A stretch of DNA of 64,000 bases from Alteriqipengyuania halimionae (GTDB lineage Bacteria > Pseudomonadota > Alphaproteobacteria > Sphingomonadales > Sphingomonadaceae). A model generated the notes under the pieces. That model had not been told where the DNA came from and did not search any database. It saw only the letters and a list, made by a program, of their open reading frames with translations. The stretch spans positions 2,329,001-2,393,000 of the forward strand of contig NZ_WTYR01000001.1 of the NCBI RefSeq assembly GCF_009827575.1. The letters run 5' to 3'. This document shows, piece after piece, positions 1 through 64,000 of this stretch (the stretch's first letter is position 1; the number at the start of each line of letters is the position of its first letter). A program made the position numbers and the translations under genes.

Positions 1-2
1 CC

Positions 3-791
3 GCGCGCGACGGCACGAAAATCCCCATCAGCATCGTGATGCGCAAGGATCGCGCCGAAGGCCCCGGCCCGCTCCACCTCTATGCCTATGGCGCATACGG
101 CTATGCGGTGCCGCCGGGCTTCTCGACCACGCGCCTCAGCCTCGTCGATCGCGGCTTCGCCTATGCCATCGCGCATATCCGCGGCGGCGACGATCTGGGC
201 CGCAACTGGTATCTCCAGGGCAAGCTCAACGAGCGCGCCAACACGTTCAACGATTTCGTCGACGTCGCGAAAGGCCTCGCCGATCTCGGCTATACCGAGA
301 AGGGCAAGATCACCGCGAGCGGCGGTTCGGCAGGTGGCGAACTGATGGGCGTGATCGTCAATACCGATCCCGATCTGTGGGGCGCGGTGGTGGCGCATGT
401 GCCGTTCGTCGACGTGCTCAACACCATGCTCGATGAATCGCTGCCGCTGACGCCGGGCGAATGGCCCGAATGGGGCGACCCGATCACCAGCAAGCAGGCC
501 TTCGCCTATATCCTCAGCTACAGCCCATACGATCAGGTGGTGGCGCAGGATTACCCGCCCATGCTGGTCACCGCCGGGCTCAACGACCCGCGCGTCACCT
601 ATTGGGAGCCGGCCAAATGGGTTGCCAAGCTGCGCGACCGTAAAGGCGACGACAACACGCTGCTGCTCAAGACCAATATGGGTGCGGGCCATGGCGGCAA
701 ATCCGGACGTTTTCAGTCGATCTACGAGGTGGCGGAAGAATTCGCCTTCATCCTGTGGCAGATGGGCATGACCCAGAACGCAGCGGAGTAA
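3..791 (+). CDS. ptrB: Oligopeptidase B (S9 family serine peptidase), C-terminal part
   Basis: The frame is open from the left edge, so the N-terminal propeller lies outside the window. What is visible is the alpha/beta-hydrolase catalytic half: YGAYG and HIRGGDDLGR near the start, the nucleophile motif GGSAGGE (Ser codon near 326), the segment VPFVDVLNTMLDESLPLT that is typical of protease II, then an Asp in NDPRV and the catalytic His in GAGHGGKSGR. The family cleaves peptides after basic residues. The apparent internal start at 36-41 should not be used because homology continues upstream of it. The next gene follows after 9 bp on the same strand. Confidence 0.93.
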   Translation, partial: ARDGTKIPISIVMRKDRAEGPGPLHLYAYGAYGYAVPPGFSTTRLSLVDRGFAYAIAHIRGGDDLGRNWYLQGKLNERANTFNDFVDVAKGLADLGYTEKGKITASGGSAGGELMGVIVNTDPDLWGAVVAHVPFVDVLNTMLDESLPLTPGEWPEWGDPITSKQAFAYILSYSPYDQVVAQDYPPMLVTAGLNDPRVTYWEPAKWVAKLRDRKGDDNTLLLKTNMGAGHGGKSGRFQSIYEVAEEFAFILWQMGMTQNAAE

Positions 792-800
792 TCAGCGCTC

Positions 801-1379
801 ATGAAGAAAATCGTCGCCCTGATCCTGGCGCTTGCCGTGCTTGTCGGCGGGTGGTGGTACGCCTCCCCGCTGATGGCGCTCGATGGACTGCGCGATGCCG
901 CGCAAACGGGTAATGCGGCGGAACTCGAGGAGCGGGTCGATTTCGCCCGCTTGCGTGAATCGATCAAAGGCCAGCTGCGCACCGCGCTTGCCGAAGCGAC
1001 ATCGTCCGAAGACGGCGCGTTGGGCGCGGTTGCAGGAGCGGCGCTTGGCCTTGGCGTCGGCGACCGGATCGTCGATGGCATGGTAACGCCGGAATGGGTC
1101 ACGGACGCCGTGTCCAAGGGCACGAAAGCCCGTCAGGCGATCGAACCCGCTCCCGGCTCGCAAGCGGACCAGCAATCGGACAATTTGGGACCGCGCTCCG
1201 CCAGAGCGAGTGACGCGATGTCCTACGATATCCGTCGCACTGGCTTTTCGAGCTTCCAGGTCGCCACGGCGAATGCCGACGGTGCCGCCGGGCCGACCCT
1301 GCTGTTCGAGCGCGATGGGCTGGGCTGGGACCTGGTCGGCATCGAGATGAAGCCGTCCGAACTGATCCCGCGTATCTGA
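801..1379 (+). CDS. DUF2939 domain protein, membrane-anchored
   Basis: This 192-residue protein begins with a short basic segment and one hydrophobic helix (about residues 4-25, ending WWYASPL), followed by LDGLRDAAQTGNAAELEERVDF, the usual opening of DUF2939 proteins. The rest is soluble and presumably periplasmic. The family has no established function. It sits 9 bp after the oligopeptidase gene and 5 bp before the thioesterase gene, so the three are probably cotranscribed. The domain assignment rests on the N-terminal pattern and length and is fairly confident; any role is unknown. Confidence 0.7.
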   Translation: MKKIVALILALAVLVGGWWYASPLMALDGLRDAAQTGNAAELEERVDFARLRESIKGQLRTALAEATSSEDGALGAVAGAALGLGVGDRIVDGMVTPEWVTDAVSKGTKARQAIEPAPGSQADQQSDNLGPRSARASDAMSYDIRRTGFSSFQVATANADGAAGPTLLFERDGLGWDLVGIEMKPSELIPRI

Positions 1380-1384
1380 CAAGC

Positions 1385-1801
1385 ATGGCGGACAACCGCT
1401 TCACCCTGGCCTTTACCGCCGCGCCCGAGCACATCGACGAGCTCGGCCACGTCAATAATGCCGTCTGGGTGCGCTGGATCCAGGACGTCGCGACCAGCCA
1501 TTGGGACAAGGTCGCGCGGCCAGAGGATCGCGCCGCCTATGTCTGGATGGTGACGCGACACGAGATCGATTATCGCGGCAATGTGTCCGAAGGCGAGACC
1601 GTGACCGCCGAGACCTTTATCCCTGCGCCGCCCAAGGGTGCGCGGTTCGATCGCCGGGTCGATTTCCGCAATGCCGAAGGCAAGGTGGTGGTCAGCGCCA
1701 ACACGACTTGGGCGATGATCGACAAGGCCAGCGGCCGCCCGCAGCGCGTTCGTCTCGACATAGCCGCGCCCTTCGAACCGTTCGGCGAACCGACCGACTG
1801 A
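1385..1801 (+). CDS. Acyl-CoA thioesterase, 4HBT hotdog fold
   Basis: The 138-residue length and the N-terminal motif DELGHVNNAVWVRW are characteristic of 4-hydroxybenzoyl-CoA-type hotdog thioesterases, in which the Asp-Leu-Gly-His-Val-Asn-Asn segment sits at the active site. Such enzymes hydrolyse acyl-CoA thioesters in the cytoplasm. The beta-sheet region RHEIDYRGNVSEGETVTAET also fits the fold. Substrate cannot be told from sequence. It is the last gene of the rightward group; its stop lies 6 bp from the stop of the convergent hemN gene, with no clear terminator between them. Confidence 0.85.
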   Translation: MADNRFTLAFTAAPEHIDELGHVNNAVWVRWIQDVATSHWDKVARPEDRAAYVWMVTRHEIDYRGNVSEGETVTAETFIPAPPKGARFDRRVDFRNAEGKVVVSANTTWAMIDKASGRPQRVRLDIAAPFEPFGEPTD

Positions 1802-1807
1802 CGACGG

Positions 1808-3121
1808 TCATACCGCCGAGCTGAAGCGACGCTGCGATTCGGCGCGGTATGGATCGAACAGCGCTGCGATGGTGCGCGCATAGGGCAGGCCTTCGGTCTC
1901 GATCGCAAGCCGCTCGCCTTCCAGCGTCGCGAATCCGCGCTCGACGAACACCGCAAGCCGGTCCTGCACTTCCGCCAGCAGGCGATGGGGCACCGTCGCC
2001 CGGCTATGGCACAGCAGAGCCTCGATGATCGCGCCGCGCTCGCGGTCGTCGTGACTGCGCATCACGCCGCGTTCGGGCACCAGCAAACCGGCGCCGGCGC
2101 GCATACGGTACTTCCCGCTGTTCTTCTCATTCTGCACCAGCAGGTTGGGGAAAGAGCTGATCGCCGACGAGCCCAGTCCGATCAGATTGGGCGCACCATC
2201 GTCGGTGAAGCCCTGGAAATTGCGCCGCAAAGTCCCGTCGAAGGCGGCATGGGCGAGCGGATCGCCTCCCGGCTTGGCGAAGTGATCGAACCCGACCGGC
2301 GTGTAGCCATGCGTGACCATGTAACCGAAGCCGAGCTTGGCCATGGCGAAGCGTTCTTCGGCGCCGGGCATGTCGGAGGTGTCGATCGCGCGCTGTCGCG
2401 GGACGATATGCGGCACATGGGCATAGCCGAACAGCGCGACACGGTCGGCGCCGAGCACGCGGGTGCGGGTCAGGCTGTCGAGCAGATCGTCGCGCGACTG
2501 GCCCGGCAGCCCGTACATCAGATCGAAATTGAGCGAGGTGACGCCTGCGGAGCGTAGCCAATCAGTCGCTTGAACGATGGTGTCTTCCGACTGAATCCGT
2601 CCGATTCGGCGCTGGCAGTGTTCGGCGAAGGTCTGGACCCCGAGGCTGGCGCGCTCGACGCCGGCGGTTTCGATCGCGGCGGCGAATTCGCGCGTCATCG
2701 TGCGCGGATCGAGCTCGATCGAATAGGTCGGATCCTCAAGCTCGAAATTCTGCTCCAGCGCATGCACCAGCGCGAGGAATTCATCCGGCGCGATCGCATT
2801 GGGGCTACCCCCGCCGAACGAGACGCGGCGCACCCTGGTGCCTTCCGGAAGCAGCGCCGAAACCGTGGCGATCTCGCAGTGAAGCGCGGTCAGATAGGAT
2901 TCGAGCCGGCCGCGCTTTCCGGCCGCGCCGGTGTTGCACCCGCAATAGAAGCAGATCTTCTCGCAAAACGGGATATGCAGATAGAGCGAGACATCGCCTT
3001 TGACGCTTTGCAGCGCCTTGCGATGGTCGCCCGGCCACAGATCGCCGAATTCGGCGGCGGTGGGGAAGCTGGTGTAACGCGGCACAGGCGTGGCGAGCAG
3101 GTCGGGGTGATAAGTCCACAT
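1808..3121 (-). CDS. hemN: Oxygen-independent coproporphyrinogen III oxidase
   Basis: Radical-SAM enzyme that decarboxylates coproporphyrinogen III to protoporphyrinogen IX without oxygen, supplying haem under low oxygen. The cluster-binding cysteines appear as CEKICFYCGC around residue 55, followed by the SAM-binding FGGGSPN and by SIELDPR. I chose the ATG at 3121 (437 residues, MWTYHPDL) because a GAGGGGGG ribosome site lies just before it, and the longer reading to 3247 would run into the upstream gene with unrelated sequence. It closes the cbb3 oxidase operon, which fits a need for haem when the haem-rich oxidase is made. Confidence 0.93.
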   Translation of the reverse strand: MWTYHPDLLATPVPRYTSFPTAAEFGDLWPGDHRKALQSVKGDVSLYLHIPFCEKICFYCGCNTGAAGKRGRLESYLTALHCEIATVSALLPEGTRVRRVSFGGGSPNAIAPDEFLALVHALEQNFELEDPTYSIELDPRTMTREFAAAIETAGVERASLGVQTFAEHCQRRIGRIQSEDTIVQATDWLRSAGVTSLNFDLMYGLPGQSRDDLLDSLTRTRVLGADRVALFGYAHVPHIVPRQRAIDTSDMPGAEERFAMAKLGFGYMVTHGYTPVGFDHFAKPGGDPLAHAAFDGTLRRNFQGFTDDGAPNLIGLGSSAISSFPNLLVQNEKNSGKYRMRAGAGLLVPERGVMRSHDDRERGAIIEALLCHSRATVPHRLLAEVQDRLAVFVERGFATLEGERLAIETEGLPYARTIAALFDPYRAESQRRFSSAV

Positions 3122-3137
3122 GCCCCCCTCATTACGG

Positions 3138-3371
3138 CTATTCGGGGGCCTGTCTTTGCGCTCGATCAAACTTCTTGCGGCAATCGCCCCCATGGCACCC
3201 CTTGCCGTGGCACGGCGGGACCTGTTTGGGCACGGGCGCCTTGCCATTGAGCTCGATCGTGATCACGCGGCTGCTGCCGCAAAGCGCGAAGGTGAAGCTG
3301 TCCGGCTCGCTCGGCAGCGGGCCGATCGCCGCGGGGAGCAGCGCGAGGGCGGCAGGCCACACCACATTCAT
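3138..3371 (-). CDS. Small secreted Cys/His-rich protein of the cbb3 operon
   Basis: A 77-residue protein that I cannot assign to a named family. It starts with a hydrophobic stretch (VVWPAALALLPAAIGPLP) that looks like a signal peptide, then a beta-like segment and a Cys/His cluster PCHGKGCHGGDC near residues 52-63, then a basic tail. Its ATG overlaps the ccoS stop (ATGA, 3368-3371), and hemN starts 16 bp further on, so it is translated as part of the cbb3 operon. The clustered Cys and His residues could bind copper or haem, but this is inference from composition and context. Confidence 0.7.
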   Translation of the reverse strand: MNVVWPAALALLPAAIGPLPSEPDSFTFALCGSSRVITIELNGKAPVPKQVPPCHGKGCHGGDCRKKFDRAQRQAPE

Positions 3372-3520
3372 TGCTCGTCCTCCTCGTCATCGATCAGGAT
3401 GCGGTTCGCCGCGCCATCGAGGTCCTCGAACTGGCCGTCGCGCATCGCCCAGAAGAACATCGCCAGCCCAAGCAGGCCCATGCCGAGCGCGACCGGGATC
3501 AGATAGGCCAGCACGCTCAT
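3368..3520 (-). CDS. ccoS: cbb3 oxidase maturation protein CcoS
   Basis: A 50-residue protein read directly from the complementary strand: MSVLAYLIPVALGMG, one membrane helix of about 24 residues containing LAMFFWAMRDGQFEDLDG, then an acidic tail ending DDEEDEQ. The FFWAxRxGQFDDxxG pattern and size are diagnostic of CcoS/FixS, which is needed for cofactor insertion into cbb3 oxidase. Its ATG overlaps the ccoI stop (ATGA, 3517-3520) and its stop overlaps the next start, so translation is coupled on both sides. Confidence 0.92.
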   Translation of the reverse strand: MSVLAYLIPVALGMGLLGLAMFFWAMRDGQFEDLDGAANRILIDDEEDEQ

Positions 3521-5649
3521 GCGAAATCCTTTGCGGCGCGGGCGAGGCGCAGCGAGTTGCCGACCACGACCAGCGAGCTCAGCGACATGGCTATCGCGGC
3601 GACCAGGGGCGTCACCAGCCCCGCCAGCGCAAGCGGGACGGCGCAGACATTGTAGACCACCGCGAAGCCGAAATTCTGGCGCACGACCTGCATCGTGCGG
3701 CGCGCCACCGCGACCGCGATCGCGACCGGCATCAGGCGCTCCCCGATGAACACGGCATCGGCGGCCTGCTGGCTCGCATCGCTGGCAGTGCCCGGCGCGA
3801 TCGAGGCGTGCGCGGCGGCCAGCGCGGGTCCATCGTTGAGCCCGTCGCCGATCATCAGTGGGAAATGCCCTTCGGCCTTCATCACTTCGAGCGCGGCGAG
3901 TTTGCCCGACGGTGCGATCTCGCCCGCTCCGGAAATGCCCAGATCACGGGCAACGGAAGTCACCGCCGCCTGACCATCGCCCGACAGGATCGAAGCCGAA
4001 AGCCCGGCGCGCTCGAGCCGTTCGACGGCTGCGCGCGCATCGGGACGGATGCGGTCGGCGAAGGCGATGGTGGCAGCGCGCCCGTCGATCACTAGGGCGA
4101 CCTGGGGACCGCCGGTCTGTTCGGCTGGCTTTTGCAGTGCGACCGGGTGGCCTTCGAACTGGCCTGTGACGCCGATGCCACCGGTTTCGGCGATGTCGGT
4201 CACGTCGGCCGGGGCAACGCCTGCATCGGTGAGCGATTTCGCCAGCCCGATGCTCAAGGGATGCCGGCTAGACTGGGAAAGCGCGAGCGCAACGGAGCGC
4301 TGACGCGCATCGAGCGGAGCGATGTCGGCGCGCATCTCGCCCAATGTCAGCGTTCCGGTCTTGTCGAACACCACGCGATCGACTTCGGCCAGGCGTTCGA
4401 GCGCGCTGCCATCCTTCACCAGCAAGCCCTTGCGGATGAGGGCGCCCGAAGCGACCACTTGTGCGGCGGGCACGGCCAGCCCCATCGCGCAGGGGCAGGT
4501 GATGATCAGCACCGCAATCGCGATCACCAGCGACTGGTGCCACCCCGCTCCCGCGATCATCCACCCGACGAACGCCAGCGCGGCGAGCGAATGCACGGCA
4601 GGCGCGTAGAGGCGCGAAGCCCGATCGGCGATCCGCACATAGCGGCTGCGCGACTGGCCCGCTTCGTCCATCAACCGTGCTATCTCGGCAAGGGCGGTAT
4701 CGCTGCCGGTGGCGGTGATGCGGACGCGGATCGGATCGAGCAAATTGATCGCCCCGGCATGCACCTGCGCGCCGACAGACACCTGTTCGGGGGTGCTTTC
4801 GCCGGTCAGCATGGCATTGTCGATCGATCCGCTGCCGTCTTCGATCACGCCGTCGGCGGCGAGCGCTTCTCCGGCGGCGACGAGCATGACCATGCCCGGC
4901 TGCAAATCCTCGGCCGCCATGCGGATGATCGATCCGTCATCCTGCACGATCCCGGCATTGCGGCCCATCCGACCCAGCAGCGCGCCGATCCCTGCGCGTG
5001 TGCGCGAACGCATCGCCGAATCGAGCGCGCGCCCTGCCAGCAGGAAGAACAGCAGCATCACGGCGCTGTCGAAATAGGCATGCTCTCCGCCGGTGACGGC
5101 TTCGTAGAGGCTCAACCCGGTCGCCAGCAGCACGCCGATCGAGATCGGCACATCCATATTGGTGCGGCGGTAACGCAGCGCCATCGCGGCGGAGGCGAAG
5201 AACGGGCGCCCGGCATAGGCGATTACCGGCAGCGCGATGATCGCAGACAGCCAGTGGAACAGGTCGCGGGTCACGCCGCCTGCGCCCGACCACACGGCCA
5301 CCGACAGCAGCATGATGTTCATCATGCCGAACCCGGCCACCGCCAGCGCGCGCAGCAGCAGGCGCGCCTCGCGATCGTCCTGCCCCAGCGGATTGTCCGA
5401 CAGGGCTTGCGATTCGAACCCGAGGTGGCGCAGTTCCTCCACCAGCCGATCTTCATCGACCCGGGAAAGATGCCGTACCGCGACCCTCTTGGCCGAGAAA
5501 TTGACCCGCGCCGCTTCGATACCGTCGACCTCGGCCAGGCCGCGCTCGATCTTGGCGATGCAGCCTGCGCAACGCATGCCCGGCACGGTCAGCCTTGTGT
5601 CGACCAGCGCGGAGCCTTTGGCTGTATCGATGGCGGCGGGCGCGTTCAT
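3517..5649 (-). CDS. ccoI: Copper-translocating P-type ATPase CcoI (FixI)
   Basis: Inner-membrane P1B-ATPase of 710 residues that supplies copper for cbb3 oxidase assembly. Domains in order: N-terminal metal-binding domain with GMRCAGC (about residue 24), membrane helices, actuator domain with TGES, the ion-path motif CPC in ITCPCAMGLAVP (about residue 385), the phosphorylation motif DKTGTLT (about 430), and GDGLNDGPAL (about 600). Position between ccoH and ccoS, with 4-bp overlaps at both ends (5646-5649 and 3517-3520), separates it from general copper-export CopA. All catalytic motifs are intact. Confidence 0.95.
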   Translation of the reverse strand: MNAPAAIDTAKGSALVDTRLTVPGMRCAGCIAKIERGLAEVDGIEAARVNFSAKRVAVRHLSRVDEDRLVEELRHLGFESQALSDNPLGQDDREARLLLRALAVAGFGMMNIMLLSVAVWSGAGGVTRDLFHWLSAIIALPVIAYAGRPFFASAAMALRYRRTNMDVPISIGVLLATGLSLYEAVTGGEHAYFDSAVMLLFFLLAGRALDSAMRSRTRAGIGALLGRMGRNAGIVQDDGSIIRMAAEDLQPGMVMLVAAGEALAADGVIEDGSGSIDNAMLTGESTPEQVSVGAQVHAGAINLLDPIRVRITATGSDTALAEIARLMDEAGQSRSRYVRIADRASRLYAPAVHSLAALAFVGWMIAGAGWHQSLVIAIAVLIITCPCAMGLAVPAAQVVASGALIRKGLLVKDGSALERLAEVDRVVFDKTGTLTLGEMRADIAPLDARQRSVALALSQSSRHPLSIGLAKSLTDAGVAPADVTDIAETGGIGVTGQFEGHPVALQKPAEQTGGPQVALVIDGRAATIAFADRIRPDARAAVERLERAGLSASILSGDGQAAVTSVARDLGISGAGEIAPSGKLAALEVMKAEGHFPLMIGDGLNDGPALAAAHASIAPGTASDASQQAADAVFIGERLMPVAIAVAVARRTMQVVRQNFGFAVVYNVCAVPLALAGLVTPLVAAIAMSLSSLVVVGNSLRLARAAKDFA

Positions 5650-6092
5650 TCGATCCGCTGCTCGTCCACCCAGGCATCGTCGCCCGATGCAATGGACACG
5701 CGCGCGATCCAGCGCCCGTCGGGAATCGCGGTTTCGGAAATGTAGCGACCATCGCCCTGGCTGGCGAAAACGAGATCGCGTGTTTCATGCGCGCCCAGCG
5801 GGCGGCGCAACGTAGCCGTGACCCTGGCACCGGCCGGCACGCCCTCGGCGAGGCCCGCCAGTCGGCCGTCATTCTCGCGATCGAGTTCGAGCGACCAGCC
5901 GAGGTCCTCCTGTGCCTGCGATTCGTCGAGCCAGGTGTTGAACTTCTGGCTCGCGACATAGGAGTTCTCGACCACCACACCGCTGAAGCCGCTGACCGCC
6001 TGGCTCGCCATGTAGAAGTTCACGGCGATGACGATGCCGAACCCGCCCACGAGAATCGCGAGCATGTGCCGTCCGGTGAATTCGCGTCTCAT
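5646..6092 (-). CDS. ccoH: cbb3 oxidase assembly protein CcoH (FixH)
   Basis: A 148-residue FixH-family protein. It has one N-terminal membrane helix (GRHMLAILVGGFGIVIAVNFYMA) followed by the family hallmark of a periplasmic domain beginning AVSGFSGVVVENSYVASQKFN, and ends in a beta-rich part with DDAWVDEQRIE. CcoH associates with the oxidase during assembly. The gene overlaps ccoG upstream and ccoI downstream by 4 bp each, so the three proteins are likely made in coupled fashion. Confidence 0.92.
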   Translation of the reverse strand: MRREFTGRHMLAILVGGFGIVIAVNFYMASQAVSGFSGVVVENSYVASQKFNTWLDESQAQEDLGWSLELDRENDGRLAGLAEGVPAGARVTATLRRPLGAHETRDLVFASQGDGRYISETAIPDGRWIARVSIASGDDAWVDEQRIE

Positions 6093-7693
6093 TGGCTTTC
6101 TCCCGGTGCATCGAAGCGCGTTTCGGCTGTGTCGGTTTCGCGCTGCGGATCCTGCGAGGTAATGCGGAAGGTGAAATCGCGCGCGCTGACGTCTGCGGGA
6201 GCGACCACATAGGCCCGCACCGTCCGCGTCTGGTCTGCCGGCACGGTGAAGATCTGCGTCGACGCGGCTTCATCGCGATTGATCGTATCGGTCCACATCA
6301 TCCCGCCGGGCAAGCCGTCGATCGCGATTTCCATATCGCGCGGGCGACTTTCCATGTTGCGCAGCTTGAGCGTGTAGGAATTGCGGATCGAGCCATCGCT
6401 CATCAGCATATAGGGCGGATTGCGGTCGGGCGAGACGCTGATGTCGGTGTGGCTGCGCACGCCGAGGGCGAACAGCATCGCGCCGCCGATCCCGGCCCAG
6501 ATCAGGGAATAGGCGATCGTGCGCGGATGCAGGATCGTGCGCCACGGGGAACGCGGCTCTTCGCCCGCCGCTTCGCGTTCGCAATCCTCGAGCGTGGCAT
6601 AATCGATCAATCCGCGCGGACGGCCGATATCGGCCATCACCTTGTCGCAGGCATCGATGCACAGCGCGCAGGTGATGCAGCCGATCTGCGGCCCTTCGCG
6701 AATGTCGATCCCGGTCGGGCACACCTGCACGCACTGGGTGCAATCGATGCAATCGCCGAACTCGCCCGGATTCTTCTTCGCCTTCTTGAGACTGCCACGC
6801 GGTTCGCCGCGCCAGTCCTTGTAGGTGACGATCAGCGACTTCTCGTCGAGCATGGCCGACTGGATGCGCGGCCAGGGGCACATGTAGATGCACACCTGCT
6901 CGCGCATGAAACCGCCCAGAGTGACGGTGGTCAGCGTCAGGATCGCGACGGTGATATAGGCGACCGGCGCGGCTTCCCCGGCGAAGAAATCGCGCAATAG
7001 CGTGGGCGCGTCGGCAAAATAGAGGATCCACGCGCCGCCGGTCACCAGGCCGATCAGTGCGTAGATCGCCCATTTGAAGCCGCGGCGGAACACCTTGCCC
7101 CAGGTCCAGGGCGCGGCATCGAGCCGCATGCGCGCGTTGCGATCGCCGTCGATGAAGCGGTCGACATGCTGGAACAGGTCGGTCCAGACGGTTTGCGGGC
7201 AGGCATAGCCGCACCATGCGCGGCCGACGGCGCTGGTGACGAGGAACAGGCCGATCCCGGCCATGATCAGCAGACCGGCGACGAAATAGAATTCCTGCGG
7301 CCAGATCTCGATGCCGAACATGTAGAAGCGACGGTGGGCGAGATCGACCAGCACCGCCTGATCGGGCGCATAGGGCCCGCGATCCCAGCGGATCCACGGC
7401 GTGACGTAATAGATGCCGAGCGTGATCACCATCATCAGCCACTTGAAGCGGCGGAAGGGGCCGTCGATCCGCTTGTTGTGGACCTTCTGGCGCGCTTCGT
7501 AGAGCTTTTCCGGCAGGTGCTGGCGCGGCGGCTCGTGCGGTTCGTGTCGCCGGGTGGCGGCGCCGGGCTCGGCTACGGCGCTGCTGACCGGTTCGTTGGT
7601 CTTTGCGATGCCGTCCGCGACCACGACGGCGTCGTCGTCATCGTGGCCGCGGGCCGGCTTGTTTGTGCCATCGGGCGTGTCAGGGTTGCTCAT
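6089..7693 (-). CDS. ccoG: cbb3 oxidase accessory ferredoxin-like protein CcoG (FixG/RdxA)
   Basis: A 534-residue membrane protein with several helices (for example MVITLGIYYVTPWIRW and a WCGYACPQTVW segment) and two [4Fe-4S] motifs, CIDCTQCVQVCP and CITCALCIDACD (about residues 310-345), then a periplasmic C-terminal Ig-like domain. CcoG proteins reduce copper(II) during cbb3 assembly. The N-terminus is unusually long and acidic (DDDDAVVVADG) before the first helix. The start at 7693 overlaps the end of ccoP by 14 bp. Confidence 0.94.
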   Translation of the reverse strand: MSNPDTPDGTNKPARGHDDDDAVVVADGIAKTNEPVSSAVAEPGAATRRHEPHEPPRQHLPEKLYEARQKVHNKRIDGPFRRFKWLMMVITLGIYYVTPWIRWDRGPYAPDQAVLVDLAHRRFYMFGIEIWPQEFYFVAGLLIMAGIGLFLVTSAVGRAWCGYACPQTVWTDLFQHVDRFIDGDRNARMRLDAAPWTWGKVFRRGFKWAIYALIGLVTGGAWILYFADAPTLLRDFFAGEAAPVAYITVAILTLTTVTLGGFMREQVCIYMCPWPRIQSAMLDEKSLIVTYKDWRGEPRGSLKKAKKNPGEFGDCIDCTQCVQVCPTGIDIREGPQIGCITCALCIDACDKVMADIGRPRGLIDYATLEDCEREAAGEEPRSPWRTILHPRTIAYSLIWAGIGGAMLFALGVRSHTDISVSPDRNPPYMLMSDGSIRNSYTLKLRNMESRPRDMEIAIDGLPGGMMWTDTINRDEAASTQIFTVPADQTRTVRAYVVAPADVSARDFTFRITSQDPQRETDTAETRFDAPGESQ

Positions 7694-8591
7694 CGACTTC
7701 GACCTCGGGATTTTCGGCGACCTCTACGAAGTCTTCGCCTCCCCCGAGCGAGTGGACATAAGCGGCCAGCATCTTGATCGTGACGGGATCAAGCCGGCCT
7801 TCCCACTTGGGCATGACGCCCATGCGCGGGTTCAGGATCTGCCGCTTGATCGCTTCCCGGCTGCTTCCCCGCAACCAGATTGCATCGTTCAGACGCGGAG
7901 CGCCGACTTCGCGGCTGCCTTCGCCATTGGTGCCGTGGCAGGCTACGCAATTGTCTGCGTAGATCTGCGCACCAACCGGGTTCGACCTGCCCTTGCCGCT
8001 GAGCGACAGGACATGATCGACCAGCGCATCGAGCTGCGCGCCGTCGAACGCACCGGCAAAGGTCGGCATCTGGCTGGTGCGGGTCTCGTCGTCGCCCGCT
8101 TGCCGGATACCATGGGTCAGCGTGTATTCGATCGCCTTGAGATCGCCGCCCCACAGCCAGTCGTCGTCATTGAGGTTGGGATAGCCCAGCTCCGCGTTAC
8201 CGGCGGCGCCCGAACCGTGGCACTGCACGCAGTTGACGCGGAAGGCCGCACCGCCGCCGGCCACCGCCTGCTGCATCAGCGGGCTGTCTTCGGGCAGGCG
8301 CTCGATGGGCGTGCGGGCCAGTGCCTCGCGCACGCTTTCGCGCGCCTGGTCGGCCACGTCGATTTCCTTCGCGAGCTGCGAACGGCTGGTCCAGCCGAGC
8401 ACGCCTTCGGTCGCCTTGTCGACCATCGGCCATGCAGGGAAGGCAATCACGTAACCGATCGCGAACACGATCGTCAGGTAAAAGGTCCACAGCCACCAGC
8501 GCGGAAGCGGGGTGTTGAGCTCCTCGATGCCATCCCATTCGTGGCCGACGGTTTCGGTGCCGGTCGCTTCGTCGATGTGCTTATTCGCCAT
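7680..8591 (-). CDS. ccoP: cbb3 cytochrome oxidase subunit III, dihaem cytochrome c
   Basis: A 303-residue subunit that carries electrons to CcoN. It starts [21 protein letters not shown], the conserved cytoplasmic leader, has a membrane helix around residues 30-55 (WWLWTFYLTIVFAIGYV), then two c-type haem sites CVQCH and CVACH in tandem cytochrome domains. Methionine ligands fall in the QMPTF and GVMPKW segments. I used the ATG at 8591, which overlaps the end of ccoQ by 11 bp; the longer open frame to 8666 reads through ccoQ. It overlaps ccoG by 14 bp. Confidence 0.95.
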   Translation of the reverse strand: MANKHIDEATGTETVGHEWDGIEELNTPLPRWWLWTFYLTIVFAIGYVIAFPAWPMVDKATEGVLGWTSRSQLAKEIDVADQARESVREALARTPIERLPEDSPLMQQAVAGGGAAFRVNCVQCHGSGAAGNAELGYPNLNDDDWLWGGDLKAIEYTLTHGIRQAGDDETRTSQMPTFAGAFDGAQLDALVDHVLSLSGKGRSNPVGAQIYADNCVACHGTNGEGSREVGAPRLNDAIWLRGSSREAIKRQILNPRMGVMPKWEGRLDPVTIKMLAAYVHSLGGGEDFVEVAENPEVEVDEQP

Positions 8592-8745
8592 CGTTCTCGT
8601 CCTCGAAAATGGATTGAGCCGCATCGCGATTGTGCGTCTTGGCGCCGGGCCGGAACGGCCAGGCACACAGCCCCACGAACAGGCAGAACATCACGATCAG
8701 GGCATAACTGTCGGCCAGGTGGCGGAGGGTATCGTAAGCGGTCAC
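8581..8745 (-). CDS. ccoQ: cbb3 oxidase subunit CcoQ
   Basis: A 54-residue single-helix protein: [19 protein letters not shown] then [17 protein letters not shown] and a polar tail. The helix followed by WxFRPG is typical of CcoQ/FixQ, which stabilises the oxidase complex. The start is a GTG (8743-8745) overlapping the ccoO stop codon as GTGA; no ATG is available. It overlaps ccoP by 11 bp. Confidence 0.9.
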
Positions 8746-9557
8746 CGGCCCTTCTCCTCGGCCAGTTCCTCCTGCGCTGCGGCGCTGTCGACATCGACCA
8801 GCGTACCGAGCACCTGGAGATAGGCGATCAGGGCGTCCATTTCGGTGACCCGGGTCGGATCGCCATCGAAATCGCGCACCTGCGCCTTGGGGTAGCGCTG
8901 CAGGAAGTCCTCGACATCGCCATCGGCATCGGGATCTGCCTGGAGAACGATATCGACCATCGCCTGCCCGATATCCTTGTCGGAATAGGGCACGCCGACC
9001 ATGCGCAGCGTCTTCAGCCGCGCCGCCGGATCGCCCAGCTCGAGCTTGGTCTCGGCCAGGAAGCTGTATTGCGGCATCACGCTTTCGGGCACCACGCTCT
9101 GCGGGTTCTCGAGGTGCTGGACGTGCCATTCGTCCGAATAGCGTCCGCCGACACGCGCCAGATCGGGGCCGGTACGCTTCGATCCCCACTGGAACGGGTG
9201 ATCGTACATGCTCTCGGCCGCTAGGCTGTAATGGCCATAGCGTTCGACCTCGTCGCGGAACGGACGGATCATCTGGCTGTGGCAGGTATAGCAGCCTTCG
9301 CGGATGTAGATGTCGCGACCGGCCTGTTCGAGCGGGGTATACGGACGCATGCCGTCGACCTTCTCGATCGTGTTGTCGAGATAGAACAGCGGCGTGATCT
9401 GCACCAGTCCGCCGATCGCCACCACGATGAGGGTGCAGATCGCCAGCAGCGTGATGTTGCGCTCCAGCCGGGCGTGGCCCTTGACCACAGCTTCGACGTC
9501 AGTCGGCTCCTCCGAAAGCGGACGGGCTGCGGTCGGTTCGTCGTGAGGTTTGCTCAT
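8742..9557 (-). CDS. ccoO: cbb3 cytochrome oxidase subunit II, monohaem cytochrome c
   Basis: A 271-residue subunit with an N-terminal membrane anchor ([21 protein letters not shown], about residues 33-53) and one haem c site CYTCHSQM (about residue 92), followed by conserved [14 protein letters not shown], [23 protein letters not shown] sequence and the axial Met region. I chose the ATG at 9557 ([10 protein letters not shown]), 11 bp after ccoN; the frame stays open far upstream inside ccoN but that part is not related to CcoO. Confidence 0.95.
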
Positions 9558-9568
9558 TGCTCGCCTTC

Positions 9569-11236
9569 CTATTCGGCAGGAACGGTTGCGGTGATCGGGC
9601 GGTCGGCGGCGGGATCGTAAGCCGCGTCGTTCAGCGGCTTCTCGTCGCGCAATTTGCCGGCGAGCGTCATCCAGACGTTGTAGGTCATGACCAGGGCACC
9701 GCCGAGATAGAGCAGGCCGCCAAAGGCACGCATGAAGAACATCGGCTTCACCGCGGCCACGGTATCGGCGAAGGTGTTCACCAGGTAACCGGTATTGGGA
9801 TCGGTCTCGCGCCACATCAGGCCCTGGGTGACGCCCGCCACCCACATGCTGGCGGCGTAGAACACGATCCCCAGCGTCGCGAGCCAGAAGTGCCAATTGA
9901 TCATCCGCAGCGAATACATCCGCTCGCGCTTCCACAGACGCGGGAACAGGTAATAAAGGCAGGCGAAGGTGATCATGCCGTTCCAGCCCAGTGCGCCGGA
10001 GTGGACGTGCCCGATGGTCCAGTCGGTATAGTGCGACAGGCTGTTGACCGATTTGATCGACAGCATCGGACCTTCGAAGGTGCTCATGCCGTAGAAGGCC
10101 AGCGCCATCACCATCATCCGGATGATCGGATCGGTGCGGATCTTGTCCCACGCGCCGTTGAGCGTCATCAGGCCGTTGATCATGCCGCCCCAGCTGGGCA
10201 TCCACAGCATGATCGAGAACACCATGCCGAGCGTCTGCGCCCAGTCGGGCAGCGCGGTATAGTGAAGGTGGTGTGGGCCGGCCCAGATGTAGAGGAAGAT
10301 CAGCGACCAGAAGTGAATGATCGACAGCCGGTAGGAATAGACCGGGCGTTCGGCCTGCTTCGGCACGAAATAGTACATCATCGCGAGGAAGCCCGCGGTC
10401 AGGAAGAAGCCGACCGCGTTATGGCCGTACCACCACTGGACCAGCGCATCCTGCACCCCGGAGAACACCACGTAGCTCTTCGAGCCGACCAGGCTGACCG
10501 GGATCGCCAGATTGTTGACGATGTGGAGCATCGCGATCGTGATGATAAACGCGAGGTAGAACCAGTTGGCCACATAGATGTGCGGCTCGTTGCGCTTGGC
10601 CAGGGTGCCGACGAAGACGATGAAATAAGCGACCCAGACGATGGTCAGCCACAGGTCGACATACCATTCCGGCTCGGCATATTCCTTCGACTGGGTGATG
10701 CCGAGCAGGTAGCCCGTCGCCGCCAGCACGATGAACATCTGGTAGCCCCAGAACACGAACCGCGCGAGGCCAGGAAAGGCCAGCTGCGTGCGGCAGGTGC
10801 GCTGCACGACGTAGAAGCTGGTCGCGAGCAGCGCATTGCCGCCGAATGCGAAGATCACCGCGCTGGTATGCAGCGGGCGGACACGGCCGAAATTGAGATA
10901 AGGCTCGAAGTTCAGTTGCGGGATCGCAAGCTGCAACGCGATGAAGAGGCCGGCGAGCAAGCCCGCCAAACCCCAGAACATCGTCGCGATCGTACCCCAG
11001 CGGACAACGTCGTCGTCATATTTCGACGGGCCTTCGGGCATCTTGAAGAAGCCCTGCGCCTTGCCCAGCGGATCGAAGCGCATGGCGCTCATCCACATCA
11101 GCACGAAAGCGGTGATGGCGACGATGGTCGCGTGCGCGGCAAATCCGCTATCCGCCGCCGTCGCGATCACCGCGATCGACAGGAAAAAAATGACGAACCA
11201 TAAGCCCGTGCGGCCCAGGGCGGTTTCCGCTTGCAT
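9569..11236 (-). CDS. ccoN: cbb3 cytochrome oxidase catalytic subunit I
   Basis: A 555-residue haem-copper oxidase subunit of the high-affinity cbb3 class. Characteristic segments are [51 protein letters not shown] and [14 protein letters not shown], which carry haem and copper-B histidines. It reduces oxygen to water and pumps protons under micro-oxic conditions. It is the first gene of the minus-strand operon; an FNR/FixK-type box lies 55 bp upstream of its ATG. The N-terminus ([14 protein letters not shown]) has two extra helices compared with the minimal family. Confidence 0.96.
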
Positions 11237-11290
11237 TTCCGTGTCTCCGTCCGTTTGAGGCGCAATTAGGGCGCTGGCTCGAAAGCTTCA

Positions 11291-11304
11291 TTGATCCAGA
11301 ACAA
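11291..11304 (-). promoter_or_regulatory. FNR/FixK-type box upstream of ccoN
   Basis: The sequence TTGATCCAGAACAA fits the TTGAT-N4-ATCAA consensus with one mismatch. Its centre is about 61 bp upstream of the ccoN ATG at 11236. If it acts from the classical -41.5 position, the transcript would begin near 11256, leaving a 20-nt leader, which fits activation of the oxidase operon by the adjacent regulator. Binding is inferred. Confidence 0.65.
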
Positions 11305-11317
11305 ATTCGAAAAATTT

Positions 11318-12058
11318 TCACGCTGCATGGGTGAGATGTCCTGCCAGTGCATCAAGGCCTGCCGGATCGGGCAAGCGCACGATCGATCGACCCGATGTCT
11401 CGAGCAGGCCGCGATCGCGCAATTCGCCGAATTGCCGGCTGACGGTTTCGATCGTCAGCCCCAGGCTGTCGCCGATATCGCGGCGCGACATCGGGAGGTC
11501 GATCACACAGCCACCCGCTTCGGCACGGCCGATCCGCCCGGCAATGGTGACGAGGAAGCTGGCGACTCGCTCCTGCGCGGTCTTGCGCCCTAGCGCGATC
11601 GATTGCTCGCGGCATCGGGCAAGCGCGGCAAGCGCCCGTTCGAGCACAGGACCGGCCAGCCCGGGCTCCCGGTTCGCCAGCGCGAGGAATTCGTCCGCCG
11701 AAAACACCACGAGTTCGCAGTCCTTGAGCGCACACAGCGCATAATCATGCGCCGACCGCGCCGGGATCGATATCAACTCGCCTGCAAAGTGAAACGCGAT
11801 CACCTGCTCGCGCCCATTCGATGCCTGCGCGACCAGTTTGGTCGCGCCGCTCGCCAGGTAGCAGATGCGATCGTGCTCCACGCTCGAGAGCGCCGCATTG
11901 CCCGCCGAAACGTCGAAGTTGCGCGCCAATGCCCGGAACCGCGCCCGGACGACGTCGGTGAGCGCGTCCTGAAAGATCGTCGCCGCGAAGCGATCGAACA
12001 GAGAGCGCGAATCGGGTGTCGATCGCGCCTGTTGGGGAATGGATCCGCTTGAAAACAT
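11318..12058 (-). CDS. Crp/Fnr family regulator, FixK-like (no N-terminal Fe-S cysteines)
   Basis: A 246-residue regulator with a cyclic-nucleotide-binding-type sensor domain (about 20-140) and a C-terminal winged helix. The recognition helix reads LTIETVSRQF; the E-xx-SR pattern is the one FNR and FixK use to contact TTGAT. The N-terminal cysteine cluster of FNR/FnrN is absent; the only cysteines are in RICYL, CALKDC, RCREQ and GGCVID. It therefore looks more like FixK. I chose the ATG at 12058 (MFSSGSIP, with AGGG 7 nt before it) since the alternative start at 12106 lies inside a putative binding box. It probably controls the cbb3 operon downstream. Confidence 0.88.
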   Translation of the reverse strand: MFSSGSIPQQARSTPDSRSLFDRFAATIFQDALTDVVRARFRALARNFDVSAGNAALSSVEHDRICYLASGATKLVAQASNGREQVIAFHFAGELISIPARSAHDYALCALKDCELVVFSADEFLALANREPGLAGPVLERALAALARCREQSIALGRKTAQERVASFLVTIAGRIGRAEAGGCVIDLPMSRRDIGDSLGLTIETVSRQFGELRDRGLLETSGRSIVRLPDPAGLDALAGHLTHAA

Positions 12059-12092
12059 GGCGCGGCCCTGCCTGCCGAAGCCTGCCCCGTCA

Positions 12093-12106
12093 TTGACATG
12101 GATCAA
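12093..12106 (-). promoter_or_regulatory. FNR/FixK-type box upstream of the regulator gene
   Basis: TTGACATGGATCAA matches the TTGAT-N4-ATCAA half-sites with one mismatch. It lies 35 bp before the regulator ATG. Because a ribosome site sits between them, the transcript must start upstream of about 12072, so the box would overlap the core promoter, which suggests autorepression more than activation. This is an inference from spacing. Confidence 0.6.
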
Positions 12107-12177
12107 TCATCGGCAAAGAACCGCCGGCGGCGCCAGCGTTCGAACACGCAAGGTCCATTCGAAGACGGGAAGAAGCT

Positions 12178-12221
12178 GGTGCACCCGACAGGATTCGAAC
12201 CTGTGACCTCTGCCTTCGGAG
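12178..12221 (-). pseudogene. Displaced 3' end of tRNA-Arg (attachment site of the integrated element)
   Basis: On the minus strand this is the anticodon-arm-to-3' end part of tRNA-Arg including CCA (12178-12180). Bases 12181-12221 are identical over 41 bp to 18659-18699 inside the intact tRNA-Arg gene. Sequence beyond 12221 does not continue the tRNA, so it cannot form a functional tRNA. It is the chromosomal 3' end displaced when the element integrated. Its discriminator base is A, whereas the intact gene has G. Confidence 0.85.
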
Positions 12222-12360
12222 TGCAGGGTAACGCCATAGTCCCGGACAACTCCGGACATTGAAACCCGCAGAAAACCCAGCGTTCTCGTCTTGCGCTGTC
12301 CCGTTCCATCCGGCATTGTATTCCACACGGATTACATACGGAACGCAAAGGCGGCTGGCA

Positions 12361-13521
12361 GTGGCAACGGATCTGAGCAAAGTTGGAGAGCGCGAAAGGC
12401 TGAAGGCCCGGAGGGAGCCGCACTGGCAAAGATTGCGGACAGGCTGCTTTCTCGGTTTTCGACCTTCGAAGCGTGGCGGCAAAGGAACCTGGATCGCGCG
12501 TGTCTATGATGAGGACAGCCGCAGGTATCAGGTGAAGTCTCTTGGCGACTTCGGGACGCTGGCGGGCAACGCGATGTTCGCTGCGGCGAAGAAGGAAGCT
12601 GAAGCGCTAGCGGAACTGGTTGAAGCGGGTGGCGAGATACGCGCCAAGGTGGAAACCATTGCTGATGCTTGCCGCGCCTATGCCGAGGACAGGCCGGAAG
12701 CCGAGGCCCGCTTCAAGCGCTATGTTTACCCCGATCCCATCGGCAAGGTTAAGCTCGACAAGCTCCGCCGCCGCCACCTGAAAGATTGGCGCGCCCGGCT
12801 GGAAGAAACGCCTGCGCTCGTGAGCCGGAATAAGGAGGGTGACAGGCGCACCCGCGCCCGCGCCCCCTCAACAGTCAACCGGGATATGGCCGTTTTGCGC
12901 GCGGCGCTGACCAAGGTACTTTCGCCCGGCGCTCCGAACAGCGAGGCTGCTTGGCAGGAAGCGCTGAAAGCAGCCCCTAATGCTGACGGGAGGCGCACCC
13001 TTTATCTGGACAAAGGGCAGCGCAGGGCGCTTTTGGAGGCGGTTAGCGGCGAGGCCCGGCCATTCGTGCGGGCGCTCTGCCTCCTGCCACTGCGACCGGG
13101 CGCGATGGCAGCGCTCACGGCTGGCGACTTCGATAAACGCACCTGTGAACTTACGATTGGCAAAGACAAGACTGGCAAGCCGCGCCGCATCCAGCTGCCA
13201 GCCGAAGCTGCGTCACTTTTCACGGCTCAGGAGAAAGACAAGCTGCCCTGCGCTCCCCTTTTTATGCGCGCTAATGGAATCGCTTGGGACAAGAACAGCT
13301 GGAAGCTGCCAATTGCTGCGGCGGTGAAGGCAGCTGGATTGCCAGACGGAGTGACAGCCTACACGCTTCGACACAGCACGATTACTGACCTTGTGGACGC
13401 GGGACTACCCTTGCTCACAATCGCGCAAATATCTGGAACCAGCGCCGAAATGATTGAGCGCCACTACGGCCATCTGAACAGCGATGCTGCGGTGAAGGCG
13501 CTTACGGAACTGGCACTGTAG
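12361..13521 (+). CDS. Tyrosine-type site-specific integrase
   Basis: A phage-type integrase of 386 residues. Catalytic residues of the family are visible: Arg in LLPLRPGAMAALTAGDF, the R-H pair in YTLRHSTITDLVDAG, and the C-terminal nucleophile Tyr in MIERHYGHL. The N-terminal part (RPSKRGGKGTWIARVYDED) is the arm-type DNA-binding domain. I prefer the GTG at 12361 (VATDLSKVGERERLK), preceded by AAAGG, over the ATG at 12259, which lies only 38 bp from the attachment repeat and would add unrelated residues. Position beside the left repeat supports its role in excision and integration at tRNA-Arg. Confidence 0.92.
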   Translation: MATDLSKVGERERLKARREPHWQRLRTGCFLGFRPSKRGGKGTWIARVYDEDSRRYQVKSLGDFGTLAGNAMFAAAKKEAEALAELVEAGGEIRAKVETIADACRAYAEDRPEAEARFKRYVYPDPIGKVKLDKLRRRHLKDWRARLEETPALVSRNKEGDRRTRARAPSTVNRDMAVLRAALTKVLSPGAPNSEAAWQEALKAAPNADGRRTLYLDKGQRRALLEAVSGEARPFVRALCLLPLRPGAMAALTAGDFDKRTCELTIGKDKTGKPRRIQLPAEAASLFTAQEKDKLPCAPLFMRANGIAWDKNSWKLPIAAAVKAAGLPDGVTAYTLRHSTITDLVDAGLPLLTIAQISGTSAEMIERHYGHLNSDAAVKALTELAL

Positions 13522-13522
13522 A

Positions 13523-14230
13523 ATGTCCAAAAAAGATGAACCGCTAAAAGGATGGCGAGCACCTACCGAAGAGGAATATCGATTTGCTGATGAGCATGTA
13601 GACGAGAGGCTGTTTGAACGCGGACCAGCTAATAGTGCAGTGCAATGGGGGCTTTGGACGCTCCACGAAGAACTTGCTGCGGCAGCACGCTTTTATCGCG
13701 CTGCGGATTTGCAGGGGCAACGCGATGCGGTCTTTGCTTCACTCTTCGCGGTTGAGCGATACTTGAAGTCGCAGGGGTTTAGTGAGGCTACGACGGAGCC
13801 ACTGATACGCCCGGCTGAAGCTCTTGTTGATCGTGAAGCGAACCGTCGTGACCTACTCTTTTGCGAACGAAAACGGTCTGGCGCACCATCCCGGACAGTG
13901 GCGGATTACAACAAAATTGGAGCAATCGCAGCCTTGGCCGAAGCTTGGCTCGCCTTACACAAGGATGGAGACGGCAAGGTAGCTGACAAACTCAAGCGCT
14001 TTATACGGCATGTCGAAGGCCCATGGCTGTGCAACCTGACCTTGAGTAGGGTGAAAGCCGCTCGCGAAATGGTCAGCCAAGAGGCCAAGGACCACCCTGC
14101 GGTGGAGTGGGCGAACCGCTATCGGAATTGGCTTGCGGAATCAGCGCGATTGGGCGGTCCCGCAGCTGCCATCAGGACCGTTGCCCGCATCCTGAACCGG
14201 CCCGGTCGACGAGAAACTTCGGAAGACTAG
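13523..14230 (+). CDS. Hypothetical protein of the integrated element
   Basis: A 235-residue soluble, mainly helical protein that starts 1 bp after the integrase stop codon and is probably cotranscribed with it. I do not recognise a family. Visible features: an acidic N-terminus (PTEEEYRFADEHVDERLFE), a helical middle with RFYRAADLQGQRDAVFASLFAVERYLKSQ-like heptads, and a basic C-terminus ending NRPGRRETSED. Codon use is less GC-biased than in the chromosome. After its stop a short AGAAAAC/GTTTTCT stem (14229-14249) is present without a T-tract. Confidence 0.7.
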   Translation: MSKKDEPLKGWRAPTEEEYRFADEHVDERLFERGPANSAVQWGLWTLHEELAAAARFYRAADLQGQRDAVFASLFAVERYLKSQGFSEATTEPLIRPAEALVDREANRRDLLFCERKRSGAPSRTVADYNKIGAIAALAEAWLALHKDGDGKVADKLKRFIRHVEGPWLCNLTLSRVKAAREMVSQEAKDHPAVEWANRYRNWLAESARLGGPAAAIRTVARILNRPGRRETSED

Positions 14231-14274
14231 AAAACCCCCCGTGTTTTCTGGGCGGCATTAGCGCCAGCCAGCAT

Positions 14275-14313
14275 CCCACGACGTCCGGAGCAATCCTGCC
14301 CGGACCTCGTGGG
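14275..14313 (+). promoter_or_regulatory. Inverted repeat masking the ribosome site of the excisionase-like gene
   Basis: Arms 14275-14288 (CCCACGACGTCCGG) and 14300-14313 (CCGGACCTCGTGGG) pair at 13 of 14 positions around an 11-nt loop. The right arm ends in GGG, which is part of the GGGAG ribosome site (14311-14315) of the gene starting at 14323. It could be an operator or an RNA hairpin limiting translation. No T-tract follows, so it is not a standard terminator. Confidence 0.55.
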
Positions 14314-14322
14314 AGACCCGAA

Positions 14323-14508
14323 ATGGCAAATCCTATCGCACTTACTGTTCAAGATGCTGTGAAAGCGTCCGGCCTATCTCGCAGCCGAATTTATGAGGCT
14401 ATGCGGGACAGTCTCCCTGCCCGCAAAGCGGGTAGGCGGACACTCATCCTAGCTTCCGACTTAGAAGCCTACCTCGCCAATCTTCCCACCTATCAGGCGG
14501 GAGCATGA
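14323..14508 (+). CDS. Excisionase-like helix-turn-helix protein
   Basis: A 61-residue protein, MANPIALTVQDAVKASG then LSRSRIYEAMRDSLPARKAG and RRTLILASDLEAYLANLP. This matches the MerR-type/AlpA-Xis helix-turn-helix in which a wing (GRRTLI) follows the recognition helix and a DLxxYL helix closes the fold. Such proteins direct excision or regulate the integrase. The start is preceded by GGGAG at 8 nt, and a hairpin lies just upstream. The next small gene follows after 3 bp. Confidence 0.8.
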   Translation: MANPIALTVQDAVKASGLSRSRIYEAMRDSLPARKAGRRTLILASDLEAYLANLPTYQAGA

Positions 14509-14511
14509 GAC

Positions 14512-14697
14512 ATGGCGAAAAAACAAAACCCCGGCGTGCAGGCCGGGGCTTCGCGCAATCAACTTGTCGGCTGGTTGCACACTCCCCTTACACCTGGGGA
14601 GCGGCAGGCGCAATTGCTCACTGCCCGTTTTCGCGTGTCCCGGCACACGGCCCGGCTCTTGGCTGTCCATTGTTTTGGGGAGGCGGCGAATGACTGA
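14512..14697 (+). CDS. Small hypothetical protein
   Basis: A 61-residue basic protein (MAKKQNPGVQAGASRNQLVG, then HTPLTPGERQAQLLTARFRV and SRHTARLLAVHCFGEA). A ribosome site GGGAG precedes the ATG and its end overlaps the next start by 8 bp, which supports real expression. A short helix-turn-helix may be present around RFRVSRHTARLLA, but no family is recognised. Confidence 0.55.
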   Translation: MAKKQNPGVQAGASRNQLVGWLHTPLTPGERQAQLLTARFRVSRHTARLLAVHCFGEAAND

Positions 14698-15010
14698 GCA
14701 CTACCCGAGCTTTCCCGGCTTTAAGGGACCGGACAAAACCGGCCAGGAGGCCGCAGAAGCGATAGCGCCCTGCGTTACCCACCTGCGCAGGCTTGCGCTG
14801 CGAACCTTGGCCCAGATTGGACCTGCGACGGTCCTAGAGGCGGTCGTAGCGGCTGGTGTGACCAGAGAGAGCCTGCAACCACGATACAGCGAATTGAGGC
14901 GCATGGGGCTGGTTGAGCCTTCGGGCGCGCGCAGGCGCAATCCCAGCGGCAAGAGTGCCAGCGTCCTGCGGCTCACCGAACTCGGGCGAAAGGCCGTGGC
15001 AAGTGGTTAG
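14690..15010 (+). CDS. Small winged-helix DNA-binding protein
   Basis: A 106-residue protein whose core, TLAQIGPATVLEAVVAAGVT then SLQPRYSELRRMGLVEPSGA and SVLRLTELGRKAVAS, has the helix-helix-helix-wing layout of MarR-like winged helices: the recognition helix ends in GLVE and the wing includes a ProGluGly-like turn and LTELG. It starts at an ATG preceded by GGGGAGG and overlaps the previous gene by 8 bp. It is probably a regulator of the element. Assignment is from pattern only. Confidence 0.7.
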   Translation: MTEHYPSFPGFKGPDKTGQEAAEAIAPCVTHLRRLALRTLAQIGPATVLEAVVAAGVTRESLQPRYSELRRMGLVEPSGARRRNPSGKSASVLRLTELGRKAVASG

Positions 15011-15029
15011 ACGGTGCAAGCGGTCAAAT

Positions 15030-15776
15030 ATGCTTCCAAACGGGCGGAACAACACCAGTCGTTTCGCCCGTCTGGATCACCGCATTCTCCATTCGAACGC
15101 CTACCGGGCACTATCTCCGAATGATCGGTCACTGCTTGTTGAACTCATCTCGCTTTATAATGGCGAGAACAACGGCAGCATATACCTGAGCGTGCGTGAT
15201 GCAGCGCACCGCATGGGCGTGGCAGACCTCGCGGCCGCTAGTCGATCTTTCGACACTCTTCAGGCGCTCGGCTTCATTGTACTGACGCTAAAGCACGAGT
15301 TTCGCTCTGGATCGTCCGGGCAGTCAAGGGCGCGTAGTTGGAGGCTGACATGGCTGCCGGGACCGGGGCGCAAAGCTCCGTCTTGGGAATTTCTGGAGAA
15401 AGAACCGGAACCGCAATCAAGCGCTCGAAAACGCATGGAGCGCGGATTGCGGGTGCTCAAATCCTACAAGCGGGGGCGGGAGCGCGGGCGTTTTCCGGCA
15501 TTGGATTCCGACACGCTAGAGCAATTCAGGCCAATCGGTCGCGCCAGAGCCGTATTGGATTCCGACACGGCCAAAGTCGAGAACGGCGGAAACCAGCCAA
15601 TCGGGTCCGTTCGGGAAACCGCCACACATATAGCTACACCATGGGGTGAGTGTGCGAGCGGGTATCCTTTCGGCTGGTGGCGACCGGATTGGAGCGACTC
15701 AATCAGCGCCTTGACATTTTTCGCGCACGTCGGCGCGGTTGCGGAAAGCGCTAATCAGGAAAAGGGGGTAGCATGA
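15030..15776 (+). CDS. Putative replication/partition-type helix-turn-helix protein of the element
   Basis: A 248-residue protein. Residues about 10-95 (RFARLDHRILHSNAYRALSP, then LLVELISLYNGENNGSIYLS and AAHRMGVADLAAASRSFDTL) form a winged-helix-like domain similar to those at the start of alphaproteobacterial plasmid replication proteins and integrative-element proteins. The rest is basic and low in complexity, with a short internal repeat ALDSDT/VLDSDT 18 residues apart. ATG 15030 is chosen because the reading upstream overlaps the previous gene. The stop overlaps the next ATG (ATGA). Replication function is a guess from layout. Confidence 0.6.
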   Translation: MLPNGRNNTSRFARLDHRILHSNAYRALSPNDRSLLVELISLYNGENNGSIYLSVRDAAHRMGVADLAAASRSFDTLQALGFIVLTLKHEFRSGSSGQSRARSWRLTWLPGPGRKAPSWEFLEKEPEPQSSARKRMERGLRVLKSYKRGRERGRFPALDSDTLEQFRPIGRARAVLDSDTAKVENGGNQPIGSVRETATHIATPWGECASGYPFGWWRPDWSDSISALTFFAHVGAVAESANQEKGVA

Positions 15777-16441
15777 GCAATACGCGCAGGAAGGCCGATG
15801 AGTCCGAGGCAGACAACAGGTTGCAAGTGGAACGTTCACCCGATGAAACGGCAGCGCGGGCGACAGCACGCAAGTTGCTCCAGCCAACGTTGACGAATGC
15901 TATCGCGGCTTCAGCCGTGAAGCAGCGCATGATTGGTGACGGAATCGAACTGCCGGGGATCGGTGATTATGTTCACGCGCTCCAAGAGGCGGCGGGACGG
16001 GCAAGCGATGGCGACCTTGCGATGGCCAGCCGAATGCTAGCATCTCAGGCGATAACACTGGACGGCCTATTCACCGAACTAGCGCGGCGCGCTGCCATGA
16101 ACCTTGGCGAATACATGGACTCATCAGAGCGATACGGACGGCTGTCGCTGCGGGCACAGAGCAATTGTCGGACGACGCTGGAGGCACTGGCCAAACTGCA
16201 CCAGCCGAGAGAGCAGACTGTGCGCCACGTTCACGTCAATGAAGGCGGGCAGGCGGTCGTTGCCGAGACTTTTCACAATTACAGCGGGGGGCACGAAAAT
16301 GCCGAAACGGTCAAACAATCCCATGCAACCGAAGCGGCTGGCGATGGCACGGCGATGCTTGGCGCAGACCCGCAAAGGGACGGAGTGTCAATCGCCAGCG
16401 GTAAGGGGCAGGCGGCGATGCAGGATGCACGGCGGGACTAA
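15773..16441 (+). CDS. Phage-type hypothetical protein
   Basis: A 222-residue acidic, mainly helical protein. Its middle (QALQEAAGRASDGDLAMASR-like helices, LDGLFTELARRAAMNLGEYM, LRAQSNCRTTLEALAKLHQP) and the tail VRHVHVNEGGQAVVAE resemble proteins found next to small terminase-like genes in alphaproteobacterial prophages and integrative elements. The ATG overlaps the previous stop. The last 143 bp also encode the start of the next protein in another frame. Function unknown. Confidence 0.65.
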   Translation: MSNTRRKADESEADNRLQVERSPDETAARATARKLLQPTLTNAIAASAVKQRMIGDGIELPGIGDYVHALQEAAGRASDGDLAMASRMLASQAITLDGLFTELARRAAMNLGEYMDSSERYGRLSLRAQSNCRTTLEALAKLHQPREQTVRHVHVNEGGQAVVAETFHNYSGGHENAETVKQSHATEAAGDGTAMLGADPQRDGVSIASGKGQAAMQDARRD

Positions 16442-16547
16442 TCCGGGCGCTCCAAAGGGTAATTACAATGCGTGGAAGCACGGCGGCAGGTCAGCGGCGA
16501 CATCCTGGATTTGCAGATACTTGTCCGAACGGGAACGAGTGCTCTAG
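16299..16547 (+). CDS. HGG-motif small Cys protein, overlapping in another frame
   Basis: An 82-residue basic protein with the pattern RCLAQTRKGTECQSPAV then GRRRCRMHGGTNPGAPKGN and NAWKHG. The spaced cysteines with MHGG and GAPKGNxNAxKHG are typical of HGGxSTG-type proteins found near phage packaging genes; the cysteines and His probably bind zinc. The gene begins inside the preceding one and shares 143 bp with it in a shifted frame. The motif is too specific to be accidental, so I regard both frames as coding. Confidence 0.72.
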   Translation: MPKRSNNPMQPKRLAMARRCLAQTRKGTECQSPAVRGRRRCRMHGGTNPGAPKGNYNAWKHGGRSAATSWICRYLSERERVL

Positions 16548-16573
16548 ATTAGCGCTCGCTTGGGGAGTGCAAT

Positions 16574-17221
16574 TTGGCCGAACTTTTTCAAATTAATTGG
16601 AGGAGCAGTAAGGGTTGGCTCCGCGTGTGGATCTTGGCTGCGCTAATCTGGATCGGTTACGCGGCCACCCAATTTCCGGTTCCAAGTCGGTTTGATCGAA
16701 TTGAATTGGCAAACTATCTGCTTGCGGCTGAGGGCAACGCTAAGGCGCAAGCAGACACTCTAATGGAGGCGGAAGCTGTTCGAATCGCTAGAAGCGAGCG
16801 AGTTTGTATCAGTGGAACCATAGAGGAAGCTCTTTCCGAACTTCCTGCCAAACCGGTTAAGCCCAGAAAACCCAAGCTGAGCTATCTGAATGCGGAATCT
16901 GAGCCTCCTCTGCTCGATCCTTTATCTAGACTTGACCTATATGAGTATGAGGCCGATTTGCGCTCCTACCAAATAGCAGTAGCCTTCCGCAGTGACGCAA
17001 TGGCGAATGCGACTTTTGGGTTTGAGAAAGCAGCGGGTGTCGAGCCTACTCACCAACTGAAGCTATGGTGTGACTCAATAGGCGACCGGAACAAAAAAGT
17101 AGCTAAGTGGGCGGCTCGTGTCGTCGTGCCGCCACTCATTGTTCCAGCTCTTTTGGTCGCATTTCTCATGGCTGCGTCGGGTTTGGCTCGCTGGCTGCTG
17201 GCAGGATTCAGAGAGCCTTGA
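16574..17221 (+). CDS. Membrane protein, cargo of the element
   Basis: A 215-residue protein with a helix near the N-terminus (WLRVWILAALIWIGYAA) and another near the C-terminus (VVPPLIVPALLVAFLMAASG), with a charged soluble part between them (about residues 36-180) that includes KPVKPRKPKLSYLN. Both ends are probably in the inner membrane with the middle in the periplasm. The start is TTG with GGGGA about 8 nt upstream; no ATG is near. The gene is visibly lower in GC than chromosomal genes. No family recognised. A likely terminator follows at 17242. Confidence 0.6.
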   Translation: MAELFQINWRSSKGWLRVWILAALIWIGYAATQFPVPSRFDRIELANYLLAAEGNAKAQADTLMEAEAVRIARSERVCISGTIEEALSELPAKPVKPRKPKLSYLNAESEPPLLDPLSRLDLYEYEADLRSYQIAVAFRSDAMANATFGFEKAAGVEPTHQLKLWCDSIGDRNKKVAKWAARVVVPPLIVPALLVAFLMAASGLARWLLAGFREP

Positions 17222-17241
17222 GGGATAATCGGCAATGATTC

Positions 17242-17268
17242 AGCAAGGCCGACATCTTCGGCCCTGCT
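17242..17268 (+). terminator. Probable rho-independent terminator
   Basis: Arms AGCAAGGCCGA and TCGGCCCTGCT pair with one internal mismatch around the loop CATCT, followed by TTGTCT. It lies 20 bp after the stop of the rightward membrane protein gene. On the opposite strand there is no T-tract. Confidence 0.5.
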
Positions 17269-17282
17269 TTGTCTCGACCTTC

Positions 17283-17474
17283 TTAGGCCGCGGCTGAAGT
17301 GAGGGGGCGGGTAAGGCGACGCTTGCGACGTGTGAGTTTCGCCATTTTCATGAGCGCGGTCTTATTGCTTTTTCCGCTGGCGCTCGCGAGCGCAATCTGT
17401 CGGATCAGCATGCGCTTTTCCTCTTCAATGCCTTCAATCTCGGAAACCAACTTATTTTCCATCTCGATGGTCAT
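17283..17474 (-). CDS. Small basic coiled-coil protein
   Basis: A 63-residue protein with an acidic heptad-like N-terminal half (MTIEMENKLVSEIEGIEEEK) followed by a basic half (MAKLTRRKRRLTRPLTSAAA). It looks like a short coiled coil with a nucleic-acid-binding tail. AAGGAAG lies about 6 nt before the ATG, which supports expression. It is convergent with the membrane protein gene and lies 57 bp downstream of the GAF protein gene on the same strand. No family recognised. Confidence 0.5.
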   Translation of the reverse strand: MTIEMENKLVSEIEGIEEEKRMLIRQIALASASGKSNKTALMKMAKLTRRKRRLTRPLTSAAA

Positions 17475-17531
17475 TTGTCGCTTCCTTTCGGAGTTGGTTG
17501 TATCACCTTGCGATCGAAACGCAATGGAGCG

Positions 17532-18470
17532 TCATTTCCGCAACGCTACCTGTGTTGCGATTAATCGAGCCAAAACGCGCACTGTGTCGACGTTCTGCGA
17601 CTTAATGTCACTTGGGTTGCGTTTGAAGCGGCCCGATGCGTTGCTAGTGGCCGTGACTACTCCCCACACCACATTGCTCTTGCCAATGAGGATGGGAATC
17701 GCCGCTGCTGAAACGTAACGATCCTTGTCGCTATCGTGTCGTTTGTCGTCGGACGCATCATATTTGCCTCCATGTTCCGCATTGCGCGCGTCATCAACAA
17801 TGACATCAGTTGCATCGTGCCACGCCCATCCAGTGAACCCTTCTTTTTTCTTCCAATCCCGAGCTTCGCGCCCTTCGCCCTCTCGGTCGGCCCAATGTAC
17901 AGCAATCCTCTCCATCTTTTGCGCCCGGCCCTTCCCGGTCTTCCTGAAAATAGAAAAGGCCCAGACTTCTCCTGCCTCGAACCCGATAGCGGCATTGATA
18001 TTCACGCTACCAATATCGAGAATCGCCTTCACGACCCTTTCTACCGGGGTCGACTTTGGTAACGTCTCGCACGCTTCGTATATATCGGTTTGCATATCCA
18101 AAAGTGCGCGGCGTTTTTCGTCAAGGCGGAGCAATTCATCGCGCTCTGCAAGATACACCTTGACCTGCTCGACATAACTTTTCGCTGAGCTGAGAAGCTC
18201 AGGCGTGTCCCACTCCAAGAAGAGTAAGAGCAGCCCTCCAAGGCCAGCCGCGCCTCCACCGAGAATGACCAGCAACCCTTTTACGGTCAGCACACCAGAC
18301 CCTGTGTCGGGGGCTAGAGGCCCGGTCATAGCCCCGCCTATCACGCTAGTTAGCGTTCCACCCAATATGAGTATGACTTTGATTAGGAACTGCCACCTGC
18401 TGGAGCTCCGCAGCTCCGCAACCAACTTGTTCCACAGATTATTTTCCTCTGCCAGCCAATCAAAGCTCAT
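17532..18470 (-). CDS. Membrane-anchored GAF-domain protein
   Basis: A 312-residue protein. Residues about 30-95 hold two membrane helices (FLIKVILILGGTLTSVIGGA and GLLVILGGGAAGLGGLLLLF), residues 100-145 a coiled coil (SYVEQVKVYLAERDELLRLD), and the C-terminal half a GAF-like sensor domain: ERVVKAILDIGSVN, WAFSIFRK, GFTGWAWHDATDVIVDDAR, SAAAIPILIGKSNVVWGVVT. I used the ATG at 18470 (MSFDWLAEEN). There is no catalytic output domain, so it may sense a small molecule at the membrane. It is cargo at the tRNA end of the element; a defence role is possible but unproven. Confidence 0.68.
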   Translation of the reverse strand: MSFDWLAEENNLWNKLVAELRSSSRWQFLIKVILILGGTLTSVIGGAMTGPLAPDTGSGVLTVKGLLVILGGGAAGLGGLLLLFLEWDTPELLSSAKSYVEQVKVYLAERDELLRLDEKRRALLDMQTDIYEACETLPKSTPVERVVKAILDIGSVNINAAIGFEAGEVWAFSIFRKTGKGRAQKMERIAVHWADREGEGREARDWKKKEGFTGWAWHDATDVIVDDARNAEHGGKYDASDDKRHDSDKDRYVSAAAIPILIGKSNVVWGVVTATSNASGRFKRNPSDIKSQNVDTVRVLARLIATQVALRK

Positions 18471-18654
18471 CGCGCCCCCCAACCCTAATGGTCGCAAATA
18501 TTCCGACAGCCCAAAGCTGCTGCGTCACACTAGGCAGAAAAATAGGCGCCTGCGAAGGGCTTTAAGGCAATCATGCCGCCGCGCAATTTCAACCGGCTTT
18601 TTCTATACTCGTTCCACACGAGGAGCCGCATAGCCTAATAAGTGTTTGAAATTG

Positions 18655-18731
<77 letters not shown>

Positions 18732-18867
18732 CGATGCCTTTGCGACGACGCGGCAGCGCGATTAGCAAGGTCGCGCGGCTCCCGCCAGTGCTTTCGCGCG
18801 CCGAGACGTTCACCCGATGGGCGGATTAGCGATTTGGCAACTTCGCTTGCCTAGTCACCGGCAGGCA

Positions 18868-19251
18868 ATGCGGCACCCCACGCAGCCTTTCGATGCCGAT
18901 GCGCACCATGACTTCCTGAAGCCGCCTGGCGAAGAACGAAGCTCCGAACTTGCGGTGCGCTGGCGCTCCCTCGACGAGGCCGGACGGGTGGTCGCAACGC
19001 TCGCCGGCGAAGCCGAGCCGGCTCCCGATGGCGGATTTCTCGCCCGGGTCGAAGCGACACATGGCGAACGTCGCCGCGCTGCCGAGCAAGGCGTCGACGA
19101 CCTTGCCGCGATGATGGAGCCGGGCCTCGCCGCACTGCTCTATGTCTGCGAGAATGGCGGCGACGCCCGCGCGCCTGCCACCGCGCTGTGGCGCGAATAT
19201 CGCGATGCGCGCACCGCGCTGCTGGCCCTCGCCAGCCCGCAAGACGCCTGA
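18868..19251 (+). CDS. Conserved hypothetical protein
   Basis: A 127-residue soluble acidic protein (MRHPTQPFDADAHHDFLKPP, then LAVRWRSLDEAGRVVATLAG and AAMMEPGLAALLYVCENGGD, WREYRDARTALLALA). It is the first chromosomal gene right of the tRNA-Arg gene. Codon use is the high-GC host type, so it belongs to the chromosome and not to the element. I recognise no domain. The ATG at 18868 is preceded by GGCAGG; a longer in-frame start at 18817 lies close to the tRNA promoter region. Confidence 0.6.
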   Translation: MRHPTQPFDADAHHDFLKPPGEERSSELAVRWRSLDEAGRVVATLAGEAEPAPDGGFLARVEATHGERRRAAEQGVDDLAAMMEPGLAALLYVCENGGDARAPATALWREYRDARTALLALASPQDA

Positions 19252-19295
19252 TCGCGGCTCTGGACAAGTTCCTGTTTCGTTCCTAAGCGGTGGCG

Positions 19296-19796
19296 ATGGC
19301 TTCCGCTTCATCCCTACCGCCTGCCGCTACCGATCTCGCGACCGCACAGGACGTGGCTCGCGGCATCCAGCGCCTGTTCGCGCGCAACGATATCTGGTGC
19401 GTTTCCGAAATGCCGCTGCGCGGCGGACGCCGGGCGGACCTGATGGGAATCGACGCCAAGGGAAAGGTCGTGATCGTCGAGATCAAAGTCGCGCGGGCCG
19501 ATCTGGTGGGCGACGCCAAGTGGACCGACTATCTCGACCATTGCGACCGATTCTTCTGGGGTGTGCCGCCGCATCTCGACCGCGCCATGCTCGAACGCGA
19601 ATCGCACCGGCCCGATTGCTGCGGCGTGATCGTGGCCGACGGCTACGACGGCGAGATTTTGCGCCCCGCGCCTCTCCAGCCGCTTGCCGCCGCACGACGC
19701 AAGGTCGAAGTCGAAGCCCTGGCACGTACGGCCATGCGCCGCCTCACCGGGCTCGGGGATCCCGAAACCCAGGGGTGGGGCCGCATAGAGGGCTGA
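19296..19796 (+). CDS. mmcB: MmcB family DNA repair protein
   Basis: A 166-residue protein with TAQDVARGIQRLFARNDIWC followed by PLRGGRRADLMGIDAKGKVV and VIVEIKVARADLVGDAKWTD. The D-x(n)-ExK arrangement (RRADLM ... IVEIKV) is the PD-(D/E)XK nuclease core of MmcB/DUF1052 proteins, an SOS-linked repair protein described in Caulobacter. The later part DHCDRFFWGVPPHLDR also fits. A GTG 6 bp upstream of the ATG is an alternative start. No LexA-type box was recognised in the 44 bp before it. Confidence 0.85.
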   Translation: MASASSLPPAATDLATAQDVARGIQRLFARNDIWCVSEMPLRGGRRADLMGIDAKGKVVIVEIKVARADLVGDAKWTDYLDHCDRFFWGVPPHLDRAMLERESHRPDCCGVIVADGYDGEILRPAPLQPLAAARRKVEVEALARTAMRRLTGLGDPETQGWGRIEG

Positions 19797-19842
19797 GCGC
19801 CACCGCTGGCGTCGGCGCGCACTTCACGGCATAGGGGCGATC

Positions 19843-20562
19843 ATGGACATCGCACTCGCCATCGTGGTCTCGGCGCTCGCCATGAGCGCGATCGTCGCGA
19901 TTCGCTATCTTGCGACGAGCGGCGGTTTCGCATGGCTGACCGAACGGGTGCGCCCCGGCCATTACGCCACGCTCAAGCCGCAGATCCGGCGCGAGATCGG
20001 CTGGTCGCTGCTTTCGGCCCTCATCTACGGCGTGCCCGCCGGGGTCGTCGCCTGGGGCTGGCAGGAGCATGGCTGGACCAGGATCTACACCGAGTGGCAG
20101 GCCATGCCGCTATGGTATCTTCCGCTATCGGTGTTCCTCTATCTGTTCGCGCACGACACGTGGTTCTACTGGACCCATCGCCTGATGCACCGGCCCTACT
20201 GGTTCAGGATCGCGCATGCGGTCCATCACGAAAGCCGCCCGCCGACGGCCTGGGCCGCGATGAGTTTCCAGCCGCTCGAAGCGCTGAGCGGTGCGCTGGT
20301 GATCCCCGCGCTCGCGTTCCTGGTGCCGATCCATGTCGCCATGCTCGGCCTCGTTCTCGCGATCATGACGGTCATGGGGGTGACCAATCACATGGGGTGG
20401 GAGATGTTCCCCAAGGCCTTCGTTCATTCCAAGTTCGGCGATTGGCTGATAACAGCCAGCCATCACCAGCGTCATCATGAGCGATACCAATGCAATTACG
20501 GACTCTATTTCCGGTTCTGGGACAAGCTCTGCGGCACCGATCGCGGCTTGGGCGCGCTCTAG
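19843..20562 (+). CDS. Fatty acid hydroxylase/sterol desaturase family di-iron membrane protein
   Basis: A 239-residue integral membrane protein with the histidine boxes of the superfamily in order: HDTWFYWTHRLMH (about residues 103-115), HAVHHES (125-131) and HHQRHH (about 205-211), which bind two irons. At least four membrane helices surround them. These enzymes hydroxylate or desaturate lipids, sterols or carotenoids; the substrate is not evident. The next gene overlaps its end by 73 bp in a different frame. Confidence 0.88.
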   Translation: MDIALAIVVSALAMSAIVAIRYLATSGGFAWLTERVRPGHYATLKPQIRREIGWSLLSALIYGVPAGVVAWGWQEHGWTRIYTEWQAMPLWYLPLSVFLYLFAHDTWFYWTHRLMHRPYWFRIAHAVHHESRPPTAWAAMSFQPLEALSGALVIPALAFLVPIHVAMLGLVLAIMTVMGVTNHMGWEMFPKAFVHSKFGDWLITASHHQRHHERYQCNYGLYFRFWDKLCGTDRGLGAL

Positions 20563-20978
20563 CCGTCGGCACGGTCGCGCTGGCGACCGGCGGGGCCGCG
20601 CCCCCCACCGCCACGCTCGAGGTGCAGGTGCATTCGCTGCGGTCGTCGAAGGGGCTCGTCCAGGTCTGCCTGACGAGCAAGCCGAAGCACTTCCCCGAAT
20701 GCGAGGACGATGCGTCCGCGGTGAAGGCGACGGTGCCCGCAGCCAGTTCTATCGAGCTGAATTTCACCAAGCTGAAGCCCGGCCGCTATGCGATCGCGCT
20801 GCTGCATGACGAGAACGGCAACGGCAAGGTCGACACCACGCTGATGATTCCCAATGAAGGGTTCGGCTTTTCGCGCGATGCACGGGTCGTGATGGGCCCG
20901 CCAAGCTTCGATGCCGCCGCCTTCGACCTGGCGGCCGGTAGCAATCGTCAGCGGATCGGGATGCGTTACCTTTTCTGA
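20490..20978 (+). CDS. DUF2141 domain secreted protein
   Basis: A 162-residue protein. After a long basic N-terminal region and a hydrophobic stretch (ALAVGTVALATGGAA) that looks like a signal peptide, it has the beta-sandwich pattern of DUF2141: LEVQVHSLRSSKGLVQVCL, LKPGRYAIALLHDENGNGKV, IPNEGFGFSRDA. It starts inside the hydroxylase gene with no other in-frame start available, so the two are probably translationally linked. The last bases overlap a 12-bp inverted repeat. Function of the domain is unknown. Confidence 0.75.
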   Translation: MQLRTLFPVLGQALRHRSRLGRALAVGTVALATGGAAPPTATLEVQVHSLRSSKGLVQVCLTSKPKHFPECEDDASAVKATVPAASSIELNFTKLKPGRYAIALLHDENGNGKVDTTLMIPNEGFGFSRDARVVMGPPSFDAAAFDLAAGSNRQRIGMRYLF

Positions 20979-21024
20979 CGTCACCGCCCTCTCGAAAGCA
21001 ATGGCCTGTCGCGACGTCAGAAAA
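20971..21024. repeat. Perfect 12-bp inverted repeat with TGACGTC core
   Basis: TTTTCTGACGTC at 20971-20982 and GACGTCAGAAAA at 21013-21024, separated by 30 bp. The left arm covers the DUF2141 stop codon. There is no T-tract after the right arm, so it may be paired operator sites or an mRNA 3'-end hairpin. Confidence 0.5.
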
Positions 21025-21115
21025 CCCGGCTCCACTTAACGCTTAATTTACCACGCACCTGCAAAAACCACGGTGAATGATGCGCGTCGATGGCGTGCGA
21101 AACCGGGGGTTTCTA

Positions 21116-22984
21116 ATGGATAGTCTTCGCGGGGATTTCTACGATGCGGACATCGATCCGCACGGACACGATCCCGACGATGATGGCGAAGCGCTGGCCG
21201 AGACGCCGCCTTCGACAGTGGGCCAGGACGAGCGCCGGATGCAGGTGCGAGCCTACAATTTCTGGGCGAGCCTGCTCGACAATCGCAATTACCCCTCGAT
21301 CGAAGACCTCGATCCCGGAAACCTGCCCGATTTCGGGCCCAACTCGGTGCTGCTCGACTTCTCCGCCGGGGTCGACAATCCCGCAGTCCCCTTCCTGGGC
21401 GAAAAGCTCGCCGAAGAATGCGGAACCCAGAGCAGCCACATCGCCAACCTTGACGATGTGCCGAGCCGGTCGCTGCTGAGCCGCATCACCGACCATTACA
21501 TGCAGATTCTCGCCAATCAGGCGCCGATCGGCTTCGAAGCCGAATTCCTGAACCAGGACGATCACATCGTGCTGTATCGCGGAATCCTCCTGCCTTTTTC
21601 GAGCGACGACGATACGATCGATTTCATCTATGGCGTCATCAACTGGAAGGAACTGGCCGACCAGAATACGTCCGATGCACTGATGCTCGAAGTGGACCAG
21701 TCGCTCGAGCGATCGCTAGCGGAGGACGAAGACGCTGACGATGCGAGCACGGTCGAGGAGGAGAAATTCCCTCCGGCCCCCGATTTCAACCGCCAGCAGG
21801 TCGATGGCTGGGCGGACGGCCCCGAGGACAGTGACGAAAACAATGATCTGGTCGAGGACGATGATGCGGCGGACGACCGGATCCTGACCCCGCGCTTTGC
21901 GACGATTGAAGCGCCTGTGCGCGACGATGACGACGCCATGTCGGAACTGCCCGAACCCCGTTTCGGGTTGCGGCGCACGGTCGACATGATCAAGCCGCCC
22001 GTGATCGATCCCGACGACGATACACCTCTCGATCTGGGCTCGTTCGTCGAAACCGACAGCGACGAACCCGAAGATCTTTCGATCTACGCACCGAATTACG
22101 GCGATACCGAAGAGAGCGAACTCGTAGAGCACGCCTCATACGGGTCGCTGACCGGCGGCTACGCTGACAGCGACGAAGAAGACGAGTACGAGGACGAAGA
22201 CGAGGATGTCGGCGCGTACGATACAAGCGACGACGCCGACGCGCCGCCGGTTCCGGACGCTTACGAGCCCGAACCCGGCGAGGCATCCGAACCCGATTTC
22301 TTGGTCGCCGCAGAGCAGACCGACGCAATGGCCTCGGAAGGCGATGCTGCGCTGGCAGCCGCTCCTGCCGATCGCGACGATATGGGGCTGACCGACTGGC
22401 TCGCTTCCGCGCGCGAACTCGCGCAGCGGGCCCTGGGGTCGGAAGAACGCACCCGCCATGCGCTCTATGGCGCCATCGGACGGGCGTACGATTTCTCGAT
22501 CGCTGCCGAGGAAAACCCGGGCGATTTCGAGCAGATCGTGGCCGAAGCCGGGCTCACCGTGCAGGAACGCGCGCCGATGACGCCGGTCGTAAAGCTCGTG
22601 TTCGGAGCCGATTACGACAAGACCCGCATCACCGAATATGCCACCGCGCTGACCCACGGCCATCGCCTCGGCCTGCCCCGTGGCACGCTGTCGCGCTACC
22701 TGTCCGAAACCAAGGGCGGCCTGAAGGCCGTGGTCCGCGAAGAGCGCAAGCTGCGTCGTGCTGAAAAGGGCGAGGCGGTCGATGACAATGAGGGCGTCCG
22801 CGAGGCCATCGCCGACCAGTTGCGCGAATTCGATCCGATCGCTTTCGACGATATTCCCATGGACGGCGCGGAATTCGCGGTTGTCATGATTCGCCGCGAA
22901 GCCGACGGAAGAATATCGGTGCTCGGCGAAGTGCCCGAGGACGTGCCCTTGCTGGAGCGCGCCGCGCGCAAATTGCTCGACTGA
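21116..22984 (+). CDS. Large acidic PAS-domain protein
   Basis: A 622-residue, strongly acidic cytoplasmic protein. Residues about 40-175 form a PAS-like domain of the PAS_5 type (YNFWASLLDNRNYPSIEDLD, FLGEKLAEECG, RITDHYMQILANQAPIGFEA, VLYRGILLPFSSDDDTIDFI). The middle (about 200-430) is low-complexity Asp/Glu sequence without fold signals. The C-terminal 180 residues are ordered (LTDWLASARELAQRALGSEE, YGAIGRAYDFSIAAEENPGD, LPRGTLSRYLSETKGGLKAV). ATG 21116 follows a GGGGG tract; an in-frame ATG at 21077-21080 has weaker context. It may be a sensor or scaffold; no output domain is seen. Confidence 0.72.
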   Translation: MDSLRGDFYDADIDPHGHDPDDDGEALAETPPSTVGQDERRMQVRAYNFWASLLDNRNYPSIEDLDPGNLPDFGPNSVLLDFSAGVDNPAVPFLGEKLAEECGTQSSHIANLDDVPSRSLLSRITDHYMQILANQAPIGFEAEFLNQDDHIVLYRGILLPFSSDDDTIDFIYGVINWKELADQNTSDALMLEVDQSLERSLAEDEDADDASTVEEEKFPPAPDFNRQQVDGWADGPEDSDENNDLVEDDDAADDRILTPRFATIEAPVRDDDDAMSELPEPRFGLRRTVDMIKPPVIDPDDDTPLDLGSFVETDSDEPEDLSIYAPNYGDTEESELVEHASYGSLTGGYADSDEEDEYEDEDEDVGAYDTSDDADAPPVPDAYEPEPGEASEPDFLVAAEQTDAMASEGDAALAAAPADRDDMGLTDWLASARELAQRALGSEERTRHALYGAIGRAYDFSIAAEENPGDFEQIVAEAGLTVQERAPMTPVVKLVFGADYDKTRITEYATALTHGHRLGLPRGTLSRYLSETKGGLKAVVREERKLRRAEKGEAVDDNEGVREAIADQLREFDPIAFDDIPMDGAEFAVVMIRREADGRISVLGEVPEDVPLLERAARKLLD

Positions 22985-23050
22985 GCCACGCTGCCTGATT
23001 TTGCTGGCGAATTTTTGCCAGGTGCGCGCGCGCGCGCTAAAGCCCGGGCA

Positions 23051-24142
23051 ATGGTTCTGTTTCCTTCCCGCGATATTCGCGTCCAGCCCTATTTCGGCTT
23101 CCGCAATGAAAGCCGCCTCATCATCGACGCCCGCGTGCTGCGCGGCGACGCGCCCGATTTCGACGGGACGGGCGGATGGCGCACGTTCCGCACCATGCTT
23201 GCGCTCTACAATTCGCACGAGGTGCCCGAGCATTCGGTGACGCTCGAAATCGAGGCGCCCGACGGAAACCGTCACACCCACGAGACGGTGAGCGACAAGG
23301 AAGGGTTCGTCCGGTTCGAGATCGAACTCTCCCCGGCCTGGCCCCTGCCCGAGCGCGCCGACTGGCAAACAGTCACGTTCCGCTGGCGCGACCGGCGCGG
23401 CGAGCATTGCGTCGCCGGTCATGTGCTCGCTCCCGGAGCGGACAATCGCGAAGGCGTGATCTCGGATATCGACGACACGATCATCGAAACCGGCGTCACC
23501 GGCGGCATCAAGTCGGTGCTGAGAAACTGGCGACGGTTGTTCGCCACAACGCCGCAGGGCCGCGAATCGGTTTCGGGTTCCGAGCTGTTCTACGAAGCGC
23601 TCGGCGGCGGGGTCGACGAGGCCGGTGACGATACGGGCGATGTCCTGCCCGCCAGCCGACGCTCGTTCTTCTACGTCTCCTCCTCGCCGTGGAATCTCTA
23701 CCCCTATCTCGTGGCCTATATGCGATCGCGCGCCATGCCGATCGGGCCGCTGCGCCTGCGTGATTGGGGGTTGAACCGGAAGACGTTCGGCAGCGGGTCG
23801 CACGGCTCGCACAAGACGGATGCGATCGACGCGATTCTCTCGCTTTATCCCGAGCGCCGCTTCGCGCTGGTAGGGGACGATTCTCAAGGGGATCTCACCG
23901 CCTATGCCCATGTGCTCGAGGATCATCCGGCGCAGGTTTCGGCGATCTTCATCCGCAAGGTCGGCGAGCCGTTCTCGACCGAGGAAGCCGCGGCGAAGAA
24001 GGCCATCGAGGATGCGGGCGTGCCACTCTATATCGGGACCAGCTGGGACGAGGGTCGCGACTTTCTCGCCGCCAGCGGCCTGGCCGACAGCACCGACGCG
24101 AAGACCGTGATCGATGCGGGGCAGGAAGGGGCCGGGCAATGA
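23051..24142 (+). CDS. APP1-family phosphatidate phosphatase-like protein
   Basis: A 363-residue protein with the catalytic DxDxT motif in ISDIDDTIIETGVTGG (about residue 138), followed by FYVSSSPWNLYPYL and FGSGSHGSHKTDAIDAIL, matching the conserved HAD-type catalytic domain of yeast App1 (DUF2183), a phosphatidate phosphatase. The N-terminal part is a beta-rich domain. I chose ATG 23051 (MVLFPSRDIRVQPYFGFRN); a TTG 36 bp upstream lies beside a (GC)7 run. The stop overlaps the next start (ATGA), linking it with a lipase-like gene. Confidence 0.85.
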   Translation: MVLFPSRDIRVQPYFGFRNESRLIIDARVLRGDAPDFDGTGGWRTFRTMLALYNSHEVPEHSVTLEIEAPDGNRHTHETVSDKEGFVRFEIELSPAWPLPERADWQTVTFRWRDRRGEHCVAGHVLAPGADNREGVISDIDDTIIETGVTGGIKSVLRNWRRLFATTPQGRESVSGSELFYEALGGGVDEAGDDTGDVLPASRRSFFYVSSSPWNLYPYLVAYMRSRAMPIGPLRLRDWGLNRKTFGSGSHGSHKTDAIDAILSLYPERRFALVGDDSQGDLTAYAHVLEDHPAQVSAIFIRKVGEPFSTEEAAAKKAIEDAGVPLYIGTSWDEGRDFLAASGLADSTDAKTVIDAGQEGAGQ

Positions 24143-25059
24143 GCCGGAGGAAGCGTATGGGCCTGTGGATCGGGGGCTTCGTCCTGGTATTGCTGGTGAT
24201 CGCGGGGCTGGCCCTGTGGAACATGTCGCGCAGTCATGACGCTCCGAAGCTGGTCGACTGGATCGACCGCGCAACCGCCGGATCGCGCGATGTCGCCGAG
24301 GTGGCACGAGTGCAACTGGGCGATGATCCTGCAGTCAAGCTGGCGGTCCATGCCCAACCCCGCGCATCCGGTGACGAGCCACGGCCGGTGATCGTCTTCA
24401 CCCATGGCGGCGGCTGGAACTGGGGCGACCCTGACGATTACGGCTTCATCGCCCGGAGCTTCGCCAATGAGGGCTACGTCGTCGTGTTGACCGGTTACCG
24501 CCTGTTTCCCGAGGCGCAATATCCCGCGATGCTCGAGGACCTGGCCGACGCGGTGGCGTGGAGCGAGGCGAATATCGCGCAATATGGCGGCGATCCCGAT
24601 CGCGTGGTGCTGATGGGCCATTCGGCCGGCGCCTACAATTCGCTGATGCTGGGCCTCGACAAAAGCTGGCTCGCGGCAAAGGGCATGAATGCAGACGATC
24701 TCGCGGGCGTCGTCAGCCTGGCGGGACCGGCCGATTTTTACCCCTTCGACACCGAAAACTCGATCAACAGTTTCGGGCAGGCCGAAGACCCGGAAGCAAC
24801 CCAGCCGGTCAACCATGCGCGCGCCGACGCGCCCCCTCTGCTGCTGGTGCACGGAGAGGACGACACGGTTGTGCGCATCCGCAATGCCCGCTCGCTCGAA
24901 CGCGCGATGACCGCAGCGGGTGGCACGGCAGAGACCGCCTATTACCCGGGGATGGGGCACAACGACGTTCTGCTAAAACTGGTCAGTCCATGGTGGCGCG
25001 ACGAGCGGGTGCGCACGCGCGTGCTAGCCTTCGTCGACAAGGTGACGGCGAAAGAGTGA
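24139..25059 (+). CDS. Membrane-anchored alpha/beta hydrolase (esterase/lipase family)
   Basis: A 306-residue protein with an N-terminal membrane helix (LWIGGFVLVLLVIAGLALW) and a hormone-sensitive-lipase-type fold: oxyanion motif THGGGWNWGD, nucleophile MGHSAGAY (about residue 160), acid in VHGEDDTVV and His in GMGHNDVL. All three catalytic residues are present. It overlaps the APP1-like gene by 4 bp; the pair could act in turn on phospholipid or diacylglycerol, which is inference. Confidence 0.87.
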   Translation: MSRRKRMGLWIGGFVLVLLVIAGLALWNMSRSHDAPKLVDWIDRATAGSRDVAEVARVQLGDDPAVKLAVHAQPRASGDEPRPVIVFTHGGGWNWGDPDDYGFIARSFANEGYVVVLTGYRLFPEAQYPAMLEDLADAVAWSEANIAQYGGDPDRVVLMGHSAGAYNSLMLGLDKSWLAAKGMNADDLAGVVSLAGPADFYPFDTENSINSFGQAEDPEATQPVNHARADAPPLLLVHGEDDTVVRIRNARSLERAMTAAGGTAETAYYPGMGHNDVLLKLVSPWWRDERVRTRVLAFVDKVTAKE

Positions 25060-25117
25060 CGATCCGCGCCTGAATTCTTCAGTGCCCGTTCACGCACGAA
25101 TGGGTTATGGCTGTGTG

Positions 25118-26503
25118 ATGCGTTTCCTGCACCGAAGCCTTTCGCGCCTGCCGGCCCTGCTCCTGGCGCTGGCGGCGCTGTCCGTTTTCACCGCGCGTCC
25201 CGCGCTCGCCCAGTCGATCCTGCGCGATGCGGAAACCGAGGCTGTCCTGCACGATATGGCCGCGCCGCTGATCGAGGCGGCCGGGCTAGAACCCGACAAT
25301 GTCGAAATCATCCTCGTCAACGACCCGAGCGTGAATGCGTTCGTCGCTGGCGGGCAGGCGGTCTACATCAATAGCGGCCTGATCTCTGCGGCAGGAAACG
25401 CCAACGAGGTGCAGGGCGTGATCGCGCACGAGCTTGGGCATATCACCGGCGGCCATATCCTGCGCAGCGGCGACGGCATCAAGGCAGCGTCCAATATTTC
25501 AATCCTCTCGATGCTGATCGGCCTTGGCGCCGCGCTGGCGGGCGCTCCGGAAGCTGGGATGGCGGCGATGCAGCTCGGCCAGCGCGCGGCAATGGGCAAG
25601 TTCCTCGCCTTCAGTCGCGCCCAGGAAAGCTCGGCCGATGCCGCCGGCGCACAATTTCTGTCCGGCGCCGGGATCTCGGGACGGGGCAGCATCGATTTCT
25701 TCAAGCGATTGCAGAATATGGAATTCCGCCGCGGTTTCCGCCGCAGCGCGCGCGGTGACGAGGAGTACAACCGGACCCACCCGATGTCGGGCGATCGCAT
25801 CTCCATGTTGCGCGAGGTCTACACTGTCGATCCCGCTTGGGACACGCCATCGGATCCCGAGCTGGAAACACGATTCAGGCGTATGCAGGCAAAACTGTAC
25901 GGCTATCTCGCCAGTCCCGAAGATACTCTGCGTAAATATCCGCCAAGCATGACCGGCGACGAAGCCCGGGTTGCGCGCGCCTATGCCTATCACAAGGATG
26001 CGCTGATGGACCGGGCCTCGAGCGAAATCGAAGCGTTGCTCGCCAAGCATCAGGATGATCCCTACCTGCTCGAGATCAAGGGCCAGGTGCTACTTGAATC
26101 GGGTCGCCCGGAAGAAGCACTTGCGCCATTGCGCCGCGCCACCGAGATCACTCGCTCCGAGCCGCTGATTGCAACAATATTCGGCCACGCGCTGATCGCG
26201 ACCGAGGACAAGGACAATTTCGCGGAAGCCGAGCGCGTGCTCAAGGCTTCGGTCCAGCGCGATCGCTACAATCCATTTGGCTGGTACCAGCTGGGCGTGG
26301 TCTATGCCGCGCGCGGCGATATGGCCCGCGCGCGTCTCGCCACGGCCGAACAGCAGGTGCTGAGCCGCCAGATGCAAAGGGCGCTGCAAAGCGCCGAAGC
26401 CGCGCTCGGCGCACTGCCCGAAGGCTCGCCGGACTGGTTGCGCGCACAGGACATCGCGATGCAGGCGCGCGCCGCTCTGGAGGTCGAGCGCGAAGGGCGG
26501 TAG
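25118..26503 (+). CDS. BepA/YfgC-like periplasmic M48 metalloprotease with TPR repeats
   Basis: A 461-residue exported protein. A signal peptide (LPALLLALAALSVFTARPALAQS) precedes the M48 catalytic domain with HELGHITGGH (HExxH, about residue 108) and the downstream Glu ligand in AQESSADAAGAQFL. From about residue 290 onward there are TPR-like helices (ALMDRASSEIEALLAKHQDD, LESGRPEEALAPLRRATEIT). This layout is that of BepA, which assists or degrades outer-membrane proteins. ATG 25118 is chosen because it places the basic n-region MRFLHRSLSR at the start. Confidence 0.9.
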   Translation: MRFLHRSLSRLPALLLALAALSVFTARPALAQSILRDAETEAVLHDMAAPLIEAAGLEPDNVEIILVNDPSVNAFVAGGQAVYINSGLISAAGNANEVQGVIAHELGHITGGHILRSGDGIKAASNISILSMLIGLGAALAGAPEAGMAAMQLGQRAAMGKFLAFSRAQESSADAAGAQFLSGAGISGRGSIDFFKRLQNMEFRRGFRRSARGDEEYNRTHPMSGDRISMLREVYTVDPAWDTPSDPELETRFRRMQAKLYGYLASPEDTLRKYPPSMTGDEARVARAYAYHKDALMDRASSEIEALLAKHQDDPYLLEIKGQVLLESGRPEEALAPLRRATEITRSEPLIATIFGHALIATEDKDNFAEAERVLKASVQRDRYNPFGWYQLGVVYAARGDMARARLATAEQQVLSRQMQRALQSAEAALGALPEGSPDWLRAQDIAMQARAALEVEREGR

Positions 26504-26512
26504 GGACACGGC

Positions 26513-27247
26513 ATGACTGAACGAATTTCACCCGGGCGGTTCACGCTCGCGGTCGCAGCGGCGCTGGCCATCGGAACCACAGCTGGCTTCTTTCTCGATC
26601 GCACAATTGACGGCGGCGCTGCCGATGGCGAGGCCATCCGAGAATATCTGCTCGAAAACCCTGAAATCCTGCCTGAAATGGTGCAGGCCTTGCAGACCAA
26701 GGACGCGCAAGCCCGGCTGTCCGACGTGCGCGGCGATCTGGAGCAGCCATTCCCCGGCGCGGTCCTAGGCAACCCGAACGGCAGCGTCACGCTGGTCGAA
26801 TTCACCGATTATGCCTGCGGATATTGCCGTACCAGCGCCGATCAGGTCGAAGAACTGGTCGCCGCCAATCCGGACCTTCGCGTCGTGATCCGCGAATGGC
26901 CGATCCTTTCGGATACCAGTGTCGAGGCCGCCAAGATGGCACTCGCCGCCGCGCGGCAAGGCAAATATGCCGCGTTCCACAACGCCATGTACGATGGCGA
27001 CGCTTCGCCAGCGGAAAATATCGCCATCGCGGCGCGCAAGGCGGGTCTCGATCAGGCACAGGCGGCGAAGGACATCGCCGATCCGGCGCTAGAGGCCGAG
27101 CTTGCGAAGAACGGCGAGCTTGCCCGCGCCATGGGCTTCGAAGGCACACCGGCCTGGATCGTGGGCGACAAGGTTCTGGCGGGCGCGGTCGGCAAGCAGG
27201 CGCTCGCCGATGCGATCGCCGCTGCGCAGAACGCCGCGAAGGAATAA
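26513..27247 (+). CDS. DsbA-family thiol oxidoreductase (ScsC-like)
   Basis: A 244-residue periplasmic protein. A membrane/signal helix (FTLAVAAALAIGTTAGFFL) is followed by an N-terminal segment IREYLLENPEILPEMVQALQ, typical of ScsC-type oligomerising DsbA proteins, then the active site FTDYACGYCRTSADQ (CGYC, about residue 102), and the cis-Pro region EGTPAWIVGDKVL. It follows the BepA-like gene by 9 bp and precedes a second protease gene by 4 bp, suggesting a shared role in envelope protein folding. Confidence 0.9.
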   Translation: MTERISPGRFTLAVAAALAIGTTAGFFLDRTIDGGAADGEAIREYLLENPEILPEMVQALQTKDAQARLSDVRGDLEQPFPGAVLGNPNGSVTLVEFTDYACGYCRTSADQVEELVAANPDLRVVIREWPILSDTSVEAAKMALAAARQGKYAAFHNAMYDGDASPAENIAIAARKAGLDQAQAAKDIADPALEAELAKNGELARAMGFEGTPAWIVGDKVLAGAVGKQALADAIAAAQNAAKE

Positions 27248-27251
27248 TCAA

Positions 27252-28226
27252 GTGCTCCGGGCATTTGCCGCTTTCGCCCTCACCATGATTGCCGCGCCGG
27301 TCGCGGCGCAGCAAAGCGAGCCGCGCCCGCTCGAACGCCTCGCCCGCGCCGACCAGCGTTTGCTCGATATCGGATGGCGTCTCGCGACCGCGTCGGCGGG
27401 GCTATGTCCTGACACGCGCCCCGCGATTGGGCTCGTACTGCGCGACGTGCGCGGCTTTGCCGATCCGGAGGCGGTGCGCGCCGAAATCGGCCAGCAACGC
27501 GATATCGCGATCCAGGCCGTCGCCGCGCACGGACCGGCTGCCGAGGCCGGGTTGCGCCGCGACGACGAGGTAACCAGCCTGCTCGGGACCGACCCCAACC
27601 AGAAGCCCGCGGAGCCGCGCCGCGACTGGCTACGTCTTCTTGCGCTCAACGAAGCGATCGATGCTGCACTCGCCCGGCACGGCGCCATCGGCATCGCGCG
27701 TTCGGACGAAGCCGAATGGCGGCTTAATGGCGTCCCCGCCTGCTATGCCCGCTTCGAGGTCGCGGCGGGAAACGATGGCGCAAAAAGCACCGGCACGAGG
27801 GTGATCCTCGGCGAACGCTGGACCGCAGGCGATGTCAGCGACGATGCGCTCGCTTTCCTCGTCGCGCACGAACTGGCGCACAATATCCTGAAGCACCGGC
27901 TACAGCGCGAAGGACCGCGCGGCGAGCGCCCGTCGTCGAAGGATGTCGAGCGCGAAGCGGATCGGCTTGCCCCTTGGCTCATGGCGCGCGCGGGGTTCGA
28001 TCCGGCAGGCGCGATCCTGTTCCTCGAAACCTTTGGCCCGGGACAGGACGGCCCGCTCTATATCGGCACCTCGCACGATGGCTGGAAATCACGCCGTGGC
28101 CAGGCACGCGAGCAGATCGACATCATCGCGGCGCAGAATGCAGGCACATCCATCGACTGGCAGCCCTATTTCGTCGAGGAACTTGCCGCCGCCAGGGCCG
28201 CAATGAAAAGGTCCGCTCCTCGCTGA
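27252..28226 (+). CDS. Secreted M48-like metalloprotease with PDZ-like segment
   Basis: A 324-residue protein with a GTG start (27252) preceded by AAGGA and a signal peptide (AFAAFALTMIAAPVAAQQ). A PDZ-like segment (AVAAHGPAAEAGLRRDDEVT) occupies about residues 70-120, and a metalloprotease core carries FLVAHELAHNILKH (HELAH, about residue 207) and EREADRLAPWLMARAGFD as the Glu-bearing helix. It is the third gene of an envelope quality-control run after the BepA-like and DsbA-like genes. The 180 bp after it hold no clear gene. Confidence 0.82.
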   Translation: MLRAFAAFALTMIAAPVAAQQSEPRPLERLARADQRLLDIGWRLATASAGLCPDTRPAIGLVLRDVRGFADPEAVRAEIGQQRDIAIQAVAAHGPAAEAGLRRDDEVTSLLGTDPNQKPAEPRRDWLRLLALNEAIDAALARHGAIGIARSDEAEWRLNGVPACYARFEVAAGNDGAKSTGTRVILGERWTAGDVSDDALAFLVAHELAHNILKHRLQREGPRGERPSSKDVEREADRLAPWLMARAGFDPAGAILFLETFGPGQDGPLYIGTSHDGWKSRRGQAREQIDIIAAQNAGTSIDWQPYFVEELAAARAAMKRSAPR

Positions 28227-28406
28227 GCTCCCGGAACACGCGCCCGGTCGAGCATCGCCGCAAATTCCGCGCGGTCCGTCGCGCCAAAGGCGGTCGTCCC
28301 ATCTACATCGCCCGTCCCTGTCCCTAGCAGTTCATCATTGGTGATGGCGGACGCAGCTTCAAAAACTTCGCGCAGCAGCGCAAAACGGGCTAGGGAGGGC
28401 CGGATC

Positions 28407-29621
28407 ATGCCCGCGCTCCCCGTTCAGCCCACCCCCTTCTTTGCCAACAAGAACGAGGCTTTCTGGCGCTTGCAGCTGGCAGGCTGGGGCGGTGTGCTGG
28501 CGCTGCGCGGCTCTTCGGCGATCGCCAACGACCTGCCGTGGTCGTTCCTCGTCGTGCTGCTGGTCACCACGATCACCGGGTTTTCGATCAGCCTGGTCCT
28601 GTCGGTGATTTACCGGATGCTGATCAACCGGCGGCCATTCATCACCTGGACGACCAGCGTCGTGGTGCTGGTTGCGGCGGTCTCGATCTGGACTTTCGTC
28701 GATACTTGGGTGAACGGGCTCTACCGCCCCGAAACCTCGACCGCTTTCGCCCAGCGCTTCATCGGCCTCTATCCCTATTACCTCGTGCTGCTCGGCGCGT
28801 GGTCCTCGCTCTATTACGCGATCAATTTCTTCCTTCAGGTCGAGGAGCAGCAGGACAAGCTGCAAACGCTCGAAAGCCAGGCGACCAGCGCGCAGCTTGC
28901 GATGCTGCGCTACCAGCTCAACCCGCATTTCCTGTTCAACACGCTCAATTCGATCTCGACCCTCGTGCTGCTGAAGCAGACGACGCAGGCCAATGCGATG
29001 CTCTCGCGCCTGTCGTCGTTCCTGCGCTACACGCTGATCAACGAACCGGGCGGCCGGGTGACGGTCGAGCAGGAGATCGACACGCTCAAGCTGTATCTGG
29101 ATATCGAACGGATGCGGTTCGAGGACCGCCTGCGGACCCGTTTCAGGATCGACGACGATGCGTGCGATGCGCTGATGCCCTCGCTGCTGTTGCAGCCACT
29201 GGTCGAGAACTCGATCAAATATGCCGTGAGCCCGCAGGAAAGCGGCGCCGAAATCCGCGTCGACGTGCGAATGCAAGGCCCGATGCTGCGGATCATGGTG
29301 TCCGATACCGGCCCGGGCCTGAAAGACAGCGCGACCGACAAGCGCCTGTCGGGCAAGACCTTCGACGGCGGCGAACCCGTTTCGACCGGAGTGGGCCTGG
29401 CGAATATTCGCAACCGCCTTGCCCAGGCGTATGAAGGCGAACACCATTTCGAAATCCGCGAACCGGCCGAAGGCGGCTTCGGCGTGGTGATCGAGATCCC
29501 GGCCGAATTTGCCGCAGAACGAATCGAGGCAGCCCCCGTTCGCGGCGGCAGGCCCGCCGACACGCAGGGAACCGAAATCGTCCCGCCCCGCTTTGCTCAA
29601 GGGAAAGCTGAGAAAAAATGA
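28407..29621 (+). CDS. LytS-type sensor histidine kinase
   Basis: A 404-residue inner-membrane kinase with about four helices in residues 20-140, a short coiled coil (EQQDKLQTLESQATSAQLAM), then the His_kinase domain with LNPHFLFNTLNSIST (phospho-His about residue 172), the N box LLQPLVENSIKYAV and the G box DTGPGL and TGVGLANIRNRL. ATG 28407 is preceded by AGGGAGGG. Its stop overlaps the response-regulator start by 4 bp, so the two form one signalling pair. The signal sensed is unknown. Confidence 0.92.
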   Translation: MPALPVQPTPFFANKNEAFWRLQLAGWGGVLALRGSSAIANDLPWSFLVVLLVTTITGFSISLVLSVIYRMLINRRPFITWTTSVVVLVAAVSIWTFVDTWVNGLYRPETSTAFAQRFIGLYPYYLVLLGAWSSLYYAINFFLQVEEQQDKLQTLESQATSAQLAMLRYQLNPHFLFNTLNSISTLVLLKQTTQANAMLSRLSSFLRYTLINEPGGRVTVEQEIDTLKLYLDIERMRFEDRLRTRFRIDDDACDALMPSLLLQPLVENSIKYAVSPQESGAEIRVDVRMQGPMLRIMVSDTGPGLKDSATDKRLSGKTFDGGEPVSTGVGLANIRNRLAQAYEGEHHFEIREPAEGGFGVVIEIPAEFAAERIEAAPVRGGRPADTQGTEIVPPRFAQGKAEKK

Positions 29622-30409
29622 CCATTCGCACCATCATCGTCGACGACGAAAAGCTCGCGATCCAGGGGCTTCAGCTCCGGCTCGAACCGTTCGACGACAT
29701 CGAAATCATCGACACGTGCTCCAACGGGCGCGAGGCGATCCGCAAGATCAAGACCGAGAAACCCGATCTCGTCTTCCTCGACATCCAGATGCCGGGCTTC
29801 GACGGCTTTTCGGTCGTCAACGGCGTGATGGACATCGATCCGCCGCTGTTCGTCTTCGTCACCGCCTACGAGGAACACGCGATCCGCGCGTTTGAAGCCA
29901 ATGCGGTGAGCTACCTCATGAAGCCGGTAGAGGAAGACAAGCTGGCCGACACGCTCGAGCGCGTGCGCCAGCGCCTCGCCCAGCGCAAATCGGCCGAGGA
30001 AGCGGAAAAGCTGAAGCATGTCCTCGCCGAAGTCGCACCCGAGCGGGTCGACGAGATCGAAGGCGGCGAAAGCAGCGAACGCTACGAGAAGCTGCTCAAC
30101 GTCAAGGATCGCGGGCAGATCTTCCGTGTCGACGTCGACACGATCGAGCATATCGAGGCGGCGGGCGACTATATGTGCATCCGCACCGCCGACAATTCGC
30201 TGATCCTGCGCGAGACGATGAAGGACCTCGAGCGCCGTCTCGATCCGCGCACCTTCCAGCGCGTCCATCGTTCGACGATCGTCAATCTCAACCTCGTCCG
30301 GCAGGTGAAGCCGCACACCAATGGCGAGTGCTTCCTCGTGCTCGATTCAGGTGCCGAGGTGAAGGTAAGCCGCAGCTATCGCGACGTGGTCGCGCGCTTC
30401 GTGCACTAG
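29618..30409 (+). CDS. LytTR-family response regulator
   Basis: A 263-residue regulator. The receiver domain holds the acidic pair in IIVDDEK, the phospho-acceptor Asp in LVFLDIQMPG (about residue 54), and the Lys in YLMKPVEEDKL. A charged linker follows, then a C-terminal LytTR DNA-binding domain from about residue 150 (IEHIEAAGDYMCIRTADNSL, TFQRVHRSTIVNLN). It is cotranscribed with the upstream kinase. Its targets cannot be read from the window; no obvious paired direct repeats were seen upstream of the operon. Confidence 0.93.
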   Translation: MTIRTIIVDDEKLAIQGLQLRLEPFDDIEIIDTCSNGREAIRKIKTEKPDLVFLDIQMPGFDGFSVVNGVMDIDPPLFVFVTAYEEHAIRAFEANAVSYLMKPVEEDKLADTLERVRQRLAQRKSAEEAEKLKHVLAEVAPERVDEIEGGESSERYEKLLNVKDRGQIFRVDVDTIEHIEAAGDYMCIRTADNSLILRETMKDLERRLDPRTFQRVHRSTIVNLNLVRQVKPHTNGECFLVLDSGAEVKVSRSYRDVVARFVH

Positions 30410-30443
30410 AAGCCACCCCGCATTCGCGTCGAGCGGAGACAAT

Positions 30444-31304
30444 ATGACTTTCGAACTGACCGGCTTCGATCTCGAGCGATTCGTCGCGGACACGTTCGCC
30501 GAAGATCTAGGCGAAACCCTCGAAGGCGGCGGGCACGACGTCACCTCGGAAAGCGTCATCCCTGCCGAAGCGCGCTTTTCGGGCGTGATGGATTCGCGCG
30601 ATCCGATTACCGTCGCAGGCCTTCCGATAGCCGAAGCCTTCTTCCGCCACCTCGACCCCGACATGACGATCGAACGGCTAGTCCAAGATGGCGACCGGGT
30701 CGCACCCGGAACCGACCTGATGCGGCTCGAAGGCAATGCCCGCGCCATGCTGACGGCCGAGCGCAGCGCCTTGAACACCGTCCAGCATCTTTCGGGCATC
30801 GCCACCATGGTGCGTGAATATGTCGATGCGATGGGGGATACGGACGCCGTTCTCCTCGACACCCGCAAGACCATTCCCGGTTTGCGTTTCCTTGAGAAAT
30901 ACGCCGTCCGCATGGGCGGTGGGCAGAACCACCGCATGGGATTGTGGGACGCGGCGATGATCAAGGACAACCACGTGCTCGTCGCGGGCAATGTCGGCGA
31001 GGCCGTGCGCCGCGCGGTCGAAGCGGGCGTGAAAGAAATCATCTGCGAGGTCGACCGGATCGACCAGATCGAACCGGCGCTGCAAGCGGGTGCCACACGG
31101 CTGCTGCTCGACAATATGGAGCCCGACGCATTGCGCGAAGCGGTGCGCCTGGTCGACGGCCGCGTACCGACCGAAGCTTCGGGCGGCATCACACTCGACA
31201 CGATCGCTGCCAAGGCCGCCACCGGCGTCGACTACGTCTCGGTCGGTCGGCTGACCCAGAGCGCACCGGCTGCCGATATCGGGCTCGATTTCACCCCGTT
31301 ATGA
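30444..31304 (+). CDS. nadC: Nicotinate-nucleotide pyrophosphorylase (quinolinate phosphoribosyltransferase)
   Basis: A 286-residue enzyme that converts quinolinate and PRPP to nicotinate mononucleotide in NAD synthesis. Conserved segments: EDLGE at the start, NTVQHLSGIATMV, DTRKTIPGLRFLEKYAVRMG, GGQNHRMGLWDAAMIKDNH and LEASGGI-type TEASGGITLDTI near the end. The start at 30444 has GGAG at about 9 nt. nadA and nadB are not in the window. It lies 34 bp after the response regulator gene and may be cotranscribed by chance. Confidence 0.94.
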   Translation: MTFELTGFDLERFVADTFAEDLGETLEGGGHDVTSESVIPAEARFSGVMDSRDPITVAGLPIAEAFFRHLDPDMTIERLVQDGDRVAPGTDLMRLEGNARAMLTAERSALNTVQHLSGIATMVREYVDAMGDTDAVLLDTRKTIPGLRFLEKYAVRMGGGQNHRMGLWDAAMIKDNHVLVAGNVGEAVRRAVEAGVKEIICEVDRIDQIEPALQAGATRLLLDNMEPDALREAVRLVDGRVPTEASGGITLDTIAAKAATGVDYVSVGRLTQSAPAADIGLDFTPL

Positions 31305-31371
31305 TGGCGACGCACTAGGCGATCGCCTTCGGCGACGTTAAACAGGGCGCACACTCTGGGGGAGGACGCCC

Positions 31372-31854
31372 ATGCGGCCCGACAGCATCAAGAAATTCGA
31401 CCTGTTCTATCTCGGCTCGATCGCGGTTGGCGCGATCAACACGATCATCCACCGCGATTTGCTCGCTCGTGACTTGCAACGTCAGTTCGCCCAGCAGGGC
31501 GAAGCCGTCGTCGAGATGTTCTCCGGCTCGGAAGGCGTATTCGTGATCGGCGGGATCGTGCTCAACGTTCTGCTCGGTCTTCTGCTGTGGTTTCTGGTTT
31601 CGCGCCAGAAGATCGGCGTCATCCGCTGGATCATCGCGCTTTGGGTCGCCTACGGCCTGATATCGCTTCCTGCCATGATCGGTGTGCTGCCGTCGCTGGT
31701 CGCCATTCTGGGGCTGCTCGTCATCGTGCTTCAACTGGTCGCGCTCTATTTCCTGTTCCAGGCCGAAACGACAATCTGGCTCAAGGGAAAGCGGATCGTC
31801 GATGGCGACGACGACGACGCTATTGTCACCGAGCGGACGACCGACCCGGAATGA
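31372..31854 (+). CDS. Four-helix membrane protein, unknown
   Basis: A 160-residue integral membrane protein with four predicted helices (FYLGSIAVGAINTII, FVIGGIVLNVLLGLLLWFLV, VIRWIIALWVAYGLISLPAM, LVAILGLLVIVLQLVALYFL) and an acidic C-terminal tail (DGDDDDAIVTERTTDPE). The pattern is shared by many short sphingomonad membrane proteins without known function. GGGGGAGG occurs about 7 nt before the ATG. Its stop overlaps the RNase T2 start (ATGA). Confidence 0.7.
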   Translation: MRPDSIKKFDLFYLGSIAVGAINTIIHRDLLARDLQRQFAQQGEAVVEMFSGSEGVFVIGGIVLNVLLGLLLWFLVSRQKIGVIRWIIALWVAYGLISLPAMIGVLPSLVAILGLLVIVLQLVALYFLFQAETTIWLKGKRIVDGDDDDAIVTERTTDPE

Positions 31855-32564
31855 CCGTCCGCCGCGCGTGGGCGATCGGTGGGCTGGCTATGCTGGCCGC
31901 TCCGCTCCCCGCGCTCGCCCAGGCCTATCAGTGCCGGGTGCCCGAGCATGTTTCGGTCCCTCGTGTGTCGCAGGAGGGCGAGCGGCGCGGGGGGCCGATC
32001 ACCGGCTATACCTTCGCGCTGAGCTGGTCGCCCGAGTTTTGCCGCGACGCCGGTGACCGTGCCGAGCGCTTGCGACAGTGCAATCGCCGCTCTGGCTGGT
32101 TCGGCCTGATCGTACACGGCCTGTGGCCCGAAGGACGCGCCGGGCGCTGGCCGCAATGGTGCAAGGCTCGCTACCGCCCGTCCGGCGATACGATCGCCGG
32201 CAATCTGTGCATGACGCCGTCTGCTTCTCTGCTCGCCCGGCAATGGACGAAGCACGGGGCCTGCATGACGCGCCGCCCCTCGACCTATTATCGTGTGATG
32301 CGAATCCTGTGGCACTCGTTCGACATTCCCGATCTCGACCGGCTCTCGCGCAAGCGGGGCCTAACGGTGGGCGACTTGCGAGACGAATGGATCGCGGCGA
32401 ATCCGCATGTTCCGCGCGGCGGCATCGGCGTTAAGCAGAACGAGCGCGGTTGGCTCGAGGAAATCCGCCTCTGCTACGGGCGCGACTGGATGCCTGCTTC
32501 ATGCGGAGGCCGACGTTACGGGGCGGCGGACGATGCCCCGCTATCGATTTGGCGCGGATTGTAG
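31851..32564 (+). CDS. Secreted ribonuclease T2 family protein
   Basis: A 237-residue protein with a signal peptide (AWAIGGLAMLAAPLPALAQA) and both catalytic segments of RNase T2: CAS I as FGLIVHGLWPEG (His about residue 90) and CAS II as LARQWTKHGACM (Glu of the family is replaced by Gln-Trp-Thr-Lys-His spacing, with His present). Six or more cysteines suit disulfides in the periplasm. It degrades RNA nonspecifically. It overlaps the membrane protein gene by 4 bp. Confidence 0.88.
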   Translation: MTVRRAWAIGGLAMLAAPLPALAQAYQCRVPEHVSVPRVSQEGERRGGPITGYTFALSWSPEFCRDAGDRAERLRQCNRRSGWFGLIVHGLWPEGRAGRWPQWCKARYRPSGDTIAGNLCMTPSASLLARQWTKHGACMTRRPSTYYRVMRILWHSFDIPDLDRLSRKRGLTVGDLRDEWIAANPHVPRGGIGVKQNERGWLEEIRLCYGRDWMPASCGGRRYGAADDAPLSIWRGL

Positions 32565-32574
32565 AACGCGCGCA

Positions 32575-33030
32575 TCAGCGTCGTTGTTTGAAAAAGGCCC
32601 GCAGCAGTTCAGCCGCCTCGGCCTCTCCCATGCCGGTGTAGATTTCGGGCCGATGGAGAGTAGTCGCCTGCTCGAACAGGCGCGGGCCGTGCTCGACCGC
32701 ACCACCCTTGGGATCGGTGGCGGCGTAATAGAGCCGCGCTATCCTGGCGTGTGCAATAGCCCCGGCACACATTGCACACGGCTCCAGCGTCACCCATAGT
32801 TCGCAGCCGTCGAGCCGCTCTCTGCCCAGCGCGGACGCCGCGAGCCGCAGGGCGCGAATTTCTGCATGCGCCGTGGGATCATGCGAACGGCGGGGGCTGT
32901 TGGCGGCTCGCGCGACAATTTCGCCGTCGCACACGACGACGGCGCCTACCGGCACCTCGCCGGCCCGCGCCGCCTGCATCGCCTCATCGAGCGCCAGTGC
33001 CATCGGCTCTGGTAGCGGCCATCGCGTCAT
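32575..33030 (-). CDS. tadA: tRNA-specific adenosine deaminase
   Basis: A 151-residue zinc deaminase that makes inosine at position 34 of tRNA-Arg(ACG). Zinc and catalytic motifs are HAEIRAL (about residue 54) and EPCAMCAGA (about residue 84); substrate segment RIARLYYAATDPKGGAV also fits TadA. The ATG at 33030 gives the normal length. It is convergent with the RNase T2 gene, with 10 bp between stops. Confidence 0.93.
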   Translation of the reverse strand: MTRWPLPEPMALALDEAMQAARAGEVPVGAVVVCDGEIVARAANSPRRSHDPTAHAEIRALRLAASALGRERLDGCELWVTLEPCAMCAGAIAHARIARLYYAATDPKGGAVEHGPRLFEQATTLHRPEIYTGMGEAEAAELLRAFFKQRR

Positions 33031-33098
33031 CTCAGAAGCCGGGACCGATCCGCCATGGTCGGGAAGGCGAAGCAGCTGCGCTCCGCCCCCCGAGGACC

Positions 33099-33338
33099 TT
33101 ACTCTTCGTCGCCGGTTACGGGTTCGCCCTCGGCATCATCGACGTCGACGTCGACCGTAGGCACCTCAACGGTCACTTCTTTGGTGTCGACATCGACCTC
33201 GGCGGGTTCGACATCGTACTCGGGAAGATTGCCGCCCTCGACTTCGGGCAGTTCGCCTTCTTCGGTTTGGTCGACATCACAGGCAGACAGGCCGAACGCA
33301 AAAGTCGCGGCAGCCGCAACAGCAATAATTTTCCTCAT
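33099..33338 (-). CDS. Small acidic putative lipoprotein
   Basis: A 79-residue protein. The N-terminus KIIAVAAAATFAFGLSAC is a lipoprotein signal peptide with lipobox LSAC. The mature part is very acidic, with valine-aspartate repeats (DVEPAEVDVDTKEVTVEVPT, VDVDVDD). ATG 33338 follows GGAGG. No family is recognised; acidic Val-Asp repeats suggest cation binding or an extended beta structure. It sits between tadA and the divergent rpmB promoter. Confidence 0.62.
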   Translation of the reverse strand: MRKIIAVAAAATFAFGLSACDVDQTEEGELPEVEGGNLPEYDVEPAEVDVDTKEVTVEVPTVDVDVDDAEGEPVTGDEE

Positions 33339-33409
33339 ATCCAAACCTCCTAAGTGAACAAACACCTGCGGTAAGCGCTTGGGGATGCGGTGGCAATGCG
33401 GCTTTGGCG

Positions 33410-33438
33410 TTGACCGATGCACGCTCCACCGCTATGCG
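33410..33438 (+). promoter_or_regulatory. Putative housekeeping promoter of rpmB
   Basis: TTGACC at 33410-33415 and TATGCG at 33433-33438 are separated by 17 bp, ending 53 bp before the rpmB ATG. The -35 fits the alphaproteobacterial consensus well, the -10 only partly. Confidence 0.4.
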
Positions 33439-33491
33439 CCCGCCTTCGTCGCCCAAGAGCGGCCTAACCGATTCCATATACGAGAAGTGTC

Positions 33492-33776
33492 ATGTCCCGC
33501 ATTTGCGAGCTGACCGGCAAGGGACGCCAGGTCGGCAATAACGTCAGCCACGCCAACAACCGGACGAAGCGAGTCTTTCTGCCCAACCTGCAGAATGTCA
33601 CGCTGATGTCCGAGAGCCTCGAAAAGAGCTTTAAGTTCCGCGTTTCGACGCAGGGCCTGCGCTCGGTCGAGCACAATGGCGGGCTCGACAACTGGCTGCT
33701 CAAGACTTCCGACGAGAAGCTGAGCGATCGCGCCCGCAAGGTGAAGCGCGAAATCGCCAAGGCGCAAGCCGCCTAA
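33492..33776 (+). CDS. rpmB: 50S ribosomal protein L28
   Basis: A 94-residue protein: [20 protein letters not shown], then [20 protein letters not shown] and [20 protein letters not shown]. The pattern CELTGK-x-NxVSHA and STxGLRSVEHxGGLD is that of alphaproteobacterial bL28. It is a single-gene unit with its own putative promoter and a terminator at 33805. Confidence 0.97.
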
Positions 33777-33804
33777 ACACGTTTCCGGTTCGCCGGTAGC
33801 AGAG

Positions 33805-33840
33805 GCCGCGCCCCATCGTCGGGAGCGCGGCTTCTTCTGT
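33805..33840 (+). terminator. Rho-independent terminator after rpmB
   Basis: Stem GCCGCGC/GCGCGGC (33805-33811 and 33825-33831) with an inner CCC/GGG pairing around ATCGTC, followed by TTCTTCTGTT. It lies 29 bp after the rpmB stop and 10 bp before the end of the convergent gene. Confidence 0.65.
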
Positions 33841-33849
33841 TGGCTGCGT

Positions 33850-34824
33850 CTATTTCGGCAGCCTCTCTGGATCGATCGCGATCCGCGCGAGCCAGTTTGC
33901 CTGGAAGTGCGAATTGTTGTCGTCGGACACCAGCCACACCTGCCAGCGTGCGCCATCCTCGCGCACAGCAAGCCCTTCGTAATTGTCGCGCGGCAAGGGC
34001 GGGGCGAGCTGCGTGATCGTTTCGAACCGGGCCGTGCCATCGGCGAAACCGGCCGGATCGAGCAGGGCAAGGCGGGTTTCGAAAGCGATCGGCAGGGCGA
34101 GCCGCACCTTGCGCAGCAGGACCAGGATCCGACCGTCGGGCGTCGCGGTTGCGTCGACCGGATGATAGCCGTCCGCACCGCTAACGCGAACCCTCGCAGC
34201 CGATGCACCGGCCGCCGGGTCGCCGCAAAATACCAGCCCCTCAATCGGGTCTTCCTCATCCGAACCCAAAGCGCCTTCGCGCAGGACCAGAAAGCTGCCG
34301 TCGCTAAGCCTGACCAGCGCTTCGGGTCCGCCATTGGCTGGCCAATCGGCCATGCCTGGCGGAGAGACCGTGGCGTCGGGCTCGAGGTCGCTATTCAGGC
34401 GAACGATCGAATTGGCATGCTCAAGCGCGATCCAGATCGTTCCGCCGAAGGACGTCGCCGCTTCGATATCGCGCCCTTCCTTGCGCATCGTGTTTGTGCC
34501 GATCCGCTGAAGCGGGGCCTTCAACACCGTGTCGCCATGCGGCGTTAACGGAAGTTCGAGCGCGAAGCCGTAATCGCTGAACACGACCAGCCGTTCGCCA
34601 TCGCCGCTCCATGCCATCGCCGAAAAGCCGCCGAAGCCACGCTGCGCCGAAGTGAGTCGGTAGAGCTCCAGCCCGTCCACCGCGCTGTCGGGCGCGAAGC
34701 GCGGGGGCGGATATGCCTGCGCCGTCACGATCGGTCGTGCTCGTTCGCGCGGGTCGGGGTGGTGAGTGCAGGTCGAGATGATGCACAGCGCGGCGAGGGC
34801 CATGGCTGCGAATACGCGTATCAT
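33850..34824 (-). CDS. Esterase-like phytase-family protein, exported
   Basis: A 324-residue protein. A hydrophobic leader (VFAAMALAALCIISTC) ends in a possible lipobox ISTC. The rest is a beta-propeller-like domain of the 'esterase-like activity of phytase' type: GFSAMAWSGDGERLVVFSDY, NSIVRLNSDLEPDATV, GPEALVRLSDGSFLVLREG, RDNYEGLAVREDGARWQVWL. The Trp-Leu-Val-Ser-Asp-Asp-Asn segment near the end is typical. ATG 34824 is used; the frame stays open upstream but overlaps the divergent oxygenase gene. Substrate unknown. Confidence 0.8.
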   Translation of the reverse strand: MIRVFAAMALAALCIISTCTHHPDPRERARPIVTAQAYPPPRFAPDSAVDGLELYRLTSAQRGFGGFSAMAWSGDGERLVVFSDYGFALELPLTPHGDTVLKAPLQRIGTNTMRKEGRDIEAATSFGGTIWIALEHANSIVRLNSDLEPDATVSPPGMADWPANGGPEALVRLSDGSFLVLREGALGSDEEDPIEGLVFCGDPAAGASAARVRVSGADGYHPVDATATPDGRILVLLRKVRLALPIAFETRLALLDPAGFADGTARFETITQLAPPLPRDNYEGLAVREDGARWQVWLVSDDNNSHFQANWLARIAIDPERLPK

Positions 34825-34896
34825 CCCGGTCGCCGCTCCCTTCTCGCCTTGCCGCCTGCTCGGCGCTTCGGTTAGGAGGTCTGCTCGCATCGGGCA

Positions 34897-35649
34897 ATGG
34901 ACAGCACCATCATGGCGAGAAGCCTTTTCGAACTCAATCCGCAGGTCGATCGCACGGCCGCGGCACGACGTTTCGCACACGATCGCCGAGTGCAGGTTCG
35001 CGATGTGCTGACACAGGAAACCGCGCGCGAAATTCGCGAGATCCTGATGCGTGGCACTCCGTGGGGGGTAGGCTGGCAAGCAGGACTTGAAGCCGAGCCC
35101 CAACATGCGCGCGCGGAACAATTGCAAGGTGCCTCCGCACAAGCCCTCGGTCGCGAGATCGCGGAAGCGACACATAAATCGGCGGCGCACGGCGATTACG
35201 CGTTTCGCTATGCCCGCTATCCCATGGTCCAGGCCTATATGGAGAAATGGGCGGAGGGCAGTCCGCACGATCTGCTGATCGAATATCTCAACACGCCCGA
35301 GACGCTCGATCTGGTGCGCGACGTCACGGGAATGGCTGACCTTAAAAAGGCCGATGCGCAGGCCACTTTGTTCGCCCCGGGGCATTTCCTCGGCCGGCAT
35401 ATCGACAGCCATGTCGAGGAGGGCTGGAAAGTCGCCTACGTCCTGAATTTCGCGCCCGACGACTGGCACCCGGACTGGGGCGGCTATCTCAATTTTCTCG
35501 ACGAGGATGGCGATATCGTGGCCGGCTACCGCCCTCGCTTCAACTGCCTCAACATGTTCGCGGTGCCCCAGGCGCACCTGGTGAGCTTCGTCCCCCCATT
35601 TGCGCCGACAGCGCGGTTTGCCATCACGGGATGGTTCCGCAACCAATGA
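34897..35649 (+). CDS. 2OG-Fe(II) oxygenase, Tpa1/Ofd1-like
   Basis: A 250-residue 2-oxoglutarate/Fe(II) dioxygenase. The metal-binding HxD is in FLGRHIDSHVEEGWKVAYVL (about residue 166), with the distal His in VPQAHLVSFV and the 2OG-binding Arg in ARFAITGWF. NFAPDDWHPDWGGYLNFLDE is the core strand typical of the prolyl-hydroxylase Tpa1/Ofd1 group, whose eukaryotic members modify ribosomal protein uS12. The target here is unknown. The stop overlaps the start of a second oxygenase gene (ATGA). It is divergent from the phytase-like gene. Confidence 0.87.
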   Translation: MDSTIMARSLFELNPQVDRTAAARRFAHDRRVQVRDVLTQETAREIREILMRGTPWGVGWQAGLEAEPQHARAEQLQGASAQALGREIAEATHKSAAHGDYAFRYARYPMVQAYMEKWAEGSPHDLLIEYLNTPETLDLVRDVTGMADLKKADAQATLFAPGHFLGRHIDSHVEEGWKVAYVLNFAPDDWHPDWGGYLNFLDEDGDIVAGYRPRFNCLNMFAVPQAHLVSFVPPFAPTARFAITGWFRNQ

Positions 35650-37322
35650 GCGACGCCGCCCGCCTGCGTGACGAAGCGATGGCGGCGGAAAAGGCTGGCG
35701 ATAGTCCGCGAGCTCGGCAGTTGTTCGAGAGCGCCGTGAAGGTCGCGCCAGAGGATCCCCGACTGCTTAATTCGGCTGGGGCCGCTTATCTGCGTTGGGG
35801 AGACCTTGCGCAGGCAATTGCGCTGTTTGCAAAAGCGCGCGCGTTGGCCCCCGCCGAGCTCGATTATCCGATCAACGAGGCCATCGCGCTAGGCCGTGAG
35901 GGCCGACACGGCGCCGCTGCGCGACTGCTCGCCTCGGTCGAACAGATCGGAAAATCACAGGCGCGCTACTGGTCCGCGCGGGGCAATGCGGAGCGGCAGG
36001 CCTACGACTTTGCTTCCGCCCAGGCGAGCTATGACAACGCGCTGGCGGTCGATCCACGCCACGCTCGGGCCGCGCACGGTCGGGCGATCATCGCATTCGA
36101 GCGGGGGCAGGCCGATACGCTGCAACGGTTCGATCGGGCGATTGCGCTCGCGCCTGGCGAGATCGCCCTGTGGCGGACAAAAGCGATGGCGCTCGATGCC
36201 GAAGGGCGCACGACAGAGGCGCTGGCGATCGGCGAACAGGTCGTGACGCAGATACCGCAATGGGTCGAAGGTCTGGAATCTTACGCCCAATTGCGCATCG
36301 GAACGGGTGAAAAGGACTTTGCGAGCCACTACGACGACGCAGTCGGCAAGACCGACGCTCCGGACGAGATCTTCGGTTCCTGGGCGAAGATGCTGGCCGG
36401 GCTCGATCGCTTTGCCGAGGCTGCCGATGTCGCTGCTCGCGCCAGAAGAGAGGCACGCGAGCCAGAGAGCTTCGCCCTGTCCGAAGCGGTCTATGCCGGA
36501 TTGGCCTGTGACAATGATCGGGCCGAGGCGATCTTCACCAAAATCGGCGACGTGCCGCGTGATTGGCAAAAACACGCGGCGCGACAGGATATCCGCATGG
36601 GCCGGATCGAACGTGCCGAACGCACGCTGGGAGCGCTGATCGAGTCGCGCGATCAGCATGACGACGTCGATCTGTGGGCCTTGCGCGACGTCTGCTGGCG
36701 CCTTCTTGACGACCCTCGCCATGAATGGCTGCATGGACGCGAGGGCCTCGTTCGCCCGATGCCTCTCGGCAACCCTCAGGTCTTGGATGAAGCGCGGACA
36801 GCTCTCCGCGAATTGCATCGCAAGGCGGCGCTTCCGATCGGCCAGTCCGTGCGGGGCGGCACCCAGACACGAGGGCGACTATTCCAGCGCGAGGAGCCGA
36901 TACTGGCGAAGCTCCACGATGCGATCATGACCACGCTGGAGCGCTATCGTCGAGAGATGCCCGAGCGGGACGAGAGCCACCCGATACTGCGCCATCGCGA
37001 CGAGCGTTGGAAGCTGACGCATTCGTGGTCGGTCCGGCTGGTCGGCGCGGGCTATCATACCAGCCACATCCATCCCCTCGGCATCCTCTCGTCGGCGCTC
37101 TATCTGATTGTGCCGGACTCGGTCGACGACGACGGCGCACCGGGTCATCTGGAAATCGGCCGACCTCCTCCCGACCTGCAAACCGCGCTCGGCCCGATCA
37201 TGACGATTAGGCCAAGCGTCGGGCATCTGGCACTTTTTCCCAGTTCACTGTATCACGGCACGAGGGACTTTGATGAAGGCGAACGGATGACGGTCGCCTT
37301 CGATGTGAGCATCGGGGGATGA
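35646..37322 (+). CDS. TPR-repeat putative 2OG-Fe(II) oxygenase
   Basis: A 558-residue protein. Residues 1 to about 320 are tetratricopeptide-like repeats (AMAAEKAGDSPRARQLFESA, AYLRWGDLAQAIALFAKARA, ARAAHGRAIIAFERGQADTL). The C-terminal 200 residues are a 2OG-FeII_Oxy_5-type domain: SWSVRLVGAGYHTSHIHPLG, LSSALYLIVPDS, GHLALFPSSLYHGTRDFDEG with candidate iron-binding His residues. The repeats probably bind a protein substrate. It overlaps the first oxygenase gene. Its TGA stop at 37320 is in the same frame as the following methyltransferase, with no stop after it. Confidence 0.85.
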   Translation: MSDAARLRDEAMAAEKAGDSPRARQLFESAVKVAPEDPRLLNSAGAAYLRWGDLAQAIALFAKARALAPAELDYPINEAIALGREGRHGAAARLLASVEQIGKSQARYWSARGNAERQAYDFASAQASYDNALAVDPRHARAAHGRAIIAFERGQADTLQRFDRAIALAPGEIALWRTKAMALDAEGRTTEALAIGEQVVTQIPQWVEGLESYAQLRIGTGEKDFASHYDDAVGKTDAPDEIFGSWAKMLAGLDRFAEAADVAARARREAREPESFALSEAVYAGLACDNDRAEAIFTKIGDVPRDWQKHAARQDIRMGRIERAERTLGALIESRDQHDDVDLWALRDVCWRLLDDPRHEWLHGREGLVRPMPLGNPQVLDEARTALRELHRKAALPIGQSVRGGTQTRGRLFQREEPILAKLHDAIMTTLERYRREMPERDESHPILRHRDERWKLTHSWSVRLVGAGYHTSHIHPLGILSSALYLIVPDSVDDDGAPGHLEIGRPPPDLQTALGPIMTIRPSVGHLALFPSSLYHGTRDFDEGERMTVAFDVSIGG

Positions 37323-37325
37323 TCG

Positions 37326-38225
37326 ATCGCGCATTCGGGGAATGGCGCCTGGGAAGCGTTCTGGGCAAGTGAGGCTGGGCGCGCAAAGGGGTGCCTGCCC
37401 GCAGGTTGGCAAGGGATAGACGCGGTACAGGCGGAAGCCTGGCGAAGGTTCGGCAAACGGATCGACGACGGTGGCCGGATTCTCGATCTTGGCACCGGCG
37501 ACGGGAGGGTGCTGGGAATGCTCAGACGAGTATCGCCGCAGCTGGAACTGATCGGGGTCGATCTGGCGCGCACCTTGCCCGAACCACCCGAGGGAACCAG
37601 CACGCAGGGCGGCGTGCCGATGGAGTCCCTGCCGTTCGAGGACGACAGTTTCACGGCCGTCACGGCCCAGTTCGCGGTCGAATACGGTGACGTAACCAGG
37701 ATCGCGCCCGAAATCGCTCGCGTTTCGCAGGACGGCGCGCTCGTGGGCCTTATCACCCATCGCGACGACGGCCCGATCCTCGCCCATAATGTACAGCGCC
37801 GCGAAGCGATTCGGTGGGCTATCGACGAAGAGAAGTTGATCGAAGTCGCGCGCAAGAGCCTCGCCCTGCGGTATTTCGGACTGCATGGCGCGGCTCCGGG
37901 CATCGCCCGCGCCCCGGCCGAGGGCGCACGCCGTTTCGGCCCACGGTCGGCGGCATGGGAGATTGCCGAAGCCATTCGGCAGACGGTCGAGATGGGCGCG
38001 CGCTCCGATCCTGCCGTGGTCGCGGCCACATTGGGCCAGATCGAGACGCAAGCGCGCAACGAGCTGGGTCGGATCGATTCTCTCGAGCGAGCCTGTGGCA
38101 CCTTTGCGGATGAGCAAGCGGTCGAAGGGGTGTTCGCGGAATCGGGGCTCGAGCTGATCGAGACCCGGGATCTCTTTGAAGCCGACGGTCCTCCCTTCGC
38201 GCATTTCCGTCTGCTCAGAGCCTGA
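37326..38225 (+). CDS. SAM-dependent methyltransferase with no standard start codon
   Basis: Reading directly after the TGA at 37320-37322, the frame gives SIAHSGNGAWEAFWASEAGR, then CLPAGWQGIDAVQAEAWRRF and the class I SAM motif RILDLGTGDGRVL, followed by IGVDLA and MESLPFEDDSFTAVTAQFAV. The N-terminal part clearly belongs to the enzyme, but it has no ATG, GTG or TTG before motif I; the first GTG (37509) lies inside the motif. Possible explanations are ATC (37326) or CTG (37395) initiation, TGA readthrough from the oxygenase, or an indel: an ATG at 37319 (ATGA overlap) is out of frame. Coordinates give the longest supported extent. Confidence 0.75.
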   Translation: MAHSGNGAWEAFWASEAGRAKGCLPAGWQGIDAVQAEAWRRFGKRIDDGGRILDLGTGDGRVLGMLRRVSPQLELIGVDLARTLPEPPEGTSTQGGVPMESLPFEDDSFTAVTAQFAVEYGDVTRIAPEIARVSQDGALVGLITHRDDGPILAHNVQRREAIRWAIDEEKLIEVARKSLALRYFGLHGAAPGIARAPAEGARRFGPRSAAWEIAEAIRQTVEMGARSDPAVVAATLGQIETQARNELGRIDSLERACGTFADEQAVEGVFAESGLELIETRDLFEADGPPFAHFRLLRA

Positions 38226-38293
38226 TCATCGCGAGCGAATGAGCGCGGAACAGGCCGCTCGCAAGAGCGCCTAGAATTTCCCACAAAACAAAA

Positions 38294-38321
38294 AGGGCGG
38301 CGAGCCGAAGCTCGCCGCCCT
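38294..38321 (-). terminator. Strong rho-independent terminator of the TonB receptor gene
   Basis: On the minus strand, AGGGCGGCGAGC-TTCG-GCTCGCCGCCCT forms a 12-bp perfect stem with a UUCG tetraloop, followed by TTTTGTTTT. It lies 32 bp after the receptor stop codon. The plus strand also has TCTTTTT after the stem, so it can end the convergent methyltransferase transcript too. Confidence 0.9.
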
Positions 38322-38352
38322 CTTTTTCAGACCGTACTCCGGTCGGTTCGGA

Positions 38353-41300
38353 TCAGAACTGGATCCGTGCCGACACGAAGAAGTCGCGACCAAGCACGTC
38401 GTAGGTGCCCGGCCAGGTGTTTGCCTGTTCCTGGTTGTCGCCGAGCAGCAGGCCCTGCGGTGCATTCGCCACAGTGCCGTCGGCGTTGAACGTCGGCGTG
38501 CCCGGCAGCTTGTCGAACAGGTTGTTCACGCCCATCGACAGGGTGAAGCTCTGCGTGATGTCGAATGCGAACGAGAGATCGAAGTAATCGACCGCTTCGA
38601 TCGTTTCGAGACCGCCGAACTCAGCATAGTTGATGCCATCATCGTCGTCCTTGACAGAACCAAGGTGACGCCAGCGCAGGCTGATCGTCGCCGGACCGTC
38701 GACATACGAAGCACGCGAAGTCCACTTCCATTCCGGGGTCGGCTCGAGACAGGTGTTGCCGAAGGCTCCGGCACACTCGTTGATCTCATCCGGGAAGAGA
38801 CGTTCCGGCGTGAAGTTATTCTTGATGGTATAGGTACCCAGGAAGAACAGGTTCAGACGGGCGTCTTCGGCCGAGTTGAAGATCGAGAACGGAACCGGGG
38901 TACCGTAATCCATCTGGAAGTCGACGCCTTCCACTTCGAGCAGAGCGCCGTTGGCGTTCAGCAGCAGCGGATTGTTGCTCGACGTGATCGAACCATTCGC
39001 ATTACGAGCCGGACGGTTGGGATCGAAGAACGGCTGGCAGAACGGGCTGGTCTGATCCTGGATCACATTATAGCAAAGATTCAGGGTGTTGTTCAGACCG
39101 CCACCCAGCGTGTCGATCACGTTGTCGACCTTGATGTTGTACCAGTCGACCGTGATGTTGAACCCAGGCAGGAAGCTCGGGGTGAGCACCACACCTGCGG
39201 TCCAGCTGTCCGAAACTTCTTCCTCGAGGTTCCCGTTACCGGCGAAGTTGGCCGGGATCTGCGTATCGAGCTGGATTCCGGGGCTACCGACGTTGCCGGC
39301 CGGGACGCCAGAGGCGACACACAGCGCGACGGCCGCTGCATCACCGAGGACGGCCGGATCCGCACACGGATCGACCGCGCCAGGGAAGCCGATGGCCTGG
39401 CCCTGGAACAGTTCGGCAATGTTCGGTGCACGAACTGCGCGCTGATACTGGCCGCGGAAGGTAACATCGCGGATCGGCGTAAAGGTCGCGCCACCGGCAT
39501 AGGCCCACACGCCACCGACGTTTGCGAGGCTGTAGTCCGAGTAACGCGCCGCACCGGTGAGTTCGAAGCGGAGCCCCGCATCGGTTTCGATGATCGGAAC
39601 GTTAAGTTCGGCGAAAACTTCCTTCACGTCATAATCGCCTGCAGTGGCCTGGCCGGCATTGAAACCGATCACGTCACCCGAGGAAAGCGCGGTGTCCGGA
39701 ATGAACTCGGCGCTGACCTTGCGGTACTCGGCACCGATCGCGATACCGATATCGCCTGCACCCAGGCCGAAATTGCCGAACGTACCCGAGACGACGCCCG
39801 AGAGGACCTGAAGCGCCGAAACGTCGCCGTTCTGGGCGAGGATCGAGATCTGGTCGACCATGGAAGGCGTAAGTGTGCCGGGGCCGAAGGGATTGATCGG
39901 ATCAGCCGTGCCGTCGAGGCCAGCCTGGAACGCCGAGCGCGAAATGTTACCGGCCTGCACGTTCGCGTTCCGCGTACGGGCATACTGGTAATACAGATCG
40001 TAGTTGAACGTTTCCGAGATCGGACCGTTGATGCCGGTCAGGATCCGGAACGCATTACGCTCGTCCAGCGTATTGCGCGAACCGGTTTCGATCGTGCGAC
40101 GCTGCAGGAAGAGATTGACCACACCGGGATCGTCCGCATCGCCATTCGCTGTGTTGCGCACCGTTTCAGCGGCATCGATCGCCTGCAGGTTCGCGAGCGA
40201 AGCAGCGTCGAGGAAGCCACCCACGGCATCGAGGTTCACATTGAAATCGCCGGTCACGGGAGTCGCGGCGAGTTCCTGCGCCACGCGGTTATTCGCGTAG
40301 CTGAACTCGGTGTAGACCGTGTGGCCGCTGCCGATGTCGTATTCTGCGTGACCGCCGATCAGATACCGCTCCTGCGGGATCATCAGATAGTTGGCCGGAG
40401 CATAGTTGTAGAGGTCGCCAGCGCGCGCGCGGAAGGTGCCCGGGGTGTCGAACACGACCGCGTTGTTGGCGGCGAAGGCACCGATGCCGTTATCGGTGGG
40501 TTCCACGGCAGGGGTGTTCGGATTGTCACGAAGACGCTGCGGACCGGTGCCGTTCGCACCGCCGAAGTAGCGCAGAACGCCGTTCGGAAGCGTGGAGGAA
40601 CCGAACTGCTGCAGGTCGGCGCCGCTCGATTCGCCACCGAGGGCGAAGTTCGAGAAGGCACGGTCGCCTTGGAAGACGCCGCCGCGATTGTAATATTCGC
40701 CGTAGACAGTGGCGCGACCGCGGCCGTCGTCGAATTCGGCGCCGAGAGCGGTAAAGACGTTGTAGCGCGCGCCGTCTCCACGTTCGGTGATCGAGTACTG
40801 GCCACCGGCTTCGATGCCGTTGACATAGCGCAGCTTGAAGTTGGTCACGCCGGCAAGCGCGTCCGAACCGTAAACGGCCGATGCGCCGCCCGTCACGACG
40901 TCGACACTGCCGACCAAGAAGGTCGGGATGGTGTTGAGGTCGACAACCTGCTCAACGTCGTAGAACATGTAGCGACGGCCGTTGACGAGCACGAGGTTAC
41001 GGTTCGTGCCGATGCCGCGCAGGTCCAGCGTGGCCGTGCCGTTGCCGGGGTTGTTCGAGAAAGCGGTCGTGCCCGGAACAACCTGCGGCAGGGTGTTGAT
41101 CACCTGCTCGGCGTTCACGGCGCCCGAGAGCTTGAACTCTTCGTCCTGGACGACGGCGACGGGCGCCGCGCTGTCGAGGTCGTTGCGCACGATGCGCGAA
41201 CCTGTGATGGTGACGCGGTTGGTCGCGCCTTCTTCGGCACCGGCGCCGGTCTGGATCGCGGTTTCCTGGTCCGTCGCGTCGTCGGAGTCTTGCGCGAACG

Positions 41301-41373
41301 TCGGAGTGGCCAGCGCCACCGCCACGATAGCGCCGCTCGCGAGAAGCGCGGCCTTGTTAAATCGATTCGACAT
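38353..41373 (-). CDS. TonB-dependent outer-membrane receptor
   Basis: A 1006-residue receptor. A signal peptide (AALLASGAIVAVALATPTFA) is followed by a linker and the plug domain (VTITGSRIVRNDLDSAAPVA, VINTLPQVVPG, LDLRGIGTNRNLVLVNGRRY), then a 22-strand-type barrel ending in GRDFFVSARIQF with a terminal Phe. The large size and the sequence GGASAVYGSDALAGVTNF are typical of the sphingomonad/Caulobacter group that imports oligosaccharides, peptides or aromatic compounds; the substrate is unknown. The 232 bp upstream (41374-41605) hold the promoter region for this gene and the divergent one, with a CCGGG-N7-CCCGG hairpin at 41432-41448 in the presumed leader. Confidence 0.95.
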   Translation of the reverse strand: MSNRFNKAALLASGAIVAVALATPTFAQDSDDATDQETAIQTGAGAEEGATNRVTITGSRIVRNDLDSAAPVAVVQDEEFKLSGAVNAEQVINTLPQVVPGTTAFSNNPGNGTATLDLRGIGTNRNLVLVNGRRYMFYDVEQVVDLNTIPTFLVGSVDVVTGGASAVYGSDALAGVTNFKLRYVNGIEAGGQYSITERGDGARYNVFTALGAEFDDGRGRATVYGEYYNRGGVFQGDRAFSNFALGGESSGADLQQFGSSTLPNGVLRYFGGANGTGPQRLRDNPNTPAVEPTDNGIGAFAANNAVVFDTPGTFRARAGDLYNYAPANYLMIPQERYLIGGHAEYDIGSGHTVYTEFSYANNRVAQELAATPVTGDFNVNLDAVGGFLDAASLANLQAIDAAETVRNTANGDADDPGVVNLFLQRRTIETGSRNTLDERNAFRILTGINGPISETFNYDLYYQYARTRNANVQAGNISRSAFQAGLDGTADPINPFGPGTLTPSMVDQISILAQNGDVSALQVLSGVVSGTFGNFGLGAGDIGIAIGAEYRKVSAEFIPDTALSSGDVIGFNAGQATAGDYDVKEVFAELNVPIIETDAGLRFELTGAARYSDYSLANVGGVWAYAGGATFTPIRDVTFRGQYQRAVRAPNIAELFQGQAIGFPGAVDPCADPAVLGDAAAVALCVASGVPAGNVGSPGIQLDTQIPANFAGNGNLEEEVSDSWTAGVVLTPSFLPGFNITVDWYNIKVDNVIDTLGGGLNNTLNLCYNVIQDQTSPFCQPFFDPNRPARNANGSITSSNNPLLLNANGALLEVEGVDFQMDYGTPVPFSIFNSAEDARLNLFFLGTYTIKNNFTPERLFPDEINECAGAFGNTCLEPTPEWKWTSRASYVDGPATISLRWRHLGSVKDDDDGINYAEFGGLETIEAVDYFDLSFAFDITQSFTLSMGVNNLFDKLPGTPTFNADGTVANAPQGLLLGDNQEQANTWPGTYDVLGRDFFVSARIQF

Positions 41374-41605
41374 TTCAGTCCCCTTAAACGAGCCCGCTTT
41401 GCGCGCGCCCTTTTGGTTCCATAACTAGAGTCCGGGCAAAAGACCCGGAACTGGAACGATAGTTACGAATGACGGGCGAGCCGCGCAATCCGAAGGCCTG
41501 AAGGGCCACGCTTTGATCATTAATTGTGACCAATTTGCTACAGTGGATTGGAGTGGATTTTCCGTGGCCGAGCGCTAGTTTGACCTCCGAACCGAGAGGA
41601 ACTTC

Positions 41606-42118
41606 ATGCTACGCTACGCCGCTATTTCACTCGCATCCTTGGCCTTGCTGGCTGCCGTCCCCGCCGCTGCGCAGGAGGCCGGTGAAGACGCGCTCGACGC
41701 GATCCGCAAATGTCGCGATATCGCGGAAGACGCCGCTCGCCTCGCTTGTTACGATGGTGCAACCGGTTCTTTCATTGCCGCCAGCGATAGTGGCGAAATC
41801 GAACTGGTCGATCGTCAGCGAGCCGACCGGACACGCAAGGATTTGTTCGGATTTTCGGGCGCCCGCCTGCCGTTTTTCACCGACGGTGAGGAAATCAAGG
41901 AGATCGAATCCACGATCACCCGGGTCCGGCGCATCGGTCGCGATGGCTGGCAGATCACGATCGAGGATGGCGACGCCGTTTGGCAGATCACCAATCCGCC
42001 GATGCGCTTCAACCCGCCGCGCGTGGGTGACAAGGTCGTGATCGAACGCGGCGCGCTCACCAGCTATTTCATCAAGGTCCGGACCCAGATCGGGGTTAAG
42101 GGCAAGCGCGTACAGTAA
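41606..42118 (+). CDS. Exported hypothetical protein
   Basis: A 170-residue protein with a signal peptide (AAISLASLALLAAVPAAAQE), then DALDAIRKCRDIAEDAARLACYDGA, a Cys-containing segment common to many periplasmic sphingomonad proteins and to the start of VasI-like proteins. The C-terminal half is a small beta domain (STITRVRRIGRDGWQITIED, WQITNPPMRFNPPRVGDKVV). It is divergent from the TonB receptor gene, and its ATG follows GAGAGGAA. The function is unknown. Confidence 0.68.
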   Translation: MLRYAAISLASLALLAAVPAAAQEAGEDALDAIRKCRDIAEDAARLACYDGATGSFIAASDSGEIELVDRQRADRTRKDLFGFSGARLPFFTDGEEIKEIESTITRVRRIGRDGWQITIEDGDAVWQITNPPMRFNPPRVGDKVVIERGALTSYFIKVRTQIGVKGKRVQ

Positions 42119-42121
42119 CGC

Positions 42122-43048
42122 TTACATCGGCCCGGTCAGCAGGATCGGGTCGAGCCGCGCGTCGTTCCATTTGACCGACCAGTGAAGGTGCGGCCCGGTG
42201 GCGCGACCGGTGGCGCCGATGCGTCCGATCGGCTGCCCCTGAGCGACTTTCTCGCCTTCGGAAACCAGGATTTCCGAGTTGTGGAGGAAGGCACTGTTGA
42301 GCCCGTTGCCGTGATCGATCATCAGCAGGTAGCCTTCGAGGCTGAACGGTTCTCGGGTCGCCAGCACCACGACACCGTCGGCCGGCGCCACATAGGTTGT
42401 GCCGGCACCGCCCGCTATATCGATGCCCGAGTGATAACCGCCCGGCTCGCCTCGATAAATGCGCTGGCGCCCGAACATTCCGGAAATGCGGGCCTTGACC
42501 GGCCAGATGAAATCCTGCCGCCAGCCTTCGGCGCCCGTTGTCTCGGCGCGCGCGGCGACGATCTGCGCCAGTTCGGGGCGACGGATGCGCATGAACGCCT
42601 CGGTCGCGCCGCCGGGACGCCGTGCGATATCGACGTGCTGGATGTTCCAGTCTCGCGCACGGACAGGCACCGTCCGCGCGATCTTTCGCCCGTCGGAGAA
42701 TTTGGCGACGAGGGCGTATTGCTCGGCTGCATCGCGATCGAGCCCGGCAAAGAAAGTGCCGTCAGGGGCGACAGCGATTGCGCTATCGCCAAGCGTCAGA
42801 CGCGCGACATCGCCGGTCACCGTGCCGCGGATCCAGCCGCCCTGGGTGAACTGGCCCGCTACGCGCACATCGATCGGCTCGAGCGTGCGTGCGGGCGTTG
42901 GAGTGGGCTTGGGCAGCGGCTGCACCACCGGAGAACTCGTCGCAACCGGGGCGGCGGGCACCACCTCCTGCGAAGGTGCGGCAGAGCTGTTCGCGCATGC
43001 CATCAGGAGCCCCGCCAGCAGCGGTGCCGACCATTTGACGGGGCGCAT
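42122..43048 (-). CDS. M23-family peptidase (LytM domain), lipoprotein
   Basis: A 308-residue protein with signal and lipobox (LLAGLLMACANS). A proline-rich linker follows (PKPTPTPARTLEPI), then a beta domain and the LytM domain with zinc and catalytic His residues in YHSGIDIAGGAGT, DHGNGLNSAFLHN and GPHLHWSVKW. It cleaves peptidoglycan cross-links or acts with a partner. I used ATG 43048, which overlaps the DUF2093 stop by 1 bp (TGATG). It is the third gene of xseA-DUF2093-M23. Confidence 0.9.
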   Translation of the reverse strand: MRPVKWSAPLLAGLLMACANSSAAPSQEVVPAAPVATSSPVVQPLPKPTPTPARTLEPIDVRVAGQFTQGGWIRGTVTGDVARLTLGDSAIAVAPDGTFFAGLDRDAAEQYALVAKFSDGRKIARTVPVRARDWNIQHVDIARRPGGATEAFMRIRRPELAQIVAARAETTGAEGWRQDFIWPVKARISGMFGRQRIYRGEPGGYHSGIDIAGGAGTTYVAPADGVVVLATREPFSLEGYLLMIDHGNGLNSAFLHNSEILVSEGEKVAQGQPIGRIGATGRATGPHLHWSVKWNDARLDPILLTGPM

Positions 43049-43251
43049 CAGGATGCGTCCACCAGCCTTTTGGTGGCGATTTCGGCGGTGGCATAAGGCT
43101 CCTGAAGCTCGACGCTCCAATAGCGCAATTCCTCGAGCGGGACCTGCACCGCCGAGACCGCGCAGACGACATGGTCGCCATTGCGCAGCACGCGAAAACC
43201 GTTGGGGCCGTAATGGAGTGTCGCTTCGCGACCTTTGGAACTCATCAACAT
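43048..43251 (-). CDS. DUF2093 family protein
   Basis: A 67-residue protein: EATLHYGPNGFRVLRNGDHV then VCAVSAVQVPLEELRYWSVE and LQEPYATAEIATKR. This is the complete DUF2093 pattern (LHYxPxxFRVxRxGxxVxCAVxxxxIPLxxLRYWSVexQEaY). The role is unknown; it occurs widely in Alphaproteobacteria next to xseA. ATG 43251 is chosen (25 bp after xseA) since the upstream extension would overlap xseA. Confidence 0.87.
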   Translation of the reverse strand: MLMSSKGREATLHYGPNGFRVLRNGDHVVCAVSAVQVPLEELRYWSVELQEPYATAEIATKRLVDAS

Positions 43252-43276
43252 GGTTCGACCCTTAGCACAGCGCGGA

Positions 43277-44734
43277 TTAACCGAACAAATCTTCCTGTCC
43301 GGGCGGTGATTTTTTAGGGCGGACGGCAGCTTTGCGCGGCGACGGGGCGTTGCCTGACGGCACAGCATCAAGGGTGCCGTCGGCGAATTTCAAGCGAAGG
43401 AGATCGGCTTTGCCAGCCGCTTTCGCACTCGTCAGCGTCGCTCCGTCGCCCGTCATGACGCGGACATAGCCACGCGAGAGCGGACGATCGGGGTGGAGCT
43501 GTTCGGCCAGCCGCGCGAGGGCATCGAGTTTTCGCCGCTGTTCGGCCACGGGACGGCGAACCAGGTCGGGCGACAGCCGCTGCCCCGCCAGCCGCGCGGC
43601 CTGTTCGCGCAGTTGCCCCTGTAGCAGGGCAGGAGAAAGCCGCAGCGCGCCGAGACGTTCGCGGCCATGCGCCGCACGTTCGGTCAAACCGCGCTTCAAC
43701 CTGTCCGCCAGATCGTCGAGCCGCTGGGCATAGGGCTGAAACAACGTGTCGGTGCCGGGGAGACGCTCCGCACGGGCCTGCAGTCTCTCGCGTCCCAAAG
43801 TCACGGGGCGGCGCGCCGCCGCGCCCTGGCGCTGTCCGAGCTCGGCGATCCAGCCGGCCAGCTCGGCGCGCACCGGCACCGCCATCTCGGCCGCGGCCGT
43901 CGGCGTGGGCGCACGCCGGTCGGCGGCGAAATCGGCCAGCGTGGTGTCGGTCTCGTGCCCCACCGCGCTGATCACGGGGATCGGGCACTCGGAAATCGCG
44001 CGGACCACCGCTTCCTCGTTGAAGCCCCACAGATCCTCAATCGATCCGCCGCCGCGCGCGACGATCACGACATCGGGCCGCGGCACCGCACCGCCTGCCT
44101 CCATCGCAGCGAAACCGCGGATGGCGGCGGTGACCTGATCCGCGCTGCCCTTGCCCTGCACCAGCACCGGCCAGACGAGGACGCGACTGGGGAAGCGATC
44201 TTCGAGGCGGTGAAGGATATCGCGGATCACCGATCCGGTCGGCGAGGTCACCACGCCGATCGTGCGCGGGAGCATCGGCAAGCGGCGCTTGCGGGTCTCG
44301 TCGAACAGGCCTTCTGCGGCGAGCCGCTGCCTGGTCTTTTCGAGGAGCGCCAGTAACGCGCCCTCGCCCGCGACCTCCATCCGCTCGATCACGATCTGGT
44401 AGTTCGACCGCCCCGGATAGGTCGTCAGTTTTCCGTTGGCGACGACTTCGAGACCGTCTTCGGGCTGGAACGCGAGCCGCGCGACGTTTCCGCGCCACAT
44501 TACCGCATCGATCCTCGCCTTGTCGTCCTTGAGATTGGCGTAAAGATGCCCGGATGCCGCGCGCTTGACCCCCGAGAGCTCGCCGCGAATGCGCACGAAC
44601 CCGAAGCGATCCTCGACCGTGCGCTTCAATTGCGCGGAAATCTCGCTGACCGAGAAGGGTTCCGCGTTGTCGCCTGCACGGCTGGTCGCTACGAGGTTGT
44701 TATTGTCGTCATCTGGAGGCGTACCGGCAGGCAT
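43277..44734 (-). CDS. xseA: Exodeoxyribonuclease VII large subunit
   Basis: A 485-residue nuclease subunit. The N-terminal OB-fold is visible in [20 protein letters not shown] then [20 protein letters not shown]; the catalytic region has [39 protein letters not shown] and [27 protein letters not shown] segments. It degrades single-stranded DNA with XseB, which is not in the window. ATG 44734 ([12 protein letters not shown]) shares CATG with the divergent purD start, so each promoter must lie in the other gene or read outward from inside it. Confidence 0.94.
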
Positions 44735-46019
44735 GGAAATCCTTCTTCTCGGATCGGGCGGGCGCGAACATGCGCTGGCATGGAAGCTGATGCAATCGCC
44801 GCGGTGCGACAATCTTCATGTCGCGCCAGGCAATCCCGGCATCGACGGCGATGGCGGCAAGACGGTAGCGCTCGATTCAAGCGATCATGCGGCCGTGACC
44901 GCGTTCTGCCGCGAACACGATATCGGCCTCGTTGTGATCGGCCCCGAAGCGCCGCTGGTCGACGGACTTGCCGATAGCTTGCGCGACGCAGGCATTCCAG
45001 TGTTCGGCCCATCCGCGGCCGCCGCAATGCTCGAAGGCAGCAAGGCCTTTACCAAGCAAGTGTGCGACGAAGCGGGCATCCCCACCGCGGGCTACAAACA
45101 CGCAACCTCTCTCGACGAAGCCCGCGAGGCCCTGTTCGAATTCGATGCGCCCTATGTGCTCAAGGCAGACGGCCTTGCCGCCGGCAAAGGCGTGGTGATC
45201 GCCGACGATCGCGCGGAGGCCGAAAACGCCCTCACCGACATGTTCGGCGGCCAGTTCGGTAATGCCGGCTGCAAAGTCGTGATCGAGGAATTCCTGAGCG
45301 GCGAGGAGGCGAGCTTCTTCGCCCTGTCGGATGGGAACACCGTGCTTCCGTTCGGCACAGCACAGGATCACAAGCGCGTCGGCGATGGCGATACCGGACC
45401 CAACACCGGCGGCATGGGCGCCTACAGCCCCGCCTCGATCATCGATGCCGACATACAGCGCGAGGTGATGGAGAGGATCGTCGAACCCACCGTCGCCACG
45501 ATGAAAGCTCGCGGCACGCCGTTCTCGGGCGTGCTCTATGCGGGGCTGATGCTGACCGAGGATGGGCCCAAGCTGATCGAATACAATGTCCGCTTCGGCG
45601 ATCCCGAGTGCCAGGTGCTGATGGCACGGCTCGATACCGATCTGGTCGAACTGATGCTCGCCTGCGCGAACGGCACGCTCGACGAATACGACGAAGTGAA
45701 GATGAAGCCATCCGCTGCGCTGACCGTGGTGATGGCTGCGGAAGGCTATCCCGGAACGCCGGAAAAGGGCGGCATCATCTGCAAGGTCGATGTCGCCGAG
45801 CAGAAAGGCGCGAAGATCTTCCACGCCGGAACCAGGCGCGACGAGGACGGTGCGCTAGTCGCCAATGGCGGCCGCGTGCTCAACGTCACTGCCATCGCCG
45901 ACGACGTGACCACCGCGCGCAACCTCGCCTACGAAGCCATCATGAGCCTCGATTTCAAAACCGGCTTCTGCCGCACCGATATCGGCTGGCGGGAGCTCGA
46001 GCGGGAGCGGTCCGACTAG
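44733..46019 (+). CDS. purD: Phosphoribosylamine-glycine ligase (GARS)
   Basis: A 428-residue ATP-grasp enzyme of purine synthesis: [17 protein letters not shown] at the N-terminus, [38 protein letters not shown] (ATP-binding), [27 protein letters not shown] and [20 protein letters not shown] occurs about 13 nt before the ATG. Its start codon overlaps the xseA start on the other strand by two bases. Confidence 0.96.
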
Positions 46020-46074
46020 GCGATTTGCGCCCGCCAGACACGCATACTGCGCGTGCCTCCATCGCGAAACGCGA

Positions 46075-47058
46075 CTACTTTACCAATTCCTTCAGATCGG
46101 CTTCGGGCCGCGCGCCGTAATGCGAGATGATTTCGGCGGCGCAGATCGCGCCCATTTCGAGGCAGCGCTCGAGGCTCTCGCCGCGCACGTGGCCGGTGAG
46201 GAAGCCGGCCGCGAAAAGATCGCCCGCGCCCGTGGTGTCGACCACTTCGTCGATCGGCTGCGCAGGCACTTCGGCTCGCGTGCCATTGGCGACCGCGACC
46301 GCGCCCTTGGCGCTGCGGGTGGCCACAATGATCGGCAGCTTGCCGTCGAGAGCCTTCAGTCCGGCATCGAATTCGTCCTCGCCGGTGAGCGTGGCGAGCT
46401 CGGTCTCGTTGACGAACATGATGTCGATCTTCCCGTCTTCGATCAGAGCGCGGAAATCGTCGCCATGACGATCGATCACGAAGCTTTCGGAAGCGGTGAA
46501 AGCGACCTTGCGCCCGGCATTGCGGGCGACGTCGATCGCACGGCGCATGGCGCTGCGCGGTTCTTCCGGATCCCACAGATAGCCTTCGAGATAGAGCACC
46601 CCGGCATCGGCGATCAGCTTTTCGTCGAGCGCTTCCTTGGGCAAATAGGTGCTGGCGCCGAGGAAGGTGTTCATCGTGCGCTCGCCATCGGGTGTCACGA
46701 AGATGAGGCAACGACCCGTGGCCGGATCACCTTCGCGAACCAGCGTATCGTAATCGATGCCGACCGCGCGGATATCATGGGCGAACACATCGCCGAGCTG
46801 GTCGTTCGCGACCTGGCCGATGAACGCGCACTGCGCGCCGAGCGCGGCCATGCCGGCCAGCGTGTTGGCGGCCGAACCGCCCGAGATCTCCCGCGCCGGG
46901 CCCATCGCTGCGTAGAGCTTGGCCGCGCCTTCGTCGTCGACCAGCGTCATCCCGCCCTTGGCCAGCTGAAGCTCGTCGATGAGGTCATCATCGCACGGCG
47001 CCATCACGTCGACGATGGCGTTGCCAATAGCGATTACGTCGTAGCGGGGGTCGGTCAT
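46075..47058 (-). CDS. PfkB-family carbohydrate/nucleoside kinase (adenosine kinase-like)
   Basis: A 327-residue ribokinase-fold kinase. N-terminal motif DVIAIGNAIVDVMAPCDDDL, then GGSAANTLAGMAALGAQCAF and the C-terminal catalytic signature DTTGAGDLFAAGFL with the base Asp. The segment INDxLGxxFxHDxRAxGI and TGRCLIFVTPDGERTMNTFLG match the group annotated as adenosine kinases in Alphaproteobacteria, so adenosine or a sugar is the probable substrate. ATG 47058 is used; the longer open frame lies in the intergenic region. Confidence 0.9.
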   Translation of the reverse strand: MTDPRYDVIAIGNAIVDVMAPCDDDLIDELQLAKGGMTLVDDEGAAKLYAAMGPAREISGGSAANTLAGMAALGAQCAFIGQVANDQLGDVFAHDIRAVGIDYDTLVREGDPATGRCLIFVTPDGERTMNTFLGASTYLPKEALDEKLIADAGVLYLEGYLWDPEEPRSAMRRAIDVARNAGRKVAFTASESFVIDRHGDDFRALIEDGKIDIMFVNETELATLTGEDEFDAGLKALDGKLPIIVATRSAKGAVAVANGTRAEVPAQPIDEVVDTTGAGDLFAAGFLTGHVRGESLERCLEMGAICAAEIISHYGARPEADLKELVK

Positions 47059-47161
47059 TGGTAATCCTGTCTGGTCGAAACGGTATGCGGTCGCGCCTAG
47101 CGGTTGGCCGAAGGCCTGCCAAGCGTTGACACTGCCCGTCGAGGCGGCGATTCCGTCCGCG

Positions 47162-47842
47162 ATGCTTCGCGCGCTTTTCCTCGCCCTCCGCCAACTGGCC
47201 GATCCGCGCGTCATCGGACTGCTGCTGAAAAGCGTGGGGTTCGCGCTGGTCGCTTTCGTCGTGTTGGGAACGGCGGGCTGGTTCGCGTTCGACTGGGCGC
47301 TGGCTTACGCCGGGTTCGCCGACGAGAGCTTCGCCGGAGCAGGCGGCGTGCGCGGCGCGCTCTCTATCATCGGAGTGGTGATCGCCGCCTGGCTGCTTTG
47401 GCGGATCGTCGCGATGGCAGCGCTGCAGTTCTTTGCCGACGATGTCGTGAAAGCGGTCGAAGCGAAATTCTACCCTGCGCAGGCAGCGCAGGCGCGCGAT
47501 CTGGGCCCGGCGCGTGAATTGCGACGCGGGATGAAAGGCGCGGGCCGCGCCTTGCTTTTCAACCTCCTCGCATTGCCGGTCGCGCTCGTGCTGCTGGTGA
47601 CCGGCGTCGGCACCGCGGCGGTATTCTGGCTGGTCAATGCCGTGCTGCTGGGGCGCGAACTGATGGAAATGGTCGCCGCCCGGCATGAGCGGGAAATTGG
47701 TGCATCGCCCCTTGGCGGGGGAGAACGTTTCGCCATGGGCGGGATCATTTCCGCCCTGTTCATCGTTCCCGGCGTCAACTTCCTAGCCCCCTTTCTCGGC
47801 GCGGCGATGGCCACGCATCTCGTCCATGGGAAAACCGCATGA
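47162..47842 (+). CDS. EI24/CysZ-like membrane protein
   Basis: A 226-residue membrane protein with helices such as GFALVAFVVLGTAGWFAFDW, ALSIIGVVIAAWLLWRIVAM, LLFNLLALPVALVLLVTGVG and SALFIVPGVNFLAPFLGAAM. The conserved AARHExR and PGVNFLAPFLGAAMATHL match the EI24 domain shared with the sulfate permease CysZ. Transport of sulfate is possible but not shown. ATG 47162 is chosen (MLRALFLALRQL). The stop overlaps the start of the next gene (ATGA). Confidence 0.84.
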   Translation: MLRALFLALRQLADPRVIGLLLKSVGFALVAFVVLGTAGWFAFDWALAYAGFADESFAGAGGVRGALSIIGVVIAAWLLWRIVAMAALQFFADDVVKAVEAKFYPAQAAQARDLGPARELRRGMKGAGRALLFNLLALPVALVLLVTGVGTAAVFWLVNAVLLGRELMEMVAARHEREIGASPLGGGERFAMGGIISALFIVPGVNFLAPFLGAAMATHLVHGKTA

Positions 47843-48222
47843 AACGTTTCGCCTTCCTTTTGATGCCGCTGCTTGCCGGCTGCGCCGCAGGGACGGGATC
47901 ATCCGGCCCACCCTTACCTCCGGTCACACAAGCGGGAACGCCGCCGCCACCGCGCACCCCGGCCCGCAGCTCGGGAGTGGGCCTCGAAAGCGTGCTCGAC
48001 GCGACCGCCGCGCAACTGGTGCGAAAATTCGGCCAGCCCCGCATCGACCTCGCCGAGGGCGACGCGCGCAAGCTGCAATTCGCCGGGCCGCCCTGCGTGC
48101 TCGATGTCTATCTCTACACACCCGAAGGCGCGCGAGAGCAGCGGGCGACATGGGTCGACGCGCGCAATCTGGCAGGTGAGTCGGTGGAACCGGCGGCCTG
48201 TATCGGCGCCCTCGGGCGTTAG
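47839..48222 (+). CDS. Small lipoprotein, unknown
   Basis: A 127-residue protein with a signal peptide and lipobox (FAFLLMPLLAGCAAG), a Pro/Thr-rich linker (PPPPRTPARSS), and a small domain: VLDATAAQLVRKFGQPRIDL, EGDARKLQFAGPPCVLDVYL. The pattern FGxPxxxxxEGxAxxLQF-x3-CVLDxYLY is recurrent in sphingomonad lipoproteins of unknown function. It is translationally coupled with the EI24 gene. Its stop overlaps the convergent suf-operon tail gene by 4 bp. Confidence 0.68.
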   Translation: MKRFAFLLMPLLAGCAAGTGSSGPPLPPVTQAGTPPPPRTPARSSGVGLESVLDATAAQLVRKFGQPRIDLAEGDARKLQFAGPPCVLDVYLYTPEGAREQRATWVDARNLAGESVEPAACIGALGR

Positions 48223-48527
48223 TCGCCGAAATCGAGCGGAGCTTCGGCCCCGCCCTGCATCGGCAAAGGGCCCTTGGGCGGGATCGCTGGCATAGGCATG
48301 CCTGCTTCGGGCGGTTTCCTGCGCTTCGTGCCGTTGGACAGATGTCTGGAGAGGTGTCGCGACAGCAAGTCGGCTTCGACTTCGCGAGCGCGCAATTCCC
48401 TGAGCTTGCTCGCCATAGCGACGCGCACCCGCGCAACGCCCTTCAGTATCTCAACGCGCGCCCGAGACGCCTCGCGCACGATATGCGCAAAATCGTCGAA
48501 ACTGGTGGGGCGGCGCTTCTCTTCCAT
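48219..48527 (-). CDS. Hypothetical protein at the end of the suf operon
   Basis: A 102-residue basic helical protein (RPTSFDDFAHIVREASRARV, EILKGVARVRVAMASKLREL) with a Pro-rich C-terminal tail (AGMPMPAIPPKGPLPMQ). ATG 48527 is preceded by AGGGTTGGA and lies 7 bp after the sufA stop, so it probably belongs to the suf transcript. No family recognised. Confidence 0.6.
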   Translation of the reverse strand: MEEKRRPTSFDDFAHIVREASRARVEILKGVARVRVAMASKLRELRAREVEADLLSRHLSRHLSNGTKRRKPPEAGMPMPAIPPKGPLPMQGGAEAPLDFGD

Positions 48528-48534
48528 TCCAACC

Positions 48535-48903
48535 CTATACCATGAAACTCTCGCCACAACCACAGGCGCCCTTGGCGTTGGGATTGTCGAACACGAAACC
48601 GGCGGTGAAATCGTCTTCCACCCAGTCCATCGTGCTGCCGACGAGGTAGAGCACGCTCGCCCCGTCGATGTAAAAGGTGCCGCCGGGGGTTTCGATCTTC
48701 TCGTCGAAGCCCTGCTCCTCGCTCACGTAATCGACCGAATAGGCCAATCCCGAACAACCGCGACGCGGGGTGGAAAGCTTGACCCCGATCGCATCGTCGG
48801 GTGCCTTCGCCATCAGATCGGCGACGCGCTGCTCGGCCGCTTGCGTCAGGATGACGGCGGCCTTGGGTGCGGGGCGGGTGCGGGTTGTCGTGTCGGTGGT
48901 CAT
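48535..48903 (-). CDS. sufA: A-type iron-sulfur carrier (SufA/ErpA family)
   Basis: A 122-residue Fe-S carrier with the three conserved cysteines: RRGCSGLAYSVDYV (Cys about 50) and CGCGESF near the C-terminus. LTQAAEQRVADLM and IDGASVLYLVGSTMDWVEDD also match the family. It receives Fe-S clusters from SufBCD and passes them on. The N-terminus has a 15-residue Thr-rich extension. Located between sufT and the operon tail gene; sufA is preferred over erpA because of context. Confidence 0.9.
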   Translation of the reverse strand: MTTDTTTRTRPAPKAAVILTQAAEQRVADLMAKAPDDAIGVKLSTPRRGCSGLAYSVDYVSEEQGFDEKIETPGGTFYIDGASVLYLVGSTMDWVEDDFTAGFVFDNPNAKGACGCGESFMV

Positions 48904-48913
48904 GGTGAGCCCC

Positions 48914-49429
48914 TTATAGCATACCCAATTCGAGGCGGGCTTCGTCGGTCATTTTGTCCGGGCCCCACGGCGGATCCCAGACGAGATCGACTTCGGCATG
49001 GCGCACGCCGGGCACCGAACCCGCGCGCAGTTCGACTTCTCCGGGCATGCTCTCGGCCACCGGGCAGTGCGGGGTGGTGAGAGTCATGATAACTTTCACA
49101 TCTGCTTCGTCCGAAACCTCGACATCGTAGATCAGGCCGAGATCGTAGATATTGACCGGAATTTCCGGGTCGTAGATTTCCTTCAACGCATCAACCACCG
49201 CCTGCTGCAGTGCGCCACCCGCCCCGGCTTCGGGCGCCGCATCGGGCTGCTTGTCCAGGAACCCGGCAAGGTAATCGCGTTTGCGCTCGAGCTTTTCGCC
49301 TGCGCTTTCGCTGGCGGGCTCCGGATCGACCGCGTCCGACACGCGCGCCCGCGGCGGCTTGGGGGCCACGACCTGGTCGAGCGGCGAGGGAGCCGCCACG
49401 TAATCCTTGTTTTCGCTTGCTTCGCTCAT
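48914..49429 (-). CDS. sufT: SUF system assembly protein SufT (DUF59 family)
   Basis: A 171-residue protein. An N-terminal low-complexity part (ASPLDQVVAPKPPRARVSDA-like) precedes a MIP18/DUF59 domain: VVDALKEIYDPEIPVNIYDL, LIYDVEVSDEADVKVIMTLT, TPHCPVAESMPGEVELRAGS and VDLVWDPPWGPDKMTDEARL. This is the standard SufT of suf operons, needed for Fe-S maturation. Its start overlaps the sufS stop by 4 bp. Confidence 0.9.
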   Translation of the reverse strand: MSEASENKDYVAAPSPLDQVVAPKPPRARVSDAVDPEPASESAGEKLERKRDYLAGFLDKQPDAAPEAGAGGALQQAVVDALKEIYDPEIPVNIYDLGLIYDVEVSDEADVKVIMTLTTPHCPVAESMPGEVELRAGSVPGVRHAEVDLVWDPPWGPDKMTDEARLELGML

Positions 49430-50643
49430 CCGAAAATCCTGAGTGTTCTCTCGATGCCGCGCATCAGCGCATCGACATCGCTTTCGTCGCTATAAAGGCC
49501 GAAACTGGCCCGCGCGGTGGCGGGGACGCCCAGATGCTCCATCAGCGGCTGGGCGCAGTGATGCCCGGCGCGGATCGCGACGTTTTCCTCGTCCAATATG
49601 GTGCCGAGATCGTGCGGGTGAACCCCATCGAGGGCAAAACTGACGATTCCGGCGCTTTTATCGGGACCGAACAACGTGACCTTGTTGGTGTCGCGCAGAG
49701 CCGCGCGCGCATTGGCGGCCAGCGCGCTTTCATGATCGAACAGCGTATCGAGACCCAGCGCAGAGACATAATCGATCGCCGCATGCAGCGCGATCGCCTC
49801 GGTAATCATCGGCGTGCCCGCTTCGAAGCGCTGGGGCGGCGGAGCATAGGTCGTGCCGGCGAACGACACCTTGTCGATCATCGCGCCCCCGCCCTGCCAC
49901 GGAGGCATCGCCTCGAGCAGCGCTTCGCGCGCCCACAGCACACCGATCCCGGTCGGGCCGTAGATCTTGTGTCCCGAGAACACGTAAAAGTCGCAATCGA
50001 GCGCTTGCATATCGAGCGCCATGCGCGGTGCGGCCTGGCACCCGTCGAGCAGCAGTTTTGCGCCCGCGCCATGCGCAAGGCTGGCCGCCCGCTTGGCATC
50101 AAGTACCGAGCCGAGAACGTTCGAAACATGCGCCAACGCGACCAGCTTGTGCCGCTCGGTCAGCATGCTTTCCATCGCATCCAGATCGATCCGCCCATCT
50201 TCGGTCAGCGGGCAGACATCGATTTCGGCGCCGGTGCGCTCGGCCAGCAGCTGCCACGGCACGATATTGGAATGGTGCTCGAGCGCGGAGAGCATGATCC
50301 GGTCGCCCGGCTGCAGGTTTGCCCCGCCCCAGCTTTCGGCGACGAGATTGATTCCCTCGGTCGCGCCGCGGACGAACACGATCTCGTTCTCGCTCTTTGC
50401 CCCGATGAATTCGGCAACACGCTTGCGCGCGGCCTCATAGCCCAGCGTCATCTGGGCCGAGCGATTGTAGACCCCGCGATGGACGGTCGCGTAATCGCGG
50501 CCGAGCGCCCGGCTCATCGCGTCGATCACCGCCTGCGGCTTCTGCGCAGAAGCGGCGGTATCGAGGTAATGCCATGCCTCCCCCTCGGGCGTGAGGAGGC
50601 CGGGAAAATCCTGCTTGCGAGAGGTGACTAACGTTTCGCTCAC
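49426..50643 (-). CDS. sufS: Cysteine desulfurase SufS
   Basis: A 405-residue PLP enzyme that releases sulfur from cysteine for the SUF system. PLP-binding Lys is in YVFSGHKIYGPTGIG (about residue 222), and the sulfur-accepting Cys in AIRAGHHCAQPLMEH (about residue 357); the N-terminus YLDTAASAQKPQAVIDAMSR is typical of group II desulfurases. It overlaps both neighbouring genes by 4 bp. SufE or SufU partners are not in the window. Confidence 0.95.
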   Translation of the reverse strand: MSETLVTSRKQDFPGLLTPEGEAWHYLDTAASAQKPQAVIDAMSRALGRDYATVHRGVYNRSAQMTLGYEAARKRVAEFIGAKSENEIVFVRGATEGINLVAESWGGANLQPGDRIMLSALEHHSNIVPWQLLAERTGAEIDVCPLTEDGRIDLDAMESMLTERHKLVALAHVSNVLGSVLDAKRAASLAHGAGAKLLLDGCQAAPRMALDMQALDCDFYVFSGHKIYGPTGIGVLWAREALLEAMPPWQGGGAMIDKVSFAGTTYAPPPQRFEAGTPMITEAIALHAAIDYVSALGLDTLFDHESALAANARAALRDTNKVTLFGPDKSAGIVSFALDGVHPHDLGTILDEENVAIRAGHHCAQPLMEHLGVPATARASFGLYSDESDVDALMRGIERTLRIFG

Positions 50644-51395
50644 AGATGCCGGTCCAGCTTGTCGAGCGCGATCCGCATCAGGCGTTCGCGTTCGTCTTCA
50701 TCGTCGAGCGCAACGAACGCATTGCCGATAAAGGCCTGCACGAGCAGCCGCCGCGACAGTTCGGGCGAAAGCCCGCGCGCCGCCATGTAGAAGCGTGCCG
50801 TCTCGTCGAGCTGGCCGATCGCCGCGCCGTGGGCGCATTTGACGTCGTCGGCGAAAATTTCGAGCTGGGGCACGGCGTTCACGGTCGCGCCCTTCTCCAG
50901 CAGCAGACCCTTGAAATCTTGGGCCGCGTCGGTCTTCTGCGCATCGCGCACGACATCGATATTGCCGAGGAAATTGCCCGTTCCCTGCCCCCAATGCGCG
51001 GCGCGGACCACCTGGTTTGAAGTCGCTTCGGGTTCGGCATGGACAGTGCGGGTGACGAATTCGCGCACCGTGCTGCGACCGCCGACAGTCACACCGCCAA
51101 GTTCGAAATGGGCGCCTTTCGCCAGCCGCACTTCGATTTCGATGCGTCCGAGCTGGGCCGAAGCGATCACGCCGAAGATCTCTGCGCGCGCGCCTTCGCC
51201 GATGTCGATCCTGTAGCGATGAAGCTCGGTGCCGTCGGGATCGCTGGTCTCATCCTCGATCGCGATCAATTGGCGAAACGTCTCGCCCGCAGGGACGGAA
51301 ATTTCGCGCCATTTGTCGAGCGACACGCCCTCGAGCGCAGCGACGTCCGAATAGCGCCAGGCTTCGTCGCGATTGGTTGGGAGAGTAGCCATCAA
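50640..51395 (-). CDS. sufD: Fe-S scaffold component SufD
   Basis: A 251-residue member of the SufB/SufD family, shorter than the about 420 residues of E. coli SufD. Recognisable parts: NRDEAWRYSDVAALEGVSLD at the start, the beta-helix (IEIEVRLAKGAHFELGGVTV) and the C-terminal HGAAIGQLDETARFYMAARG, LSPELSRRLLVQAFIGNAF. It forms SufBC2D. It overlaps sufC and sufS by 4 bp. The reduced N-terminal part is common in related Alphaproteobacteria. Confidence 0.92.
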   Translation of the reverse strand: MMATLPTNRDEAWRYSDVAALEGVSLDKWREISVPAGETFRQLIAIEDETSDPDGTELHRYRIDIGEGARAEIFGVIASAQLGRIEIEVRLAKGAHFELGGVTVGGRSTVREFVTRTVHAEPEATSNQVVRAAHWGQGTGNFLGNIDVVRDAQKTDAAQDFKGLLLEKGATVNAVPQLEIFADDVKCAHGAAIGQLDETARFYMAARGLSPELSRRLLVQAFIGNAFVALDDEDERERLMRIALDKLDRHL

Positions 51396-52138
51396 GCCGC
51401 CATCACCTCGTCATAGCCCTCGGCCTCGAGCTGCTTGGCGAGATCGGCATCGCCGGTCTTCACGATGCGGCCATCGGCGAGGATGTGGACGTAATCAGGC
51501 CGCACGTAATCGAGCAGGCGCTGATAATGTGTGATCAGCAGCACGCCCTTTTCGGGGCTGCGCATGATCGCATTGATGCCCTCGCCCACCGTCTTCAGCG
51601 CATCGATATCGAGCCCGCTATCGGTCTCGTCGAGCACCGCGAAGGACGGATCGAGAATGCCCATCTGGACCATTTCGGCACGCTTCTTCTCGCCGCCCGA
51701 AAAACCGACATTCACGTGCCGCTTGAGCATGTCCATATCGAGCTGGAGCAGCGCTGCCTTTTCCTTCGCTCGCTTGAGGAATTCGCCGCCGGTGAGCGGT
51801 TCCTCGCCGCGCTCTTCGCGCTGCGCGTTCACCGCCTCGCGTAGGAACTGCACGTTGGAGACGCCGGGAATCTCGACCGGGTACTGGAAACCCAGAAAAA
51901 GGCCCGCGGCGGCGCGCTCATGCGGTTCGAGATCGAGCAGATCCTTGCCCGCGAAGGTGACCGATCCTTCGGTCACTTCGTAACCCGGACGTCCGCCCAG
52001 CACATAGGCGAGGGTCGATTTGCCCGCGCCATTGGGCCCCATGATCGCGTGGACCTCGCCTGCATTCACTTCGAGGGTCAGGCCCTTGAGGATCGGCTTG
52101 CCGTCGATTTCGGCATGAAGGTTGTCGATTTTCAGCAT
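51392..52138 (-). CDS. sufC: Fe-S assembly ATPase SufC
   Basis: A 248-residue ABC-type ATPase: Walker A GPNGAGKST, Q-loop region FLGFQYPVEIPGV, signature FSGGEKKRAEM, Walker B FAVLDETDSGLDID (with Asp-Glu) and the H-loop LITHYQRLLDYV. It powers SufB/SufD changes during cluster assembly. ATG 52138 lies 6 bp after the preceding unknown gene, so it shares the suf transcript. Confidence 0.96.
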   Translation of the reverse strand: MLKIDNLHAEIDGKPILKGLTLEVNAGEVHAIMGPNGAGKSTLAYVLGGRPGYEVTEGSVTFAGKDLLDLEPHERAAAGLFLGFQYPVEIPGVSNVQFLREAVNAQREERGEEPLTGGEFLKRAKEKAALLQLDMDMLKRHVNVGFSGGEKKRAEMVQMGILDPSFAVLDETDSGLDIDALKTVGEGINAIMRSPEKGVLLITHYQRLLDYVRPDYVHILADGRIVKTGDADLAKQLEAEGYDEVMAA

Positions 52139-52144
52139 AGTATC

Positions 52145-52750
52145 TCAAATGTCCGTGTGGCGACGACCGGGGACGACCCCGCGATTGCCGAAGAGTTCGG
52201 AGAGACGATCGAAGGCGCGGCGGCGCAATTCGTGTTCCGAGACGTTTTCCTGCTGGCGCGATTCGATATCGGCTTCCAGCGCGAGGTATGCGTTGCGATC
52301 GGCCGCAAGCATCTCGTCGAGCCCGTCCGCCCAATCGAGCGTGCCGGCCGTGTTGGTCTGGAAATCCATCCCGTAGCCGCCGAATTCGCGCACCAGCGCT
52401 TTCATCAAGGCGCCGGCCACGCGCCAGTCGCGCTCGTCGCGATAGGCGGTGGTCGAGAAGACATGGGCGCCTTCGAGCTGTGCGATATCCATCCCCGCAT
52501 CGCGCATGATGTCGCGCAGCTCGAAGAGGTCCTCGTCCGCATCGAACACGTAATCGCGCGAATCCAGGATATGCGGGCAGTCGTCGACCAACACCGCGAG
52601 CGATTCATCCGGCGCGGTGCCGAACGCGTTATCTGCGCGATCGGAGCGCACGAGAATCCGCACGCCGGCACTCCTTTCGATCGCTGCATCGAGCGCGCGC
52701 GCTGTCGGCCAGCGCCCCTGCGGCACTGCGACCTTGTAGATATACCCCAT
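52145..52750 (-). CDS. Unknown protein inside the suf operon
   Basis: A 201-residue soluble acidic protein, start ATG 52750 (MGYIYKVAVPQGRWPTARAL). It contains VDDCPHILDSRDYVFDADED, DIAQLEGAHVFSTTAYRDER and REFGGYGMDFQTNTAGTLDW. I do not recognise a family. The 190 bp between it and the DUF559 gene could hold a separate promoter. It precedes sufC by 6 bp and so is expressed with the rest of the operon, but it need not take part in Fe-S assembly. Confidence 0.62.
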   Translation of the reverse strand: MGYIYKVAVPQGRWPTARALDAAIERSAGVRILVRSDRADNAFGTAPDESLAVLVDDCPHILDSRDYVFDADEDLFELRDIMRDAGMDIAQLEGAHVFSTTAYRDERDWRVAGALMKALVREFGGYGMDFQTNTAGTLDWADGLDEMLAADRNAYLALEADIESRQQENVSEHELRRRAFDRLSELFGNRGVVPGRRHTDI

Positions 52751-52941
52751 CGAACCCGTCTCGCCTGCCTGTGCCTGTCCGGCGGCAGGAGTCCCTCCCG
52801 CTGCGTACCGATGGGTTCGCACGGCAACCTTGGATGTCCGAACAAACCCCGCACATTCATCTATATGGTGAATGAAAGCAGGGCGTTGGCGTTGCGTCAG
52901 CTGTCCCGCAACGGGACGGGTCAAGGGGGCGGCCGTCGCGA

Positions 52942-53520
52942 TCACGCGTCGGCTCCGCCTTCTGGTTCGGAATCGCCCTGCGGTTCGGCATCACCCTGGG
53001 GGCGATCGAAGTCCGCTTCCGGACGCGGGCTGGAGCGCCGCATGGTGGCACGGTGCGCGGCACGGGCTTCGCGTTTGTCGCCGATGCGCATGCGCATGCC
53101 GGCGGTGATGCGGGGCAGCACGTCGTCGATCCGTTCGAGGATGTCCTCGGCCTTGATCCGCATCACGCGGATGCCGACCGCCTCGAGGCTCTTGTCGCGG
53201 CGCTTGGCCAGCGTCTCGTTCTCGCCTTCTTCGTCGATATCTATCGCCATGCCGAGCCGGTGGCAGACGAAATCGACGATCGCCGAGCCGACCACCGCAT
53301 GCCGCTTGAAATCGTAGGGGCCCATGTCGGCCTCGGCAAAGCGCTTCGCCAACGCCTTGTGTGCATCCGAAGAAAAGCGGCGCATCTCGCGCGCCCGCTC
53401 ATGCAGCGCATCAAGCCGCTTTTCCGAAATTTCCCACCCGCGACCCTTCTTCTTGATGGCGGGGGTCGTGTCGGATTGCTCGTCGGGCGAGCGGAGCTGG
53501 AGAGTTTTACGTTCGGTCAT
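52942..53520 (-). CDS. DUF559 endonuclease-like protein in the suf operon
   Basis: A 192-residue protein. The central part RRFSSDAHKALAKRFAEADM then YDFKRHAVVGSAIVDFVCHR, LGMAIDIDEEGENETLAKRR and GIRVMRIKAEDILERID matches the DUF559/very-short-patch-repair-like fold, in which D-x-E/D acidic residues (VDF and DIDEE) and Arg/Lys form the active site. The C-terminal tail is acidic/basic low complexity. Its ATG overlaps the VOC gene stop (ATGA, 53517-53520). The nuclease activity is inferred from pattern. Confidence 0.75.
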   Translation of the reverse strand: MTERKTLQLRSPDEQSDTTPAIKKKGRGWEISEKRLDALHERAREMRRFSSDAHKALAKRFAEADMGPYDFKRHAVVGSAIVDFVCHRLGMAIDIDEEGENETLAKRRDKSLEAVGIRVMRIKAEDILERIDDVLPRITAGMRMRIGDKREARAAHRATMRRSSPRPEADFDRPQGDAEPQGDSEPEGGADA

Positions 53521-53866
53521 GAGGTATGCTGCAAGATATTGAGTATGCGCCCGGACGGATCTTTGACGAAAAATCGTCGTACTCCCCATGGCTCATTGGT
53601 AATCGGATAGACGATCTCGGCGTCCAATTGCTGAGCGCGTCTGTGAGCTTCCTCGACATCGTCAACTTCAATTGAGAGGCTCGGGACAGGTGCGCCCGAA
53701 CCTCCCTCTTTCATGATGCTGAGCTGCGGCTTGGCCCGCTCATCTGACGCGACAGTCACAATGAATCCCTGATCCATCACGATATCGAGGTCAAACAAGC
53801 GCTCATAGAACGACGCTTCTTGCTGTGGGTTCTCGGAGCCGAAATCCGGAACAATTCTGAGTACCG

Positions 53867-53870
<4 letters not shown>
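53517..53870 (-). CDS. VOC/glyoxalase-like protein in the suf operon
   Basis: A 117-residue protein of the vicinal-oxygen-chelate fold: [20 protein letters not shown] then [40 protein letters not shown] and [18 protein letters not shown]. The final FxVKDPxGxxLNIL is typical of bleomycin-resistance/glyoxalase-like proteins. The start is a GTG overlapping the sufB stop (GTGA, 53867-53870). Its base composition is visibly lower in GC than its neighbours, a sign of insertion by transfer. Substrate unknown. Confidence 0.82.
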
Positions 53871-55359
<1,489 letters not shown>

Positions 55360-55363
<4 letters not shown>

Positions 55364-55770
55364 GCGAGTTCTCTTTGCTGCGCCAGTTGCGTCAGCGGAA
55401 TGTCGGCGAGCGCGCCGCGCAGCGCGTCGTTGATCAGCGGCCAGTGCGGGCGCATGTGGCAATCGGCACCGACCGCACAGTCCTCACCCTCGACGCAGGC
55501 AGTCAGTGCAATCGGCCCTTCGACCGCTTCGACGATATCGGCGACGGTGATCGCCGCCGCCGGACGTGCAAGTTGCAAGCCACCACCTGCACCCCGCGTG
55601 GAGCGCAGCAGGCCAGCGGACGAAAGTTTGCTGACGAGCTTCTGCACCGTCGGCACCGGCAGACCGGTTTCCGCCGCCAGTTCCGACGCAGAGGTACGCG
55701 CGCCACCGCAATGGCGCGCGGCGGCGCACATCATGACGACGGCATAGTCTGCAAGGTTGCTGAGGCGCAT
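55360..55770 (-). CDS. Rrf2-family Fe-S regulator (IscR-like, suf operon)
   Basis: A 136-residue transcription regulator. The winged helix includes [40 protein letters not shown] and [20 protein letters not shown]. Three cysteines occur as [13 protein letters not shown] (spacing C-x5-C-x5-C), the [2Fe-2S] ligand set of IscR-type proteins. As first gene of the suf operon it likely senses cluster status and represses it. ATG 55770 is preferred; a TTG 39 bp upstream lies inside the likely operator palindrome. Confidence 0.9.
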
Positions 55771-55777
55771 GCGGCCC

Positions 55778-55802
55778 AAATCGGACCGGAACCGTCCGAT
55801 TT
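55778..55802 (-). promoter_or_regulatory. Putative operator of the suf operon regulator
   Basis: A perfect 9-bp inverted repeat, AAATCGGAC-N7-GTCCGATTT, ends 8 bp before the regulator ATG. Both the symmetry and position suit an Rrf2/IscR-type autoregulatory site. No T-tract follows, so it is not a terminator. Confidence 0.6.
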
Positions 55803-55900
55803 CAACCAAAACCCGACTGTTGCGAGTCGTTAGCGTTTAGGCAGCCGTACGCTCCACCTCGCCATTGCGAGTTGAGCGATGCGATGTCGAGACTGTAGGA

Positions 55901-57736
55901 TCAGCGCTTCTCTTCCGCGATCCAAGCGTCGACATTTTCTTCCAGGATGCTGAGCGGCACGGCGCCATTGGTCAGCACGACATCGTGGAAGGCGCGAATA
56001 TCGAAATCGTCGCCCAATTCGGCCTGCGCCCGGTCGCGCAGTTCCATGATCTTCAATTTGCCGATCATATAGGCAGTCGCCTGCCCCGGCATCACGATAT
56101 AGCGCTCGATCGCCTTGCGGATATCGCCCTCGGGATTGGGGGTATTTTCCTTCAGGTAAGCGATCGCCTGTTCGCGGCTCCAGCGCTTCGAATGGATGCC
56201 GGTATCCACAACCAGTCGACAGGCTCTCCACAGCTCCATCCCCAGCCGGCCGAAGTCCGAATAGGGGTCGGTGTAGAAGCCCATGTCCTTGCCCAGTTCC
56301 TCCGAATAGAGCCCCCATCCTTCGGTGTAGGCTGTGAACCCGCCGAACCGGCGGAAGGCTGGAAGACCGTCGAGTTGCGTCTGGATCGAAAGCTGCAGAT
56401 GATGCCCCGGCAGGCCTTCGTGATAGGCGAGCGCTTCGAGCTCGTTCTTGGACATATCCTTGAGATTGTAGAGATTGACGTAATAGGTCCCGGGCCGAGA
56501 ACCGTCGGGCGCGGGGCTCTGGTAAAACGCCTTGCCCGCGCTCTTCTCGCGGAAGGCCTCGACCGGTTTCACCGTCAGCGCGTCTTCGGGCAGCACGCCG
56601 AAATATTCGGGCAGTTTCGCTTCCATCCGGTCTATCACGGCCTCAGCATCGGCCAGATATTCTTCGCGCGTGTCGTAGAAGAAGCGATCGTCGGTGCGGG
56701 TGTATTCGAAGAAGTCCTGCAAACTGCCTTCGAACCCGACCTGCTTCATGATTGCGCGCATCTCGTCATGGATACGGGCGACTTCGCGCAGACCGATATC
56801 GTGGATCTGGTCGGCGGTGAGATCGGTGGTGGTGTAGCTGGCGAGCAGCGCATCGTAATAGGCCTCGCCGTCGGGCAGGCGCCAAACACCATCGTCCGTT
56901 CCCGCCATCGCCTCCTGACGCTGCATCTCGGCCAGCAGACGGCGATAGGCAGGAGCCGCAAAGGCGCGCCAGCTGGCCAGCGCCTTGTCGGTGAGCATGG
57001 TCTTGCGATCCTCGGCAATGTCGAGCTTGGCGACCTTGCCGCGGAAATCCTCGAGCACGGCATTGTCGTCGCCTGCATTGAGCAGGTTCTCGATGTCATT
57101 GATGACATAGGCATAGACCCATTTGGGCGGCATCACGCCCTTGGCCGCGCGCTCGCGCGATTGCGCCGTCAGCGTGTCGAGCGCGCGGCCGCTTTCGCCG
57201 ATCCGGCTGATATAGGCCTGCGCGTGATCTTCATTCGCCACGCGGTGGATATTGATCAGGAAGGCCGGTGCCTGGCTCTGCGCGCCGAACATCTGGTTGA
57301 AGATGTAGCCATTGTCGCGAAACGGATAGAGCGAAGCAGAACGATCGGCCTGGGCGAGGAACAGGCGATAGCTGAGCGCATCCTGCCCATCGAGATCGGC
57401 GAGATCGAATTCGCGCTTCAGCCGCGCGGCGTAGTCCTGCTGGAGCTGATAGGCCCGCGCCTCCGCGGCGGCGGAGACATCGTCCCACTTGGCGTAATCC
57501 TCGTCGATGATCCCGCGATAGGATTTCGAAAGCGGCGACATAGCGAGTTGTGCCTCGTCATAGCTTTCGAAGAAGGCGGCGAGTTCGGCATTCTGCTCGT
57601 CCTCGTCACCTTCGATCGCGTCGACCACCGCATCGGCAATGGTATCGGCCGTGCGATCAATGTCCTCGGCCGGAATGGTGGCACAGGCGCCCAGCGCGAG
57701 TGGAGCGGTGGCGGCGAGCAGGATGCGCTTGGTCAT
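55901..57736 (-). CDS. DUF885 family exported protein (peptidase-like lipoprotein)
   Basis: A 611-residue protein with a lipobox signal (LLAATAPLALGACATI). The DUF885 domain fills the rest; it carries HEGLPGHHLQLSIQTQ (HExxxHH-like zinc-type segment, about residue 430), TAYTEGWGLYSEELGKDMGF, and MPGQATAYMIGKLKIMELRD. The His-Glu motif suggests a zinc metallopeptidase, as in related carboxypeptidase-type members. ATG 57736 is used. It is divergent from pyrD, with 93 bp between. Confidence 0.86.
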   Translation of the reverse strand: MTKRILLAATAPLALGACATIPAEDIDRTADTIADAVVDAIEGDEDEQNAELAAFFESYDEAQLAMSPLSKSYRGIIDEDYAKWDDVSAAAEARAYQLQQDYAARLKREFDLADLDGQDALSYRLFLAQADRSASLYPFRDNGYIFNQMFGAQSQAPAFLINIHRVANEDHAQAYISRIGESGRALDTLTAQSRERAAKGVMPPKWVYAYVINDIENLLNAGDDNAVLEDFRGKVAKLDIAEDRKTMLTDKALASWRAFAAPAYRRLLAEMQRQEAMAGTDDGVWRLPDGEAYYDALLASYTTTDLTADQIHDIGLREVARIHDEMRAIMKQVGFEGSLQDFFEYTRTDDRFFYDTREEYLADAEAVIDRMEAKLPEYFGVLPEDALTVKPVEAFREKSAGKAFYQSPAPDGSRPGTYYVNLYNLKDMSKNELEALAYHEGLPGHHLQLSIQTQLDGLPAFRRFGGFTAYTEGWGLYSEELGKDMGFYTDPYSDFGRLGMELWRACRLVVDTGIHSKRWSREQAIAYLKENTPNPEGDIRKAIERYIVMPGQATAYMIGKLKIMELRDRAQAELGDDFDIRAFHDVVLTNGAVPLSILEENVDAWIAEEKR

Positions 57737-57829
57737 GATGTTCTCCCTCATATGCGGCCTGTCATGCGGATGCGCGTCTTGCTTGGCAACCATATCGACA
57801 GCGGGACAGACTGCGCCTAATCGCTGCTG

Positions 57830-58858
57830 ATGCTGTACAAGCTGCTCCGTCCCGCCGTGTTCACGCTCGATGCCGAGCGCGCGCACAAATTGACGATCGA
57901 GGCGCTCAAGCTGTCGCCGCGATCAGGTCCGCCGCGCGCAGGAAAACTGTCCGTCCAGGTAGCAGGGCTGCATTTTCCTAATCCGCTCGGCATGGCGGCC
58001 GGGTTCGACAAGGACGGAGAAGTGCCCGATGCCGTGCTCGGCCTGGGATTCGGCTTTACCGAGATCGGATCGCTGACTCCGCGCCCGCAGGCCGGCAATC
58101 CCAAGCCCCGCCTGTTCCGGCTGCGGCAGGATCGCGGGGTGATCAACCGGATGGGGTTCAACAATGGCGGCCTGCCCGCCGCCCTTCCCCAGCTGGAAAA
58201 ACGCCGGACGAGGCCGGGAATCGTCGGTATCAATATCGGCGCGAACAAGGATTCCGCGGACCGGATCGCCGATTACGCGACAATGGCCGAAGCGGTCGCG
58301 CCGTTCGCCTCCTATCTCGCGATCAACGTGTCCAGCCCCAACACGCCGGGATTGCGCGCGCTGCAGGATCCCATCGCACTCGGCGCGCTGATCGACCGGG
58401 TGAAGGATTCGGCAGGCAAAGACGCACCGCCGATCTTCCTCAAGGTCGCGCCCGATCTCCAACCCGCGGATATCGACGATCTCGCCCGCCTTGCCATCGC
58501 CAAGGAACTCGGCGCGCTGATCGTCTCGAACACCACGATCGAGCGCCCCCCGCTCCAATCGCGCCATGCCGGGGAGGCGGGCGGACTGTCGGGCGCGCCG
58601 CTGGGCGGCATGGCGCTTCAGCGGGTGCGCGATTTCCACACGGCGACGGGCGGCGCGGTTCCGCTGGTCGGCGTCGGCGGGATTGCGAGCGCCGAGGATG
58701 CATGGGACCGCATTCGTGCCGGGGCAAGCCTCGTCCAGCTCTACAGCGCAATGGTCTATGAAGGTCCGGGCCTGGCGGCGAAGATCGTCAAGCGGCTCGA
58801 ACGGCTGATGCGACGCGACGGATTTTCCTCGATTGCCGAGGCGGTCGGAACCGAATAG
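57830..58858 (+). CDS. pyrD: Dihydroorotate dehydrogenase (quinone), class 2
   Basis: A 342-residue membrane-associated FMN enzyme of pyrimidine synthesis. Sequence marks: LRPAVFTLDAERAHKLTIEA (membrane helix region), NPLGMAAGFDKDGEVPDAVL, FTEIGSLTPRPQAGNPKPRL and FRLRQDRGVINRMGFNNGGL. The basic segment IGINIGANKD and NTTIERPP match FMN and orotate binding. The start is ATG 57830. The ggt gene follows after 11 bp. Confidence 0.96.
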   Translation: MLYKLLRPAVFTLDAERAHKLTIEALKLSPRSGPPRAGKLSVQVAGLHFPNPLGMAAGFDKDGEVPDAVLGLGFGFTEIGSLTPRPQAGNPKPRLFRLRQDRGVINRMGFNNGGLPAALPQLEKRRTRPGIVGINIGANKDSADRIADYATMAEAVAPFASYLAINVSSPNTPGLRALQDPIALGALIDRVKDSAGKDAPPIFLKVAPDLQPADIDDLARLAIAKELGALIVSNTTIERPPLQSRHAGEAGGLSGAPLGGMALQRVRDFHTATGGAVPLVGVGGIASAEDAWDRIRAGASLVQLYSAMVYEGPGLAAKIVKRLERLMRRDGFSSIAEAVGTE

Positions 58859-58869
58859 CACTGCGCGCC

Positions 58870-60582
58870 ATGTACAAGCGCTTTCTGACCGCCTTCGCCC
58901 CGCTCGCGCTAACCGCGTGCGCCACCCTCCCCTCCGCAGCTCCTACGACCTCCACCGAGATCGGCACGGTCGCGTCTGCCGATCCGCGCGCCGCCGAAGC
59001 CGGGATGGAAATGCTGCGGCAAGGGGGCAACGCCACCGACGCCGCGATCGCCACCATGCTCGCGCTGACCGTGGTCGAGCCGCAAAGTTCGGGCATCGGT
59101 GGCGGTGGGTTCATGCTGCGCGGCGGGCCCGACGGGTCGGTCGAGAGCTTCGACGGGCGCGAAACGGCCCCTGCCGCTGCCGATGGCGAATGGTTCTTCG
59201 ATGCGAACGGCCAGCCGCAAACCTATCGCGACGTCGTGCTCACCGGACTGAGCGTCGGCGTGCCGGGCAATGTCGCGCTCGCAAAGCTGGCGCATGACAA
59301 ATACGGCGCGCTTCCCTGGGCCACGCTGTTCGCGCCCGCGATCCGCCTCGCCGCTGACGGCTTCCTGATGAACGCGCGACTGCACGGCTCGCTCGAGGGG
59401 AATATCGCGCGCGCCGGATCAGACCCGCTGATGCGCGCGATCTTCTACACCGAGGCAGGCGATCCCAGGCCCGTTGGAACGCGCATTGTCCGGCCTGAGC
59501 TGGCCGCATCGCTGCGCGATCTCGCCGCACGTGGCCCGGAGGCGATGTACGGCCCGCAGGAAGCCGCCGCGCTTGCGGCCAAGATCGCCTCCGCCACGCC
59601 CGGTGATGCAAAGATGAGCGAGGCCGACGTGACCGGCTACGAAGCGAAGCTGCGCGCGCCCGTCTGCGGCATGTATCGCGGATATCGTATCTGCGGGATG
59701 GGGCCGCCCTCGTCCGGCGGGATCGCAGTCCTCGCCATGATCGGCCAGCTCGAGCGGTTCGATATCGCCGCGCTCGGCCCGCGCAATCCGGAATTCTGGC
59801 ACCTCTTCCTCGAATCGCAGAAACTCGCTTACGCCGATCGCGAGCTCTACACCGGCGATTCCGACTTCGTTGACGTGCCGGTCGCCGGGCTGATCGCCCC
59901 TGACTATCTCGCCCGCCGCTCTGCCCTGATCGATCCGTCCAAGGCGCAGACATTCGAGCCCGGCATTCCCGCAGGCGCGCCGCAAGCGCTGACCGACGGG
60001 GACGAACCGGTCGAACACGGTACCACCCACTTCGTCGCCATCGATCGTGACGGAACGATGATCAGCTACACCTCGACGGTGGAGGGCGGCTTCGGCTCGG
60101 GCCTCCAGTTCGGCGGATATTATCTCAACAACGAGCTGACCGATTTCAGCATGGTGCCCGAAAAGGACGGCAAGCGCGTGGCAAACCGGGTCGAAGGCGG
60201 CAAGCGCCCCCGCAGTTCGATGGCACCCACGCTGGTGTGGGATCCTGAAGGCCGCCCGTTCCTGATGATCGGTGCCGCCGGTGGATCGACCATTCCCGTG
60301 CAAGTCGCGCGCTCGATCATCGGGGTGATCGATTTCGGCATGGGCATCGAGGAGGCGCTTGCCCTGCCGCTCGCGATGGATTTCGGCAGCGCGGTGGTGG
60401 TCGAACAGGGCAGCTGGCTGGAAGACGCGATCACCGCGCTCGAAGCCTTGGGCCACGAGAACGTCCGCCCCGCCTCCCCGCCGTTCCGCGCTGTGGGCGC
60501 AATTCGCACGCAGGAAGGCTGGATAGGCCGCTACGATCCGCGGCTCGACGGAGTGCTCGATCCCTCGCAGAAAGGGGCCTGA
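58870..60582 (+). CDS. ggt: Gamma-glutamyltranspeptidase, lipoprotein-type
   Basis: A 570-residue N-terminal nucleophile enzyme. A signal with lipobox (FAPLALTACATLP) suggests outer-membrane or periplasmic location. Substrate segments GGNATDAAIATMLALTVVEP and SGIGGGGFMLRGG precede the autocleavage site: VEHGTTHFVAIDRDGTMISY, with Thr the nucleophile (about residue 384), and FGSGLQFGGYYLNNELTDFS. It hydrolyses or transfers gamma-glutamyl groups of glutathione. It follows pyrD by 11 bp. Confidence 0.93.
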   Translation: MYKRFLTAFAPLALTACATLPSAAPTTSTEIGTVASADPRAAEAGMEMLRQGGNATDAAIATMLALTVVEPQSSGIGGGGFMLRGGPDGSVESFDGRETAPAAADGEWFFDANGQPQTYRDVVLTGLSVGVPGNVALAKLAHDKYGALPWATLFAPAIRLAADGFLMNARLHGSLEGNIARAGSDPLMRAIFYTEAGDPRPVGTRIVRPELAASLRDLAARGPEAMYGPQEAAALAAKIASATPGDAKMSEADVTGYEAKLRAPVCGMYRGYRICGMGPPSSGGIAVLAMIGQLERFDIAALGPRNPEFWHLFLESQKLAYADRELYTGDSDFVDVPVAGLIAPDYLARRSALIDPSKAQTFEPGIPAGAPQALTDGDEPVEHGTTHFVAIDRDGTMISYTSTVEGGFGSGLQFGGYYLNNELTDFSMVPEKDGKRVANRVEGGKRPRSSMAPTLVWDPEGRPFLMIGAAGGSTIPVQVARSIIGVIDFGMGIEEALALPLAMDFGSAVVVEQGSWLEDAITALEALGHENVRPASPPFRAVGAIRTQEGWIGRYDPRLDGVLDPSQKGA

Positions 60583-60674
60583 CTTGCCGCGTGGAAAAGC
60601 TGCGCCTATCCCTACCCATGGTTAACCCCTTGCGGTTGCCGCGATAACAATAACAGGCGAGGAGCTCCTCCCCG

Positions 60675-62504
60675 GTGCAGCTGTCCGATTTCGACGAGGC
60701 CCAGAACCTCGTAGCGTTATTCCTGAGCCGAGCCGACGAGCTCGGCGACAAGCCCTTCCTCTGGTCCAAAATCGACGGTGCATGGCGACCGATCACCTGG
60801 GCCGAGGCCGCCGAACAGGTCTGCCTGCTGGCCGAAGGCTTGCGAAAGCTCGGCATGAAAGACGGCGACCGGGTGATTCTCGTCTCCGAGAACCGACCCA
60901 AATGGTGCCTTGCCGATCTCGCGATCATGGCGGCCGGTTGCATCACCGTGCCCGCCTACACCACCAATACCGAGCGCGATCACACGCATATCATCGAGGA
61001 TTCGGATGCCCGGGCGGTGATCGTATCCGACGAGAAGCTGAGCCGAACGCTGTTGCCCGCCGTGCTCAACACCGACCGCATCGGGCATGTGATCTCGATC
61101 GACCGGTTCAAGATGCCGCAGCTGGGCATCGAGACCGATTGTCACAATTGGGACGACATCGTTGAAGGCGATCCGGCCGCCGCGCGCGCGGCGGCCGATG
61201 CACGGATCGCCACGATCCAGCGTGGCGACACGGCCTGCATCATCTACACCTCGGGTACGGGCGGCGCCCCTCGCGGTGTGTTGCAGCATCACGGCATGAT
61301 CCTGATGAACGTGGCGGGCGCGGCGGATATCCTTGCTCACGATCTGGGCTGGGAAGACGAGGTTTTCCTATCCTTCCTGCCGCTAAGCCATGCCTATGAG
61401 CACACCGGCGGCCAATACCTGCCGATGGGGATGGGCGCGCAAATCTATTATTCCGAAGGGCTCGAAAAGCTCGCCAGCAATATCGAGGAAGTGCGGCCCA
61501 CGGTGATGGTGGTCGTACCGCGCCTGTTCGAAGTGCTGCGCACGCGGATCATGAAGCAGGTCGAAAAACAGGGCCGCTTCCCCAATTACCTGATGGATCG
61601 CGCGCTTTCGCTGGGCGAGAAGAAGGCCGACGGCCGGGCAAGTTTGCTCGACAAGCCGCTCGACATTCTGCTCGAAAAAACGCTCCGGCCCAAAATCCGC
61701 AAGCGTTTCGGCGGGCGGATGAAGGCGATGGTCTCCGGCGGGGCGCCGCTCAATCCCGATATCGGCGTGTTCTTCGATTCGATGGGCCTCACCATGCTGC
61801 AAGGCTATGGCCAGACCGAGGCCGGGCCGGTGATCAGTTGCAACCGTCCCGCCGCAGGCATCAAGATGGACACGGTCGGTCCGCCGATGAAAGGCGTCGA
61901 GTGCAAGATTGCCGAGGATGGCGAGATCCTGGTGCGCGGCGAGCTGGTGATGAAAGGGTATTGGCGCAACGAAGCCGAAACCGCCCGCGCGCTGAAGCCC
62001 GAATCGGCAGATCCCGATGGCGAACCCTGGCTCCACACGGGCGATATCGGCCATATCGACGAGAAGGGCCGGATCAAGATCACCGACCGCAAGAAGGACA
62101 TGATCGTCAACGACAAGGGCGATAACGTCGCGCCCCAACGGGTCGAGGGCATGCTGACCCTTCAGCCCGAAATCGCGCAGGCGATGGTCTATGGCGATCG
62201 CAAGCCGAACCTCGTCGCGCTGATCGTGCCCGATGCGGAATGGATGGCCGAATGGTGCAAGACGCAGGGCAAGAAATTCGATTGCGGCGAGCTTCCTCAC
62301 CTGCCCGAATTCCAGCGTGCGATCCGCACTGCGATCGGCCGAGTGAACAAGGATGTCTCGGTGGTTGAGAAGGTCCGCAAATTCGTCTTCGCCGATGAGC
62401 CGTTCTCGATCGAGAACGAGGAAATGACGCCGAGCATGAAAATCCGCCGCCACAAGCTCAAGGAACGTTACGGGGAGCGGTTGGACGGGTTGTATAGGAG
62501 TTAG
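60675..62504 (+). CDS. Long-chain fatty acid-CoA ligase/AMP-dependent synthetase
   Basis: A 609-residue adenylating enzyme. The ATP-binding motif is IIYTSGTGGAPRGVLQHHG, a variant of YTSGTTGxPKG in which Gly replaces the second Thr and Arg replaces Lys. GYGQTEAGPVISCNRPA, HTGDIGHIDEKGRIKITDRK and KIRRHKLKERYG at the C-terminus (catalytic Lys) complete the fold. The start is GTG (60675), with GAGGAG about 10 nt upstream. It is likely to activate long-chain fatty acids. The stop overlaps that of the convergent HEPN-like gene. Confidence 0.9.
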   Translation: MQLSDFDEAQNLVALFLSRADELGDKPFLWSKIDGAWRPITWAEAAEQVCLLAEGLRKLGMKDGDRVILVSENRPKWCLADLAIMAAGCITVPAYTTNTERDHTHIIEDSDARAVIVSDEKLSRTLLPAVLNTDRIGHVISIDRFKMPQLGIETDCHNWDDIVEGDPAAARAAADARIATIQRGDTACIIYTSGTGGAPRGVLQHHGMILMNVAGAADILAHDLGWEDEVFLSFLPLSHAYEHTGGQYLPMGMGAQIYYSEGLEKLASNIEEVRPTVMVVVPRLFEVLRTRIMKQVEKQGRFPNYLMDRALSLGEKKADGRASLLDKPLDILLEKTLRPKIRKRFGGRMKAMVSGGAPLNPDIGVFFDSMGLTMLQGYGQTEAGPVISCNRPAAGIKMDTVGPPMKGVECKIAEDGEILVRGELVMKGYWRNEAETARALKPESADPDGEPWLHTGDIGHIDEKGRIKITDRKKDMIVNDKGDNVAPQRVEGMLTLQPEIAQAMVYGDRKPNLVALIVPDAEWMAEWCKTQGKKFDCGELPHLPEFQRAIRTAIGRVNKDVSVVEKVRKFVFADEPFSIENEEMTPSMKIRRHKLKERYGERLDGLYRS

Positions 62505-62968
62505 ACTTCGGCGAGCGCTTGCTTGAGTAAAGCTTCCAGGTTCTTTCGCTCAACTATAATCGATTTCAAGAATGCGTCAGCTTCAAGCTTGGTCCACGGT
62601 GTCCGTGATGTCGTCGCGATATTCTTACGGACCTCTGTAACCTCATTGACGAACGCCCAATCCTGAGAACAGTGTGCTCGCACTGTAAAGCAGCCGTGTG
62701 CAAGATGATTTCGCTGCTTTTCCCTGAGCGCCCAAGTCTCGAGCGAGGCAGCTGCTCTTGCTGCAGGCGGCGCTTTGGAAATCTGCTTTAGTGCTTGGCA
62801 CAGCCCCCTTGTGCGATGGGCTGCCGCCTCGTGAATGCGCACGCCATCGTTTGATTTTGCCAATTCGCCAAGCGTAGCAATGATGGCCTTTTCAGCACGC
62901 GCAAAATTGTCGAGGCATTGGCCACGCCAATGATTGACCGCAGCGATGGCCTCAACGTTCGCCGCCAT
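62501..62968 (-). CDS. HEPN-like helical protein
   Basis: A 155-residue helical protein. The segment LREKQRNHLAHGCFTV holds the Arg-Asn-x4-His pattern (RNHLAHG) of HEPN-domain proteins, whose R-x4-6-H motif cuts RNA in toxins. Other parts: VNHWRGQCLDNFARAEKAII, KLEADAFLKSIIVERKNLEA. The gene is lower in GC than its neighbours, which suggests acquisition. No antitoxin-like neighbour is seen. It is convergent with the acyl-CoA ligase and 6 bp after the previous gene. Confidence 0.6.
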   Translation of the reverse strand: MAANVEAIAAVNHWRGQCLDNFARAEKAIIATLGELAKSNDGVRIHEAAAHRTRGLCQALKQISKAPPAARAAASLETWALREKQRNHLAHGCFTVRAHCSQDWAFVNEVTEVRKNIATTSRTPWTKLEADAFLKSIIVERKNLEALLKQALAEV

Positions 62969-62974
62969 CTGTGT

Positions 62975-63490
62975 TTACGCCACTTCCTTCTCGACCCATT
63001 TGGGATAGAAGCACGGCGCCTTGGTTGACCACCCGGGCGCAGTCGCGGCGGCTTCGCTGAGCGACTGGAGCAGGACCTTGCGACGCTCTGGCTCGATCTG
63101 TGGGAGCGCGCTGGCGGCGCAGAAGGCCGCCGGAAGCCACGGGCGGATTTCCGCGCCGAGCAGGCGTTCGTAGAGAAAACGATAGGCCGAAAAGCCTGTC
63201 AGCGCGCCTTGCGACAGGTCGTACAGGGTCAGCTGCATCATCAGTCCCATGAAGCCGTCGAGCCCGGCCAGCGCCAGCGTCTCCGGGCTGGCGGCCCGCA
63301 ATACGTCGAGCCGTTCGTAAGCAAGCACATGCGAGGCAAGCGCAGCCTCGGCATCGTCGCGGCCGCCCCATTCGACCATCACATCGCAGCGTCCCAGCCC
63401 GATATCGAGCGCGCGTTCAATATAGCGCTGCTCGGCGGGGGTGAAGCTCGCGAATTCGCGCAGCTCGGCGATGGTCAACATTGCGTCCAT
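62975..63490 (-). CDS. Hypothetical helical protein
   Basis: A 171-residue helical protein, starting at ATG 63490 (MDAMLTIAELREFASF) with GGGAG 7 nt before it. Visible parts: FTPAEQRYIERALDIGLGRC, LAGLDGFMGLMMQLTLYDLS, RFLYERLLGAEIRPWLPAAF. I recognise no family. It is on the same strand as thiG, 68 bp downstream of it, and may be transcribed with it. Confidence 0.6.
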   Translation of the reverse strand: MDAMLTIAELREFASFTPAEQRYIERALDIGLGRCDVMVEWGGRDDAEAALASHVLAYERLDVLRAASPETLALAGLDGFMGLMMQLTLYDLSQGALTGFSAYRFLYERLLGAEIRPWLPAAFCAASALPQIEPERRKVLLQSLSEAAATAPGWSTKAPCFYPKWVEKEVA

Positions 63491-63558
63491 AACGGCTCCC
63501 AAGCGGGCGATTCGGATGCCCGGTGGAAGCGTTCTAGCCCGCTATGGTTAGCGAAAGC

Positions 63559-64000
63559 CTAAATGAGTCCGGCGAGCGGCGAACTGGGATCGGCATATTT
63601 GCGCATGGCCATCCGACCGGAGAGATAGGCATCGCGCCCCGACTCGACAGCCAGCTTCATCGCGCGTGCCATACGGATCGGATCCTTGGCTTCGGCAATC
63701 GCAGTGTTCATCAGCACACCGTCGCAGCCCAGTTCCATCGCGACGGCGGCATCGCTTGCCGTACCGACACCGGCATCGACCAGCACCGGCACGCTCGCCC
63801 CTTCGACGATCAGGCGGATGGTGACCCGGTTCTGGATGCCGAGGCCCGAACCGATCGGCGCGCCCAGTGGCATGATCGCAACCGCGCCCGCTTCCTCCAG
63901 CTGCTTCGCCGCGATAGGATCGTCGGCGCAATATACCATCGGGTGGAAGCCTTCGCTGGCCAGGACCTCGGTCGCCTTCAGCGTTTCGCGCATATCGGGA
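63559..64000 (-). CDS. thiG: Thiazole synthase, C-terminal part
   Basis: The gene runs off the right edge. The visible 147 residues contain [60 protein letters not shown] and [20 protein letters not shown], which are the phosphate-binding and active-site loops of ThiG. It makes the thiazole phosphate moiety of thiamine. The N-terminal Schiff-base Lys region lies outside the window, as would any upstream TPP riboswitch. Confidence 0.92.

Follow-up and report, generated by a model that had tools for sequence, protein, structure and literature searches.

Introduction

According to the available part of PMC5472188, the noncanonical start codons that experiments have characterised are very few. 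Among the genes described there are infC, which starts with ATT in E. coli and with ATC in Streptomyces, and Streptomyces sigR, which starts with GTC and is repressed by IF3. Gene finders that are restricted to ATG, GTG, and TTG cannot report starts of this kind. The available part of PMC11497404 makes no mention of AUC, and a search of the literature on AUA-started infC in this group or on AUC starts in alphaproteobacteria gave nothing relevant among the matches listed.

Here, we analyze a methyltransferase gene of Alteriqipengyuania halimionae, located in a stretch of 64,000 nucleotides (the window) of a 2.81 Mb genome in 2 contigs. We think that this gene likely initiates at AUC 37326, judging from its sequence and from the comparison with its relatives. 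It would be a probable addition to the known, rare class of AUH-start genes, the AUC being seen in one genome only.

The Methyltransferase Frame and Its Gene Cluster

The cluster at 34897-38225 (+ strand) comprises two 2OG-Fe(II) oxygenases and one methyltransferase. The first gene of this apparent operon (34897..35649) encodes a 2OG-Fe(II) oxygenase (PF13661/PF13640), for which the PDB gave only a distant match (4iw3, E 1.2e-6). The second gene (35631..37322) combines TPR repeats with a 2OG-FeII_Oxy_5 domain, as recognised by Pfam, and ends with TGA 37320-37322; it adjoins the methyltransferase in 44 relatives. The methyltransferase frame follows at 37323-38222, with its stop TGA at 38223-38225, and its codons after TGA 37320 read SIAHSGNGAWEAFWASEAGR...RILDLGTGDGR. 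The Pfam model Methyltransf_11 (PF08241) matches this frame with E 2.1e-7 and 31.9 bits, above the curated cut-off of 21.2, which, together with the GxGxG-like loop of SAM-binding motif I (RILDLGTGDGR, 37476..37508, + strand, from sequence and Pfam), makes the protein a class I SAM methyltransferase.

Reading of the frames confirmed the two observations on which the original prediction was built. The methyltransferase frame is that of the upstream TPR/oxygenase gene, TGA 37320 being the sole stop that separates them, and no in-frame ATG, GTG, or TTG lies between this stop and the conserved coding sequence, the earliest one being GTG 37509, immediately behind motif I. The protein itself is well preserved. 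In the one other genome of the genus that was examined (L002), its match has E 1.6e-116 and 64% protein identity, with dN 0.30 and dS 1.15. It departs from the family in 7 of 84 well-conserved columns and in 1 of 40 invariant ones, the corresponding figure for 30 of 49 relatives being 1-9 of 81-86 columns; overall, its agreement with the conserved columns is similar to that of the relatives.

Start Codons in Relatives

The family search covered 199 and then 397 genomes, giving a match at E ≤ 0.001 in 60 and then 116 of them; the weakest of these matches span the SAM domain only and may be other methyltransferases. The genus search found the gene in 2 of 2 genomes, one of them the window's own, and the named genomes gave 14 loci, the named relatives being mostly Erythrobacteraceae or other Sphingomonadales-type records. 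The comparison was made on 50 distinct start contexts, one from the window and 49 from relatives. Each of the latter has an in-frame ATG, GTG, or TTG ahead of a W-x-x-F/Y-W motif, which in the window is AWEAFW (37347..37364, + strand). When 20 weaker relatives were added, 17 showed the motif, all with canonical starts (L185 among them repeats L020), and in L194, L198, and L203 the motif was not recognisable and they were left unjudged. In total, 68 distinct relatives were examined and 65 judged, and in 65/65 a canonical in-frame start precedes the motif. An ATC start occurs in none of the 65 judged relatives, and thus a near-cognate start is not conserved; the genus mate L002 starts with TTG.

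The start codons are ATG in 43, TTG in 4, and GTG in 1 of 48 contexts, a set that omits L044 (two GTG codons could be its start; identity 24%) and in which the downstream ATG was used where two starts were possible. The distance from start to motif ranges from 4 to 12 codons, with 7 and 8 as the commonest values (16/48 each). Among the 44 relatives whose oxygenase stop was located, 23 have a start that overlaps it as NTGA; the window has ATGA at that overlap site, but its ATG is one base out of frame. The original prediction had proposed such a comparison of homologous loci, and it speaks for a separate start: every judged relative has a canonical start of its own and 0/44 are fused to the oxygenase. 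Since a canonical in-frame start is present in every judged relative, the window's methyltransferase should also have its own start, and since the motif is family-wide, this start is expected after TGA 37320 and before 37347.

ATC 37326 and Its Candidate Shine-Dalgarno Site

Among the eight codons from TGA 37320 to the motif, ATC 37326 (37326..37328, + strand) is the only near-cognate one. It lies 7 codons ahead of the motif, one of the two commonest distances in the family, and the coding sequence proposed from it (37326..38225, + strand) has 299 codons plus stop. A candidate Shine-Dalgarno (SD) site, CGGGGGA (37313..37319, + strand), stands 6 nt ahead of it, with a pairing energy of -8.6 kcal/mol for an assumed anti-SD, as no 16S tail turned up in the genome stretches that were searched. 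The genus mate L002 has the identical CGGGGGA, with the same energy and the same 6-nt spacing, before its TTG start. The oxygenase of L002 reads the shared G run in a different frame from that of the window, and therefore it is the nucleotides, not the residues, that have been kept.

An SD this strong at a spacing of 4-9 is infrequent in the window: 0.83% of 3000 random positions have one, and a scan in 3-nt steps over 34900-38200 gave 17 among 1100 positions. With the same limit on spacing, a strong SD precedes the start in 3/4 of the TTG-started relatives versus 5/43 of the ATG-started ones (medians of -8.6 vs -3.4 kcal/mol; the relatives are not independent), which suggests a tendency for weak starts in this family to be paired with strong SDs.

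The N-terminus that would result from ATC 37326 is also family-like. Its second residue would be Ala, and T, S, G, A, N, P, or D occupies this position in 48/48 relatives. The linker AHSGNG scores 0.51, inside the family range, with lower scores in 9 of 45 family linkers (the score was built on the 45 distinct ones among 48). Against initiation at AUC it counts that the local fold prediction has the codon mostly paired, and that AUC initiates very poorly in E. coli. Of the interpretations offered by the original prediction, the one with the best support is initiation at ATC 37326; a start at CTG 37395 and readthrough of the TGA are not supported, as set out below.

The infC gene of the same genome served as a positive control. 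No canonical start precedes the conserved part of this gene, and an ATA stands behind CAGGAGA, so near-cognate initiation is apparently already in use in this genome, and the same type of evidence finds a near-cognate start where one is expected. This anatomy is common to the family: comparison of 12 genomes showed ATA behind AGGAG at a spacing of 6-7 in 12/12, followed by GCYCG in the infC loci inspected (L094, at G000:C1 about 44453-44700, minus strand; also L174-L184). Five of the 12 genomes lack any canonical start before the conserved part, and 7 have an in-frame ATG or GTG downstream of the ATA, 3-8 codons before the conserved part, which could draw annotation.

The missing canonical start of the methyltransferase is more than a chance feature, as a survey of coding-like loci matched to the genus mate genome indicates. 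In the strict survey, 4 of 248 loci were flagged as having no canonical start. Three of these flags were resolved by eye (two genes with an ATG deeper inside the match and one shadow frame), and therefore the methyltransferase alone lacks a canonical start among the 248 loci. The infC gene is outside this set because its ORF would need a canonical start to be listed. Looser surveys, with 7 and 30 flags, were discarded because they included matches that extended into leaders or antisense frames.

Alternative Explanations

The main rival is that ATG 37319 (37319..37321, + strand) is the true start, overlapping the oxygenase stop as ATGA, and that one extra base lies between 37322 and 37346, either as a recent crippling frameshift or as a sequencing error; the original prediction had also named a small indel of this kind. 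The NTGA overlap is common in the family, as noted above, a one-base net change would place ATG 37319 nine codons ahead of the motif (a distance seen in 5/48 relatives), and a GGGG run is present at 37337-37340. However, an A ahead of any given TGA has about a one-in-four chance, and ATG 37319 lacks a usable SD (at a spacing of 4-9, the energy is -1.9 kcal/mol). The N-terminus depends on where the base is changed. A change in the GGGG run would give a sequence that scores below all 45 linkers, with Ile at position 2 and a Phe, found in none of them, whereas a change nearer to ATG 37319 scores like the ATC reading (0.46 vs 0.51).

The quality of the assembly bears directly on this explanation. 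We took 844 kb of chromosome, made up of the window and a further 780 kb, together with an 11-kb plasmid, and compared them with the ORFs from 1.18 Mb of a second genome (G059). At an identity of at least 45%, 304 loci were matched and 6 were flagged for frame breaks, none of which was upheld by eye, the flags being due to antisense ORFs or to over-long ORFs crossing gene boundaries. About 99,000 residues were aligned, part of them in shadow frames, and they showed 0 frame-break events. By a rough estimate, this puts the rate of indel errors at no more than about one in every 100 kb of coding sequence, which makes a single indel error unlikely. The genome looks well assembled, and the remainder of the methyltransferase gene is intact. 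Breaks in a gene's first codons nevertheless escape the screen, and that is exactly where the rival places the break. In our opinion, a start at ATG 37319 with one extra base is unlikely, while deserving serious consideration.

The remaining alternatives are improbable even when taken together. With a start at GTG 37509 or CTG 37395, the protein would be truncated or inactive. The first canonical start, GTG 37509, has a strong SD-like CGGGAGG ahead of it, but with a spacing of 0; both codons sit behind the W..FW motif and would drop it, and the GTG would also drop SAM motif I, although the family keeps both. We consider such a start very improbable. Readthrough of TGA 37320 into an oxygenase-methyltransferase fusion would exploit the shared frame and the single stop between the genes, but frame sharing has a one-in-three chance and occurs in only 4/44 relatives with a located oxygenase stop, each of the four with its own ATG; as the fused arrangement is found in none of the 44, we give this reading hardly any credence. 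Programmed +1 frameshifting from ATG 37319, which lies one base off the methyltransferase register and opens an ORF of 17 codons to TGA 37370 (by eye), has a stop that lies beyond the W..FW motif, shows no prfB-like slippery stop (by eye), and is a device that no judged relative needs with its in-frame start, so that we regard it as most improbable.

Predicted Hairpin and Proposed Mechanism

For initiation at AUC 37326, a predicted hairpin in the mRNA offers a possible link to translation of the preceding gene. It spans 37288..37329 (+ strand) and would hide the SD, with a mean unpaired probability of 0.17. A 121-nt region around it has z -2.5, with 2 of 200 shuffles equally stable. The strands of the hairpin come from the 3' end of the oxygenase gene (the codons for TVAFDV) and from the G-rich SD of the methyltransferase. 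The structure is partly common to L002, where the SD is more open (unpaired probability of 0.43 vs 0.17 in the window). The hiding of the SD suggests that translation of the oxygenase opens the hairpin and that terminating ribosomes restart on the AUC.

In the mechanism that we propose, the third gene of the oxygenase, TPR/oxygenase, and methyltransferase operon would be translated from AUC 37326. Passing ribosomes would unfold the hairpin and expose the G-rich SD CGGGGGA, and those ending the TPR/oxygenase at UGA 37320-37322 would halt 3 nt short of the AUC. The strong SD, at its 6-nt spacing, would then set the initiator tRNA on the AUC. The product would be the family-typical (f)M-AHSGNG-AWEAFW..., with (M)AHSGNGAWEAFWASEAGR as its predicted N-terminal peptide. 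As with other AUH starts, low output and repression by IF3 are expected. The AUC start is thus modeled as probably coupled to oxygenase termination, weak, and sensitive to IF3; we infer the initiation at AUC, the coupling, the low level, and the IF3 control alike. A broader proposal would see here a lineage-specific AUC on the last gene of the operon, preserved through its strong SD and a hairpin tied to termination, and giving low-level, IF3-responsive expression that parallels AUA-started infC; we put it forward as a speculative and rather doubtful idea.

Comparison with Known Systems

If the AUC start is real, gene finders limited to ATG, GTG, and TTG would cut the methyltransferase behind its SAM motif. 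Among the known systems, infC resembles it in having an AUH start, and Streptomyces infC, according to the available part of PMC5472188, uses the very AUC proposed here. On the other hand, infC is autoregulated by IF3, a loop that the methyltransferase does not have, and its ATA is found in 12/12 genomes of the family versus a single genome for the ATC of the methyltransferase. The likeness to sigR, as described in the same part of that source, is that of a non-NTG start on an ordinary gene with a strong SD, whose start usual gene finders misplace; the GTC of sigR was demonstrated by experiment, whereas the ATC start is proposed from sequence.

The Erythrobacteraceae orthologues that were judged differ by starting with ATG, GTG, or TTG. 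They share with the window the neighboring oxygenase and the conserved motif, and L002 shares the SD and its spacing as well. Should the AUC reading hold, two members of one genus would provide a natural pair, ATC versus TTG, at the same site and behind the same SD.
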